A DNA stretch of 51,970 nucleotides. It comes from Verrucomicrobia bacterium ADurb.Bin018 (lineage in GTDB: Bacteria; Verrucomicrobiota; Kiritimatiellia; CAIQIC01; Lenti-01). The stretch spans positions 1 through 51,970 of the forward strand of contig MWEZ01000003.1 of the NCBI GenBank assembly GCA_002071335.1. The letters are read 5' to 3'. Below the pieces are notes generated by a model that worked only from the letters and a program-made list of their open reading frames with translations, was not told the DNA's origin and made no database searches. The first letter of the stretch is position 1. Every line of letters begins with the position of its first letter. Below are positions 1-51,970 of this stretch, piece after piece. Made by a program: the position numbers and the translations under genes.

Positions 1-2
1 TC

Positions 3-314
3 GATTTAAGCCGCTTCGGCATCCGCTTTGTGGCATCGCCGCGCCATGCCGATGGCCTGCTCATCACCGGGCCCGCCACCGAAAACATGGCGCTGGCGCT
101 GCAAAAAACCTACGACGCGCTGGCCGAGCCGCGCCTTGTGATTGCCGTGGGCGCGTGCGCCATTTCGGGCGGCCCATTCGCCGGCCATGCGGAAGTGCGC
201 AATGGCGCAACCGCCCTGTTGCCGGTGGATTTGTTCATCCCGGGCTGCCCGCCGCACCCCATCACCATTCTGGATGGATTGCTACGGCTGCTGGGCCGCC
301 TCGAAGATATCTGA
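3..314 (+). CDS. NuoB-like / group 4 [NiFe]-hydrogenase small subunit (5'-partial)
   Basis: The frame is open from base 3 and the start lies outside the window. The visible 103 residues match the C-terminal half of the complex I subunit B / energy-converting hydrogenase small subunit family. The sequence RFGIRFVASPRHADGLLITG is followed by VIAVGACAISGG and by PVDLFIPGCPPHP, which carry two of the cysteines that bind the proximal 4Fe-4S cluster. In this family the subunit passes electrons between the cluster and the NiFe or quinone site at the inner face of the membrane. The wording resembles hydrogenase/Ech/Mbh-type members more than respiratory NuoB, but the missing half is needed to decide. 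It is probably the last gene of an operon entering from the left. A displaced trpB tail follows directly. Confidence 0.8.
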   Translation, partial: DLSRFGIRFVASPRHADGLLITGPATENMALALQKTYDALAEPRLVIAVGACAISGGPFAGHAEVRNGATALLPVDLFIPGCPPHPITILDGLLRLLGRLEDI

Positions 315-396
315 TGGCTGCCCGCGCGCGGCGGGATCAGTTCAGCTTGAAGTTTTCGCCGAAGCCGTAGTGCTCGATCACGTAGTCCATGTCCTT
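314..396 (-). pseudogene. displaced duplicate of the trpB 3' end
   Basis: About 83 bases here repeat 574-657 with only a few differences. The repeated stretch is the last roughly 20 codons of trpB, its stop codon and about 25 bases downstream. Upstream of this fragment, in the trpB sense, the similarity stops abruptly. No other part of a second trpB is present, so it cannot encode a product. Offset between the copies is about 261 bases. The space between them holds a dispersed repeat (428-509). Confidence 0.8.
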
Positions 397-427
397 CGTG
401 AGTGTCGCGATTCGGGTTGGATTGAAG

Positions 428-509
428 GCTGGAACGGTCGCAGACCTTCCAGCCTTTTCCGGCGGGAAGGTTTCGTCCCTCAACCATTCCCGCCCTACAA
501 AAACCCGAC
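428..509 (-). repeat. dispersed ~80-bp intergenic repeat, copy 1
   Basis: The segment contains GGAACGGTCGCAGACCTTCC followed by a GGCGGGAAGG block and a CAACCATTCCCGCC block. The reverse complement recurs with many matches at about 19463-19549 and 23134-23216. Strand is given relative to copies 2 and 3, which lie in the opposite orientation. All copies are between genes. The element has partial self-complementarity (GGAAGG and CCTTCC words) but no protein-coding signature. Short reading frames across it are fortuitous. Confidence 0.75.
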
Positions 510-597
510 AAAATCAACGAAATTGTTGGGTGTCCCAATGCGGACCCAACGTGGGCCGCCTTGAAGAGCCTTGATTGGCCGCCCGCGCGCGGCGGGA

Positions 598-1833
<1,236 letters not shown>

Positions 1834-1870
1834 GATGCCTCCAAGGGGTTCGTTGCGATGTTTCTGTATG

Positions 1871-1899
1871 TAGATACAAGAGCGCGCGGGCGTCGTCAA
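1871..1899 (-). promoter_or_regulatory. candidate trpB promoter
   Basis: Read on the minus strand, TTGACG (1899-1894) is followed after 17 bases by TATCTA (1876-1871). Transcription would start about 30 bases upstream of the trpB ribosome site. The -35 is strong and the -10 weak. No trp leader peptide or T-box was seen in this short leader. Confidence 0.45.
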
Positions 1900-1994
1900 C
1901 CGATTTTGTCGCGCGCCGGCGGAAAGAGTTGCGCGGCGCTGCGGATTGGCGATAGGATGACGACCCGCTGGAAATGGCGAACAAAGGAGTGGGC

Positions 1995-3044
1995 ATGAAA
2001 AAATATCTGGGACTCGCGGGAGTGGGATTCGTGGCGCTGGGCCTGGCGCTGAGCGGCTGCGGCAAGCGCGATGCGGCGGGCGGGGATGCGGCAGCGGACA
2101 AGACCTACAAGCTGACCTACAGCGTGTTTTTCCCGCCGATGCACATCCAGGCGCAAACCGCCACCGAATGGGCCAGGGAAGTGGAAAAACGCTCGGGCGG
2201 CCGGTTGCAAATCACGGTGTATCCCGGCGGCACGCTGACCAAGGCAGATCAGTGCTGGCAGGGCGTGCTGAACGGCATTTCCGATCTCGGCATGAGCTGC
2301 TTTGCCTATACCCCCGGGCGCTTTCCGCTGCTGGAGGCGCTGGACTTGCCGCTGGGTTGGCCCGATGGCCTGACCGCCACGCGCATGGCCACCGAGCTGG
2401 CCGCGCAGTTTGCTCCGGCGGAAATCCAAGGCGCCAAGTTGCTCTACGTCCACGCGCACGGCCCCGGCATCCTGGCCACCAAAAAACCGGTGCGGACTCT
2501 GGCCGATTTGAAGGGCATGAAAATCCGCGGCACGGGTCTTTCCGCCGGCATTGCCACGGCGCTGGGCGCCACTGCGGTGGGCATGCCGCAGCCGGAAACG
2601 TATGACGCGCTGCAAAAGGGCGTGGTGGAGGGCACCTTCTGCCCGGTGGAGACGCTGAAGGGGTGGAAGCAGGGCGAAGTGATTGCGTACATCACCGACA
2701 CCAAGGCCATCGGCTACACCACGGCGATGTTCGTGGCCATGAACCAGAAGTCGTGGGATGCGCTGCCCACCGATTTGCAGGAGATCATCACCACGGTAAG
2801 CGCCGAATGGGTGGACAAACATGGGCAGGCTTGGAACGATGCCGATGAGGAAGGCTGGGCGTTTGTGCGCGATCTCGGCCGCGAAGTGATTACGCTGCCG
2901 CCGGAGGAAGTGGCCGGCTGGAAAGCGGCCATGGAACCGATCCTGGCTGACTATGTGCAGCGGGCAACCGCCAAGGGCCTGCCCGGCGCGGAAATGCTGG
3001 CGGCCATCCAAACCCGGCTCGCGGCGGCGGAGAGCCAGCCGTAA
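1995..3044 (+). CDS. dctP: TRAP transporter substrate-binding lipoprotein (DctP family)
   Basis: The 349-residue extracytoplasmic receptor of a TRAP transporter. It captures an organic acid and delivers it to the membrane permease. The N-terminus MKKYLGLAG... ends in lipobox LALSGC, so this is a lipid-anchored receptor. The family's carboxylate-binding arginine is visible at about R178 in [10 protein letters not shown]. The start at 1995 follows an AAAGGAGT ribosome site; the ATG at 1974 lacks one. A possible promoter, TTGCGC (1929-1934) with TAGGAT (1953-1958) 18 bases later, precedes it. dctQ follows after two bases. The substrate cannot be read from sequence; C4-dicarboxylates, sialic acid, ectoine and others are all used by the family. 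Confidence 0.93.
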
Positions 3045-3046
3045 TC

Positions 3047-3553
3047 ATGTCCCCGTTGTCCGGCGCCAGCGCGCGCACCGGTTTTCTGCGGCGGGTCATC
3101 CACGGCATGGCCGTGGTGGGCGGGCTCGCCGTGCTGGGAATTATTCTGGTGACCGTGGCCGACGTCATTGGTCGGCGCTGCGGGTTGCCAGTGCGTGGCG
3201 CGTATGATCTGGTGCGCGTCTTGGGTGCCATCGCCATGGTGTGCGCCCTGCCGCTGACCAAAGCCGTCAAGGGCCACATTGCCATCGAATATTTTTTCCT
3301 GAAGTTGCGCCCGCGCGGCCGCGCCGTGACGGATACGCTGATGCGGCTGGTGCTGCTGCTGCTCTTCAGCCTGCTGGCGTGGCAGTTTGTGCTGCAGGGC
3401 AACGCGTTTTTCGAGAGCGGCGAGGTGACCACCACGCTGCACATGCCGATGTTCTGGGTGCCGTGGCTCGCGGCGGCGGCCTGTGTGGTGACGGTGGGCG
3501 TGACGCTCTGGCATCTGCTCCATCCGGGGCGTTCCCTGTTGCGGCCGAGGTAA
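3047..3553 (+). CDS. dctQ: TRAP transporter small permease (DctQ family)
   Basis: A 168-residue integral membrane protein with four hydrophobic segments, the usual DctQ topology. The first helix is around residues 15-40 and the last ends near residue 160. In the family it forms the small membrane subunit that works with DctM. The start is two bases after the dctP stop and the stop is three bases before dctM, so the three genes form one operon. The sequence is poorly conserved, as is normal for DctQ, and the assignment rests on length, topology and position. Confidence 0.88.
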   Translation: MSPLSGASARTGFLRRVIHGMAVVGGLAVLGIILVTVADVIGRRCGLPVRGAYDLVRVLGAIAMVCALPLTKAVKGHIAIEYFFLKLRPRGRAVTDTLMRLVLLLLFSLLAWQFVLQGNAFFESGEVTTTLHMPMFWVPWLAAAACVVTVGVTLWHLLHPGRSLLRPR

Positions 3554-3556
3554 GCC

Positions 3557-4858
3557 ATGACGGACCTGCAAGTCGGTTTGTGCGGAATAGCGCTGCTCTT
3601 TTTGCTGCTGGCCACCAGCATGCCGGTGGCTTTTGCCATGACGCTTGTGGGCGTGGTGGGCTACGCCGTGATGGTCAACGGCAACGCCGCGCTCTATATC
3701 CTGGTCACGGATTATTACGACACGTTTTCCAACTACGGCCTGACGGTTATTCCGCTGTTTGTGCTGATGGGGCAGGTGGCGTTCCACACGGGAATCAGCC
3801 AGCGCCTGTTTGCGGCGGCCCAGAGCTGGTTTGGTTGGCTGCGCGGCGGGCTGGCCATGGCCACGGTGGGCGCGTGCACGGCATTCGGCGCCATTTGCGG
3901 CTCCGGCCCGGCCACCGCCGCCACCATGGCCGCCGTGGCGCTGCCGGAAATGAAGCGCTACAAGTACCACGCTGGTTTTGCGGCGGGCACCGTGGCGGCC
4001 GGCGGGAGCATCGGCATGATGATTCCGCCGAGCATTGTCTTCATCGTGTATGGCGTGATGACGGAGCAAAGCATCGGCAAGTTGTTCATTGCCGGCATCG
4101 TGCCGGGGTTGCTGGTGGCCGCGCTGTTCATGCTGACCATCATGCTCCTGTGCCGCTGGCGGCCTGCGCTGGCGCCGCCGGCCACCGCGGAGCTGTGGCG
4201 CGCCCGCTTCCGCGCGCTGTCCGGCGTGGTGGAAATCCTGGCGCTCTTTGCGCTGGTGATGGGCGGAATGTTTGCCGGCTGGTTCACGCCCACCGAGGCT
4301 GCGGCCATCGGCGCCGCGGGCAGTCTCGTGATTGCCGCACTGGCGCGCAAACTGACGTGGCGAATGCTGGCCACCGCGCTCAACGAAACCCTGCGCACCT
4401 CCTGCATGGTGCTGGTGATTGTGGCCGGGGCGACGGTATTCGGCCACTTTTTGCAAATCACCAATGTGCCGACATCGTTGGCTCAGTGGATGGCCAACCT
4501 GCCGCTGCCGGGGTGGGGGACCATGCTGCTGATCATCGGGTTTTATCTGGTGGCGGGCGCGTTTCTCGACGCGCTGGCGCTGGTCATGTTGACCATTCCC
4601 ATTTTTTATCCGGTGGCGCTCAAGCTGGGATTTGATCCGATTTGGTTCGGTGTGGTGATCGTGCTGGTGACCCAGATGGGCGTAATTTCGCCGCCGGTGG
4701 GCGTGAATGTGTATGTGGTGAGCGGCATGGACCGGGCCGTGCCGCTGGCCAGTGTCTTCAAGGGCGCGCTGCCGTTTTTGCTGGCATTGATTGTGGGCGC
4801 GCTCATCTTGTTGGTGTTTCCGCAGTTGGTGACGGTGCCCGTCACATGGGTCCGGTAG
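3557..4858 (+). CDS. dctM: TRAP transporter large permease (DctM family)
   Basis: A 433-residue polytopic membrane protein of typical DctM length with about 12 hydrophobic segments. Family signatures include the glycine-rich region GAICGSGPATAATMAAVALPEM near residue 115 (only part quoted by the family motif) and GSIGMMIPPSIVFIVYG near residue 150. Near the C-terminus there is VISPPVGVNVYV. It is the ion-coupled (usually sodium) translocation subunit. It overlaps no neighbour and is co-transcribed with dctPQ. The universal stress protein gene begins 19 bases downstream. Confidence 0.95.
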   Translation: MTDLQVGLCGIALLFLLLATSMPVAFAMTLVGVVGYAVMVNGNAALYILVTDYYDTFSNYGLTVIPLFVLMGQVAFHTGISQRLFAAAQSWFGWLRGGLAMATVGACTAFGAICGSGPATAATMAAVALPEMKRYKYHAGFAAGTVAAGGSIGMMIPPSIVFIVYGVMTEQSIGKLFIAGIVPGLLVAALFMLTIMLLCRWRPALAPPATAELWRARFRALSGVVEILALFALVMGGMFAGWFTPTEAAAIGAAGSLVIAALARKLTWRMLATALNETLRTSCMVLVIVAGATVFGHFLQITNVPTSLAQWMANLPLPGWGTMLLIIGFYLVAGAFLDALALVMLTIPIFYPVALKLGFDPIWFGVVIVLVTQMGVISPPVGVNVYVVSGMDRAVPLASVFKGALPFLLALIVGALILLVFPQLVTVPVTWVR

Positions 4859-4877
4859 GGCAGGCAAGGAGGCGACC

Positions 4878-5345
4878 ATGGTGGACAAACTTTGGCAGCA
4901 GCAATATCGCAAGATGCTGTTTTGCACCGATTTTTCCGCGAATGCCGACCGCGCGTTCGTGTTTGCGGTACGCGCCGCCCAGCGCAATCCCGGCTGTGAG
5001 CTGCATCTGCTCCACGTGATCCCCGAACCGCCCGCCCAGTTTTGGAAGGGCTATATCTACGAAGTGGACGAGGACGTGGACGCGCGGGCCAAGCGCGAGA
5101 TTGATGCCAAACTGGCCGAGGCCTATCAGCCGCACGTGCCGCCGGAGGTCAAGCTGATCATCGCCATGCGCATTGGCGAGGCCCGGCAAAAAATTCTTGA
5201 GTATGCCCAAGAGCAAGGCATTGACCTGATTATTCTGGGTCGGCAGGGGGCGGGGGCGGTCGGCAAGATTCTGTTTGGCAACGTCACCGAGCGAGTTGTG
5301 CGCAAAGCCGAATGCCCGGTGCTGGTCATTCCCCCAGCGAAATAA
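4878..5345 (+). CDS. Universal stress protein, UspA family, ATP-binding type
   Basis: A 155-residue single-domain Usp protein. The ATP-binding signature G-x2-G-x9-G-x2-T is present in GRQGAGAVGKILFGNVTERV near residue 122, so it is of the nucleotide-binding class. A ribosome site AAGGAGG precedes the ATG. It follows the TRAP permease by 19 bases and a strong terminator comes right after it, so it is the last gene of the TRAP operon. In the halomonad ectoine TRAP system a Usp protein (TeaD) is encoded with the transporter and regulates it; a similar role here is inference from position. Confidence 0.92.
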   Translation: MVDKLWQQQYRKMLFCTDFSANADRAFVFAVRAAQRNPGCELHLLHVIPEPPAQFWKGYIYEVDEDVDARAKREIDAKLAEAYQPHVPPEVKLIIAMRIGEARQKILEYAQEQGIDLIILGRQGAGAVGKILFGNVTERVVRKAECPVLVIPPAK

Positions 5346-5353
5346 GTCGCAAA

Positions 5354-5370
5354 GGGGGGGGGGGGGGGGG
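5354..5370 (+). repeat. 17-base poly-G tract
   Basis: An uninterrupted run of 17 G lies between the usp stop codon and its terminator. Tracts this long are prone to slippage in cells and to miscounting in sequencing. It is outside any coding region. Confidence 0.9.
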
Positions 5371-5371
5371 T

Positions 5372-5416
5372 AGTGCCATTGTGTCGCGTGATGAGCGACA
5401 AAATGGCGCTTTTTTA
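5372..5416 (+). terminator. rho-independent terminator of the TRAP-usp operon
   Basis: AGTGCCATT-G-TGTCGC pairs with GCGACA-A-AATGGCGCT, giving a stem of about 15 pairs with one G/A mismatch and a GTGATGA loop. Six T residues follow. It ends the transcript of dctPQM-usp. Confidence 0.9.
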
Positions 5417-5507
5417 TCTGGCAAGCTTGAAATATCCGTCTGATTAAAAAGTCAGTTCTTATTCATTTGCAGTTTGTTGCATTAATTAAATTGCACTAGA
5501 GAAAAAT

Positions 5508-5523
5508 TGGCATGGGGTCTGCT
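5508..5523 (+). promoter_or_regulatory. candidate sigma54 (-24/-12) promoter of the hsp20 operon
   Basis: TGGCATGGGGTCTGCT has the GG and GC dinucleotides separated by exactly ten bases. It differs from the sigma54 consensus TGGCAYR-N4-TTGCW at one position. The implied transcript starts about 40 bases before the hsp20 ATG at 5575. The preceding 90 bases (5417-5507) are AT-rich, as expected for an upstream activator or IHF region. No activator gene is adjacent. Confidence 0.55.
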
Positions 5524-5574
5524 CTGTACAAGGTGGACAAGCAACTCAACCGAACCAAGAAAGGAGTGCTCGCC

Positions 5575-6027
5575 ATGTTAGAACTGATGATTGGACCCCG
5601 TAGTCCCTGGACTATTTTCGACGAATTGGAATCGCTCCAGGACAACATGAACCGCCTGTTGGCGGGACAAGAACCCCGGGTGGAGCGGCGCGCTGGCGCG
5701 GCGTATCCGCCGTTGAATGTGTATTCGACGGCCGATGGATTGACGCTGGTGGCTGAAATGCCCGGTGTTGATCCGCAGGATGTAGAAATCTCCGTGGACG
5801 GCGACGAGCTGGCCTTGCGCGGCAAGGTCAACAGCGCGGCGCCGGCCGCCGGGGAAACCGTCTTGCGCCGGGAACGGCCCGCGGGTGAGTTCCAGCGCAC
5901 GTTGCAACTGCCCTTCCGTGCCCATGCAGCCGGGGTGAAGGCCACCTTCAAGAACGGCTTGTTGAACATTGCCGTGCCCCGCTCGCCAGAGGAAAAACCG
6001 CGTAAAATCGCCATCACGGCGGAATGA
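5575..6027 (+). CDS. Hsp20/alpha-crystallin family small heat shock protein
   Basis: A 150-residue small heat shock protein. It is an ATP-independent holdase that binds unfolding proteins as an oligomer in the cytoplasm. The alpha-crystallin domain runs from about residue 40 to 138, including VYSTADGLTLVAEMPGVDP and the signature FKNGLLNIAVPRS. The C-terminal PRKIAI segment supplies the I-x-I/V-type oligomer contact. The start at 5575 has an AAGGAG site eight bases upstream. The in-frame ATG at 5512 is rejected because it falls inside the sigma54-type promoter. A second hsp20 gene follows after 13 bases. Confidence 0.94.
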   Translation: MLELMIGPRSPWTIFDELESLQDNMNRLLAGQEPRVERRAGAAYPPLNVYSTADGLTLVAEMPGVDPQDVEISVDGDELALRGKVNSAAPAAGETVLRRERPAGEFQRTLQLPFRAHAAGVKATFKNGLLNIAVPRSPEEKPRKIAITAE

Positions 6028-6040
6028 AAGGAGTGAAGCC

Positions 6041-6421
6041 ATGACGACTGCCACAGAAAAACGCCAAGATGCCCCCGTGCCGGCCAATGAGCCGGTGTAT
6101 ATCCCGCGCGTGGATATCCGCGAAGATGCCGAACGCTTCACGGTGTTGGCTGATATGCCCGGCGCCGACGAAAAGACCGCCGAGGCCACGGTGCATAACC
6201 GGGTGTTGACTATTGAAGGCTGGTGCCAGACGGGCGGTTGCCCGACGCCCGGCGAAGAGCTCGGGTGCGAGTTCCGTGCTGGCCGCTACCGCCGCGATTT
6301 CACCCTGCCCGAGACGGTGGACGCCGAACGCATCCAGGCGCGCATCAAAAACGGAACCTTGACCGTCACGCTGCCCAAGCGCGAGGAAGTCAAGGCGCGC
6401 AAAATCCAAGTGACCACCTGA
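6041..6421 (+). CDS. Hsp20/alpha-crystallin family protein, second copy
   Basis: A 126-residue small heat shock protein with the alpha-crystallin domain at about residues 20-118 (VDIREDAERFTVLADMPG to IKNGTLTVTLPK). The start has a strong AAAGGAG site immediately after the stop of the first hsp20 gene. It differs strongly from its neighbour. It carries a cysteine-containing loop, GWCQTGGCPTPGEELGC, between the two halves of the domain. Paired, diverged hsp20 genes are common and often form mixed oligomers. The C-terminal KIQV is a weak I-x-V-type motif. Confidence 0.92.
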   Translation: MTTATEKRQDAPVPANEPVYIPRVDIREDAERFTVLADMPGADEKTAEATVHNRVLTIEGWCQTGGCPTPGEELGCEFRAGRYRRDFTLPETVDAERIQARIKNGTLTVTLPKREEVKARKIQVTT

Positions 6422-6439
6422 TCCGGTTGCTTGGCACGG

Positions 6440-6477
6440 CAGGCCGCGGGCCCGATGGGCGCCGCGGCCTGTTTTTT
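6440..6477 (+). terminator. rho-independent terminator of the hsp20 operon
   Basis: CAGGCCGCGG pairs perfectly with CCGCGGCCTG across an 18-base loop, and six T residues follow. It separates the hsp20 pair from the convergent GH13 gene. Confidence 0.88.
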
Positions 6478-6491
6478 GCGCCGGCGCAGCG

Positions 6492-8015
6492 TTACGCGAT
6501 GCTGACCACCACCACCGAAAACGGCGGCAGCACGCCCGCCGCCGGCAGTGTGCCATAGAGCGGCGTGCCGTTGAGCAAGGCGTTGGCGCGGGCCAAGTGG
6601 CGTGGCTGGTCACCAAGATTGATCACACAGCGCAGCAGTTGCTGGCCGAGTTTGCGGTCGAACGCCAGCACGGTGCGGTCGCGGGGGCCGGCATCCTCGC
6701 CAAGATCGAGGATGTCGCACGAGCCTTCGCGCAGGGGACGGTGTTTTTTGCGCAGGGCGATCAGCTCCTTAAAAAACTGCTGCCACTGCTGGCGCGCGGC
6801 GTAGCCGCGATCGAACAGGTTGCCTTCCAATTCCACGCCTTCCTGCCGGACTTCGCGGCCATCGGCAGTGAGGATGCGCCGGCCTTTGTCGCAGGGTTGG
6901 CAGCGCGCGTGGATGGAGGGGCGGTTGAGCGCACCGGATTCCTGGCCTGTCAGCAGGAAGGGCAGCGTGCGCGGCGCCAGAAACGCGAGAATGTTCATGG
7001 CCCGGAACGCGCCGGGGCCAAAGCGGTACAGGCCGCGGCCCTCATCGTGGTTGTCGGTGTAGCGCGCGGTGTAATGCCGGCAGGGAAAACGGGCTGCGGC
7101 CTCCTCGTATTGGCGCAACACTTTGGCTGCCGCCGCCGCTAGGCCGCCATCCTGCCACTGGTTGAGGATGGGATGGAAATCGTGGTTGTGCTGGGCATCC
7201 GCGGCAAGACGCACGCGCGAGTTGCCGGCTTCATCCACGGCGTAGGCATACTGGCACAGCTTGTAGAAATCGTCGTCATAGGCCGCATCCATGCCGCGGG
7301 CGAAAAGATCGAGGTTGTTCTGGAAGCCGTAGCATTCGGCCATGAAAAGCAAGTCGCGGGAAGGGTGCCGCGCGCGCAGCGCGGGCAGCGCTTGGTCCCA
7401 GAACGACTTGTCATTGATGAAGTGCGCCATGTCGAGGCGGAAGCCGTCCACGCCATCCGGCGCGCCGTGCTCATCCGGGCCGAGGCAGGAAAGCCAGAAG
7501 TCGTACACCTCGATCATCGCCGCGCGCAGGTCGTGATTGGTGTAGTCCAGCTTGGCGGTGTCCGACCAATCGGCATCAAAGAAGGCGGAACCGTCCGGGG
7601 CCTTGACGTAATACTCGGGGTGAGCGGTCATCCAGACGTGGTCGCGCGCAGTGTGGTTGGGCGTGATGTCGAAAATCACTTTCAGCTTCAGCTCGTGCGC
7701 GCGGCGGATGAATGCCTGGATGTCCTCCATGGTGCCGTATTCCGGTTCGACAGCGCGGAAATCGCGCGAGGCATACGGCGAGCCGATTCCCTTGCGGCCG
7801 AGGAGCCCGATGGGGTAGGGCGGCAGCAAATAGACCACGTTGAATCCCAGCCGCCGCAGCCGCGGCAACGATTTGGTCAGGTAGGCCAGGGGGGAGAGAG
7901 GTTGCGGCTTTTCGGTCAGCGCCTCGACGGCGTTGCGCGGCTCGCGCGCCGCCAACGAGCGCAGGTTCACTTGGTAAATCACCGCGGACGACAGCCAGGA
8001 AGTTTTAGTTTTCAT
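6492..8015 (-). CDS. GH13 alpha-amylase family enzyme, cytoplasmic
   Basis: A 507-residue protein with the four GH13 catalytic regions. Region I is FDITPNH (residues 115-121). Region II is GFRLDMAHF with nucleophile D195. Region III is FMAECYG with acid/base E227. Region IV is YTDNHDE with D324. No signal peptide is present, so it should act on internal or imported alpha-glucans or maltodextrins, or as a transglycosylase or trehalose-type enzyme. The subfamily cannot be fixed by eye. The start at 8015 is chosen because homology begins with the SWLSSAVIYQVN strand; no clear ribosome site is visible. The C-terminal beta domain (about 400-507) is typical. Confidence 0.9.
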   Translation of the reverse strand: MKTKTSWLSSAVIYQVNLRSLAAREPRNAVEALTEKPQPLSPLAYLTKSLPRLRRLGFNVVYLLPPYPIGLLGRKGIGSPYASRDFRAVEPEYGTMEDIQAFIRRAHELKLKVIFDITPNHTARDHVWMTAHPEYYVKAPDGSAFFDADWSDTAKLDYTNHDLRAAMIEVYDFWLSCLGPDEHGAPDGVDGFRLDMAHFINDKSFWDQALPALRARHPSRDLLFMAECYGFQNNLDLFARGMDAAYDDDFYKLCQYAYAVDEAGNSRVRLAADAQHNHDFHPILNQWQDGGLAAAAAKVLRQYEEAAARFPCRHYTARYTDNHDEGRGLYRFGPGAFRAMNILAFLAPRTLPFLLTGQESGALNRPSIHARCQPCDKGRRILTADGREVRQEGVELEGNLFDRGYAARQQWQQFFKELIALRKKHRPLREGSCDILDLGEDAGPRDRTVLAFDRKLGQQLLRCVINLGDQPRHLARANALLNGTPLYGTLPAAGVLPPFSVVVVSIA

Positions 8016-8194
8016 GGGCGCGGATTGTAGCCGCCCCCCGCCCGCCACGCAAGCCACGCCCCGGAGGGGGGGCGGGGGCGGCGGTGGGGACGGAAATGGA
8101 CGGACATGGACAAGATTGTTGTTATTGACCGTATTGTTTGGTGTAGGATGCCGGACAATGTGGTCAATGAGGTCACGACAGCATAGGTGGTGCC

Positions 8195-8959
8195 ATGGCG
8201 GAACTGTTTGACAAGCATGGTGGGTTTCGGCGGTTGCACTCGTTCACGCTGGCCACCATTGTGCAGTTGGAAACGCTGCGGTTTTGCCGGCGCTTCCTGA
8301 CGGCCGACCCGCGCGAACGGGAAACCAAGTTCTATGACCCCAAGGGTCGGCAATATGATCAAATGGTTCAAGCCGCCCGCGGCGGACGGCAGAACATTAT
8401 TGAAGGCTCGGAACGGGCGGCCACCTCCAAAGACACCGAAATGAAACTGACGGATGTGGCTCGCGCCAGTTTGAGCGAATTGCGCGGCGACTATGAGGTT
8501 TTCATTCTCGACCGTGGGGAATTGCCGTGGTCGGTGCATTCGCCGGAGGCCAAGGCCATCAACGCGGTTTCGCTGGATGCCCCCGCATTCCAGGATGACA
8601 TGGTCCATGAGTCCGCCAAGCACGCGCGGGAACAGCGCAAGAAATATGCGCGGTGGCTGGATGCCGATGATCCGGTGGTGGTGGCCAACGCCATGCTGAT
8701 GATGATTGGCCGGGCGTTGAATATGTTGAAAAGCTTGATTGAGTCGCAGGGCAAGGCCTTCGAGAAAACGGGTGGCTTTAGCGAGCGGCTGTCCACCAAG
8801 CGCCGCGAGATTCGGGACCAACAAAAAGATGCGGCGGCGCCTGCCTGCCCGCAGTGCGGACAACCGATGCGCCGCCGCCAGTCGGCCAAGGGCGATTTCT
8901 GGGGCTGTTCGGCTTATCCTGACTGCAAAGGTACCCGGCCGGGCTCAATCGCACCCTAA
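8195..8959 (+). CDS. Four-helix-bundle suffix domain protein with C-terminal topoisomerase-type zinc ribbon
   Basis: A 254-residue protein. Residues about 5-210 are predicted helical. The segment RGGRQNIIEGSERAATSKDT resembles the four-helix-bundle family that includes 23S-rRNA intervening-sequence proteins and Avd. After a charged linker, the last 40 residues form a zinc ribbon (CPQCGQPM ... FWGCSAYPDCKGT) like the C-terminal fingers of topoisomerase I. The function is unknown; the domain pair suggests nucleic-acid binding. It stands alone, oriented with umuDC but separated from it by the umuDC promoter. Confidence 0.75.
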   Translation: MAELFDKHGGFRRLHSFTLATIVQLETLRFCRRFLTADPRERETKFYDPKGRQYDQMVQAARGGRQNIIEGSERAATSKDTEMKLTDVARASLSELRGDYEVFILDRGELPWSVHSPEAKAINAVSLDAPAFQDDMVHESAKHAREQRKKYARWLDADDPVVVANAMLMMIGRALNMLKSLIESQGKAFEKTGGFSERLSTKRREIRDQQKDAAAPACPQCGQPMRRRQSAKGDFWGCSAYPDCKGTRPGSIAP

Positions 8960-8980
8960 CTCCCCCCCCCATTCCCGGGC

Positions 8981-9008
8981 TTGCCAAGGGGGTGGGGTTG
9001 TGTATGAT
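8981..9008 (+). promoter_or_regulatory. umuDC promoter
   Basis: TTGCCA (8981-8986) and TATGAT (9003-9008) are spaced by 16 bases. Transcription should start near 9015, inside the palindromic operator at 9007-9028. Confidence 0.7.
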
Positions 9009-9028
9009 ACTGAACAATTGTTCAGTAT
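9007..9028 (+). promoter_or_regulatory. LexA-type operator (perfect 22-bp palindrome) of umuDC
   Basis: ATACTGAACAA is followed directly by its exact reverse complement. The core GAAC-N4-GTTC matches the Bacillus-type SOS box rather than the CTGT-N8-ACAG box of enterobacteria. It overlaps the end of the -10 element, the expected start site and the first bases of the umuD ATG. A bound repressor would therefore block transcription. The gene content (umuDC) makes LexA the likely ligand. Confidence 0.75.
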
Positions 9029-9479
9029 GAAAGCGGGTACAACAACCTTGGGAATTGCGGAGACGGTGTGGCGGGTGGCGGTGGGACAGCCGCGGCGGAT
9101 GCTGCGGTTGTTTTCCTCGCGGATCGCGGCGGGATTTCCCTCGCCGGCGGACGACCATCTGGAGGGGCCGCTGGATTTGAATGCCTATCTGGCGCCACAT
9201 CCGGCGGCGACTTTCGTGGTGCGGGTGACGGGCGACTCCATGGTGCGGGCGGGTATCCGCGATGGTGATTTGCTGGTGGTGGACCGTGCAAGGGAAGCAG
9301 CGTCGGGGGCGATTGTGGTGGCGGTGGTGGATGGCGAATTGACAGTGAAGCGGCTGCGGGTGGGGCGCGAGGGAATCCGGTTGGAGGCGGAGAATCCGGC
9401 GTATCCGCCAATTGTGGTGCATGAGCACACGGAGCTGGTGATCTGGGGCGTGGTGGCGCACGCCATCCGGTCGTATTGA
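9027..9479 (+). CDS. umuD: UmuD-type LexA-fold self-cleaving protein (DNA polymerase V subunit)
   Basis: A 150-residue S24 peptidase-fold protein. The Ser/Lys dyad is S71 in GDSM and K108 in LTVKRL, separated by 37 residues exactly as in E. coli UmuD (S60/K97). The cleavage site aligns at A35-G36 in AAGFPSPADDHLEG. RecA-stimulated self-cleavage would yield UmuD', the partner of UmuC in error-prone translesion synthesis. The ATG at 9027 gives a pre-cleavage arm somewhat longer than in E. coli and has no ribosome site; the leader would be only about 12 bases. A start at 9099 is a less likely alternative. umuC follows after 8 bases. Confidence 0.93.
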   Translation: MKAGTTTLGIAETVWRVAVGQPRRMLRLFSSRIAAGFPSPADDHLEGPLDLNAYLAPHPAATFVVRVTGDSMVRAGIRDGDLLVVDRAREAASGAIVVAVVDGELTVKRLRVGREGIRLEAENPAYPPIVVHEHTELVIWGVVAHAIRSY

Positions 9480-9487
9480 GGTGGGGC

Positions 9488-10756
9488 GTGTTCGCGCTGG
9501 TGGATTGCAATAATTTTTACGCGTCCTGCGAGCGGGTGTTCCAACCGGCGCTGGAGGGGCGGCCGATTGTGGTGCTGTCGAACAACGATGGCTGCGTGGT
9601 GGCGCGCAGCGCGGAAGCCAAGGCGCTGGGCATTCCCATGGGCAAGCCGTGGTTCAAAGTGGCGCCGGCGGTGCGCGGGGCAGGGGTGGTGGTGTTTTCT
9701 TCGAATTACGCGCTCTATGGCGAGTTTTCGCGGCGCGTCATGCAAACCCTTACGCAGTTCAGTCCGCGGCTGGAGGTGTACTCCATTGACGAATGTTTTC
9801 TGGATGTGGGCGGTCATCGTGGCGATCTGACGGCGCTGGGGCAGGCGATTGCGCGTACGGTTCGGCGCTGGACGGGCATTCCAGTTTCGGTGGGAATTGC
9901 GCCGACCAAAACGCTGGCGAAAGTGGCGAACCGCCTCGCCAAAAAAGGGCAGGCTGGGCAGGGGCCGGTGTGCCACTGGGGGGAGGTGGCCGCGCCGCGG
10001 GAGGCGCTGGCCGCGCTGGCGGTGGAGGACATTTGGGGAATCGCTGCGCGCTGGGGGGGGCGACTGCGGCAGGCGGGGGTGGCGACGGCGCTGGCGCTGG
10101 CCGAGGCGGATCCCAGTTGGCTGCGGCGGTTGGGCGGCGTGGTGTTGGAGCGGATTGGCCGCGAGCTGGCGGGGTGCTCGTGCCTGCCGTTGGAGTTGGT
10201 CCCGCCCGCCAAAAAACAGATCATGGTGTCGCGCAGTTTTGGCGAGCGGTTGAGTTCGCTGACAGATTTGCAAGGCGCGGTGGCGGCGTTCGCGGCGCGG
10301 GCGGGGGTGAAGTTGCGTCGGGAGCGGTTGCGGGCGCAGGCGGTGACGGTTTTTGTGCAGACGAGTCCGTTTGCCGACGCGGAACCGTGGTATGCCAATG
10401 GAGTCACGCTGGTTTTGGAGCGGCCCACGCAGGATTCCGGCCGGTTGGTCCAGTGCGCGCAGGAGGGGCTGACGCGGATTTTCCGGCCGGGATTGCGCTA
10501 TCAGAAGGCCGGGGTGTTGCTCATGGATTTGACGCCGGCGGGAGCAGAACAGGGGCTGCTGTTTGCCTCGCAAACGCCGGACAGCCCCGCAACCATGCGC
10601 TTGATGACGTGCGTGGACACACTGAACCGGGAGCCGGCGCGGCGCGTGGTGTGCCACGCCCGCGAATTGGTCAGCACCCGGTGGCAAATGCGGCAGCAAC
10701 GTAAATCCGTGAACCGGCCGACGGACTGGGCGCATCTGCCGGTGGTCCACGCTTGA
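9488..10756 (+). CDS. umuC: UmuC-type Y-family DNA polymerase V catalytic subunit
   Basis: A 422-residue protein, the normal UmuC length. The start is taken as GTG at 9488, giving the N-terminus MFALVDCNNFYASCERVF and a GAGGTGG ribosome site. With this start the catalytic residues D6, D101 and E102 (SIDECFLD) fall at the same numbers as in E. coli UmuC. The palm/finger region ends near residue 230 and the little-finger domain covers about 240-350. The last 60 residues, including ATMRLMTCVDTLNREPARRV, are the UmuC-specific tail. It is co-transcribed with umuD under the palindromic operator. It would synthesise across lesions during the SOS response. Confidence 0.95.
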   Translation: MFALVDCNNFYASCERVFQPALEGRPIVVLSNNDGCVVARSAEAKALGIPMGKPWFKVAPAVRGAGVVVFSSNYALYGEFSRRVMQTLTQFSPRLEVYSIDECFLDVGGHRGDLTALGQAIARTVRRWTGIPVSVGIAPTKTLAKVANRLAKKGQAGQGPVCHWGEVAAPREALAALAVEDIWGIAARWGGRLRQAGVATALALAEADPSWLRRLGGVVLERIGRELAGCSCLPLELVPPAKKQIMVSRSFGERLSSLTDLQGAVAAFAARAGVKLRRERLRAQAVTVFVQTSPFADAEPWYANGVTLVLERPTQDSGRLVQCAQEGLTRIFRPGLRYQKAGVLLMDLTPAGAEQGLLFASQTPDSPATMRLMTCVDTLNREPARRVVCHARELVSTRWQMRQQRKSVNRPTDWAHLPVVHA

Positions 10757-10914
10757 GGAGGGGGGAAGGGGCGGGCTTATTTTTATGGTCTGGTGAAGCG
10801 TTTTTGCGTTGAGTTGCCGAGCACGGTGGGGTAGAGTCGGTCGGTAATGTAACGATTGCCTTTGTTTGTCTGTAGGGGCAAATGGCCGGTTGCAGTTCGT
10901 TGAGGAGTGCAGGG

Positions 10915-13900
10915 ATGAAATCAGGACAACAGTTGGGGCGCAAATGGTGGCGGAGAATCATCGGCGTGGGCGCGCTGGGATTGCTCCTGCCGGGAATGGC
11001 CTACGGCGAGGCCATGCTGCAGTACTTCAACACAAGCTGGCGGGAAATGACGGACAAAATCCCGGAGCTGGCCGAAGCCGGATATTCCTCGATTTGGATC
11101 CCACCGCCGACCAAGGGTAGTGGCGGCCTTTCCGTGGGCTATGACTTGTGGGATCCGTTCGACTTGGGCGGGCGGCACCAGCGCAGCACCACGGCAACGC
11201 GCTACGGCACCGAAGCGGAGCTGCTCAACCTGATCGAAACCGCGCACCGGTTCGGCCTGCGGGTCTATGCTGACAACATCATGAACCACCGCGCGTTCGA
11301 CATCCCCGGCTATAACGAGACGACACCGGTGGATGTGTATCCCGGCATGTGCCCGGAAGATTTTCACCTGCGCCGCACGGAAGACGGGTTTTACCGCAAG
11401 TGGGACAACTGCCGCGATTGGAACGACGCGTGGCAGGTGATGCATTTGGGGTTGTCGGACCTGATTGACATTGCCCACGAAACGCCCAACCAAAACCACG
11501 GCCTCAACGAGGGCGACTGGAATCCCAAGCCGAGCTATGTGCGCCACCCGCACAATCCGGAATTCTATGACCGGATGCCCAACACCAACGTGCCGCCCGC
11601 GCAATGGAATGTGTGGGATTGGTCGGGCAACACCAACGCCAATATCTACATTGGTTTTGGCACCAACAACGGACTGACCACCAACATCATCGCGCAATAT
11701 CCGGACTTCTTCAAAGAGGACGTTGGCGCGTATCTGCTGCGCGCGGTGCGCTGGGAAATGGCCATGACCAAGCTCGACGGCCTGCGCCTGGACGCGGTGA
11801 AGCACGTGCCGGACTATTTTTATGGCGAGTTCGACAAGAACGACAGCAACCTCGGCTACTGCGGCAACATCCAGTGGCAATTCAACATGACGCGCGGCTT
11901 CAGCGACTGGGACAACCACCGCGACAGCAATTTCAATACTGAAATTCCGCGCGATGACGCGCTGATTTTTGGCGAGCACCTCGGACAGCCACCGGGCTAC
12001 GGCGGCTATTGGTCGGCGGGAATGCGGCTGGTGGACAACGACCTGCGCAACCAGCTCAACGATCGCCTCGGCAGTCCGTGGAACGGCTTGGAGGGTTTTG
12101 ATAATCCGGGGTGGGGCGGGTTCTCGCCCAATTTGGGCGTGATGCACGCGCAAAGCCATGACAACGATTACGCCGCGCGCCGCGAGCTGCAACACGCGTT
12201 CTACTTCCTGCGCGAGGGACTGGGCCTGCTCTATACGGACGGCAACTTCCATGCCGAAACGCTCGGTGAAAGTGGCGGGGCATTCCCGCGCTGGGCCAAC
12301 ACATCGTTCCTCGGGCAGTGGGGCGACAACCGTGTGCCGAACCTGCTCTATTGCCACGAGCAATTTGCCCGCGGCTATCAGCGCGGGGTGTGGAGCGATG
12401 GCGACTTTGTGGCGTGGGAGCGTTTGGATTGGCGGCAGGCCGGTTCCAATGCCGCGCAACACGTGACCATGCTCGTGATGCTGAACGATGACTACTCCAA
12501 CGGGCAGGCACGCGACATCCGCAGCAGCATCAGCTATCCGCATCAGGCCGGCGGGCCTTACGGTTCCGATGCCTACCTCTTCAACTACTCCGATTACTAC
12601 TATGGTTTTTACACCTACGCTTCCGCGCTGAATACAGTGGTGGTTCCCCCGGGTGGTTACTTTATTTTCGGCTACAAGAATCCGGATCCCAGCGGGCTGT
12701 GGTCGAGCTTCGGCGGCAAGCCCATCACGATTTATGAAAACGGCAAGATAGCGGGCAGTGTCAGGGTCACGCGCAAGGATGGCCCCGACGGCGATCCGGC
12801 GTTCAATCCCTACGGCCTGCCAGATACCAACACCACCGATTTTTCCTACTCGATTGACATCCCGCGGGTGACCAACGCCAGCAGCGTGAGCTTTGCGACG
12901 CGGGTGGATGGTTCCGCCGGCAACGTGCTGATGAAGCTGGATGGCGGCATGAACCTCAACAACACCAATCACATCGGCGGCGACCCGCGCGACAATCCAC
13001 CGGCGCTGGCCAACGATGTATTTCTGGGCTACGAACAGGCCACCTTTGTGAAGCGCATCTGGCCCGAAAAGTTTGCCGCGGCCGATTCCAACCGCTGCAA
13101 ATTGGGCTCGGCGGGCGCGGAGACCTATGTGGCCACTATTGGCCAAGCCAATTGGACCATCAATCCCTCCTCCGGCTCCAATGATTGGAGCGACGATCAG
13201 ATGGTTTCATGGATTTACCACAATCCTCAAGCCATGCAGGATGGCCCGCGTGTGGGAAATGCCCAATTCTGGCCGCCGTTGACCAATGCCGCGGGTTCGA
13301 CGCTCTATATCGGCATCAAGACGCCGAAGGTGGGTGGCAATCGTGTGCACCTCTATTACACCACCAATGGCGTGGCCTGGCCGGAGGGGGCGGGCGGCGC
13401 GGCGGGCAACCGCGATACGCTCGTGGTGGAATGCAATTGGGTCGGCGATGGCACCAACAGCACCGACTGGTGGGAGGCGCAAGTTCCGGCCCTGCCGGCG
13501 GGCACCGTGTTCCGCTACAAAACAGGTTCCGCGCGCGAGCAGGGCTATGATGGCAACGGCTGGGAGATCGTCTGGCCGGGCAGCGCCACCGATATTACGC
13601 GCAAAGCCGACATGATGGGCGTTTGGCAGGTGACCAATCTGAATCTGGGCACCATTACCAATCGCCCACACAACGACTATGGCGAGACGCGCACCGGCCT
13701 CAAGGAGGGCTTCCACTTGATTTCCGCGCGCGCATTCCTCAATCGGGATGATGGCAGCGCGGTATATAACACCTTCAAGCAGACGTTCTATCTGGATGCC
13801 CAGCGCCCGCAGGGGTATGTCCAGTGGCCCGCCGCCAACGGCGACACGCTCGGCGGCACGGAATACGGCGTGGTGGTGCGTACGGACCCAACCGTGCGCG

Positions 13901-16900
13901 AGGTCTGGTACCGCATTGAAGACAGCGACGCCAGCAACGACGACAGCGCCACTAGCAAATCCAATGGCAATGGCAACGTCTATGCCGCATGGCAGAAGGC
14001 CGCGCGTGTCACGCCCAGCGACATGAACCGCGATTATCCGCAGGCTTGGCGCTTCACCTATGCCAACCTGCCGACTGGCGGGACGGCCACCATCCGCGTG
14101 CGCCTGCGCGAGTGGTCCAGCGCGGAAAAAACGGCGTGGACCAACGCGGGCCTGACCGAAGCCCAAGGCCACTACACGGAATTGATCCGCACCGTCAACA
14201 CGAGCGGCGATGCCTACCGGCTCTACTTCGATTGGCCGGGCCAGGACGGCGATTATGTCGAGGCCGGCTGGGAAATCCGCGTGAAGTATTCGTGGAACTT
14301 TGCGGAAAATCTGGACGACGCGGAAGCGCTGGCGCTCTTCACCATCAAGCTCAACAGTGCTGCGAATGGCGGCGATCCGGCTGAAGGTGTGATCCTCTCG
14401 CCCGATGACATCAACCTGCAGCATCAGTGGGATTATCCCAACGAGAACACCATCAAGTTCACGATGCCCAATGTGTACAACGGGCACCCGGACTGGCTGC
14501 ACAGCTTCGAGATTGTGGGAACCCGCGCGGGCAAGCCGACGCTGCGCGCCACGCGCCAAGTGCGGACCATGGGCGAGTTGCTGCCGTCCATCATCATTAC
14601 CGAGCCGCCGGAGTTCGGCAGCGATGGCAAGCCGCATGTGATCATCCTCAAGGACGTGCCGCCGGCAGAGATAGCCACCAATCCGGCGCTGCGCACCACC
14701 CGCATTCAGTTGGCCACGGACACCAACGCGGTGGCCACCGGTATTTATTTCACGTCGCCGACCGGCTACACGGGGCAGGTGGCGCTGGTGGGCAGTTCGA
14801 ACATCGGCAGCACCTTGTTCTGGGATTATGCGTGGAGCAACGTGACGGCTGGAACTTACCGTTTCACCGCGTGGGTCAGGGACCCGGACAACAAGACCAA
14901 TAGCGCATCGCGCACCGCGCGCCTGCAACTCAGGCAAGTGGTGGACATGACCAGCACCAACGATCTCGATCATGATGATGACGGGCTGGAAGACGCGTGG
15001 GAAAACAATGTTGTCCCGCTGCCCAACGGCTTCCCCGATACCGATCCGCGCTATAAGCCCAATCCGGAATTCTGGACCAATGGCGATATTCATCAGCACG
15101 ATGCTTTTGGGCGGAGCCTGCCCGAAAGCCCCGACAGCGATGGCGACGGTCTGCCCGACGGATTGGAATTGGGTTGGCGCACGCCCTCCGCGCACACGGA
15201 CACCAACGCCGACACCAACGCCGACGGCTGGCCGAACTTCCGCGCCGACCTTGACCCGCCGTTCTACAATACGCTCGACAACTTTGGCAAAGTGCCCGGC
15301 GTGGATAGCCAAAGTGCCGGCGGCGACCGTTCAAAACGTCTCTGGGGCAGCACCACCGATCCCAACAACCCCGACAGCGATTACGATGGCATCCCCGACG
15401 GCGTGGAAGATGCCAACCGTAACGGGTGGGTGGATGGCGACGGCGACTCCATCGCACCCGGACAAGACCCAAGTACGCGTGTCAATTGGCCCAACGGTCG
15501 CATGGACTCCTGGGAAACTTGGCTGGAAACCGATCCCAACAATCCCGATACCGACGGCGATGGCTTGAGTGATGGCTATGGCGAAGACAAAAACTTTAAT
15601 GGGCGGATTGATGGCGACAGCAACTCCAACCGCGTCTGGGATGCCGGCGAAATCTGGCTGGAAACCGACCCGCTGAATCCGGACACCGACGGCGATGGCC
15701 TTCCCGATGGTTGGGAAGTGCGCTATGGCCTTGATCCGCTGGATTGCGGCATTGTGGGCCATACCAACATGGGCACCGGACTTGTCATCGGCAGCACGGA
15801 GCACGGCGCCAATGGCGACCCGGATGGCGATGGGTTCACCAATATCCAGGAATATCTCAACGGCACCAATCCGCGGCATTACGATGATCCCGGCTCGCCG
15901 CCACCGGCGGGCGCCATCACGATTGGCCCCGGCGCGGCCATTGGCAGCGTCAACGGCAAGACCAATTACGTGGAATTCACCGATTGGACGCTGGATGATC
16001 TGATCGCGTTGGACCCGTACAACACGGGCGGCAGCCAGGCGGTGGATATTTATCGCCGCTGGGACGGTTTCGACAGTTCGCGCGACATGGTGGCATTTTA
16101 TATGCGCGATGGTGGCGCGGCCGATGACAAGCTGTATTTCCGCGTGGACTTCCATGATTTGCAGGCCCACGCCGAAGAGAGTGCGTTGAATATTTATGTG
16201 GTGCTGGACTTCAACAGCCCGGGCGCCGGCGAGGCTGCGCTGCCGGATGAGGTGGATACCCGCACCGATATGAAGTGGGAGGCCGTCGTGGCTGTCTATG
16301 ACAGCCAAAACGGCAATCTCTACGTGGATACCGATCCCGCCCACAACACCGTGGGCGCGTGGGACAGCCTGAGCGCCAACGGCGTGCAGATTGCCGCCAA
16401 CGGCTTCCAAGGGGCCTATTTCAATTCCGAACTCGATGCTTGTGAGTTTGCTATCCGCCGCAGTGCATTGACGGATATCGGCTGGAACGGCGATGCCAGC
16501 CGACTCAACTTCCAAGTGTTCACCACCAAGGATGGCACCTGCAATTCCTGCAACGGCGGAAAGCCCGGCGCGGGCGATATCGGCGGGCGATCGGACATCA
16601 CCGACAGCATCCGTAACGATTGGATTTGCTCCGACTATTGGCGTGATCAGGATTGGATTGCCCAGAATGGCGTCCTAACCCAATGGATCGGCCGGAATGC
16701 CGACAACGATATGGGCAAGTCCGCCAAGATTGCGCTGCTAGCTCATGGCAATCAGGCCATCCAGCCGGCCAACATCATCCATGACATCGTCAACAATGGT
16801 GCCGGCGCGGGTTATCAGCGGCCCATCAAGAGCCATAACATCTTCAAGAAGCCGCTCAACCTGCACATCACGCCGACGTTGGCCTCGGCGTTGCAGTGGG

Positions 16901-19431
16901 CCGAAGTCAAGGACGGCGGTCCGGAGTGGCGTTCCGGCCCGGGACTCAATGACATGATCCGGCAGGCCGTGGCCAACAGCAACGTGGTGCTGATGGCCAG
17001 TACTTATTCGGATCACGCGCTGCCGTATTTCACGCCTGCGTTCAATCAGGATAACGTGAATCTGGCTTCTGCCACTCTCAACCGAATCTACGGCGCCAAC
17101 ATCAACAGCAACTCCGTGTTCTGGGCGCCGGAGCGTCTGCTGGATGCCGATGTGTTCGCCAAAATCACCAACATGGGCTTCCGCTATACGCTGGTGGATC
17201 AAAACACCCATGTCTTCAACTGGTTTGGCCGGCAGGTGGCGCTGGGCGATGATGGCTACCGCATCAACCGGATCAATAACGTAAACTGCTTCGTCATCAA
17301 CACGGCTGCGGATGATTATCGCTTCGCCAATCACGATAGCGGGCTGCCCATGCCCATGCGTGAGTTATTCAGCCGCCGCGCGCGGGCCGGCCGCCAAGAT
17401 CAGATTTCCACCATCTTCACCATGTGGGAGGAGTTCAGCAATCTGTCGCGGGCCGATGCCTATGACCGCAACCTGCGCTGGCTGGCCAACCGCCCGTGGA
17501 TTCAACTGGTCTCGCTGGAGGATATTGCCGCTGGCCGGATCGCGCTGCCTTGGAACCAGAGTTGGGAGCCGATTGACCGCGGTAACACCGCCGGCGCCAA
17601 GCAGTCGCACGACTGGATCAACCACGCCAACAACGAAAATTACGACAACTGGTACAATGGCAGTTGGCGTCACGAAGGACTGGTGGGCAAGAAGTTTGAA
17701 CTTCGTCCCGGCGTGACTAATGCCACCGCCTACGGCATGGTCTATACGGGCGGAATCATCTCCAACACCTGGACCAAGGTGGCCGGTATTACCAATGCCG
17801 ACATCAAGCGCCTTGCGCGCGAAGTGCTGCACGCCTCGGTGTTCGAAACCGCTTTCCATAACGAAAACAATAACGATCTGACCAAGTGGAGCATCGGCGG
17901 CTATATCAATCCCGCCAGCGACAACCAAACCCTGATCGGCTTTGCCAAGCAGGCCCAGAGTCAAACTCGACTGGCGGCCATTTATTCGTGGGCAGATTCA
18001 TGGGCAACGGTTGCCCCTGGACTGGCAACCACTCAGACCGCCAGCGTGGATGTGGACCAGGACGGCGAAAATGAATACGTGCTTTACAACAAGCACGTGG
18101 CTGCGGTCTTCGAGCGAATCGGCGGGCGCATGATTGCGGCATGGCACCGCGATGGCGATGGCCGCATCCGGCAGATGATCGGCAACCTGGCCTCGTGCGC
18201 CGGCAGCGAGACGGAAGTGGAAGGCGCTTCCAATGTGGATACGAACACGGGTGCAGTCGTGGCTTACCGTACGTCGGCGCTGAAGGACTGGTATGCCGGC
18301 ACCGCGCAATACGTCAACGACCTCTACACCGTCACGACCAACGGGACAGATGGCTGGAAGCTGACTTCGTCCGATGGCAAGATTTCCAAAACGGTCACTC
18401 TGGCTCCCACGGCCACAAGCTTTGCCGTCCAATACACCATCAATCCATCGCTCAATGGCGGCGTGCTGTATGTCCGCAATGGCTTCTCGCCCAATTTGAG
18501 CGAGCTGCTGCTGGCCGGCCAGCGCGGGTTTGTGGATACCATTAGCGCGACTGGCGGCGTGGTGGCGCTCACCACGACGAACAACCACTCGGGCGTGCTG
18601 CTGACGATGACTCAAGGTCAAGTCAATACCGCCGCGCGCGACGACCATCAAAACCACGAGTACGATTCGGTCCGAATGCGGAATCAGGCCCAAACCCGCC
18701 AAGTGGAACTCATGGGAACCAACTCGATCGCGTTCTCGATCGACCTTTTTGCCGAAGATGCCAACAATGAGCCGCCGGTGATTGAGTTTACCCCGCAGGG
18801 GCCGTACACCAACGCAGTCGGCACTACCAACACCTTTACAGTCAGCGTGACCGATCCCGAGGATGATCCGGTCATACTGACCGTGGGTACGTTGCCCTTT
18901 ACCGCCACCTTCAATCCTGAAACGGGCGTGTTTGCTTGGTGGGTCACCAACATGGGTTCCGCCGGCTCCACCAGCGTGGTGACGTTCGTGGCGGATGACG
19001 GCGTGAACGTGGTCAGCAATTACGCGACGATCGTGGTGCCGTGGGATGCCAACGGCAACGACATTCCCGATGATTGGGAGTTCCGCTATTTCAACGGCGA
19101 CCTCTCGCAAACCAAGGATGGCGATTACGACAACGACAAGTTCTCCAACTTTGCCGAATGGCTGGCCAGCACCGACCCCATGGCAGCGGGCAGCTATATC
19201 GGGTGGGAAATGCAAATGGTAGTGAACGACGGCATGATGTTGCGCTTCCAGTCCGTTGATGGCCGTACATATCACATTGAAGGCAATGATGGCGATCTGC
19301 CCAACGCCGCGGCTTGGCACCACCTTGCCACCGTGTACGGCACCGGGACTCAAACCGACTGGGTGGATAACGCTTATCCCACCAACGCCGTTCGCCACTA
19401 CCGGATCAAGATACCCCGCCACGTGCCTTGA
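10915..19431 (+). CDS. Giant secreted GH13 + GH57-like multidomain glycoside hydrolase
   Basis: A 2838-residue exported protein. The start at 10915 has a GAGGAG site; a signal peptide ends near AYG-EA (residue 31). Residues about 35-600 are a GH13 domain with DNIMNH (120-125), nucleophile D293 in LRLDAVKH, acid E354 in GEHLG and D416 in SHDND. Beta-sandwich and carbohydrate-binding-like modules follow to about 1340. Residues about 1347-1650 are thrombospondin type 3-like Ca repeats (DSDGDGLPDG, DTDGDGLSDG). A DOMON/glucodextranase-like module covers about 1670-1880. A GH57-like catalytic domain covers about 1935-2400, with LHITPT (from 1983), the nucleophile-type E2073 in FWAPERLLD and D2095. 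An Ig-like module, another Ca repeat and a C-terminal domain ending HYRIKIP close the protein. It probably degrades starch, glycogen or pullulan outside the cell. GH57 activity is less certain than GH13. Confidence 0.85.
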   Translation: MKSGQQLGRKWWRRIIGVGALGLLLPGMAYGEAMLQYFNTSWREMTDKIPELAEAGYSSIWIPPPTKGSGGLSVGYDLWDPFDLGGRHQRSTTATRYGTEAELLNLIETAHRFGLRVYADNIMNHRAFDIPGYNETTPVDVYPGMCPEDFHLRRTEDGFYRKWDNCRDWNDAWQVMHLGLSDLIDIAHETPNQNHGLNEGDWNPKPSYVRHPHNPEFYDRMPNTNVPPAQWNVWDWSGNTNANIYIGFGTNNGLTTNIIAQYPDFFKEDVGAYLLRAVRWEMAMTKLDGLRLDAVKHVPDYFYGEFDKNDSNLGYCGNIQWQFNMTRGFSDWDNHRDSNFNTEIPRDDALIFGEHLGQPPGYGGYWSAGMRLVDNDLRNQLNDRLGSPWNGLEGFDNPGWGGFSPNLGVMHAQSHDNDYAARRELQHAFYFLREGLGLLYTDGNFHAETLGESGGAFPRWANTSFLGQWGDNRVPNLLYCHEQFARGYQRGVWSDGDFVAWERLDWRQAGSNAAQHVTMLVMLNDDYSNGQARDIRSSISYPHQAGGPYGSDAYLFNYSDYYYGFYTYASALNTVVVPPGGYFIFGYKNPDPSGLWSSFGGKPITIYENGKIAGSVRVTRKDGPDGDPAFNPYGLPDTNTTDFSYSIDIPRVTNASSVSFATRVDGSAGNVLMKLDGGMNLNNTNHIGGDPRDNPPALANDVFLGYEQATFVKRIWPEKFAAADSNRCKLGSAGAETYVATIGQANWTINPSSGSNDWSDDQMVSWIYHNPQAMQDGPRVGNAQFWPPLTNAAGSTLYIGIKTPKVGGNRVHLYYTTNGVAWPEGAGGAAGNRDTLVVECNWVGDGTNSTDWWEAQVPALPAGTVFRYKTGSAREQGYDGNGWEIVWPGSATDITRKADMMGVWQVTNLNLGTITNRPHNDYGETRTGLKEGFHLISARAFLNRDDGSAVYNTFKQTFYLDAQRPQGYVQWPAANGDTLGGTEYGVVVRTDPTVREVWYRIEDSDASNDDSATSKSNGNGNVYAAWQKAARVTPSDMNRDYPQAWRFTYANLPTGGTATIRVRLREWSSAEKTAWTNAGLTEAQGHYTELIRTVNTSGDAYRLYFDWPGQDGDYVEAGWEIRVKYSWNFAENLDDAEALALFTIKLNSAANGGDPAEGVILSPDDINLQHQWDYPNENTIKFTMPNVYNGHPDWLHSFEIVGTRAGKPTLRATRQVRTMGELLPSIIITEPPEFGSDGKPHVIILKDVPPAEIATNPALRTTRIQLATDTNAVATGIYFTSPTGYTGQVALVGSSNIGSTLFWDYAWSNVTAGTYRFTAWVRDPDNKTNSASRTARLQLRQVVDMTSTNDLDHDDDGLEDAWENNVVPLPNGFPDTDPRYKPNPEFWTNGDIHQHDAFGRSLPESPDSDGDGLPDGLELGWRTPSAHTDTNADTNADGWPNFRADLDPPFYNTLDNFGKVPGVDSQSAGGDRSKRLWGSTTDPNNPDSDYDGIPDGVEDANRNGWVDGDGDSIAPGQDPSTRVNWPNGRMDSWETWLETDPNNPDTDGDGLSDGYGEDKNFNGRIDGDSNSNRVWDAGEIWLETDPLNPDTDGDGLPDGWEVRYGLDPLDCGIVGHTNMGTGLVIGSTEHGANGDPDGDGFTNIQEYLNGTNPRHYDDPGSPPPAGAITIGPGAAIGSVNGKTNYVEFTDWTLDDLIALDPYNTGGSQAVDIYRRWDGFDSSRDMVAFYMRDGGAADDKLYFRVDFHDLQAHAEESALNIYVVLDFNSPGAGEAALPDEVDTRTDMKWEAVVAVYDSQNGNLYVDTDPAHNTVGAWDSLSANGVQIAANGFQGAYFNSELDACEFAIRRSALTDIGWNGDASRLNFQVFTTKDGTCNSCNGGKPGAGDIGGRSDITDSIRNDWICSDYWRDQDWIAQNGVLTQWIGRNADNDMGKSAKIALLAHGNQAIQPANIIHDIVNNGAGAGYQRPIKSHNIFKKPLNLHITPTLASALQWAEVKDGGPEWRSGPGLNDMIRQAVANSNVVLMASTYSDHALPYFTPAFNQDNVNLASATLNRIYGANINSNSVFWAPERLLDADVFAKITNMGFRYTLVDQNTHVFNWFGRQVALGDDGYRINRINNVNCFVINTAADDYRFANHDSGLPMPMRELFSRRARAGRQDQISTIFTMWEEFSNLSRADAYDRNLRWLANRPWIQLVSLEDIAAGRIALPWNQSWEPIDRGNTAGAKQSHDWINHANNENYDNWYNGSWRHEGLVGKKFELRPGVTNATAYGMVYTGGIISNTWTKVAGITNADIKRLAREVLHASVFETAFHNENNNDLTKWSIGGYINPASDNQTLIGFAKQAQSQTRLAAIYSWADSWATVAPGLATTQTASVDVDQDGENEYVLYNKHVAAVFERIGGRMIAAWHRDGDGRIRQMIGNLASCAGSETEVEGASNVDTNTGAVVAYRTSALKDWYAGTAQYVNDLYTVTTNGTDGWKLTSSDGKISKTVTLAPTATSFAVQYTINPSLNGGVLYVRNGFSPNLSELLLAGQRGFVDTISATGGVVALTTTNNHSGVLLTMTQGQVNTAARDDHQNHEYDSVRMRNQAQTRQVELMGTNSIAFSIDLFAEDANNEPPVIEFTPQGPYTNAVGTTNTFTVSVTDPEDDPVILTVGTLPFTATFNPETGVFAWWVTNMGSAGSTSVVTFVADDGVNVVSNYATIVVPWDANGNDIPDDWEFRYFNGDLSQTKDGDYDNDKFSNFAEWLASTDPMAAGSYIGWEMQMVVNDGMMLRFQSVDGRTYHIEGNDGDLPNAAAWHHLATVYGTGTQTDWVDNAYPTNAVRHYRIKIPRHVP

Positions 19432-19992
19432 CCTAGCGTCTGCGGCCATAGCTGTTCTCGTAGCTCTTTTGTTAGCCGGGAACGGTTGAGGAGGGGAACC
19501 TTCCCTCCGTGGGGAACGGCTGGAAGGTCTGCGGCCGTTCCAATCCTACAGTGCACCCCGGCTGCGGCCATGGCAGTTCCGGCACATTTGATCCCATGAA
19601 ATAGAGGCGGAACGCCATTCGTCAATTCAGTTAACTGCCCTCATCCACGGGCATATTTTAGCGATAAATAAGACAAATTAATAGAATCTTAATATTCATA
19701 ATTACGCTATTCATACCATCTGGCCCACTGGCCACAAAGTGATTAAATACCTGTAAATAGCGGTGATCTTCACATTATTCACCGGGAAAACACCGCAATA
19801 AATACATCCATCTTGATATAAATCACTACGTAAACACCGGTGCGATAGTAAATAGATATCATCGAAAATTAATCATAAATTAATCGTATATCTATTGCGA
19901 AAACCTGCGTTATGCAGTATTCTAAGGCTGTGTTTGGAAAAGATGGCGGGGTTATTCTTAACATAATCCTAATAAATAATCTGATCGGAAAG
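19432..19992. other. 561-base intergenic region: repeat copy 2 and an AT-rich stretch
   Basis: The first part holds dispersed repeat copy 2 (19463-19549). From about 19630 to 19990 the composition changes sharply to AT-rich, with many ATAAAT and TAATC words, unlike the flanking GC-rich genes. An inverted repeat AATAGATAT (19851-19859) / ATATCTATT (19888-19896) encloses two AAATTAATC-type direct repeats. No convincing gene lies here; an in-frame ATG at 19912 would extend the next protein upstream but lacks coding character. It probably carries the promoter and regulatory sites of the MBG-like repeat protein gene. Confidence 0.55.
19463..19549 (+). repeat. dispersed ~80-bp intergenic repeat, copy 2
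   Basis: In the plus direction it reads GGGAACGGTTGAGG, then a GGAACCTTCC block, then GGCTGGAAGGTCTGCGGCCG. It matches copy 3 in the same orientation and copy 1 in reverse. The similarity to copy 3 extends upstream to about 19450 (CTGTTCTCG-type bases). Confidence 0.75.
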
Positions 19993-22900
19993 ATGAAAAA
20001 GAGCAGTTCAAATAAAACAGACCAGACCGTGATAGTGGCAAATTATGCCGTTATCCGCCTGCTGGTTGTGGTTGGACTGTTGCTGGGGGCGACCATCGCC
20101 GACGCGCAATGGCGGATAACGAACTCTCAACTGCCGGTGAAGAAGGCCACGCAGAAGATTGATTTCCCGCCCATTCCAGACCATATCACGACCTCGACCG
20201 TAGCGCTGGTTGCCACGGCTTCGAGTGGCTTGCCTGTTGAATTTTCTGTTGAGGAGGGGCCCGCGCAATTAGCTGGCAACGTTTTGACTTTCCGTGGCGC
20301 GGGCAAAGTGACAGTGAAAGCCAGCCAGCCCGGGGACGAGCACTGGGCGCCGGCCAAAGATGTTTCCCAGAGTTTCAGGGTGAGCACGGCAGAGGCAAAG
20401 ATTGTCCTGTCGGCGTTGGAGCAGGCCTATAACGGCAGACCGCGCGTGGTGCGTGTGGAGACAATGCCGCCCGATCTGAGGGTTCTGGTGACTTATGACG
20501 GCAAAAAAGAGCCGCCGATTGATGCGGGCAAGCACAGCGTTGCCGTAATGGTTGTGGACCCCATGTGGCATGGCAAAGCCGAGGGCTTGCTGGTGGTTCG
20601 ACCGGGGAAACAGGTCATTGATTTTCCACCGATTCCCGATCAGACAACATCATCTACCGTGCTGCTCAGGGCCAAGGCTTCCAGCGGGTTGCCGGTCGAA
20701 TTCATGGTGCTGGAAGGGCCGGCCAAATTGGAAGGGAATCTGTTGTATTTCACCGAGGCGGGAGTGGTGGTGGTGAAAGCCAGCCAACCGGGAAATAACA
20801 ACTGGGCTCCGGCCAATGATGTGCTGCAGAAGTTCGAGGTGATCAATGATCAGGCTGTGGTCATCCTGTCGAATCTTGATCAGGTCTATGATGGCACACC
20901 GCGCGCGGTACAGGTGGATACCAAGCCGCCCGATCTGAAGGTGCTCGTGACCTATCAGGGTGATCCCAAACCGCCGATCAATGCCGGCGCCTACAAGGTG
21001 CGGGCAGTGGTGAAGGATCCATTCTGGACAGGCGAGGCCTTTGGCACCCTGAGCATCAAGCCGGCGGAGCAGTTCATTGATTTTCCGCAGGTGCCGGATC
21101 AAGTGGCGACGGCAGTTATCAGGCTGGAGGCCAAGGCTAGTAGTGGCTTACCGGTTCAGTTTTCGGTGGCGTCCGGTCCGGCGGTATGGGATGGCCGGTT
21201 CTTGAGCTTTACCGGGGCGGGCTCTGTGACGGTTGTAGCCAGTCAGCCGGGCAACGGAAACTGGCTGCCGGCGCCGAAAGTTGCCAACCGCTTCGAGGTG
21301 ATCAAGGACACCGCCGGGATCATGCTGTATGATCTGCGGCAGCTTTATGACGGCACACCACGGCAAGTCGGGGTTAGAACCAAGCCCGCCGGTTTGCCGG
21401 TGAAAGTGACCTATAACGATGACCCCGCCCCACCGGTCAACGCCGGCAAGTACTGGGTAGTCGCGATGGTTGCGGATCCGCGCTGGGAAGGCCGGGCCGA
21501 GGATGTATTTTTTATTGATCCGGCCAAGCAGACGATTGATTTTCCGGAGATTCCCCCTCAACTGGCTTCGGCGACCATCGAGTTGGAGGCCAAGGCCAGT
21601 AGTGGTCTGCCGGTCGAGTTTGCGGTTGACTCGGGACCCGGGCAATTGGTGGGTAATCTGTTGAGTTTCACCGGTGCGGGGCCTGTCACGATCAAGGCGA
21701 TGCAGCCGGGGGATAACAACTGGCTGCCGGCTGAATCGGTTGGTCAAACCATCAAAGTGATCCCGGATCAAGCCGCGGTTACCTTGTCGAACCTTACACA
21801 GGTCTATGACGGTACGCCGCGTGTTGTGAGCGTGACTACGGATCCGCCCGGTCTGGCGGTGGAAGTGACCTATGACGGTTCACTGAACGTACCGGTCAAC
21901 GCGGGCACCTATCAGGTTGTGGCCACAGTAGTGGATGGCCGATATGAGGGGCAGGCGCGGGACGTTTTGACGGTTGAACCGGCAAAAGTGACTATTGTGC
22001 TGGATGACTTGGAGCAGGTGTACAACGGCGAACCTAGGGCGGTCACTGTTTTCATCGAGCCGGAAGGCCTGCCTTTGGAGATTCTCTACAGCCAGTTGGG
22101 GCTCGTCATCTTGGGCAAGGAACTACCCTCGGAAGATCCTCCTGTGGACGCGGGCGATTATCTGGTTTCGGTAACAGTTGTTGATGACAACTACGAGGGT
22201 CGTGTTGAGGACAAGCTGACCATTCTGAAGGCCTCTCAAGTAATTGATTTTGCCCCGATTGCCGACTGTTGGACAACGGACATTGTCGAACTCGATGCAA
22301 CCGCCACCAGTGGTCTGCCGGTGAGCTTTGAGGTGGTGTCGGGGCCCGCCTTGTTGGAAGGCAACATTCTGACCTTTACCAGTGCGGGCACTGTGGAGGT
22401 ACAAGCCGCTCAGGAGGGCAACGGCAATTGGAATGAGGCCGAGCCCGTCGCCCATAGCTTCGAGGTCAAGGCCTCGAACCATGAGCAGGAAGGTCCCTAT
22501 ACCTATATTGTTGAGGACGACGAAGCGACAATCGTCGGGTTCGATGAAAGCTATCAGGGCACTCTGGCTTTGCCTGGCAGTTTGGGCGGGTTTCCACTTG
22601 TCGGCATTGACGCCGGGGCGTTTGCCAATAGCAGCGGACTGACGAGTATCTTTATTCCGGGCAACATCACCTGGCTTGGTGAAGACGCTTTCACAGGCTG
22701 CACCAACCTCGAGCGGATTTACTTTCTGAGCGATGTCCTCGCTGGGGAACCTGCCAGCTTGGGGGCCAGCCGGGCCACAGCTTATTATCTGCCCGGGTCC
22801 GAAGGCTGGGGTGCCACCTTTGGCGGCTGCCCAGCGGTTCTCTGGAATCCGAAGTTTGTAAACGGCTATTGCTCACCGTTGGCCGAAAACTGCCAGGTGG

Positions 22901-23070
22901 TGGGCGCGCCCAATCTGCCCATTGGCATTCAGAGTTCCACCAACCTGCTTGCGGGCGAGTGGATGTGGGAAGTCACCCTGACCAACCTGACCGCAGAAGG
23001 CACGTTCTGTTTTGCCAAGTATCTCGCGGATGTTGAGGAAGAGCGCTACTACCGCATCATAGCGCCTTGA
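19993..23070 (+). CDS. Secreted MBG-like repeat protein with BspA-type LRR region
   Basis: A 1025-residue exported protein. The start at 19993 gives a signal peptide with a long hydrophobic core and cleavage near ADA-QW. Residues about 55-830 are two alternating beta modules. Module A (five copies, IDFPPIPD ... ASSGLPVEF ... ASQPGN) and module B (five copies, LSNLxQVYDGTPR ... NAGxYxV) run A-B-A-B-A-B-A-B-B-A. Module B resembles MBG/YDG domains of bacterial adhesins. Residues about 835-955 look like a BspA-type leucine-rich segment (GIDAGAFANSSGLTSIFIPG; YYLPGSEGWGATFGG). The last 70 residues end YYRIIAP, like the other two giant proteins here. No catalytic motif was seen; a surface adhesin or scaffold is inferred. 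Confidence 0.82.
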   Translation: MKKSSSNKTDQTVIVANYAVIRLLVVVGLLLGATIADAQWRITNSQLPVKKATQKIDFPPIPDHITTSTVALVATASSGLPVEFSVEEGPAQLAGNVLTFRGAGKVTVKASQPGDEHWAPAKDVSQSFRVSTAEAKIVLSALEQAYNGRPRVVRVETMPPDLRVLVTYDGKKEPPIDAGKHSVAVMVVDPMWHGKAEGLLVVRPGKQVIDFPPIPDQTTSSTVLLRAKASSGLPVEFMVLEGPAKLEGNLLYFTEAGVVVVKASQPGNNNWAPANDVLQKFEVINDQAVVILSNLDQVYDGTPRAVQVDTKPPDLKVLVTYQGDPKPPINAGAYKVRAVVKDPFWTGEAFGTLSIKPAEQFIDFPQVPDQVATAVIRLEAKASSGLPVQFSVASGPAVWDGRFLSFTGAGSVTVVASQPGNGNWLPAPKVANRFEVIKDTAGIMLYDLRQLYDGTPRQVGVRTKPAGLPVKVTYNDDPAPPVNAGKYWVVAMVADPRWEGRAEDVFFIDPAKQTIDFPEIPPQLASATIELEAKASSGLPVEFAVDSGPGQLVGNLLSFTGAGPVTIKAMQPGDNNWLPAESVGQTIKVIPDQAAVTLSNLTQVYDGTPRVVSVTTDPPGLAVEVTYDGSLNVPVNAGTYQVVATVVDGRYEGQARDVLTVEPAKVTIVLDDLEQVYNGEPRAVTVFIEPEGLPLEILYSQLGLVILGKELPSEDPPVDAGDYLVSVTVVDDNYEGRVEDKLTILKASQVIDFAPIADCWTTDIVELDATATSGLPVSFEVVSGPALLEGNILTFTSAGTVEVQAAQEGNGNWNEAEPVAHSFEVKASNHEQEGPYTYIVEDDEATIVGFDESYQGTLALPGSLGGFPLVGIDAGAFANSSGLTSIFIPGNITWLGEDAFTGCTNLERIYFLSDVLAGEPASLGASRATAYYLPGSEGWGATFGGCPAVLWNPKFVNGYCSPLAENCQVVGAPNLPIGIQSSTNLLAGEWMWEVTLTNLTAEGTFCFAKYLADVEEERYYRIIAP

Positions 23071-23073
23071 TCG

Positions 23074-23087
23074 CCCCGGCAACGGGG
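23074..23087 (+). terminator. short GNRA-loop hairpin after the MBG-like protein gene
   Basis: CCCCG-GCAA-CGGGG lies four bases after the stop codon. The tetraloop is of the stable GNRA class, but no T-tract follows (a G-run does), so it may be an RNA 3'-end stabiliser rather than a true terminator. Confidence 0.35.
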
Positions 23088-23133
23088 AGGGGGGGGAAAG
23101 CTCGTGAATTCAACCGCCAAGGTTGTTCTCTTG

Positions 23134-23216
23134 AGGTTTTTGTTGGCGGGCATGATTGGGGAACGAAATCTCCCCGCCGGCAAAGGTTGGAAAGTTTGCG
23201 ACTGTTCCTGCTCTAC
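23134..23216 (+). repeat. dispersed ~80-bp intergenic repeat, copy 3
   Basis: In the plus direction it reads TTTTTGTTGGCGGG, then an ATGATTGGGGAACGAAATC block, then CCGCCGGCAAAGGTTGGAAAG and TGCGACTGTTCC. It ends three bases before the stop codon of the convergent psuG gene. Copies 1 and 2 are at 428-509 and 19463-19549. Confidence 0.75.
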
Positions 23217-24115
23217 ACAATTGCCTTAGCGATTTGGGCGGCCACGCGGGCGTTGTTTTTGAGCAGGGCGATATTGGCGGCACGACTGCGGTCGCCGGTG
23301 AGTTCGCTGACGCGTGCCAACAGGAACGGCGTGGTCTCCTTGCCGCGAATGCCTTGGGCATCCGCTTCCTGCAAGGCCTGCTGAATCGCGGCTTCGGCAA
23401 TTTCTGCCGGTAGTTCATCCGCCGCCGGGATGGGGTTGGTTATCAGCATGCCGGTGCGGAAGCCCAGTTGCTCTCGCGCACGGATCATGGCTGCGATTTC
23501 CTCCACGGTATCGCAACGCACGTCCAATGGCAGGCCGGAACTGCGCGAATAAAATGCCGGGAACTCTGCGCACCCGTAGCCGACCACCGGCACGCCGTGG
23601 GTTTCCAGCACCTCCAGCGTCAATGGCAAATCCAGAATGGCCTTAGCGCCCGCGCAAACCACTGCCACGGGAGTTTGCGCCAGCTCCAGCAGGTCGGCAC
23701 TGACATCAACAGGATGACCCCGGTGAACCCCACCGATACCTCCAGTGGCAAAAACTTTAATTCCGGCCAAGTGCGCCACAATCATGGTACCTGCCACGGT
23801 AGTTGCACCATCGCCCTTTTGGGCCAGCACGATTGGGAAATCGCGCCGGCTACATTTGCGTACGTTAGTGGCTTGGGCCAGATACGTCAGTTGTTCACTC
23901 GTGAGCCCCACGGTGATTTGGCCTCGCAGCACGGCAATCGTGGCTGGGGTGGCGCCGTTATCGCGCACAGCCTGTTCCATGGCCTGAGCCACTTCCAGAT
24001 TGATGGGGTGGGGCAGTCCGTGGGTGATAAGGGTGCTTTCCAGCGCGACGACCGGTCGTCCGGCGGCAAGAGCGTTTGCAACATCCGGATGAAATTTCAT
24101 AAGTTCAGCAATCAT
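23213..24115 (-). CDS. psuG: Pseudouridine-5'-phosphate glycosidase
   Basis: A 300-residue cytoplasmic enzyme that splits pseudouridine 5'-phosphate into uracil and ribose 5-phosphate, the second step of pseudouridine catabolism. Family motifs visible are ALESTLITHGLP with E26, the Schiff-base lysine K87 in NVRKCSRRDFP, and the metal/phosphate region GGIGGVHRG followed by DVSADLLEL. The start at 24115 is preferred because homology begins shortly after it (MKFHPDVANALAAGRPVVALES). No pseudouridine kinase gene (psuK) is adjacent, so that partner must be elsewhere. It is isolated between two giant exported-protein genes. Confidence 0.94.
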   Translation of the reverse strand: MIAELMKFHPDVANALAAGRPVVALESTLITHGLPHPINLEVAQAMEQAVRDNGATPATIAVLRGQITVGLTSEQLTYLAQATNVRKCSRRDFPIVLAQKGDGATTVAGTMIVAHLAGIKVFATGGIGGVHRGHPVDVSADLLELAQTPVAVVCAGAKAILDLPLTLEVLETHGVPVVGYGCAEFPAFYSRSSGLPLDVRCDTVEEIAAMIRAREQLGFRTGMLITNPIPAADELPAEIAEAAIQQALQEADAQGIRGKETTPFLLARVSELTGDRSRAANIALLKNNARVAAQIAKAIV

Positions 24116-24428
24116 GGAAGCCTTTCGTTCGCGTTTCACTATGCGAGCGCGCCACCCTTGGTTCAAGCCTAATGCGCAACATCAGGTACTACGATATAAT
24201 GTCTTCGTGGCGAGCAGGTTTTGCCGGTTAGTACCATTCGGCGTTAGTTCATATATTGCAATAAGTGAATTCACATATTGCAATAAGTGAAGCAAGTATG
24301 GGGTGCGTTTTTCGGCGGTTGTATCTGGCGTAAAGCGTTTTTGTTGGCAGGCGTTTGCGGTATTGCGTGGGCCATTGGAAGGAGTAGATTTCTTGCAACA
24401 ACAAACCACCTACCCAAGGAACTCCTAT
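24116..24428. other. 313-base intergenic region with tandem palindromes upstream of the subtilase gene
   Basis: This spacer separates divergent psuG and the subtilase gene. It carries two abutting 22-bp palindromes (24248-24291). A GC-poorer block lies around 24180-24300. No RNA gene was recognised. The region 24300-24428 could be a leader of more than 100 bases; an in-frame ATG at 24303 has no coding support. Confidence 0.5.
24248..24291. promoter_or_regulatory. two abutting 22-bp palindromic sites (putative operator pair)
   Basis: Each site has the perfect inner palindrome TATTGCAATA with flanks of the form TTCA and GTGAA. Site 2 (24270-24291) is a near-perfect 22-base palindrome with TTCAC and GTGAA arms. 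Site 1 (24248-24269) differs from it at one base. They are repeated head-to-tail with a 22-base period, about two helical turns, which suits two stacked dimers of one regulator. The regulator is not identified. Confidence 0.6.
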
Positions 24429-27400
24429 ATGAAATCTACCGTGCGCAATTGGCTCATGGTTTTTTTGACGACTGGTCTCTTCGCCTTGACGGCTGCCGCG
24501 CAGCCGATTTACCTCAACGCCGGGGTCATTGATACGGCGACAACCGAGCCGCGCAAAGCGGTGGCGGGAACAACAGGCGACCAGTTGCACTTGGTGCAGT
24601 TTGACGGTCCGATTCAACCGGAATGGGTGGCGCAACTGGAGGCGGCGGGATGGCGCATCGTGGATTTTGTGCCGGACAACACCTACATCGTGTATGGCGG
24701 CCAGACCGCCCGCAAAAAGCTGCGCGCGCAGGTGTCGCATGTGCAGTGGGAAGGCGCGTTTTTGCCGAGCGACAAGATTCAGCCGCGCGCCACCCCGGCG
24801 GCATTGAAACAACGCAAGCTGACCAAGCCGGACAGCAAGTTGTTTGCTGTGCAGTTGGTGGAAGACGCGGCGGCCAATGCCGCGACGATTGCCTGGCTGG
24901 AAGAAGCGGCAGGAGAACCGCTCGCGAGCATTGCGACAAATGAAACTTTGAGGTTTGTAAATATTCGCGTGGCGCTGCCAGAGAATCGTATTGAAGAATT
25001 GGCAGGGCGTCAGGATGTGCTGGTCATTGACGTCTATGAACCTCCGCAGCGCCGTGGCGAGCGGCAGGGGCAGATTGTGGCAGGCAATGTGAATGCGGCG
25101 GGAAGCCAGCCGACGGGGCCGGGCTATCTGTCGTGGATCACAAGCAAGGGATTCACACAGGCCCAGTTTGATGCATCAGGGATGGTCATTGACATCGCAG
25201 ACGACGGCTGGGATCGTGGCGTGGCAGCGAATCCGGCAAACCGTGAGTTTCGCGTGGATGGCGATGCAGCCAAGAGCAGCCGCGTGAAGTATTCGCGCAC
25301 GGCATCCAAACTGACGGAAGCGAACTCGGCGGGTACGGATGGCCACGGCAACATCAACATCAGCATTATCGGCGGCTACAACAATTCATCGGGCAATCCG
25401 TACAGTGACGCCGACGGTTATCATCGCGGGTTGGGCATCAATCCGTTCGCGTTGATGGGCAACACGAAGGTATTTGCAGATGGTGGTGATTGGGACCCCA
25501 GCGAGGCGCAGGAAAAAATATTCATTGCAACAAACTATCACAGCGGGGTTCGCATCAGTTCGGACAGTTGGGGATTGGATGGCGATGGCGCGTACAACGT
25601 GGATGCCCAGAATTACGACACGTGGACGCGCGACTCGCAGCCGGGTGTGAGCGGGAACCAGCAAGTGCTTTACGTATTTGCGGCGGGCAATGATGGGCCA
25701 GGCAGCAAAACAATCGGTGCGCCGGGGACGGGCAAGAATATTTTCTCCATCGGGGCGTCGGAAAACTACAATATGTTTGGGACAGATGGCTGCGCCGTGG
25801 GTAATACCGGTGCGAATAATGCCAATGACATCATTGATTTCTCCAGCCGCGGACCTTGCAAGGACAGCCGTAAGAAGCCGGACATCGTGGCCCCGGGGAC
25901 GCATGTAGCGGGTGCGGCAAGCTTTGCCAACGGCTATACGGGCGAAGGAGTGTGCGACAAGTACCAGCCCGCCGGCCAAACGAACTATGCAGCATCAAGC
26001 GGAACCAGCCACTCGACGCCGGCGGTCGCGGGCGGAGCATCCCTTGTCTACCAGTATTTCATCAACCAGGGGTGGACTATTCCCAGCCCGGCGATGATGA
26101 AGGCGTATCTGATGAACTCCACACGATATCTGACAGGCGTGGATGCCAACGATACGCTGCCCTCCAACAATCAAGGCATGGGGTTGATGAATCTGGGCAC
26201 GGCGTTTGATGGTACACAGCGCATGCTGCGCGACCAATTGACCAACGATATTTTCACGGCGAGTGGCCAAACGCGGACTTTCTTTGCGAACGTGGTGGAG
26301 ACGAACAAGCCGCTACGGATCACGTTGGGCTGGACGGACGCGCCGGGATCGCTGTCCGGCAACGCATATAAAAACAACTTGGATCTCACCGTGCTGGTGG
26401 GCGGCCAGACGTATCTGGGGAACTCGTTTGCCGGTGCCTTCACGACACCGGGCGGCACCGCAGACCCGCGCAACAACGTGGAAAGCGTATTTTTGCCGGC
26501 GGGGCAGAGCGGCCTGATCACCATCAAGGTGACCGCGGCCAACATCAACTCCGACGGCGTGCCGGGTTATGGCGGAGCGCTGGATCAAGACTTTGTGCTG
26601 GTGGCCTACAATGCCGAAGAATACATCCCCAGCAACTATCCGCCGGTGTTGGAGCCCATTGGCAACAAGGCCATGGCCACCAATCGCCTGATGCAGTTTA
26701 CTGTGACGGCGAGCGACCCGGTGGATGGCGACAGTGTGCGCCTCTGGGCGACAGGCATCCCGGCATGGGCCACATTTGCCGGCGCCACGAATGCCGGTAC
26801 CGCCAGCGCGCAATTCAGCGGCACTACGCCGGAAACCACGGGCACGTACAATGTGGCATTCTATGCCGCCGACAAAGATGGCACAAACACCGAGAGCATT
26901 GTGATTGTCGTCAACGACATCAACTGCGTGCCAGCCGTGCTGCTGTCTGAAGACTTCGACGACTCCACCGGTGTCCCCACCGGCTGGGTGAATAGTGGGT
27001 CAGCCAATGACACGTCGGCCACGCACTACAAGAGCAGTCCGAACTGCCGGGGATTTGGTGCCGGCGCGTCGCTGGAAACCCCACCAATCAACACGCCGAC
27101 ACAGATTGTATTTTATGTGGACGCCAGCGGCAATGGCGCGGGCAAAACCGCCACGCTGGACTACAAGATCGGCAGCGGCGAATGGAAGAAGGTGGGTAAC
27201 TTCATTGCCACCACCGCGGGCAAGACGGAGACCTTTGATTTGACCAGTTCACCTGATTTGCGCGAGCAGGCCAACGTCAGCTTCCGGTTCAGTTCGACAT
27301 TCAGCACTTGGTATCTGGACGATGTAATCATTTCGGGGATGGATTGCGGCGGTGGCTTCCTGCCCAACAACCCGCCGACGATTGGCGTGGAAGGGGTGGG

Positions 27401-30400
27401 CGGCACAAACAAGGCCGGGAGCGTTGGCGTGGAGTTGTCGTTCACGGTGACGGCGAATGATGCCGACAGCGATAACGTCTCGCTGCAAGCCACCTCGTTG
27501 CCGGCTGGGGCGACATTTGCCACCGCCAGTGGACCAGCGCCAGTGCAAAGCACTTTCACGTGGACCCCCGGCAGCACCGGCAAGTATTCGGCTGTGTTCA
27601 CGGCCAACGATGGCAAGGCCACGGCTACCCAAGCGGTGTCCATCACGGTCAGCGCGTTTGTGGCTCCGCTGTTGGCGCCGGAGATCTTGGCGCCCAGCGC
27701 TGTCTTGGCCAACCAATTCAACGCCAACTGGTCGGCGGTGAGCAATGCCACCGGCTACCGTTTGGATGTGTCCGACTCGCCGAGCTTCTCCGGCGGCGGC
27801 GGCGGGCTGGTTCTGGCGGAGGATTTTGCTGGGGTCACGGTATCCAACGCCAACGACATCAGCGCGAGCTTGGACACCTATACGCTCGTCCCCGGATGGA
27901 CCGGCGCCAAGATTTATCCGGAGATGGGGTGGATCAAACTCGGCTCGGCTTCGGCCAAGGGCTACATCACGACGCCAACGCTTGACTTATCGGGGAATGG
28001 CGGCGTGGCCACCCTGACCTTTGAATTGGCGAAATACGGGACGGATGCCACGACGGTGCAAGTTTTGCATGCTCCGGATGGCAGCAATTTTACACAGGTC
28101 GGCAGTGATTTGACTGCCCCGAGCTCAAAGACCCTGCAGACCATTCAGATCAACGATGGCACGGCCAATTCCAAGATTCAGATCTCGGCCAAGGGCCTAT
28201 CCAAGAGCCGGTTCTATTTGGACAACATTCAGGTGGAAGGTGGCGGCGGTGCCGGCAACTTTGTTCCGGGGTATCAGAATCGCGACGTCGGCAACGTCAC
28301 CACGTATGCGGTGACCGGGCTGGCCGAAAACGTGACCTATTACTATCGCGCACGGGCATACGATGCCTCGCGGAACAGCGATTATTCCGCTACGACCAAC
28401 GTCACGACCACTGCCGGTGTAGACATCCCGCCGGTCTTGAACCCCATCGGCAACAAGACGGTCGCCTTGGGTGGCAGCTTGCAGTTTGCGATCACCGCCG
28501 TGCCGACTGATGGCGATGAAGTGACTTTGACGACCAGCGCGCTGCCTGCTGGCGCCACCTTCGGTTCCACGAACGAAAACGGCACCTTCCAATGGAACAA
28601 CGCTTCACCCACCGGGGTCTATAGCGTGACTTTCTATGCGGAAGATGTGGACGGTCAAGACAGCGAAACCATCACGATCACTGTCTATGATCCCGAAGCC
28701 GAATTGCAGGCGCCCGTCGTGCAAGCTGCGAGCAGCGTGCAGGCGCAGCAGTTCAACGCTAACTGGCTTGCCTCTGTTGGCGCCGTCGGCTACCGCTTGG
28801 ATGTCGCCACCGATGATAGCTTTACGGCAGGTGGCGGTGGGGGCGGAGGTGGTGCTGTCCTGTCAGAAGACTTTGCGGGTTTTACGGCCGTTGACGGCAC
28901 TCAAGACCGCTCGGGCAGCCTGAACACTTATCTGCAGACACCGGGCTGGACCGGTTCCAAGGTGTACGAGGACGCGGGACGCGCCAAACTCGGTAGCAGT
29001 TCAGCACTGGGTTACATTGTCACGCCAACGGTTGATCTGTCCGGCAATGGCGGCAATGCCACCTTGACCTTTGATCTGGGCCAGTACGGCACCGATGTCG
29101 GTTCGATTCAGGTTCAGCATGCGCCGGACGGCTCAACCTTCAGCCCAATCGGCTCTGACCTGACCCCTCCGGCGAGTATGACGTCACAAAGTATTCCCAT
29201 CACAGGTGGCACGGCGAATTCCAAAATAAAATTTACTGCCAAAGTTGCTTCCAAGAACCGGTTCCGGCTGGACAACGTGGAAATCACGGCAGGTTCGGGT
29301 GGCGGCGGTGGCTCGGGCAGTTTCGTCGCGGGCTATGAAGACCGCGATGTCGGCAATGTTACCACTTTCGCGGTGACCGGACTGACGGAAAGCATCACAT
29401 ATTACTATCGCGTTCGCGCGTACGATGCTTCGACGAATAGCGGGTATTCCGCCACGACCAACGTCACGACTGTCGCGGCTCCGGCGCTGCAGCCGCCGGT
29501 CATTCAAGCGGCCAGCGGCGTGCAAGCCGAGCAATTCAACGCCAACTGGCTGGCTTCCGTCGGCGCCACCGGCTACCGGCTGGATGTTGGTACCAATGAA
29601 ACCTTTAGCGGCGGCGGTGGAGGGCCGAGCGAACGGCTGCTGCTGGCGACCAACGCGGCATCGTCTGCGTCCATCCAAACTGATGGCTGGAGCGCCACCG
29701 ACACCGGCGGCAGTACCTACGTGCAGATGGCTAAGCCCACCGCCACAATCCTCTCGCCCGCCTTCTCCACGGTGGGGTTCACCAATCTGACTGTGGACAT
29801 GATGGCGCGAACCTATAATGGGGTGAATGCCACCTACAACATCATCACCGTGTCCGTCTCCACCAACAATGGCACGGCGTGGGATACCCTGGGGACCGTG
29901 CTGCCCCTCAGCAGTACTATGGCGAACATGGGCACGTTGACCGATGCGACTCACATCGGCCACGCTGAAACCCGTCTGCGTTGGCAGACGCTTGGCGCGA
30001 ACGGCACCATTGGCGCGGGCGTTCAGCAGCTCCACATCCGCGGCTGGACGGCTGGTGGTGGAGTAGCGGCCGCTTATGTGCCCGGCTACGAGAACCGCGA
30101 CGTAGGCAACGTGACCACGTTTGCGGTGACGGGGTTGGTGGAAGGCGTGACGTACTACTATCGGGTGCGGGCATACAACGCGAGCACCACCACGGTCCAT
30201 TCCGCGGTGACCAGCGTGGTGACGAGCGCCAGCACGCCGACGCAGCCGGAGTTCGATACGTTTACCTTCCCGCCCAATGCGACGCCGGCGGCGACGTTTG
30301 CGTCGCAAGCGGGCATCACCTATCAACTGCAATACACCACGGACCTGTTGGCGAACCCGCCGGTGTGGACTGCGGCGGATACGGAGGTGGGCACTGGCGG

Positions 30401-30467
30401 GAATGTCACGTTGGAAGACACCAACGCGGTGGATTCGCGGCGTTATTACCGCATTGTGATCCCATAA
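24429..30467 (+). CDS. Giant secreted subtilisin-family (S8) protease with nested FN3 modules
   Basis: A 2012-residue exported protease. The start at 24429 has an AAGGA site, and a signal peptide ends near AAA-QP. The catalytic triad is D258 (IADDGWD), H306 (DGHGN) and S527 (SGTSHSTP), in a Kp43-like arrangement. A propeptide-like region covers about 25-235 and a post-catalytic beta-sandwich about 600-735. Ig-like modules lie at about 738-835, 981-1077 and 1331-1422. A choice-of-anchor-like jelly roll lies at 836-975. Three FN3 modules (about 1082-1328, 1427-1683, 1687-1936) are each interrupted by a roughly 150-residue insert. The last 75 residues end YYRIVIP. It probably cleaves extracellular protein and binds surfaces through the C-terminal array. 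Tandem palindromes upstream suggest specific control. Confidence 0.88.
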   Translation: MKSTVRNWLMVFLTTGLFALTAAAQPIYLNAGVIDTATTEPRKAVAGTTGDQLHLVQFDGPIQPEWVAQLEAAGWRIVDFVPDNTYIVYGGQTARKKLRAQVSHVQWEGAFLPSDKIQPRATPAALKQRKLTKPDSKLFAVQLVEDAAANAATIAWLEEAAGEPLASIATNETLRFVNIRVALPENRIEELAGRQDVLVIDVYEPPQRRGERQGQIVAGNVNAAGSQPTGPGYLSWITSKGFTQAQFDASGMVIDIADDGWDRGVAANPANREFRVDGDAAKSSRVKYSRTASKLTEANSAGTDGHGNINISIIGGYNNSSGNPYSDADGYHRGLGINPFALMGNTKVFADGGDWDPSEAQEKIFIATNYHSGVRISSDSWGLDGDGAYNVDAQNYDTWTRDSQPGVSGNQQVLYVFAAGNDGPGSKTIGAPGTGKNIFSIGASENYNMFGTDGCAVGNTGANNANDIIDFSSRGPCKDSRKKPDIVAPGTHVAGAASFANGYTGEGVCDKYQPAGQTNYAASSGTSHSTPAVAGGASLVYQYFINQGWTIPSPAMMKAYLMNSTRYLTGVDANDTLPSNNQGMGLMNLGTAFDGTQRMLRDQLTNDIFTASGQTRTFFANVVETNKPLRITLGWTDAPGSLSGNAYKNNLDLTVLVGGQTYLGNSFAGAFTTPGGTADPRNNVESVFLPAGQSGLITIKVTAANINSDGVPGYGGALDQDFVLVAYNAEEYIPSNYPPVLEPIGNKAMATNRLMQFTVTASDPVDGDSVRLWATGIPAWATFAGATNAGTASAQFSGTTPETTGTYNVAFYAADKDGTNTESIVIVVNDINCVPAVLLSEDFDDSTGVPTGWVNSGSANDTSATHYKSSPNCRGFGAGASLETPPINTPTQIVFYVDASGNGAGKTATLDYKIGSGEWKKVGNFIATTAGKTETFDLTSSPDLREQANVSFRFSSTFSTWYLDDVIISGMDCGGGFLPNNPPTIGVEGVGGTNKAGSVGVELSFTVTANDADSDNVSLQATSLPAGATFATASGPAPVQSTFTWTPGSTGKYSAVFTANDGKATATQAVSITVSAFVAPLLAPEILAPSAVLANQFNANWSAVSNATGYRLDVSDSPSFSGGGGGLVLAEDFAGVTVSNANDISASLDTYTLVPGWTGAKIYPEMGWIKLGSASAKGYITTPTLDLSGNGGVATLTFELAKYGTDATTVQVLHAPDGSNFTQVGSDLTAPSSKTLQTIQINDGTANSKIQISAKGLSKSRFYLDNIQVEGGGGAGNFVPGYQNRDVGNVTTYAVTGLAENVTYYYRARAYDASRNSDYSATTNVTTTAGVDIPPVLNPIGNKTVALGGSLQFAITAVPTDGDEVTLTTSALPAGATFGSTNENGTFQWNNASPTGVYSVTFYAEDVDGQDSETITITVYDPEAELQAPVVQAASSVQAQQFNANWLASVGAVGYRLDVATDDSFTAGGGGGGGGAVLSEDFAGFTAVDGTQDRSGSLNTYLQTPGWTGSKVYEDAGRAKLGSSSALGYIVTPTVDLSGNGGNATLTFDLGQYGTDVGSIQVQHAPDGSTFSPIGSDLTPPASMTSQSIPITGGTANSKIKFTAKVASKNRFRLDNVEITAGSGGGGGSGSFVAGYEDRDVGNVTTFAVTGLTESITYYYRVRAYDASTNSGYSATTNVTTVAAPALQPPVIQAASGVQAEQFNANWLASVGATGYRLDVGTNETFSGGGGGPSERLLLATNAASSASIQTDGWSATDTGGSTYVQMAKPTATILSPAFSTVGFTNLTVDMMARTYNGVNATYNIITVSVSTNNGTAWDTLGTVLPLSSTMANMGTLTDATHIGHAETRLRWQTLGANGTIGAGVQQLHIRGWTAGGGVAAAYVPGYENRDVGNVTTFAVTGLVEGVTYYYRVRAYNASTTTVHSAVTSVVTSASTPTQPEFDTFTFPPNATPAATFASQAGITYQLQYTTDLLANPPVWTAADTEVGTGGNVTLEDTNAVDSRRYYRIVIP

Positions 30468-30491
30468 GCGGGCGACATCCCGCTGAAGAAG

Positions 30492-30527
30492 CGGCCCGGT
30501 CGCGTTGATACGCGGCCGGGCCGTTTT
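30492..30527 (+). terminator. rho-independent terminator of the subtilase gene
   Basis: CGGCCCGG-T-CGCG pairs with CGCG-G-CCGGGCCG and is followed by TTTT. It lies 25 bases after the subtilase stop and just before the convergent amidohydrolase stop at 30550. Confidence 0.88.
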
Positions 30528-30549
30528 CCATGCAGCAGACCGGGTGGCT

Positions 30550-31764
30550 TTATCCGCGCAAGTTGTCTGCTTTGATGAGCTTGCCGTTGGCAATCACGTG
30601 CAATGGCGCCTTGTGCCAGCGAAAAGCCTCGCACACCGTCTTGGCATCCAAAATGACCAGGCTGGCGTTGTTCTTTTCCTTCAACTCGAACTTCCGCAGG
30701 TTGATGCACTTGGCGGGGTTGACAGTCACCAGGTCGTAGAGGGTTTCCATTTCCGGATAGGTGGTCATCCAGAGCAGGTGGGAGGCCAGGAAGGCGACTT
30801 CGAGCATGTTGTTGCGGCCGTAGGGGTAGTAGGCATCGGAGATGTCGTCCTGCCCGAGGCACACGAGGTTGCCTTCTTCCAGCAGCTCCTTCACGCGGGC
30901 GTGGAGGGGGCCGGTATGGGGATCGCTCACCACGCCCATGCCGGCTTGGCGGAGCAAGGCGGCGACCTTCTTGAAGTACGGGGTAGGATAGAGGCTCATG
31001 GCGCGGGCGTGGTGGGCCAAGTTGCGGCCCACGCGGCCTTCCTCGATGGTGCGCACGGCGAGCATTTCCAGCGTCTTGAGGGTGGGGTCCCCGGCATCAT
31101 CCACGAGCATGGAAATATCCGTATCGTAGGCGATGGCCAGCTTCATCATTTCATCAATGTGGATTTGTTCATCTTTTTCGGTGAACTCGATCCAAGGGAT
31201 GCCGCCGACGACATCGGCGCCGAGGTCCATGGCCTCCTTCATGAGGTCCACGGTGCCGGGTTCGCGCACCACGCCATCCTGCGGGAAAGCGCAGACCTGC
31301 ACATCCACGATGCCCTTGAATTCATCGCGGGCCTTGAGCAGCGCCTTGAGGCCGATGAGCTTGGCCTTGGAATCCACGTCGGCAAACGCGCGGATATGCA
31401 GGTTGCCGTGGAGCGCGGCCAGCTTGAGGGCCTTGCGGACGTTGGGGAGGATCCATTTTTCGTTGTAGTTCTCCTTGACGCGTGCGGCGAGTTCAATGGC
31501 CGTCATGGCGCCGCCCATGTCGGCGCCGTGATAGGCGCGCAGGGCGAGAGAATCCATCATTTCCAGCGTATAGACCTTGCAGAGGTGCAGGTGGGTGTTG
31601 ACGAACGGTTCGGTGACGAGGTTACCGCCGGCATCAATGACTTTGCCCGCCTTGCCGCGGATGGGCTGCTTGGTGATTTTCTGGATGACGCCTTTTTCGA
31701 TGGCGATATTCCAGAGTCCAGCCTTGCGGCGAAGCTGCGCATTTTTAATGAGGATGTCGTACAT
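30550..31764 (-). CDS. CodA-like amidohydrolase (cytosine deaminase family) with altered metal site
   Basis: A 404-residue amidohydrolase-superfamily protein most similar in pattern to E. coli cytosine deaminase CodA. Shared blocks include NTHLHL (metal pair H58, H60), GGIPWIEF, H252 in NLAHHARAM and GQDDISDAYYPYGRNNML. The stretch around L220 aligns without gaps to CodA YDRLIDVHCDEIDD. Here the metal ligand H214 of CodA is a leucine (L220) and catalytic E217 is aspartate (D223). Cytosine deamination is therefore doubtful; another substrate, another metal arrangement or loss of activity are all possible. A weak ribosome site (AAAGG) precedes the ATG. It is the third gene in a minus-strand run after the GYF_2 and MoeB-like genes. 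Confidence 0.8.
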   Translation of the reverse strand: MYDILIKNAQLRRKAGLWNIAIEKGVIQKITKQPIRGKAGKVIDAGGNLVTEPFVNTHLHLCKVYTLEMMDSLALRAYHGADMGGAMTAIELAARVKENYNEKWILPNVRKALKLAALHGNLHIRAFADVDSKAKLIGLKALLKARDEFKGIVDVQVCAFPQDGVVREPGTVDLMKEAMDLGADVVGGIPWIEFTEKDEQIHIDEMMKLAIAYDTDISMLVDDAGDPTLKTLEMLAVRTIEEGRVGRNLAHHARAMSLYPTPYFKKVAALLRQAGMGVVSDPHTGPLHARVKELLEEGNLVCLGQDDISDAYYPYGRNNMLEVAFLASHLLWMTTYPEMETLYDLVTVNPAKCINLRKFELKEKNNASLVILDAKTVCEAFRWHKAPLHVIANGKLIKADNLRG

Positions 31765-31803
31765 GGCGGGGCCTTTCTACGGTTGCGGGTTCCAGTCTAC
31801 ACG

Positions 31804-32574
31804 TTACACATTCACGGGGGCGGCGGCATCGCCGCAGGCAGGGCATTGCGGGTTGCGGCGGGCGCGCACGGCACGAAATTCGACTTCGAGGCCGTCGTAG
31901 GTCAGGAGGGTGTCGGTGAGCGTATTGCCGATGCGGGCAAGCACTTTGATGGCTTCGACCGCTTGCAGGGAGCCGATGACGCCGGGGATGGCGCCGAGGG
32001 GGCCGGCGGTGTGGGCCGCGGCGGGATCATCCACCGGCGGCGGGGTGGGGTGGATGCAGCGCAGGCAGGCGGTCTGGCCGGGGCAGACTGTGAGCACTTG
32101 GCCGCAAAAACCGGAAATGCTGCCGTGGATGAAGTTCTTTTTCAGCGCCACGCACGTGTCGGAAATCAGATATTTGGCCGCGAAATTATCGGTACAGTCC
32201 AGGATCAGCTCGTAGGGAGCAAGCAGTGCGCGCGCATTTTCCGCGGTGAGGTACTCGGCGTGGGCGGTGAAGCGTACATGAGGATTCAGCGCGCGCAGCC
32301 GGGTGATGGCGGAATCCACCTTGGGGCGGCCAATATCCGGCGTAGCGTGCAGGATTTGGCGCTGGAGGTTGGAGATTTCGACCAAGTCGGGGTCCATGAG
32401 GCCGATGTTGCCGACGCCGGCGGCGGCGAGATAGTAGAGCGCGGGCGAACCAAGGCCGCCGCAACCCACCACCAGCACGCGGCCGGCGCGCAGGCGGAGT
32501 TGGGCAGCCTCGCCGAAGCCGGGCAGGTCGAGGTGGCGGGCGTAGCGCTGGCGTTCTTCGTGGGAGAAAGACAT
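31804..32574 (-). CDS. MoeB/ThiF/HesA family ubiquitin-like adenylyltransferase
   Basis: A 256-residue E1-like enzyme. The ATP site is VVGCGGLGSPALYYL (about residues 35-49), followed by the acidic strand DPDLVEISNLQRQ and DCTDNF. Four cysteines in two pairs (CLRC and CPAC near the C-terminus) form the structural zinc site. It adenylates the C-terminal glycine of a sulfur-carrier protein (MoaD, ThiS or similar) for molybdopterin, thiamine or thiolation pathways. No MoaD/ThiS gene is next to it, so the pathway cannot be chosen. It lies 7 bases downstream of the GYF_2 protein gene. Confidence 0.9.
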   Translation of the reverse strand: MSFSHEERQRYARHLDLPGFGEAAQLRLRAGRVLVVGCGGLGSPALYYLAAAGVGNIGLMDPDLVEISNLQRQILHATPDIGRPKVDSAITRLRALNPHVRFTAHAEYLTAENARALLAPYELILDCTDNFAAKYLISDTCVALKKNFIHGSISGFCGQVLTVCPGQTACLRCIHPTPPPVDDPAAAHTAGPLGAIPGVIGSLQAVEAIKVLARIGNTLTDTLLTYDGLEVEFRAVRARRNPQCPACGDAAAPVNV

Positions 32575-32581
32575 GGCGGCG

Positions 32582-33112
32582 TTATTTCAGCGGGAGGAAG
32601 GGCGTGGCGGAATCGCCGGAGGACAACGCCACAAACACCACGCCGACATACAGCAGCAACAGCAGGACGGCGAGGAAGGCCCCGATGATATACATCCAGC
32701 CCCAGCAGCAGAAAAAGGTGCGCAGCTTGGAGAAAAACGGCAGCATGTCCGGCGCGATGAACGGCGCGCGGTCCAGTGCGGCGCGCGCACCCAGCAGGGC
32801 GATGCCCGCCACCAGCATGGGGATGCCGAACAGCATCACGGAAGGCAGCAGCGCGCTGAGGATCATCATGATGGCGATAAACGTCATCCACCCGCGCAGG
32901 CCATCCGGCAGGGGCACCTTGCCCTCGCTGCCGGCGGGCGCTTTCAATGCGGCAAAAGCCTGGCTGGCGGGAATCCAGTTGGCCAAGCCGTCATGCCAAA
33001 CCAAGGTGTGGGGGGGCAGTTCGCCGGCAATAAACTTGGCGCGCACGTGCGCTTCCTCGTTGGGGCCGACTTTTTCGCGGGTCTTCGGGTTGACAAAATA
33101 CCAATTCGCCAT
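32582..33112 (-). CDS. GYF_2 (DUF4339) domain membrane protein
   Basis: A 176-residue protein. Residues 1-55 (ANWYFVNPKTREKVGP ... HDGLANWIPAS) are a GYF_2/DUF4339 domain, usually taken to bind proline-rich peptides. Residues about 78-165 contain three hydrophobic segments, so the domain would sit at the membrane face. The start at 33112 has a GGAGAG site; an upstream in-frame ATG at 33136 is less well placed. The function is unknown. It shares a transcript with the MoeB-like gene. Confidence 0.78.
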   Translation of the reverse strand: MANWYFVNPKTREKVGPNEEAHVRAKFIAGELPPHTLVWHDGLANWIPASQAFAALKAPAGSEGKVPLPDGLRGWMTFIAIMMILSALLPSVMLFGIPMLVAGIALLGARAALDRAPFIAPDMLPFFSKLRTFFCCWGWMYIIGAFLAVLLLLLYVGVVFVALSSGDSATPFLPLK

Positions 33113-33201
33113 GGCACTCTCCGGAAGAAACACCATACGACAGGAGCCGGGGCAAAGGGAAGTCCAGATTCGCCGCGGCGGAACAGCCGAGGCGCGCGAG
33201 A

Positions 33202-34458
33202 CTAGGAGCGGATTTGGCCGGTACCGTGGATGGTGTATTTGTAGGTGGTCAGCTCTTCCAGCGCCATGGGGCCGCGGGCATGGAGCTTATCGGTGGAAAT
33301 GCCGATTTCGGCGCCCATGCCGAACTCGCCGCCATCGGTGAAGCGGGTGGAGGCATTGGCATAGACGCAGGCGGAATCCACCTCGGCAAAGAACTTGTCC
33401 TGGGCCTTGGTATCCTCGGCCAAGATGGCATCGGAGTGGTGCGAGCCGTGGCGATTGATGTGTGCAATGGCGGCTTCCAGTGTGGGCACGACGCCGATAG
33501 TCATGACGAGATCGAGATATTCTTCATCCCAATCAGCGGGCGCGGCGGGAGCGAGGGCGGGGACAATGGCGCGAGAGGCTTCGTCCGCGCGCAGCTCCAC
33601 GCGCTTGTCGGTCAGGCGGGCAGCCAGCTTGGGGAGAAACTCGGCCGCGATTTTCTCATGCACCAGCACTTTTTCCAGGGCGTTGCAAACGCCGGGGCGG
33701 CTGCATTTGGAGTTTTCGATGATGTCCAAGGCCTTGGCCTGGTCGGCGCTTTCATCCACGAACGCGTAGCACACGCCCTTGTAATGCTTGATGACCGGCA
33801 CGTGGGCTTGCTCGGTGACGGCGCGGATCAGTTTTTCGCCACCACGGGGGATCACGAGGTCCACGCGACCCTGCAACTGGACCAGTTCGCGGATGGCGTC
33901 ATAGTCGGTGGTGGTGATCAATTGAATGGCATTGGCCGGTAATCCCTTGCGGGTGCCACCGGCTTGCAGGGTATCCACCAGCGCCTTGTTGGATTCTAGC
34001 GCCTCTTTGCCGCCGCGCAAAATGACGGCGTTGGAGGTTTTGAAGCACAGCGCCGCGGAATCCACCGTGACGTTGGGGCGCGACTCAAAAATGATGCCGA
34101 TGACGCCGATGGGCGTGCGGATTTTTTGGATGACGAGACCGTTGGGGCGAATCCAGCGCGAAATCCGTTGACCAACGGGGTCTTTGAGGCCGATAAGCGC
34201 GCGTACGCCGCTAATCATGGAATCCATGCGCTTGTCGGTGAGCAGCAGGCGGTCGAGCATGGCATCGGAGAGCCCGGCCTCACGCCCGGCGGCCATATCG
34301 CGCGCGTTGGCCTCCTTGATGCGGTCGCGGTTGGCTTCCAGCGATTCCGCCATGGCCTCCAGAATGATATTCTTGCGGCGCGAGCCGAGGGTGGCCAGTT
34401 GGCGGGCGGCCGTCACGGCCTGATCGCCCATTTGCAGCATGGTGTCGTGCAGATTCAT
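33202..34458 (-). CDS. proA: Gamma-glutamyl phosphate reductase
   Basis: A 418-residue enzyme of normal ProA length. It reduces L-glutamyl 5-phosphate with NADPH to glutamate semialdehyde, the second step of proline synthesis. The aldehyde-dehydrogenase-fold catalytic cysteine lies in RPGVCNALEKVLVH, and the cofactor region includes IGIIFESRPNVT and ILRGGKEA. The start at 34458 has GGGAG eight bases upstream; a longer open frame to 34647 has no coding character. It follows proB by 32 bases on the same strand, forming a proBA operon. Confidence 0.96.
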   Translation of the reverse strand: MNLHDTMLQMGDQAVTAARQLATLGSRRKNIILEAMAESLEANRDRIKEANARDMAAGREAGLSDAMLDRLLLTDKRMDSMISGVRALIGLKDPVGQRISRWIRPNGLVIQKIRTPIGVIGIIFESRPNVTVDSAALCFKTSNAVILRGGKEALESNKALVDTLQAGGTRKGLPANAIQLITTTDYDAIRELVQLQGRVDLVIPRGGEKLIRAVTEQAHVPVIKHYKGVCYAFVDESADQAKALDIIENSKCSRPGVCNALEKVLVHEKIAAEFLPKLAARLTDKRVELRADEASRAIVPALAPAAPADWDEEYLDLVMTIGVVPTLEAAIAHINRHGSHHSDAILAEDTKAQDKFFAEVDSACVYANASTRFTDGGEFGMGAEIGISTDKLHARGPMALEELTTYKYTIHGTGQIRS

Positions 34459-34490
34459 CGGTTTTCTCCCATCCATCAGCGCAGCATAGT

Positions 34491-35648
34491 TCAGCGGGCC
34501 GGCGGTGTCAAAAGCACGAGGTTGTCGCGGTGGATGACCTCGTCGGGTGCGTCGGCGCCGAGCAGCTCGCGGATTTTTCCACTTTTGAGGCCCTTGAGCA
34601 GTTGGGTTTCGGTGCTGGAAAATTCGGTGAGCCCCTGCGCGATGCAACGGCCGGCGGCATCCACGATTTCGATGAGATCGCCGGCATCGAAGTCGCCAGT
34701 GACCGCGCGAATGCCGACCGGCAGGAGGCTCTTGCCGCGCAGGAGGAGCGCGTCGCGCGCGCCATCATCCACGGTGACCTTGCCTTGGGCATGATGGAAA
34801 AACGCAACCCACCGGCGGCGCAGGTTCAGGCCGCCATTGGCGGTGGGCGCGGGGGCGGGGGGGATCAATGTGCCAACGTTGGCGCCCGCGACCACCTGCT
34901 GCAGAATGTCATCCTTGCGGCCATTGGCAATTACGACGGCGGTGCCCATGCGCGCGGCCTCGGCGGCGGAGGTCAACTTGCTGGCCATGCCGCCAGTGGA
35001 AAAAATACTGCCTTTGCCCTGCGTGTGGCTGAGCGTGTCGGCGGTGACATCCGCCAAATAAGGCACGCGACGGCTGCGCCCCTTGGCATCGGGCGCGTGG
35101 AAGCCGTTGACGGTGGTCAGCAGCACGAGCAAATCGGCCTCGACCAGCATGGCCGAGCGGGAGGCGAGCGCGTCGTTGTCGCCGAACTTGATTTCATCCA
35201 CGGACACCACGTCGTTTTCATTGACGATGGGAATAATGCCGTGCTCGAGCAGCTTGAGCATGGTGTTGCGCGCATTGAGGTGACGGCGGCGGTGTTCGAG
35301 GTCGTCGTGCGTCAACAGCACTTGGCCGATGGTGCATTTTTGACGGGTGAACAAGCGGTCATAGGCCGCCATCAGGCGCGATTGGCCGACGGCTGCCGCC
35401 ATTTGCAGCGTGGGCAGGTCGGCGGGCTTTTTCTTTATGCCCAGCGCTTGCAGGCCGGAGGCAATCGCGCCGGACGACACCACAATGACTTCGCGCCCGG
35501 CGCGGCGCAGCGCGGCGATATCCTTCACCAGCGCAGTCATACGCCGGGTATCGGGGCGGCCATTGCGCTGCACGAGCACACGGCTGCCGATCTTCACGAC
35601 CACGCGGCGGGAAGCGGCCAAGGCTTTTCTGGCGGTTTGATGAGGCAT
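34491..35648 (-). CDS. proB: Glutamate 5-kinase
   Basis: A 385-residue enzyme that phosphorylates glutamate in the first, normally proline-inhibited, step of proline synthesis. The kinase domain spans about residues 10-260 (VVVKIGSRVL; VSSGAIASGLQALG; NENDVVSVDEIKFGDND; STGGMASKL). The last 90 residues form the PUA domain, which is present in many but not all ProB proteins. The start at 35648 is chosen by homology; no ribosome site is visible. It is divergent from the radical SAM gene across 122 bases. Confidence 0.96.
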   Translation of the reverse strand: MPHQTARKALAASRRVVVKIGSRVLVQRNGRPDTRRMTALVKDIAALRRAGREVIVVSSGAIASGLQALGIKKKPADLPTLQMAAAVGQSRLMAAYDRLFTRQKCTIGQVLLTHDDLEHRRRHLNARNTMLKLLEHGIIPIVNENDVVSVDEIKFGDNDALASRSAMLVEADLLVLLTTVNGFHAPDAKGRSRRVPYLADVTADTLSHTQGKGSIFSTGGMASKLTSAAEAARMGTAVVIANGRKDDILQQVVAGANVGTLIPPAPAPTANGGLNLRRRWVAFFHHAQGKVTVDDGARDALLLRGKSLLPVGIRAVTGDFDAGDLIEIVDAAGRCIAQGLTEFSSTETQLLKGLKSGKIRELLGADAPDEVIHRDNLVLLTPPAR

Positions 35649-35770
35649 GACGGCGGCACTGTGCCAAAAGCTCGCCCGCTTGAAAAGAGAGGAATGGCCG
35701 GGGGCGTGCGCTTGCACCGGGCGCGTGTTGTCCGATTGACAGCGGCGGTGGGGCGGGGGAAAGTAGGCGC

Positions 35771-36712
35771 GTGAATCCAGAACCCGCATATCGCTATCTT
35801 TTCGGGCCGGTGCCGTCGCGGCGGCTGGGGCGCTCGTTGGGCGTGGATTTGAATCCGCTGAAAGTCTGCACGGAAAACTGCATTTTTTGCCAGATCGGCC
35901 GCACCACGGAGCTGACCGCCGCGCGCCGGGAGTGGGTGCCGACAGCGGACGTGCTCGCGGAATTCGATCGCTGGCAAGCGGCCGGGGGCACTGCCGACTT
36001 CATTACGCTCTCGGGATCGGGCGAGCCCACCATGCATACGGGGTTTGGCGAGGTACTGGCCCATGTGCGGGCCGCCCGCCAGTTCAAAACGGCGCTCCTG
36101 AGCAACGGGTCGCTGCTGTGGCTGCCGGAAGTGCGGCAGGCTGCGGTGCTGGCCGATGTGGTGAAAGTGACGCTAAGCGCGTGGGATGAGGAATCGTTTG
36201 CGCGGATTCACCGGCCCGCCGCGGGATTGACGCTGGCGCGGTTGCTGGCGGGAGCCCGCGCGCTGCGCGCGGAATACGGCGGCCAACTGTGGGTGGAGGT
36301 CATGCTGTTGGCGCACATCAACGACGCGCCCGAGCAGGTGCGGGCCATTGCCGAACTGGCGCGCACGCTGGCGCCAGATGCCATCCACCTCAACACCGTG
36401 ACGCGCCCGGCGCAGGCGGGGGTGGCGGTCAGCCGGGTCGGCGCGGCGTGGCTGCACACGGTGGCGCCATGGTTTCAACCGGTGGCGGAAGTGCCGGAGT
36501 TCACCGGCCAAATACCCGCGCCGGAGCAGATGACGGACGCGGAGTGGGTGGAATCGCTGGCGCGGCATCCACTGGATCTGTCGGCTCTGGCCGCGGCGGC
36601 GGGGGTGCCGGTGGAAGCCGTGGAACAGCGTTTGCGCGGTTTGGTGGCCGCGGGCCGCGTGGTGATTGAAGAGCGCGAGGGCCAGCGCGTCGCGCGCGTG
36701 GCAACGCCATGA
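35771..36712 (+). CDS. Radical SAM protein (COG0731-like Fe-S oxidoreductase)
   Basis: A 313-residue protein starting at GTG. The radical SAM cluster motif CTENCIFC (C-x3-C-x2-C) is at about residues 33-40, preceded by FGPVPSRRLGRSLGVDL, the opening of the COG0731-like group. The SAM-binding GSGEPTMH follows at about residue 81. The C-terminal 70 residues resemble a winged-helix or selenium-metabolism-type tail of unknown role. The reaction is not known for this subgroup; archaeal relatives act in wyosine tRNA modification, but that cannot be transferred. Its stop overlaps the acylphosphatase start by four bases (ATGA), so the two are translationally coupled. A TTGACA lies at 35736 without a good -10. 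Confidence 0.85.
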   Translation: MNPEPAYRYLFGPVPSRRLGRSLGVDLNPLKVCTENCIFCQIGRTTELTAARREWVPTADVLAEFDRWQAAGGTADFITLSGSGEPTMHTGFGEVLAHVRAARQFKTALLSNGSLLWLPEVRQAAVLADVVKVTLSAWDEESFARIHRPAAGLTLARLLAGARALRAEYGGQLWVEVMLLAHINDAPEQVRAIAELARTLAPDAIHLNTVTRPAQAGVAVSRVGAAWLHTVAPWFQPVAEVPEFTGQIPAPEQMTDAEWVESLARHPLDLSALAAAAGVPVEAVEQRLRGLVAAGRVVIEEREGQRVARVATP

Positions 36713-36987
36713 ACCTGACGCGGCAGCAAGTCCGGGTGCGCTACACCGGCGATGTGCAGGGCGTGGGCTTTCGCTATACGGTGCGCAAGCTGGCCACGCC
36801 GCTGGGCGTGACCGGCGGCGTGGAAAATCTGCTGGATGGTTCGGTGCAGATGGTTGCGGAAGCAACGCCGGATACGCTGCGCCTGCTGTTGACCCAAATC
36901 CACGCGTCGCGGCTCGGGGCGCACATTGCTGATGAACAAATCGCGTGGGGGCCGGCGCAGGGGTTGGCCGGCTTTTATTATCGGTAG
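36709..36987 (+). CDS. acyP: Acylphosphatase
   Basis: A 92-residue protein of standard acylphosphatase size. It hydrolyses carboxyl-phosphate bonds. The signature VQGVGFRYTVRKLA contains the phosphate-binding arginine R22, and the catalytic asparagine is N40 in GGVENLLDGSV. It starts within the stop codon of the radical SAM gene. Its last ten bases overlap the 3' end of convergent dapF. Confidence 0.93.
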   Translation: MNLTRQQVRVRYTGDVQGVGFRYTVRKLATPLGVTGGVENLLDGSVQMVAEATPDTLRLLLTQIHASRLGAHIADEQIAWGPAQGLAGFYYR

Positions 36988-37766
36988 TCCACAACCCCTC
37001 GGAAGGCGTGTTCCGCCGGGCCAGTCAGGGTGAGGGGAGATTCCGCCACTTCGAGAACATCACCGCTGGCCGTCTGAACCTGCACGGGAAAACTGGCCAG
37101 CCCGACGCGCGCGGCGATGAGCGCCGCCGCCGTGATGCCCGTGCCGCAGGCCAGCGTTTCCGCCTCGACCCCGCGCTCGTATGTACGGATGGCCAGGCGG
37201 TGCGAATCCAGCACGCGGATAAAATTGACGTTGGTCCCCGCCGGCGCAAACAGCTCATGCCGCCGGATAAATGCGCCAAGCTGGGGAATATCCACCGCGG
37301 CGAGGTCGGCCACGGGCAGCACGGCGTGCGGCACGCCCGTATTGACAAAATGCAGCGGCCACGCGGCGCCGTTCCACTCCACGGACAAATTGATCCGCCA
37401 ATCCTTGGGTGGTGGCAGATGAATGCGCACCAATGGGGAAAGGATTTCCGCGCGGATGATGCCGGCCGGTGATTTCATGTGCATGGCCGCAGGGGCAATG
37501 CCCAGCTCGTGGGCGAGGCGGGCCACGCAGCGCGCGCCATTGCCGCAGAGGTCAGCCTCGCCGCCGTCCGGATTGAAAAACCGCATCCGGAAGTCGGCGC
37601 CGGTTGCCGGTTGAATCAGCAACAGGCCATCGGAGCCGATGCCGCGGCGTCGGTCGCAAAGCTGCGCGATGAAAGCCCGGTCGGTAGCCGGAAAAGCCAG
37701 CGCGCGGTCATCCAGCAGGATGAAATCATTGCCGGCGCCGTGCATTTTCCAAAACGACCATTGCAT
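36978..37766 (-). CDS. dapF: Diaminopimelate epimerase
   Basis: A 262-residue enzyme that converts LL- to meso-diaminopimelate for lysine and peptidoglycan. The two catalytic cysteines are C74 (DLCGNGARC) and C207 (LACGTG). The N-terminus WKMHGAGNDFILLDD is typical. The start at 37766 is set by homology; the open frame upstream is not conserved. It is convergent with, and overlaps, the acylphosphatase gene by ten bases. Possession of DapF fits the mur genes later in the window. Confidence 0.96.
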   Translation of the reverse strand: MQWSFWKMHGAGNDFILLDDRALAFPATDRAFIAQLCDRRRGIGSDGLLLIQPATGADFRMRFFNPDGGEADLCGNGARCVARLAHELGIAPAAMHMKSPAGIIRAEILSPLVRIHLPPPKDWRINLSVEWNGAAWPLHFVNTGVPHAVLPVADLAAVDIPQLGAFIRRHELFAPAGTNVNFIRVLDSHRLAIRTYERGVEAETLACGTGITAAALIAARVGLASFPVQVQTASGDVLEVAESPLTLTGPAEHAFRGVVDYR

Positions 37767-37870
37767 GGCATCACGATGCCACGGGCGGCGCGCAAACACA
37801 AGTCGCGCCGCGCGCGCGGCCATAAAACAAAGTTGCCCGCCGGGGGGCGCGTTTGCTACAAACGCCATTC

Positions 37871-38845
37871 ATGAAAATCCTTTTGACAGGCGGCTCGGGC
37901 TACATTGGCAGCGTGACCACGGAATTGTTGTGCGATGACGGCCACGAGGTGGTTGTTTTTGACAACCTGGAGCGCGGCCACCGGGAGGCCGTGGACCCGC
38001 GGGCCAAGCTGATGGTGGGCGATTTGCGCGACCCGCAGCCCATCCGCGAGGCCATGCGGCAGGCCAAGCCGGATGCCGTCGTCCATTTTGCCGCCTACGC
38101 GTTGGTGGGCGAGTCCATGCAGGACCCGCACATGTATTTTGAAAACAACCTTGGCGGCGGCCTGAACCTGCTGGCCGCCATGCTGGAGAGCGGCGTAAAG
38201 AAAATTATTTTTTCTTCGACGTGCGCCACCTACGGCCAACCAGAAGTGATGCCCATGACCGAGGCGCTGCCGCAAAAGCCAACCAATCCCTATGGCGAAT
38301 CCAAGCTGATGTTTGAAACTGCGCTGCGCTGGGCGCAGGAACGCAACGGCATCCAGCCGGTTTTTCTGCGCTATTTCAACGCGTGCGGCGCCACGGAAAA
38401 ATATGGCGAGGATCACGATCCCGAAACTCACCTGATTCCTAATGTGCTGAAGGTGGCGCTGGGGCAGGCCCCCGCCGTGCCGGTGTTTGGCAACGATTAT
38501 CCCACCCCCGACGGCACCTGCATCCGGGACTATATTCATATTGTGGACCTTGCCCGCGCCCATATTCTGGCACTGGAAAAAGAAGTGACCGGCGCGTTCA
38601 ACCTTGGCACCGGCACTGGTTTTTCCGTGCAGCAGGTGGTGGAAACATGCCAGCAGGTGACCGGCCACGAGATTCCTGTGGCGCTTTCACCGCGGCGGCC
38701 GGGCGACCCGGCGTGCCTCGTGGCCGGCGCCACCAAGGCCCATGAGGTGCTGGGCTGGCAGCCGCGCTATCCCGACTTGCAAACCATTGTGCAACACGCG
38801 TGGAATTGGCACCACGCGCATCCCCACGGATATCGCAAGGAGTGA
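37871..38845 (+). CDS. galE: UDP-glucose 4-epimerase
   Basis: A 324-residue extended short-chain dehydrogenase. The NAD motif is TGGSGYIGS (6-14). The catalytic residues are the S/T group at FSSTCATYG (115-117) and Y141/K145 in NPYGESK. It interconverts UDP-glucose and UDP-galactose and supplies sugars for surface polysaccharides. The start at 37871 is preferred over an ATG six codons earlier because MKILLTGG begins the first strand. It is followed immediately by the small membrane protein and Gsp genes, and then by a polysaccharide exporter. Confidence 0.93.
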   Translation: MKILLTGGSGYIGSVTTELLCDDGHEVVVFDNLERGHREAVDPRAKLMVGDLRDPQPIREAMRQAKPDAVVHFAAYALVGESMQDPHMYFENNLGGGLNLLAAMLESGVKKIIFSSTCATYGQPEVMPMTEALPQKPTNPYGESKLMFETALRWAQERNGIQPVFLRYFNACGATEKYGEDHDPETHLIPNVLKVALGQAPAVPVFGNDYPTPDGTCIRDYIHIVDLARAHILALEKEVTGAFNLGTGTGFSVQQVVETCQQVTGHEIPVALSPRRPGDPACLVAGATKAHEVLGWQPRYPDLQTIVQHAWNWHHAHPHGYRKE

Positions 38846-38846
38846 G

Positions 38847-39230
38847 ATGAGCCGCTTGCCAGTACAAACCGAAGGATTTCGCGTGGATACCAGCCGGCCG
38901 CGCAGCCGGACCAAGATGCGGGCCAAGTTCCGCACGGTGCTCGGCGTCAGCGCCGGAGTGCTGCCGCTGATGGCGCTGGTAATTTTCCTGATGTCCTTTT
39001 TGCAGATTCGCGAACAGCGGGAACCCCTGCACCTCCTCGCTCTGATCCTGCTGGGCAGCGGCATGGTTGTGCTGATGTTCTATGCGTGGGCGCGCGCCGA
39101 AAAACTGCGCCGCCGCGAAATCTCGGCGCGCAACCGCGAGGCGCGCTATCGCGAGCAGGCGGAGCATCTGCGCCAGGAGCGCGAGAAAAAAGCGGCGGAA
39201 CGCTCGGCCGGAAATGCCCAGGTGAGCTGA
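38847..39230 (+). CDS. Small two-helix membrane protein with C-terminal coiled coil
   Basis: A 127-residue protein not recognised as a named family. Residues about 1-28 are basic. Hydrophobic helices lie at about 30-51 and 59-80. Residues about 80-120 are rich in E, R, K and A and look like a coiled coil. An AAGGAG site precedes the ATG, which lies one base past the galE stop. Its own stop overlaps the gspK-like start by one base (TGATG). The tight coupling suggests a role in the type II-like machine or its assembly. Confidence 0.7.
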   Translation: MSRLPVQTEGFRVDTSRPRSRTKMRAKFRTVLGVSAGVLPLMALVIFLMSFLQIREQREPLHLLALILLGSGMVVLMFYAWARAEKLRRREISARNREARYREQAEHLRQEREKKAAERSAGNAQVS

Positions 39231-40204
39231 TGCCGCGCCACCCGGCAGCCCGCACGGGCATGGCGCTGATTCTGGTGCTGGCGGCCATCGTGCTGGCCGG
39301 GGGCTTGGCGCTCTACCTGCAAGCGCGCGCAGCCGCTGCCGCCCGCTTGGAACAAGCCGAATTGACCCGCGAACGCCTGCGCCTCGCCGCGGGGGAAGCC
39401 GCCCGCGAAGCACTCTGGTTGCTGGCAGCCGACGATGACCGCCAAGTGGACCACCTGGGCGAAGATTGGGCCAAACCCCATGAAAACCAGCGTGACGATG
39501 GCGTCTATACGTGGTCACTGATCGAAGACGCCGGGCGATTTTTCAACCTGAACAATCTGGCGGTCGCCACCCAAGGGCCACGCCCAGCCAACGAAATCCT
39601 GCTGGATTTGCTAACTTTTTGCGGCGATTTTTCGCCCTCGGTCCGCGTGGCCGCGCTGACGGATTTTGTGGATGGCGATGAAGACGGTCCCTATGAGGCG
39701 GAGTTTTACCGCCGCCCAACGGATCCCTACCGTCCGCCCAACCGCGAGTTGTGGGCGCCGGCGGAAGTGCTCCGGGTTCATGACTTCACTGCGGAATTGT
39801 TCCGGCCGCGCCCCCGCGGGCCGGCCGACGATCTGTTCGGCGGTGATTTCTCCAGCGCGGCGGTGATTGTGCCGCAGCGGTTGAACAAGCCGGTGCCCAT
39901 CAACGTCAACACCGCCAGCCGGGATGTTTTGATGGGCCTGACCAGTCTGCAGCACGATGCCGTGGTGCGGAAGGTCATGGCCATTCGCCAAACGCAACCG
40001 TTTGAGTCGCTGGCGATGATTTTTGCGGCCTATCCGGAATTTGCGGCAGCGTTGGCGGATAGCGTGTCCACCGCCAGTACGATTTTCCGGGTGCGTGCGC
40101 GGGCCGCGGCGGACTCGCAACGCTGGTCGGTCATGGCGTGGGTGGAGCGGAGTCCGGATACCGGCGCCATCCGCATTTTACAATGGGTGGAGGCAGGTGG
40201 CTGA
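39230..40204 (+). CDS. gspK: GspK-like type II secretion minor pseudopilin
   Basis: A 324-residue protein with a class III prepilin-like N-terminus. A short basic leader is followed by G-MALILVLAAIVLAGGLALYLQ. The large globular domain contains FNLNNL near residue 105 and INVNTASRDVLMGL near residue 224, the helix-hairpin region typical of GspK. In type II secretion GspK caps the pseudopilus tip with GspI and GspJ. The first base is shared with the stop of the preceding gene. GspL- and GspM-like genes follow, but no gspI/J/H/G/D/E/F gene is in the window. Confidence 0.82.
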   Translation: MPRHPAARTGMALILVLAAIVLAGGLALYLQARAAAAARLEQAELTRERLRLAAGEAAREALWLLAADDDRQVDHLGEDWAKPHENQRDDGVYTWSLIEDAGRFFNLNNLAVATQGPRPANEILLDLLTFCGDFSPSVRVAALTDFVDGDEDGPYEAEFYRRPTDPYRPPNRELWAPAEVLRVHDFTAELFRPRPRGPADDLFGGDFSSAAVIVPQRLNKPVPINVNTASRDVLMGLTSLQHDAVVRKVMAIRQTQPFESLAMIFAAYPEFAAALADSVSTASTIFRVRARAAADSQRWSVMAWVERSPDTGAIRILQWVEAGG

Positions 40205-40208
40205 CACC

Positions 40209-41606
40209 ATGGAACACCCCTTCCAGATGGCCTATGGCCTGGACATGGCCGACGGGCAGTGGATTCTGGCCCAGTGCGCGCGCCGCGGCGTGGCGCAAGT
40301 GCGGCTGGCCGCGCCGGCGGAGTCCGAGGAAATGCGCCGCGCGTTGCAGGCGGTTCAAGCCGATGTGGAACAAGGCCGCGCCGCGTTGGCGGTCAGCGCC
40401 CCGGCCGCGCAGACGGTCGTGCGGCGATTGCGCGCGCCATTCCCTTCGCTGGCCAAGGCCGCGCGGATTTGGCCCTCGCTACTGGATGTGGATTTGCCGT
40501 TTCCCGTGGAAAGCGCGGTCACCGGCTTTGTGCAGCCGCGCGTGGTGCAGGGGCAGGCCACCACGCTTGCCGCCGCCATCCGGCGGAGCGATTGGTCGGC
40601 ATTTGAAGTACAATGCAACGCCGCCGGCGTGCAGCCCACCCACGCCGATGTCGAAGCGCTCGCGCTCTGGGAACAGCAGAGCGTGGATGCGCCATCCGCC
40701 CGCGCGGATGCCTCGCGGCTGCTCATCTGGCTTGGCGCGGATCACGTGACCATCGTCCGGGGGCGGGGTGGCGATTTGCTCGGCGCGCACGTGTTGCGCG
40801 CAACTCCCCAGCCGAGCGGGAGCGGGGATTTTGTGACATTGTGGGCCGCGCGGTTGCAGCCCATTGTTGCCGCACAAGCAACTGAAACCGACGGCGCGCC
40901 CATGGATGTCTGGTGGGCCGGGCCTAGAGCAGAAGACGCCGAATGGGTGGCACGCCTGCGCGCGGCCATGCCGGCTGTTGGCCAGATGCGGCATGAAACC
41001 CATTCGCTGGCGGCCTCGCTGCTGGCGCGGGCCTTGGCGCGCCGCGCAGCGGGTAACGGCGGCATCAATTTCAAATCGGGCGCCGATACGCATCCGGCCT
41101 TGCACCGCGCGGCGCAGCGCCGCCGGCAGCGAGCTTATCTTGGCGTGGTGATTGCCGCGCTGGTGGTGCTGGCCTTGAACTTCGGCGAGCGGCATCTGCG
41201 CCAGCGGCAGTTGTCGGCCGCGCAGCAGAACTTGAGCCATTTGGCGGAATCAATCACGGGTGCGCCGGTGGTGCGCGGGCAGGAGTTGCTGTTTGTGGAG
41301 CGCGCGCTGGCCCAGCGCGATGAAGACACCCGTGCCTTCCGCGAAGCCATGGAAGAAGATGGACTGGAAGAACGCGTGGCGCGCGTGGTGCAGGCGGCCG
41401 ATGAACTGCACGTGGAGATCGTCCGCCTGAACATTTCGCCGGTGGCGCTGACGTTGCAAGGCAGCGCGCCCGGCATTCAGGTTTTGGAGACCTTCGCGGA
41501 AAAATTGCGCGGCTACGGCTGGCAGGTGCAGGCGGATACCTCCGGGCTGGCACTGGGTGGCCGCCCCCAATTTGTGTTGAAAGGGATGCATGACCAAGTC
41601 CGCTGA
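40209..41606 (+). CDS. gspL: GspL/PilM-like type II secretion assembly protein
   Basis: A 465-residue protein with a cytoplasmic actin-like region (about 1-310), one membrane helix near residues 315-335 (AYLGVVIAALVVLALNFG), and a periplasmic part ending in a ferredoxin-like fold region (VEIVRLNISPVALTLQG). This is the GspL layout. In the family it links the secretion ATPase to the inner-membrane platform and GspM. The start is four bases after the gspK-like stop, and the next gene overlaps its end by 17 bases. Sequence identity to GspL cannot be judged by eye; topology and position are the main support. Confidence 0.75.
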   Translation: MEHPFQMAYGLDMADGQWILAQCARRGVAQVRLAAPAESEEMRRALQAVQADVEQGRAALAVSAPAAQTVVRRLRAPFPSLAKAARIWPSLLDVDLPFPVESAVTGFVQPRVVQGQATTLAAAIRRSDWSAFEVQCNAAGVQPTHADVEALALWEQQSVDAPSARADASRLLIWLGADHVTIVRGRGGDLLGAHVLRATPQPSGSGDFVTLWAARLQPIVAAQATETDGAPMDVWWAGPRAEDAEWVARLRAAMPAVGQMRHETHSLAASLLARALARRAAGNGGINFKSGADTHPALHRAAQRRRQRAYLGVVIAALVVLALNFGERHLRQRQLSAAQQNLSHLAESITGAPVVRGQELLFVERALAQRDEDTRAFREAMEEDGLEERVARVVQAADELHVEIVRLNISPVALTLQGSAPGIQVLETFAEKLRGYGWQVQADTSGLALGGRPQFVLKGMHDQVR

Positions 41607-42084
41607 ACGCTATTGGCAGGCCGGCGCTTTGCTGCTCGGCGTGTTGGCCGTGGCCTTCACGCTGGATACATGGCTCTCGGCGGCACGGCACCGCGACATC
41701 CTGGCTGCCAAGGAAGAGGCGGGGCAAAAGGTAGCCGCGTATGCCGGGCGCTGGGCGCGCGAGGATGCGTACCGCGACTCGTTGGAACGCCAGCAGGCAT
41801 GGCATCCTGTGGAATTGGATGACCTGGCCACGCGCCTGCTTGGTTTGCATACGGTGCAAATCACGCCGCGTCCGGCCACCGCGGTGGCTGCCGGCTGGCA
41901 ACGGCGCGAGGTGGCGATTCAGATGAATAATGTCACCTATGCCGAGGCCGCGTTGTTTTTGGCTGATGCCGCCGCCGGGCTGCCGCCATGGCGGTTGCAG
42001 GATTTGACGCTGGCGCCAGCGGCTGAAGCCGGCAAGGGCAACTTGGCCGCCGTGCTGGTTGCGCTGGAAAAGAAACAGCCATGA
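41590..42084 (+). CDS. GspM-like inner-membrane protein
   Basis: A 164-residue protein with one N-terminal membrane helix (about 10-30), a short coiled coil and a periplasmic alpha/beta domain. It overlaps the gspL-like gene by 17 bases and ends just before the exporter permease gene. GspM proteins have this size and topology and bind GspL. No diagnostic motif exists, so the assignment is by position and shape. Confidence 0.6.
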   Translation: MTKSAERYWQAGALLLGVLAVAFTLDTWLSAARHRDILAAKEEAGQKVAAYAGRWAREDAYRDSLERQQAWHPVELDDLATRLLGLHTVQITPRPATAVAAGWQRREVAIQMNNVTYAEAALFLADAAAGLPPWRLQDLTLAPAAEAGKGNLAAVLVALEKKQP

Positions 42085-42088
42085 GTCT

Positions 42089-42901
42089 ATGGTGCGCGTG
42101 ATGAAATTGTTGCCCACCATTTGGAATCGCCGCGAATTGCTGTGGAATCTGGCCGTGCGCGAGCTCAAACAGCGCTATCGCGGCTCTGTGCTGGGTTTTC
42201 TCTGGACGCTGCTCACGCCGCTGTTCATGGCCGTGATCTACCTGTTTTTCCTGCGCCTGCTGGCCGGGCGCGGGGTGCCGATGGAAGAAATCATCATCGG
42301 TGTATTTGCTTGGCAGTTCACTGTGCAGTGCACCCAAGCCGGTACGACCTGTGTGCTGGGCAGCGCAAATCTCGTCAAAAAAGTGGCTTTCCCGCTGGAG
42401 ATTTTGCCGTTGAGCCAGGTGCTGGCCAACACCATCAGCTATCTGCTGTCGCTAGTGGTGCAGTTTCCGCTGTTGATGTTTTTACTGTCGCGGTCGAATC
42501 AGCATCTGGCCATGACATGGCCGATCTTTTTCCTGTGGGTGGCCTGGCAAACCTTGTTTAATCTGGGGCTGACTTCGTTTGTCGGCGCGCTCAATGTGTT
42601 TTATCGGGACACACAGCATCTGGTAGGCCTTGCGCTGAGCGCCTGGTTCTTTTTGAGCCCGGTGATGTACAACATGGAATTCGCCCTCAATTTGGCCGCG
42701 CAGTGGCCGCTGGCCGCGGACTTGCTCTATGCGAACCCCATGACGGTGATTCTCAACGGCTACCGCGCGGCGTTGCTGCCGGAGAGCGCAGCCGCGTACC
42801 CACCCGCGGCGTGGATCGGGCTGCTGCTGGTGCCAGTCATGTTCATTCTGGGGGTGGTGGTGTACCGCCGCCGCCAACATCTATTTGCGGATATGCTCTA
42901 A
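42089..42901 (+). CDS. ABC-2 type polysaccharide export permease (Wzm/KpsM-like)
   Basis: A 270-residue membrane protein with about six hydrophobic segments. The N-terminal amphipathic segment LLWNLAVRELKQRYRGSVLGFLW is characteristic of the Wzm/TagG/RfbD permeases (only part of the motif is quoted). The C-terminus HLFADML is close to the usual FADVL ending. It forms the channel for lipid-linked polysaccharide. The start could be 42089 or 42101; neither has a clear ribosome site. The ATPase gene starts one base after its stop. Confidence 0.9.
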   Translation: MVRVMKLLPTIWNRRELLWNLAVRELKQRYRGSVLGFLWTLLTPLFMAVIYLFFLRLLAGRGVPMEEIIIGVFAWQFTVQCTQAGTTCVLGSANLVKKVAFPLEILPLSQVLANTISYLLSLVVQFPLLMFLLSRSNQHLAMTWPIFFLWVAWQTLFNLGLTSFVGALNVFYRDTQHLVGLALSAWFFLSPVMYNMEFALNLAAQWPLAADLLYANPMTVILNGYRAALLPESAAAYPPAAWIGLLLVPVMFILGVVVYRRRQHLFADML

Positions 42902-42902
42902 A

Positions 42903-44078
42903 ATGAACGCCATCGAAGCAGTCGGTTTGGGCAAGCGCTACTATCGCCGCGGCGGACAGCGCGCGACCACGTTGCTGGAAACGCTCACCGGCTTCGGCCG
43001 AGCCCGTCGCGAAGAGTTCTGGTGCCTGCGCGAGGCCAACTTCGCCATTCCGGCTGGGCGCACGGTGGGAGTGATCGGCCCCAACGGCTCCGGCAAAAGC
43101 TCGCTGCTGGGCTTGGCCGCCGGTACCATCACGCCCACGGAAGGCCATGTTCGTACGCAGGGCCGGATTTCCTCGCTGTTGGAACTGGGCGCGGGTTTCC
43201 ATCCGGAATTGAGCGGGCGCGAGAATGTGTATCTCAACGCCGCGCTGCTGGGCATCCCGCGCGAAGACGTCAAAAAGAAGTTCGACCAAATTGTGGATTT
43301 TGCCGACTTGCGCGAGTTCATTGACATGCCGGTCAAGCACTACTCCAGCGGCATGTATGTGCGGCTGGGGTTCTCCATCGCCGTGGAGGTGGATCCCGAC
43401 ATTTTGTTGATTGACGAAGTGCTGGCGGTGGGCGACATCGCCTTCCAACTGAAATGCCTCGACCGCATCCGTCAGTTCCAACGGCGAGGCAAAACCATTT
43501 TATTTGTGAGCCACGCTCTGCAGACGGTGGAAGAGTTCTGCCACGAGGCCTTTTTGATTCATGGCGGCCGTCTGGTGGAACGCGGCGAGCCGAGCGAAGT
43601 CATCCTGAAATACATCCGCCGCTACATGGGCGAGGGGGGCGGGCTGTTCACGCAGGAATTCGGGACGCGGGCAGTCGAGTTTGGCAACGTACGCCTGCTG
43701 AATGCCGCTGGCGAGGAAACAGGCATCTTTGAAACTGGCGGCGCGCTGACAATCGAAATCCCGTACGTGGCCCACCGGCGCATAGAAAAACCGGTTTTCG
43801 GTTTCTCGCTCAAGACGGGCAACGGAATGTATATTTACGGCAGCAATACCCAAATCCAGCAAGTGGCGGTTCCGCCGCTCGAAGGCGCGGGCGTAGTGCG
43901 GCTGGATTTTGCACCGCTGCGGCTGATGCATGGCAACTACTTTTTGTCGCTTTCGATCCACTCGTGGGATCATGCCGAGCAGTTCCACCGGCGGGAAGAT
44001 TGGTGGCCATTCGGCGTACGCAATACGGGGGAAGACCTGGGGCTGTTCAAACTGGACGCCCGCTGGCATTGCCCCTGA
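42903..44078 (+). CDS. ABC transporter ATPase with Wzt-type C-terminal domain
   Basis: A 391-residue protein. The ATPase half has Walker A GPNGSGKSS, signature YSSGMYVRLGFS and Walker B ILLIDEVLAVGD, the wording of polysaccharide exporters (Wzt, TagH, KpsT). Residues about 250-391 form a Wzt_C-like beta-sandwich that in O-antigen systems binds the capped end of the chain. This implies that a terminally modified glycan is exported. It is paired with the permease upstream. No glycosyltransferases are in the window. Confidence 0.92.
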   Translation: MNAIEAVGLGKRYYRRGGQRATTLLETLTGFGRARREEFWCLREANFAIPAGRTVGVIGPNGSGKSSLLGLAAGTITPTEGHVRTQGRISSLLELGAGFHPELSGRENVYLNAALLGIPREDVKKKFDQIVDFADLREFIDMPVKHYSSGMYVRLGFSIAVEVDPDILLIDEVLAVGDIAFQLKCLDRIRQFQRRGKTILFVSHALQTVEEFCHEAFLIHGGRLVERGEPSEVILKYIRRYMGEGGGLFTQEFGTRAVEFGNVRLLNAAGEETGIFETGGALTIEIPYVAHRRIEKPVFGFSLKTGNGMYIYGSNTQIQQVAVPPLEGAGVVRLDFAPLRLMHGNYFLSLSIHSWDHAEQFHRREDWWPFGVRNTGEDLGLFKLDARWHCP

Positions 44079-44213
44079 ACCCGGCGTGTTTTCGCGCTTC
44101 GCGGCCACCACCATTCCTAGCTTGCGTCCCGCGTGCGGAATTCCTACAACATTGCGCCGGTTGCCGGGTGCGCGGAAGGCGCAACCCCGCGGCATAGTGG
44201 CAAGGAGACAATC

Positions 44214-44915
44214 GTGAAGAAAGAAACTCGGCGGTGGATGGTCTGGTGGCTGGTGGTGGGCATGGCTGGCATGGTGTTGGCATTGACCGGTTGCGAAAGC
44301 GATCACAACGACGAAACAATGGAAGAAATCCAGGCCGAAGCCACCAACTCGGTGAATAATGCCGATTCCCCCGGCGACGAAGATCACGGCCTCAACGAGT
44401 TTTTCTATGATGGCTTGCACCCGACCCGTGCCGGCAACAAGGTCATTGCCCGCGTGTTTGCCAAGAAGATCAAGCCGCTCGATGATGCCGGCGGCAACAA
44501 CGTCAACGTCATCGTGTGCCTGGGTGACAGCATTACCGACACTGGCTATCCTTCCGACTTGGCCAAACTGACCGGCATGACGGCCTATGAAGAGGGCATT
44601 CGCGGCGAACGCAGCTCCGGCGGCGCGTCCCGCATTGACGGCGTGCTGTCGGGCTACAAGCCGGCATATATCTGCATTCTTTATGGCGCAAATGATGTGA
44701 TCGGCCATCTGCCTGCATCCACTGTGACCGGCAATCTCGAAGCGATGGTGATTGCCGCGCGGGCCAACGGCACCATTCCAATACTTGCGACGTTGACGCC
44801 GATGTTCGGCCCGCGCAAGCAGTATGCCGCCGATGCCCGGGCCACCAGCGCGGCCATCCGCGATTTGGCGGGGCGGTTGGGCGTACCGTTGGCGGACCTC
44901 GAAAAAGCATTTTAG
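44214..44915 (+). CDS. Lipoprotein SGNH/GDSL hydrolase with permuted block order, copy 1
   Basis: A 233-residue lipoprotein starting at GTG 44214, six bases after an AAGGAG site. The lipobox is LALTGC with C27. The catalytic Asp-His block, FYDGLHPTRAGNKV (D66, H69), comes first. Then block I is IVCLGDSITD (S106), block II is GIRGERSSGG and block III is LYGANDV (N160). In normal SGNH hydrolases the DxxH block is C-terminal; here the chain ends at LADLEKAF, just where that block would follow. All four catalytic elements are present, so an esterase or lipase-like activity (for example polysaccharide deacetylation) in the envelope is plausible. A paralogue follows 17 bases later. Confidence 0.85.
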   Translation: MKKETRRWMVWWLVVGMAGMVLALTGCESDHNDETMEEIQAEATNSVNNADSPGDEDHGLNEFFYDGLHPTRAGNKVIARVFAKKIKPLDDAGGNNVNVIVCLGDSITDTGYPSDLAKLTGMTAYEEGIRGERSSGGASRIDGVLSGYKPAYICILYGANDVIGHLPASTVTGNLEAMVIAARANGTIPILATLTPMFGPRKQYAADARATSAAIRDLAGRLGVPLADLEKAF

Positions 44916-44932
44916 ATCGGGAAAGGGCGGAC

Positions 44933-45673
44933 ATGCAGAAACGGCGGCAATGGGCGTGGTGGTTGACGATTGGCTTGTGTGGAACCCTTCTACTGGCAAC
45001 CGGGTGCGAAAGCGATGACAGCCACGAGACCCCCGCGCAGATTCAGGAGGAAGCGCAAAACACTCCGCCGGTCACCAACCCGGGCGGCAACGGGCCATCT
45101 GAATCTACGACCGGCACGCCGTCCACTTCGCCGCCGAGCGCGGCCACCGTGCGCAAGTATTTCCCGGGCGGCCTGCATCCCAATACGGAAGGCAGCCGGA
45201 TCATCGCCAAAACCTTTGCCGGAGCGATCACACCGGTCAGTGATGCTGGCGGCAACCGCCCGAATGTGATTGTGTGCCTGGGCGACAGCATCACCGATAG
45301 TGGTTATCCCACATATCTGGCCGGGATGACCGGCATGACCGCCATTGAGGAAGGCATCCGTGGCGAGCGCAGCGCCGGCGGCGTGTCGCGCGTGGGCGGC
45401 GTGTTGAGCAAATACAAACCCGCCTACCTGTGCATCCTGTATGGCGCCAACGATGTCCGCAAGGGACTGCCGGCCTCCACCGTGACGGGCAATCTGGAGA
45501 AGATGGTGAATGCCGCGCGCGCCAACGGAACCATCCCGATTTTGGCAACGCTGACCCCGATGGGCGGCACCTATTCCGAGTTCATTCCCGAGGTGCAAAA
45601 AACCAGCGCGGCCATCCGCGATTTGGCGGCACGGCTGGGCGTGCGCCTGGCCGATTTGGAGAGGGCGTTTTAG
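44933..45673 (+). CDS. Lipoprotein SGNH/GDSL hydrolase with permuted block order, copy 2 (Asp lost)
   Basis: A 246-residue paralogue of the preceding protein, with lipobox LLLATGC (C25) and a low-complexity S/T/P/G linker at about 43-72. The order is again FPGGLHPNTEG first, then VCLGDSITD (S119), GIRGERSAGG and LYGANDV (N173). The position of the catalytic Asp is glycine (G79) while the His (H82) is kept. It may work as a Ser-His dyad, use another acid, or be inactive. The catalytic core is strongly conserved between the copies while the N-terminal linkers differ. Confidence 0.84.
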   Translation: MQKRRQWAWWLTIGLCGTLLLATGCESDDSHETPAQIQEEAQNTPPVTNPGGNGPSESTTGTPSTSPPSAATVRKYFPGGLHPNTEGSRIIAKTFAGAITPVSDAGGNRPNVIVCLGDSITDSGYPTYLAGMTGMTAIEEGIRGERSAGGVSRVGGVLSKYKPAYLCILYGANDVRKGLPASTVTGNLEKMVNAARANGTIPILATLTPMGGTYSEFIPEVQKTSAAIRDLAARLGVRLADLERAF

Positions 45674-45705
45674 GCGGGCAGTTAAACGCCGGATAGCGCG
45701 ATTGA

Positions 45706-45732
45706 CGTGGCGCCGGGAAAGGGGTTGCCACG
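45706..45732 (+). other. hairpin between the SGNH pair and murF
   Basis: CGTGGC pairs with GCCACG across a 15-base loop. It has no T-tract directly after it. Its right arm overlaps the TTGCCA -35 element of the murF promoter, so it could be a weak terminator or a protein site. Confidence 0.35.
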
Positions 45733-45753
45733 CCCTGTCTAAAAACCTACAAC
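45725..45753 (+). promoter_or_regulatory. candidate murF promoter
   Basis: TTGCCA (45725-45730) and TACAAC (45748-45753) are 17 bases apart. The predicted start near 45760 leaves a leader of only about 6 bases before the murF ATG, which has no ribosome site. This matches the other TTGCCA promoters before umuD and at the right window edge. Confidence 0.5.
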
Positions 45754-45765
45754 TTTTTTTCAAGC

Positions 45766-47172
45766 ATGGATCCCGTTGCCCCAGATTTTGCCGCTTCTGC
45801 CTGCCGTGGCGAGTGGCAGCCGCATCCGCCGGCGGGAATGCTGTCGGCGATTGGTGTGGATAGCCGGACTGTGGCGCGCGGCAGCCTGTTTTTCGCGCTG
45901 CCCGGCGCACGGGCGGATGGCCACGATTTTTTGGCCGATGTGGTGGCTGCGGGAGCTCATGCCGTATTGCGCGCGGATTACCCCGTGGATAAGTTGCCGA
46001 CTGGGGGGCATTTCCTGCGCGTGGACAATGTGTTGGATGCGCTGGGCCGGTTTGCCGCGGCATATCGCGCCACGCTGCCCACTCGCATGGTGGGGGTGAC
46101 GGGCAGCGTTGGCAAAACCAGCACCAAGGAAATCATTGCGGACTTGCTATGCACCTTGGGCAAAACCGGTCGCACGGTCGGCAACTATAACAACGAAATC
46201 GGCTTGCCGTTGAGCGTGGCTGCGTTGGATCGCGAGTGCCGTTTCGGGGTCATCGAGGCCGGTATCAGTCACCCCGGCGAGCTGGCTCATCTGCGCGATA
46301 TTTTGCGGCCGGACATGGCGGTGATCACCCGCATCGGCCCGGTGCACGCGGAATTTTTTGATTCCGTGCGTGACATTGCCGAAGAAAAGGCCACGCTGCT
46401 GACGGCATTGCCGGCGGATGGCTTTGCCGTGCTGGATCGCGATGATGAATTTTTCCCGATGCTGCGTGCGCGCTGTAGCGCGCCGGTCATCACTTGTTCG
46501 CTGCGCCGGCGTGAGGTGGATTACGCCGGCGACCTGCAAGAGGATGACCAACTATGGGTGTGCGAGGCCGCCACCGGCGAAACCGCGATGCTGCCGGTGC
46601 CCCCGCCGGCGTCCTACATGGCCGAAAATGTATTGCGTGCCGTGGCCGTGGCCCGGCGGTGCGGTGCAACGTGGCCGGCCATCGCGGCCGCACTGGCGCA
46701 AGTGAAACCAGTGGGAATGCGCTGGGCCGTCAGTGAGTGGCAGGACATCACCATCATCAACGATGCCTATAACGCCAATCCCATCAGTGTGCGCGCGGCG
46801 GTGCAGGCATTTGCGGCGTGGCCCGTGCGCGGCCAACGGTTTTTGGCGATAGGGCCGATGCTGGAACTGGGCCGGTTGGAAGCCACCGAACACGAGGCGC
46901 TGGGGCGGCATTTGGCCACTGGCCAGTGGGCCGGCATTGTGCTGGTGCCATGGAAAATTCACGTCGGCGCACCGGATCCGGCCACACAGGCGCTGGCGGC
47001 CGGCTTGCAGGCGGGCGGGTGGCCCGCCGAAAAAATGTGTCTGGCCCCGGATGCCGCGGCGGCGGCAACGTGGCTGCAAGGGCGTTGCCGTGCAGGCGAC
47101 GCGCTGCTCTTGAAGGCATCGCGCGGTGTGCGGATCGAAACCGTTTTGACTCATTGGCAAAAGGAAAGCTGA
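45766..47172 (+). CDS. murF: UDP-N-acetylmuramoyl-tripeptide--D-alanyl-D-alanine ligase
   Basis: A 468-residue Mur ligase. The ATP loop is VTGSVGKTSTKE (around 111-122), the central domain has NYNNEIGLPL, and the C-terminal domain starts near IINDAYNANPISV. GNYNNEIGLPL is typical of MurF rather than MurE. It adds D-Ala-D-Ala to the UDP-MurNAc tripeptide. The ATG at 45766 has a T-run instead of a ribosome site upstream. It is the first gene of the dcw segment here; murE is not next to it. mraY follows after four bases. Confidence 0.95.
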   Translation: MDPVAPDFAASACRGEWQPHPPAGMLSAIGVDSRTVARGSLFFALPGARADGHDFLADVVAAGAHAVLRADYPVDKLPTGGHFLRVDNVLDALGRFAAAYRATLPTRMVGVTGSVGKTSTKEIIADLLCTLGKTGRTVGNYNNEIGLPLSVAALDRECRFGVIEAGISHPGELAHLRDILRPDMAVITRIGPVHAEFFDSVRDIAEEKATLLTALPADGFAVLDRDDEFFPMLRARCSAPVITCSLRRREVDYAGDLQEDDQLWVCEAATGETAMLPVPPPASYMAENVLRAVAVARRCGATWPAIAAALAQVKPVGMRWAVSEWQDITIINDAYNANPISVRAAVQAFAAWPVRGQRFLAIGPMLELGRLEATEHEALGRHLATGQWAGIVLVPWKIHVGAPDPATQALAAGLQAGGWPAEKMCLAPDAAAAATWLQGRCRAGDALLLKASRGVRIETVLTHWQKES

Positions 47173-47176
47173 ACCC

Positions 47177-48340
47177 ATGTTGTATTATTTGTCGCTGCTG
47201 TCCGAGCATTACTCCCCGCTGAATTTGTTCCGCTATGTCACGTTCCGCGCCTTCATGGGGGCGGGGACGTCTTTTCTGCTGTCACTGCTGTTGGGGCGGT
47301 GGATGATCGGTCGGTTGCGTGCGTATAAAATCGGCCAGATGGTGCGTACGGATGCCGAACTGGCGGCGATTAACCACCTCGGCAAAAAAGGCACACCGAC
47401 CATGGGCGGCCTGCTGATTATTTTCACTACGGTGCTGGCGGCGCTGTTGTGGTGCCACTCGTCCAACTCGCAGGTGTGGCTGGTGCTGGCCACCATGCTG
47501 TTCATGGGTGGTGTGGGATTTGTGGATGACTGGCTCAAACTGAAAAAACGCGGCTCCGAAGGCCTGCGCGAGTGGCAGAAGCTCGCCTTGCAGGGCGTGT
47601 GGGTGGTGATTGCCTTTGTGGTGATCGAGGCGGTGCCGGCCACCCATTTTTATGCGCGGCAGTTGATGGTGCCTTTTCTGAAGACGCCGTTGTTCACGGA
47701 TATCACCGTGCCCGGCGCGCTGCTGTTCATGTTCCTGGTGCTGGTGGGCACGACCAATGCCGTCAACCTGACCGACGGACTGGACGGCTTGGCGGTGGGG
47801 TGCGTGAACTCGGTGTCGGCGGCTTACTTGGCGCTGGCCTATGTGGCGGGCAATATCGTCATGGCCACTTATCTGCAAGTGCCCGCGATTGCCGGCGCGC
47901 ATGAATTGGCGGTATTCAGCGGCTGCCTGTTGGGCGCGGGCCTCGGCTTTCTCTGGTGGAATGCCTATCCGGCCAAAGTGTTCATGGGCGACACCGGCAG
48001 CCTGGCGCTGGGGGGAACCATCGCCATGATTGCCATCCTGATCAAACAGGAACTGACGTTGTTGATCGTGGGCCTCGTGTTTGTGGCGGAGGCCGGCAGC
48101 GTAATGATCCAGCGCGCAGCATGCCGGCTCTACCGGTGGCGCACGGGCACGGGATTGGCGCAGGACCGGCGCCCCTTCCGCATGACGCCGCTGCACCACC
48201 ATTTTGAAATCATCTCGAAGGAACGCGCCAAAGCCGAAGGCCGTTCACCGGATGCCGCAGAAAATTCGGTGGTCATCCGCTTCTGGATTGTTTCGATTGT
48301 CTGCGCCCTGCTGGGCTTGGCGACGCTGAAAATACGCTGA
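47177..48340 (+). CDS. mraY: Phospho-N-acetylmuramoyl-pentapeptide transferase
   Basis: A 387-residue polytopic enzyme with about ten membrane helices. It transfers phospho-MurNAc-pentapeptide to undecaprenyl phosphate to make lipid I. Family motifs include GTPTMGGLLI, FVDDWLKL, NLTDGLDGLA with the catalytic aspartates, KVFMGDTGSLALGG and MTPLHHHFE. It is somewhat longer than E. coli MraY (360) because of loops in the middle. It lies between murF and murD with gaps of four and five bases. Confidence 0.96.
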   Translation: MLYYLSLLSEHYSPLNLFRYVTFRAFMGAGTSFLLSLLLGRWMIGRLRAYKIGQMVRTDAELAAINHLGKKGTPTMGGLLIIFTTVLAALLWCHSSNSQVWLVLATMLFMGGVGFVDDWLKLKKRGSEGLREWQKLALQGVWVVIAFVVIEAVPATHFYARQLMVPFLKTPLFTDITVPGALLFMFLVLVGTTNAVNLTDGLDGLAVGCVNSVSAAYLALAYVAGNIVMATYLQVPAIAGAHELAVFSGCLLGAGLGFLWWNAYPAKVFMGDTGSLALGGTIAMIAILIKQELTLLIVGLVFVAEAGSVMIQRAACRLYRWRTGTGLAQDRRPFRMTPLHHHFEIISKERAKAEGRSPDAAENSVVIRFWIVSIVCALLGLATLKIR

Positions 48341-48345
48341 CCGCC

Positions 48346-49665
48346 ATGCAACGCTATTCCCACGCGATGGTGTGCGGGCTGGGGGCCAGCGGGGTGGCCG
48401 CCGCGCAGTTGCTGCGCCGCGAAGGCACCACCGTCATCGCCGTGGACGAGTTTGACACCGCCGCCACGCAACACGCGGCGGAAACCCTGCGCGCGGCCGG
48501 TTGCCGCGTGGAGTTGGGTTGCGCCGCGCCACCAGAAGTAACCGTTGATGTGGCCATCGTGAGCCCCGGGCTGGCCCTGCATTCGCCGCTGTTGGTGGCG
48601 CTGCAAAAGCGCGGTATCCCGCTATTGTCCGAAATGGAGCTGGGGTGGAGCCGTCATGCCGGTCGCACGGTGGCCGTCACTGGCAGCAACGGCAAAAGCA
48701 GCGTGGTCAAAGCACTGGCGGATTGTTTCGCCGCCGCGGGCCACAAGGCTGTGCCATGCGGTAACTACGGCTTGCCGGTTTGCGAGGCGGTCATGACGGA
48801 CACCGAGTGGCTGGTGATTGAAGCCAGCTCGTTTCAATTGGAAACGTGCGCCGGTTTTCGCCCGGATATCGGCATCGTGCTGAACATTTTTCCGAATCAT
48901 TTGGACCGGCATGGCACGTTGGAAACCTATGCAAAGCTCAAGGCCCGGCTGTTGTCGCGCCAACGTGCGGGTGATGCCGCGTGGGTTCCGCCGGAGTGGG
49001 CCGCGTCATTGCGGGCGTGGTCGCAAGGACAAGGGACATGGCACACTTTCGGCACCACGACCCAAGAGGAAGTCCATTACGCCGCGCATCAGTTGGTGGC
49101 CCGCGACAGTCGTGCGTTCAACATCGCTGGTTCTTATTTTGACAATGAAGTGCTGGGCGCCAATGCTGCCGCGCTGCTGGGCGCGGCACAGGCTGCCGGT
49201 CTGCCGCCGGCGCTGGTAGCGCAGGCCTTGGTGAACTTTCAACCTCTGCCACACCGCGCCGAATTGGTGGGCGAGATCAATGGCGTGCGCTACGTCAATG
49301 ATTCCAAGGCCACCAACCTTTCCGCCATGCTGGCGGCCATCCGGATGCAGCGGGGAGCGGTCATCTTGATTGCCGGCGGCCGCCCCAAGGAAAAAGATTT
49401 TGCAGCGGCGGTGCCCCTGTTGCGCGAACGAGTCCGCCGCGTGTTGCTCATTGGCGAGGCTGCTGCTGCCATGCAGGCGGCCTGGGGCGCGCATGTGCCC
49501 TGCACGGATTGCCACACTCTCGCGCAGGCGGTGGCCGCGGCCCGGCAAACCGCCCGCCCCGGCGAGACGGTTTTGCTGGCGCCGGCCTGCACCAGCTATG
49601 ACCAATTTCGCGCCTATCCGGAGCGCGGCGAGGCCTTTCGCAAATATGTGACGGAAAAGGATTGA
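48346..49665 (+). CDS. murD: UDP-N-acetylmuramoylalanine--D-glutamate ligase
   Basis: A 439-residue Mur ligase. The N-terminal Rossmann part is VCGLGASGVAAAQLL, the ATP loop is VTGSNGKSSVVK, followed by EASSFQLE and NIFPNHLDRHG. The C-terminal domain has LPHRAELVGEINGVRYVNDSKATN, the classic MurD signature. It adds D-glutamate to UDP-MurNAc-L-Ala. It starts five bases after mraY and is part of the same transcript. Confidence 0.96.
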   Translation: MQRYSHAMVCGLGASGVAAAQLLRREGTTVIAVDEFDTAATQHAAETLRAAGCRVELGCAAPPEVTVDVAIVSPGLALHSPLLVALQKRGIPLLSEMELGWSRHAGRTVAVTGSNGKSSVVKALADCFAAAGHKAVPCGNYGLPVCEAVMTDTEWLVIEASSFQLETCAGFRPDIGIVLNIFPNHLDRHGTLETYAKLKARLLSRQRAGDAAWVPPEWAASLRAWSQGQGTWHTFGTTTQEEVHYAAHQLVARDSRAFNIAGSYFDNEVLGANAAALLGAAQAAGLPPALVAQALVNFQPLPHRAELVGEINGVRYVNDSKATNLSAMLAAIRMQRGAVILIAGGRPKEKDFAAAVPLLRERVRRVLLIGEAAAAMQAAWGAHVPCTDCHTLAQAVAAARQTARPGETVLLAPACTSYDQFRAYPERGEAFRKYVTEKD

Positions 49666-49742
49666 ATTTCCTGCGGGGGAATGCGAATAATCCCCGCGAA
49701 TCGGTGAACCATTTTGACGAAGAAACAAGAAGGAGAGGAATC

Positions 49743-50663
49743 ATGAGGGTATCGGTAGTGGCCAGTTTGATTTTGGCTGTGCATGTTGCGGTGATTGGCT
49801 CCGTGGTAATGACGCAAGGTTGCGCCAGCACCCGGCAGGGGGCTTCCACGACGCCCGCGCAAGTTGATTCTCCGCCGGTGCCGCCGTTGCCGCCCGTGGC
49901 GGTGGATATGCCGACGGTGGCGCAGCCGGTGGCGTTCCCGGTGATTCAGCCGCCCGCGCCCCCCGCGCCGCTGAAGACTTCCGTGGCCGCGGAAAATGTG
50001 TACGTGGTGAAGCCCGGTGACATTCTCTCCAAAATTGCCGCGGCGCATGGCGTCAAGACGGCTGAGTTGAAGGAACTCAACCAGATCGCTGATGCCAACA
50101 AGATTCGCGTTGGCCAGAAGCTGATTCTGCCGGATTACGCCAAGCCTTCGCAGTCGCAGCCCGCGGCCAAGGAAAGCAAGGCCGCCGCCGCGCCTGTGGC
50201 GGCTGGTGGCGACACCTATGTGGTCAAGTCCGGCGATGCGCTGTCCAAGATTGCCGCGGCGCACGGTGTGAAGGTCAAAGACCTGATGGCCGCCAACAAC
50301 ATCACCGACGCCAACAAGATTCGTGTTGGCCAAAAGTTGACGATCCCCGGCGCCAAGGCCGCGGAAAAGACGGAGAAGGCCGACAAGCCTGAAAAGACTG
50401 ACAAGCCCGCGAAACCCAAAAAGGCTGAATCGGAAGCGGAAGTCGCGCCGATCGAGCCGGTTGCCGCGTCGCCTGCCGAACCAGCTAATGTTCCGGATCA
50501 GGATAAGAGCTTGGAATATCCTGCGGCCCCCGGCGACACGATTGAAAGCATTGCCCGCTTGTTCTCCGTGCCGGTTTCGGCGATCACCAAGGCGAACAAT
50601 TTGCCGGTGGATGCCAAGCTGGAACCCGGCCAGAAATTGCTGGTTCCACAAACCAGCCCCTAA
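49743..50663 (+). CDS. LysM-repeat lipoprotein in the dcw cluster
   Basis: A 306-residue lipoprotein, start at 49743 with an AAGGAGAGG site. A signal helix ends in a QGC lipobox at C27. A proline-rich linker covers about 32-82. Three LysM domains lie at about 86-131, 158-203 and 258-303 (YVVKPGDILSKIAAAHGVK; YVVKSGDALSKIAAAHGVK; YPAAPGDTIESIARLFSVP). A K/E/A/P-rich linker separates the second and third. LysM binds the glycan of peptidoglycan, so this protein should tether the envelope or a division factor to the wall. Placement between murD and ftsW suggests a division role. A terminator follows it. Confidence 0.9.
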   Translation: MRVSVVASLILAVHVAVIGSVVMTQGCASTRQGASTTPAQVDSPPVPPLPPVAVDMPTVAQPVAFPVIQPPAPPAPLKTSVAAENVYVVKPGDILSKIAAAHGVKTAELKELNQIADANKIRVGQKLILPDYAKPSQSQPAAKESKAAAAPVAAGGDTYVVKSGDALSKIAAAHGVKVKDLMAANNITDANKIRVGQKLTIPGAKAAEKTEKADKPEKTDKPAKPKKAESEAEVAPIEPVAASPAEPANVPDQDKSLEYPAAPGDTIESIARLFSVPVSAITKANNLPVDAKLEPGQKLLVPQTSP

Positions 50664-50690
50664 AACGGCAATTCCGCGGATTTGCCAACA

Positions 50691-50719
50691 ACGCCCGGTC
50701 TGGACAGACCGGGCGTTTT
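50691..50719 (+). terminator. rho-independent terminator between the LysM gene and ftsW
   Basis: CGCCCGGTCT (50692-50701) pairs perfectly with AGACCGGGCG (50706-50715) across a GGAC loop, followed by TTTT. It lies 28 bases after the LysM-protein stop and only 20 bases before the ftsW ATG. It would end or attenuate the murF-mraY-murD-lysM transcript. Confidence 0.9.
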
Positions 50720-50738
50720 GCGCAATCAATAGCCGGGT

Positions 50739-51842
50739 ATGACATCGCGTGTGCTTTTGATTTTGGTGGTGGGGGCGCTGGTCCTGTTTGGCCTGGTGAT
50801 GCTCTTCAGCACCAGTTGGCCGCAAGGCGAAAAAATCAGCAACAACCAGTATTACTTTGTGCAGCGGCAGGCCATTTGGTTGGCGCTGGGCTTGGTGGCG
50901 GCTGTTGTCGGCTCCCGTGTGGATTATCATGTCTGGCAAAAAATCGCCTGGCCCATCATGGGCGGGGTGCTGGTGCTGCTGGCGCTGGTCTATGTGCCGG
51001 GCATCGGATTGAGCATCAAAGGCAGCCGCCGCTGGCTGCAGTTGCCGATGAAGTTGACGTTTCAACCGTCGGAGTTGGCCAAGTTTGCTGCGATCAATGC
51101 GCTGGCCTGCTGGTATGGAGCGCGCCGCCGCGGCGGGGGAACCTTTACCCGGGTGGTGGTGTTTCCCGCGTTGATTCTGGGCTCGTTTTTGCTGCTGATT
51201 TTGCCGGAGATTGATGTCGGCGCCACGGTATTGATCGGCGCCACCGGCGGCGTGATCATGCTGGTGGCGGGCGCGCCGTTCTGGCTGCTGGCTTTCGGCG
51301 TGGCGCTGGCGGCGGGCGGCTTGGGGGTTCTGATCAAATATGATCCCGTGCGCATGAGCCGCGTGCTGGCATTTTTGAATCCGGAAGAATATGCCCAGAC
51401 CGAAGCCTTCCAACTGTTGAACGCGCTCTACGCTTTCGTGGCCGGCGGTCCCACCGGGGTGGGGCTGGGCCAGAGCTTGCAAAAACAGCACTACCTGCCC
51501 GAAGCGCACACTGACTTCATTTTTGCGATCATCGGCGAAGAACTGGGCGTGGTGGCATCCCTCAGCGTGGTAGTGCTGTTTGTCATTTTGCTGTTGTGCG
51601 GTATTCGCATCAGCGGGCGCGCGCCAGATGTCAGCGGCCGGCTATTGGCTTTCGGCATCACCTTTATGATCACGTTGCAAGCAGCCATCAACATTGGCGT
51701 AGTGACCGGCTGCCTGCCGACGAAGGGTCTGCCACTGCCGTTTGTGAGCTTTGGCGGCACCAGCCTGATGGTCACGCTCTTCATGATAGGCGTGCTGCTC
51801 AACATCAGCCGCCAAGGCATCACCCGCACCCGCACAGCGTAG
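50739..51842 (+). CDS. ftsW: SEDS-family peptidoglycan glycosyltransferase FtsW
   Basis: A 367-residue polytopic protein with about ten membrane helices. SEDS signatures include IKGSRRWLQLP, FQPSELAKFA, GGPTGVGLGQS and LPEAHTDFIFAIIGEELGV, with the catalytic aspartate in HTD, and GLPLPFVSFGGTSL near the C-terminus. FtsW polymerises lipid II at the septum with its partner PBP. FtsW is preferred over RodA because of its dcw position. The ATG lies just downstream of a strong terminator and has only a weak GCCGGG ribosome site, so expression may need read-through. Confidence 0.93.
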   Translation: MTSRVLLILVVGALVLFGLVMLFSTSWPQGEKISNNQYYFVQRQAIWLALGLVAAVVGSRVDYHVWQKIAWPIMGGVLVLLALVYVPGIGLSIKGSRRWLQLPMKLTFQPSELAKFAAINALACWYGARRRGGGTFTRVVVFPALILGSFLLLILPEIDVGATVLIGATGGVIMLVAGAPFWLLAFGVALAAGGLGVLIKYDPVRMSRVLAFLNPEEYAQTEAFQLLNALYAFVAGGPTGVGLGQSLQKQHYLPEAHTDFIFAIIGEELGVVASLSVVVLFVILLLCGIRISGRAPDVSGRLLAFGITFMITLQAAINIGVVTGCLPTKGLPLPFVSFGGTSLMVTLFMIGVLLNISRQGITRTRTA

Positions 51843-51861
51843 GGGGGCAGCGTAACGGCGC

Positions 51862-51880
51862 ATCCACCCGCCCGGTGGAT
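51862..51880 (+). other. hairpin downstream of ftsW
   Basis: ATCCACC pairs with GGTGGAT around a five-base CGCCC loop. No T-tract follows, so termination is doubtful. Confidence 0.35.
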
Positions 51881-51895
51881 TATCAGGGCGAGATA

Positions 51896-51924
51896 TTGCC
51901 AAGGGGGGGAGCGACTGTTATACA
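51896..51924 (+). promoter_or_regulatory. candidate promoter upstream of the last gene
   Basis: TTGCCA (51896-51901) is followed after 17 bases by TATACA (51919-51924). The predicted start near 51931 is about three bases before an ATG at 51934, giving an almost leaderless transcript. Confidence 0.5.
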
Positions 51925-51933
51925 TAAACAAAT

Positions 51934-51970
51934 ATGGCTGGCAAAAAAGGCAAGTTGACGAACACCCGTC
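51934..51970 (+). CDS. start of a further dcw-cluster gene (3'-partial, possibly murG)
   Basis: ATG at 51934 opens MAGKKGKLTNTR before the window ends. There is no ribosome site, but a good promoter lies directly upstream. In many dcw clusters murG follows ftsW, and a short basic N-terminal arm before its first strand would fit. Twelve residues cannot prove it. Confidence 0.35.
   Translation, partial: MAGKKGKLTNTR

Follow-up and report, generated by a model that had tools for sequence, protein, structure and literature searches.

Two adjacent genes in a 51,970-nt stretch of DNA from Verrucomicrobia bacterium ADurb.Bin018 (contig MWEZ01000003.1; the whole stretch analysed is referred to as the window) raise the question of whether an SGNH hydrolase can carry its Asp-His block ahead of its catalytic serine and, if so, whether this arrangement is new and how it came about. 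An earlier note on this DNA had described both products as lipoproteins in which the DxxH block precedes the GDSIT block, with blocks II and III coming next; it had called this a new order in the chain and had proposed a tandem duplication with loss of the outer halves as its source.

Two lipoprotein genes with an N-terminal Asp-His block

Both genes lie on the + strand. The first, copy 1 (44214..44915, coding to 44912), starts with a GTG at 44214 and encodes 233 aa plus the stop; the second, copy 2 (44933..45673, coding to 45670), starts with an ATG at 44933 and encodes 246 aa plus the stop. Only 17 bases separate the stop of copy 1 from the start of copy 2, and the two proteins are 64% identical. 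Genes for a Wzm/Wzt-type polysaccharide ABC exporter are located upstream (42089-44075), and Mur ligase, MraY, and MurD genes downstream. When the neighbourhoods of permuted genes in other genomes were compared, only pairs of near relatives shared neighbours; as the surroundings are thus not conserved elsewhere, the hint at a polysaccharide substrate given by the Wzm/Wzt genes carries little weight. Directly before the exporter genes, at window positions 39230-42081, a GspK-like gene (Pfam T2SSK) is followed by two genes without a Pfam match, which, judged by position, are perhaps GspL/GspM.

The two chains share a common layout: a signal peptide with a lipobox, a disordered tether, the F(Y/P)(D/G)GLHP motif with a helix, a linker, the NVIVCLGDSIT strand, blocks II and III (GAND), and an end at LADLE(K/R)AF. 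In copy 1, the signal peptide and lipobox, read off the sequence, run to Cys27 (LALTGC; 44214..44294), G26-C27 being invariant in five aligned permuted proteins. Block V, FYDGLHPTRAGNKVIARVFA, follows at residues 64-83 (44403..44462), with Asp66, His69, and a helix predicted at residues 72-83 with pLDDT >90. Residues 84-98 (44463..44507), delimited by alignment and by comparison of the seams in all 10 permuted genes, are the new linker by which the former C-terminal helix is connected to the first strand of the core. Then come block I (GDSIT, catalytic Ser106; 44523..44537), the block II region (G128-IR-G131; 44595..44606), both glycines of which are invariant in the alignment, and block III (GAND, Asn160; 44685..44696), blocks I and III being likewise placed by alignment. 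The chain ends with LADLEKAF (44889..44912), at a point where canonical relatives run on into block V and where the C-terminus of the model aligns to residue 143 of TesA. Copy 2 has its lipobox Cys25 (LLATGC) at 45005..45007, and block V, FPGGLHPNTEGSRIIAKTF, at residues 77-95 (45161..45217), with Gly79 in place of Asp, His82, and a helix at residues 85-98 in the model. Its block I (GDSIT, Ser119; 45281..45295) and block III (GAND, Asn173; 45443..45454) were again placed by alignment, and its new C-terminus, LADLERAF (45647..45670), by structural superposition. All these features are on the + strand. The four motif residues are thus present in both proteins (S106/S119, G131/G144, N160/N173, and H69/H82) and are invariant in the alignment; the Asp three residues before the His is D66 in copy 1 and is replaced by Gly79 in copy 2.

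The block order is H-S-G-N in both copies, versus S-G-N-H in the canonical enzymes, which makes them a permuted variant rather than canonical members of the SGNH group. Pfam Lipase_GDSL_2 (PF13472) matches copy 1 over residues 102-233 only (4.6e-20) and copy 2 over residues 115-246 (4.9e-20), with scores of 73.3 and 73.2 bits against a curated cut-off of 32.9. The match covers profile positions 1-153 of 178, and the absent end is block V. Annotation by domain hits therefore hides the permutation, the Pfam match simply appearing shortened at its C-terminus. Searches of NCBIfam returned only TesA-like matches, below threshold. When canonical relatives were used to train a 24-position HMM covering block V and its helix, this model recovered the missing block at the other end of the chain, with 31.3 bits for the N-terminal segment of copy 1 and 28.1 bits for that of copy 2; the best of 1000 shuffled sequences reached 6.3 bits, so that the match is not due to chance. 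A phmmer search of the PDB gave secondary alignments, individually weak, that pair query residues 65-89 with 9otv residues 155-179 and query residues 52-85 with 3p94 residues 164-198, near the C-terminus of both structures. No DxxH was found after block III in either chain. The main observations of the earlier note are borne out: the Asp-His block comes before GDSIT, then blocks II and III, in both copies (and in eight more genes in seven genomes, see below); the residue numbers it gave (D66, H69, S106, and N160 in copy 1; G79 in copy 2, where H82, S119, and N173 are the counterparts of the other three) are right; and the chains do end at LADLE(K/R)AF, with no second DxxH in their C-terminal part.

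Comparison with close canonical relatives shows where the chain has been cut: the break follows the LADLExxF helix and falls between blocks III and V. The old C-terminal element (the DGLHP loop and its helix) now precedes the NVIVCLGDSIT strand, the first of the core, to which a linker of ~10-15 residues connects it.

Predicted structure and putative activity

In AlphaFold2 models, built with five aligned sequences, most folded residues of either chain have pLDDT >90 (in copy 1, most of residues 62-233), and pTM is 0.72 for each chain. From the pTM formula, we estimate a ceiling of ~0.74 with about 60 of the 233 residues disordered, and of not much above 0.63 if residues 62-90 were unplaced relative to the core. 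By this estimate of ours, the observed value is near its ceiling, so that the N-terminal block is predicted to occupy one defined position in the monomer. Residues 97-233 of copy 1 superpose on the canonical SGNH structure 4rsh with a Z of 17.5 (133 residues at 1.4 A), the aligner having superposed the core only; Z values of 17.5 and 17.3 to 4rsh for the two chains indicate a flavodoxin-like SGNH fold. The core superposes on residues 1-143 of E. coli TesA (Z 15-16), leaving ~35 residues of TesA (about 178 in all) beyond, the part that holds its Asp-His block.

CrmE10 and AlinE4 are among the structural matches of the model, and in these enzymes catalytic residues are shared across swapped chains (PMC7294632). 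This precedent, together with the 17-base spacing of copies 1 and 2, would fit an N-terminal block acting in trans on a neighbouring molecule, either within a homodimer or with copy 1 giving copy 2 an intact Asp-His block. We give this reading a small probability, since most of the other permuted genomes have a single copy and the model of a monomer already gives the block a confident position. CrmE10 and AlinE4 themselves have the canonical order: their chains are swapped, but the order within each is not permuted.

Another explanation is that the copies are truncated, inactive SGNH remnants, i.e., pseudoenzymes or binding lipoproteins, which have lost the C-terminal block and in which the GLHP segment is purely structural. 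The loss of the Asp in copy 2, also pointed out in the earlier note, speaks for it, as does the weak conservation of block V in six relatives. Among the permuted proteins other than copies 1 and 2, two score 27-30 bits with the block V HMM, and the weak ones (six of the ten permuted proteins) only 0.9-9.8 bits over the whole sequence, their conservation in this block being limited to FPDGLHP and IA..F. However, the His is kept in 10/10 permuted genes and the Asp in 9/10, the Ser and Asn being kept too, and every pair tested has pN lower than pS, both in block V and in the core. The G086/G077 pair is an example of this low pN/pS (dN 0.015 vs dS 0.429; overall, dN 0.034 and dS 0.283); dS between copies 1 and 2 is near saturation. 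With these data, inactive remnants appear unlikely. The spacing from the first residue of DGLHP to the catalytic Ser is 39-41 residues in all ten genes, and the tether from the lipobox Cys to block V measures 32 to 53 residues.

The best explanation of the whole, and one that we hold to be quite probable, is that copies 1 and 2 are lipid-anchored SGNH/GDSL serine esterases and natural circular permutants. The N-terminal block would fold back into its usual place, where, in copy 1, Ser106, His69, Asp66, and Asn160 would make up an active site of the standard type; the putative substrates of this protein, at the cell envelope, would be small acyl or acetyl esters. For both copies, the most likely role is that of a putative lipid-anchored envelope esterase or deacetylase. 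Copy 2, which keeps the Ser, Gly, Asn, and His and has Gly for Asp, would be either an enzyme with a Ser-His dyad or a paralogue that is weakened or decaying. SsEst and NanS are cited as SGNH enzymes with such a dyad, whereas mutation of the Asp abolishes, or nearly abolishes, the activity of CrmE10 and AlinE4 (PMC7294632).

Distribution and origin of the permuted order

A profile of five permuted proteins was searched against 346 Kiritimatiellia genomes, the class of the host, and 388 genomes drawn over the phylum, a search that could miss more divergent permutants. The search for homologues with DGLHP N-terminal to GDSIT, suggested in the earlier note, yielded whole-profile matches (236-414 bits) for ten genes in 8 of the 346 class genomes: two in the source genome (G000), one in G001, from the same genus, two in G021, and one each in G023, G025, G027, G077, and G086. 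G021, G023, G025, and G027 belong to another family of the same order, and G077 and G086 are from the same class. None of the other matches in the class begins before profile position 72 or exceeds 176 bits, and they cover the core only; those that were read are all canonical, with a C-terminal DxxH (46 in the tree described below and 64 places in a second, partly overlapping set), including two with DGRHP and four with GDSTT that were classed by eye. No match at E<=1e-30 was found outside the class among the matches listed for the phylum sample, and a tblastn search of plasmid sequences gave no match.

An assembly or annotation artefact might be feared, since the source genome is a draft MAG (2.75 Mb in 429 contigs, 97% complete). 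Yet eight genomes, each assembled separately, show this layout, in ten genes altogether and with purifying selection; an artefact, whose probability we put close to nil, is therefore very unlikely and was rejected.

The order is common to two adjacent paralogues, as the earlier note had it, but adjacency is found in G000 only; elsewhere, the permuted genes are single or, in G021, two lie ~11 kb apart. The contig of G001 stops 36 bases beyond its permuted gene, so that an adjoining paralogue is possible there. In G021, the copies are at 3513-4196 and 14647-15348 (locus L066, contig C115), each followed by a related minus-strand ORF, a layout that suggests a segmental duplication.

A canonical relative is present in all eight genomes with permuted genes; that of G000 (C58:3910-4359) is 43% identical over the core, and identity over the core between permuted proteins and canonical GDSL lipoproteins of the same class reaches 49%. 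In a tree of 56 proteins on the collinear core (150 columns), a single branch (support 100/98) separates the ten permuted proteins from all the others, which corresponds to one change of state and makes a single origin likely. As the tree is unrooted and its deeper branches are weak, derivation of the permuted from the canonical form rests on the canonical order being far commoner. Most likely, the permutation arose once, in the class of the host, from a canonical lipoprotein family that is still present in the same genomes. The G077 (L071) and G086 (L072) sequences branch beside G023, within sequences of another family, which suggests either horizontal transfer or an old duplication and loss.

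These data also separate two parts of the route proposed in the earlier note. Copies 1 and 2 are sisters (96/80), with G001 outside them, and the permuted clade that contains them is older and includes members from other families, so that their tandem duplication postdates the permutation; the visible pair, both members of which are already permuted, was thus rejected as its source and is a later duplication of an already permuted gene. For the ancestor, however, duplication followed by loss of the outer parts remains plausible. Canonical SGNH lipoprotein genes occur three in a row, as separate ORFs, at L079 (G012:C28) and L080 (G016:C277), and in pairs in G007, G013, and G038, tandem duplication being frequent in this family. 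Such arrays are common in related genomes and make it credible that a gene was duplicated, fused in frame, and then trimmed of its outer parts, as probably happened in the ancestor. The seams fit this route as well: the canonical end reads ..IALAFNDAL and the domain begins DFGDNDPNVVVALGDSIT, while the permuted proteins read ..IAAAFNDRISSSPSGIGDNDPNVIVCLGDSIT. No fused ORF with two SGNH domains, the expected intermediate, was seen among the relatives fetched.

Many natural circular permutants are too old for an unpermuted parent to be named. Here, permuted and unpermuted forms up to 49% identical over the core are found in the same genomes, so that close relatives are available for testing how permutation affects folding, anchoring, and activity; if the proposed history is true, the two forms constitute a natural before/after pair.

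Comparison with canonical and permuted SGNH enzymes

With canonical SGNH/GDSL enzymes (PF13472), such as E. coli TesA or the relative encoded in G000, copies 1 and 2 share the core fold, GDSIT, the block II Gly, GxND, and DGxHP, and the canonical lipoprotein of G000 has a lipoprotein signal too. They differ in carrying block V and its helix at the N-terminus and in ending after LADLExxF; in addition, the loop after GDSIT is ~6 residues shorter in the permuted proteins than in most canonical relatives. Another SGNH order, II-III-V-I (G-N-H-S), was noticed in a 231-aa phage ORF (L095:2506-3201, + strand, contig IMGVR_UViG_3300028595_000028), in which Pfam matches residues 15-176 to profile positions 33-177 and GDSIT is near the C-terminus. 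This ORF, whose order was found in one contig only in a scan of viral contigs, sits between a tail-fibre-like ORF with an fn3 domain and holin-like/amidase genes.

The claim of a new order in the chain does not hold, since circularly permuted SGNH proteins have been published: AlgJ/AlgX, with the order H-S-G-N/Y (PMC4148444), BcPatB1 of the DHHW family, with an H-S-G-N core (PMC9487903; PMC5697884), and WssI, also H-S-G-N (PMC10302187). Precedents with the same order are moreover known to fold and work (PMC4148444; PMC9487903). The novelty lies in an independent permutation of an ordinary GDSL lineage that has kept all four canonical motifs and has unpermuted relatives; the order itself was already known. 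No description of this permuted clade was found in the open-access literature, in which subscription journals are mostly missing.

Because order and cut point are alike, copies 1 and 2 could be supposed to belong to the known AlgX/AlgJ or DHHW (PatB1) families, with no separate permutation. This has very little probability and was rejected on motifs and Pfam: no AlgX-type or DHHW model matches at E<=1, where only Lipase_GDSL models do (and, for copy 2, a sub-threshold OSK hit), and canonical GDSL lipoproteins of the class reach the identity given above. AlgX and PatB1 structures are absent among the 50 listed PDB matches of the model, an absence that excludes nothing. AlgX/AlgJ and WssI resemble copies 1 and 2 in having Asp/His ahead of Ser, in the order H-S-G-x, but they carry GTSYS, DxH, Tyr or Asp for the block III Asn, and a cap domain; copies 1 and 2 have GDSIT, DxxH (DGLH), and GAND, and their ~172 folded residues leave no room for a cap domain. 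BcPatB1 and the DHHW family likewise have a circularly permuted SGNH core, but with KDS, DxRY, and TDHHW motifs, which are absent in copies 1 and 2, and extra beta elements. We therefore have good confidence in a separate SGNH permutation beyond AlgX and DHHW, in which an ordinary GDSL lipoprotein of Kiritimatiellia would have been permuted a single time, with the four canonical motifs kept and unpermuted relatives in the same genomes. The cut between blocks III and V is common to this clade, AlgX, and PatB1, which, if true, suggests that the loop between these blocks is a recurrent cut point of the SGNH fold.
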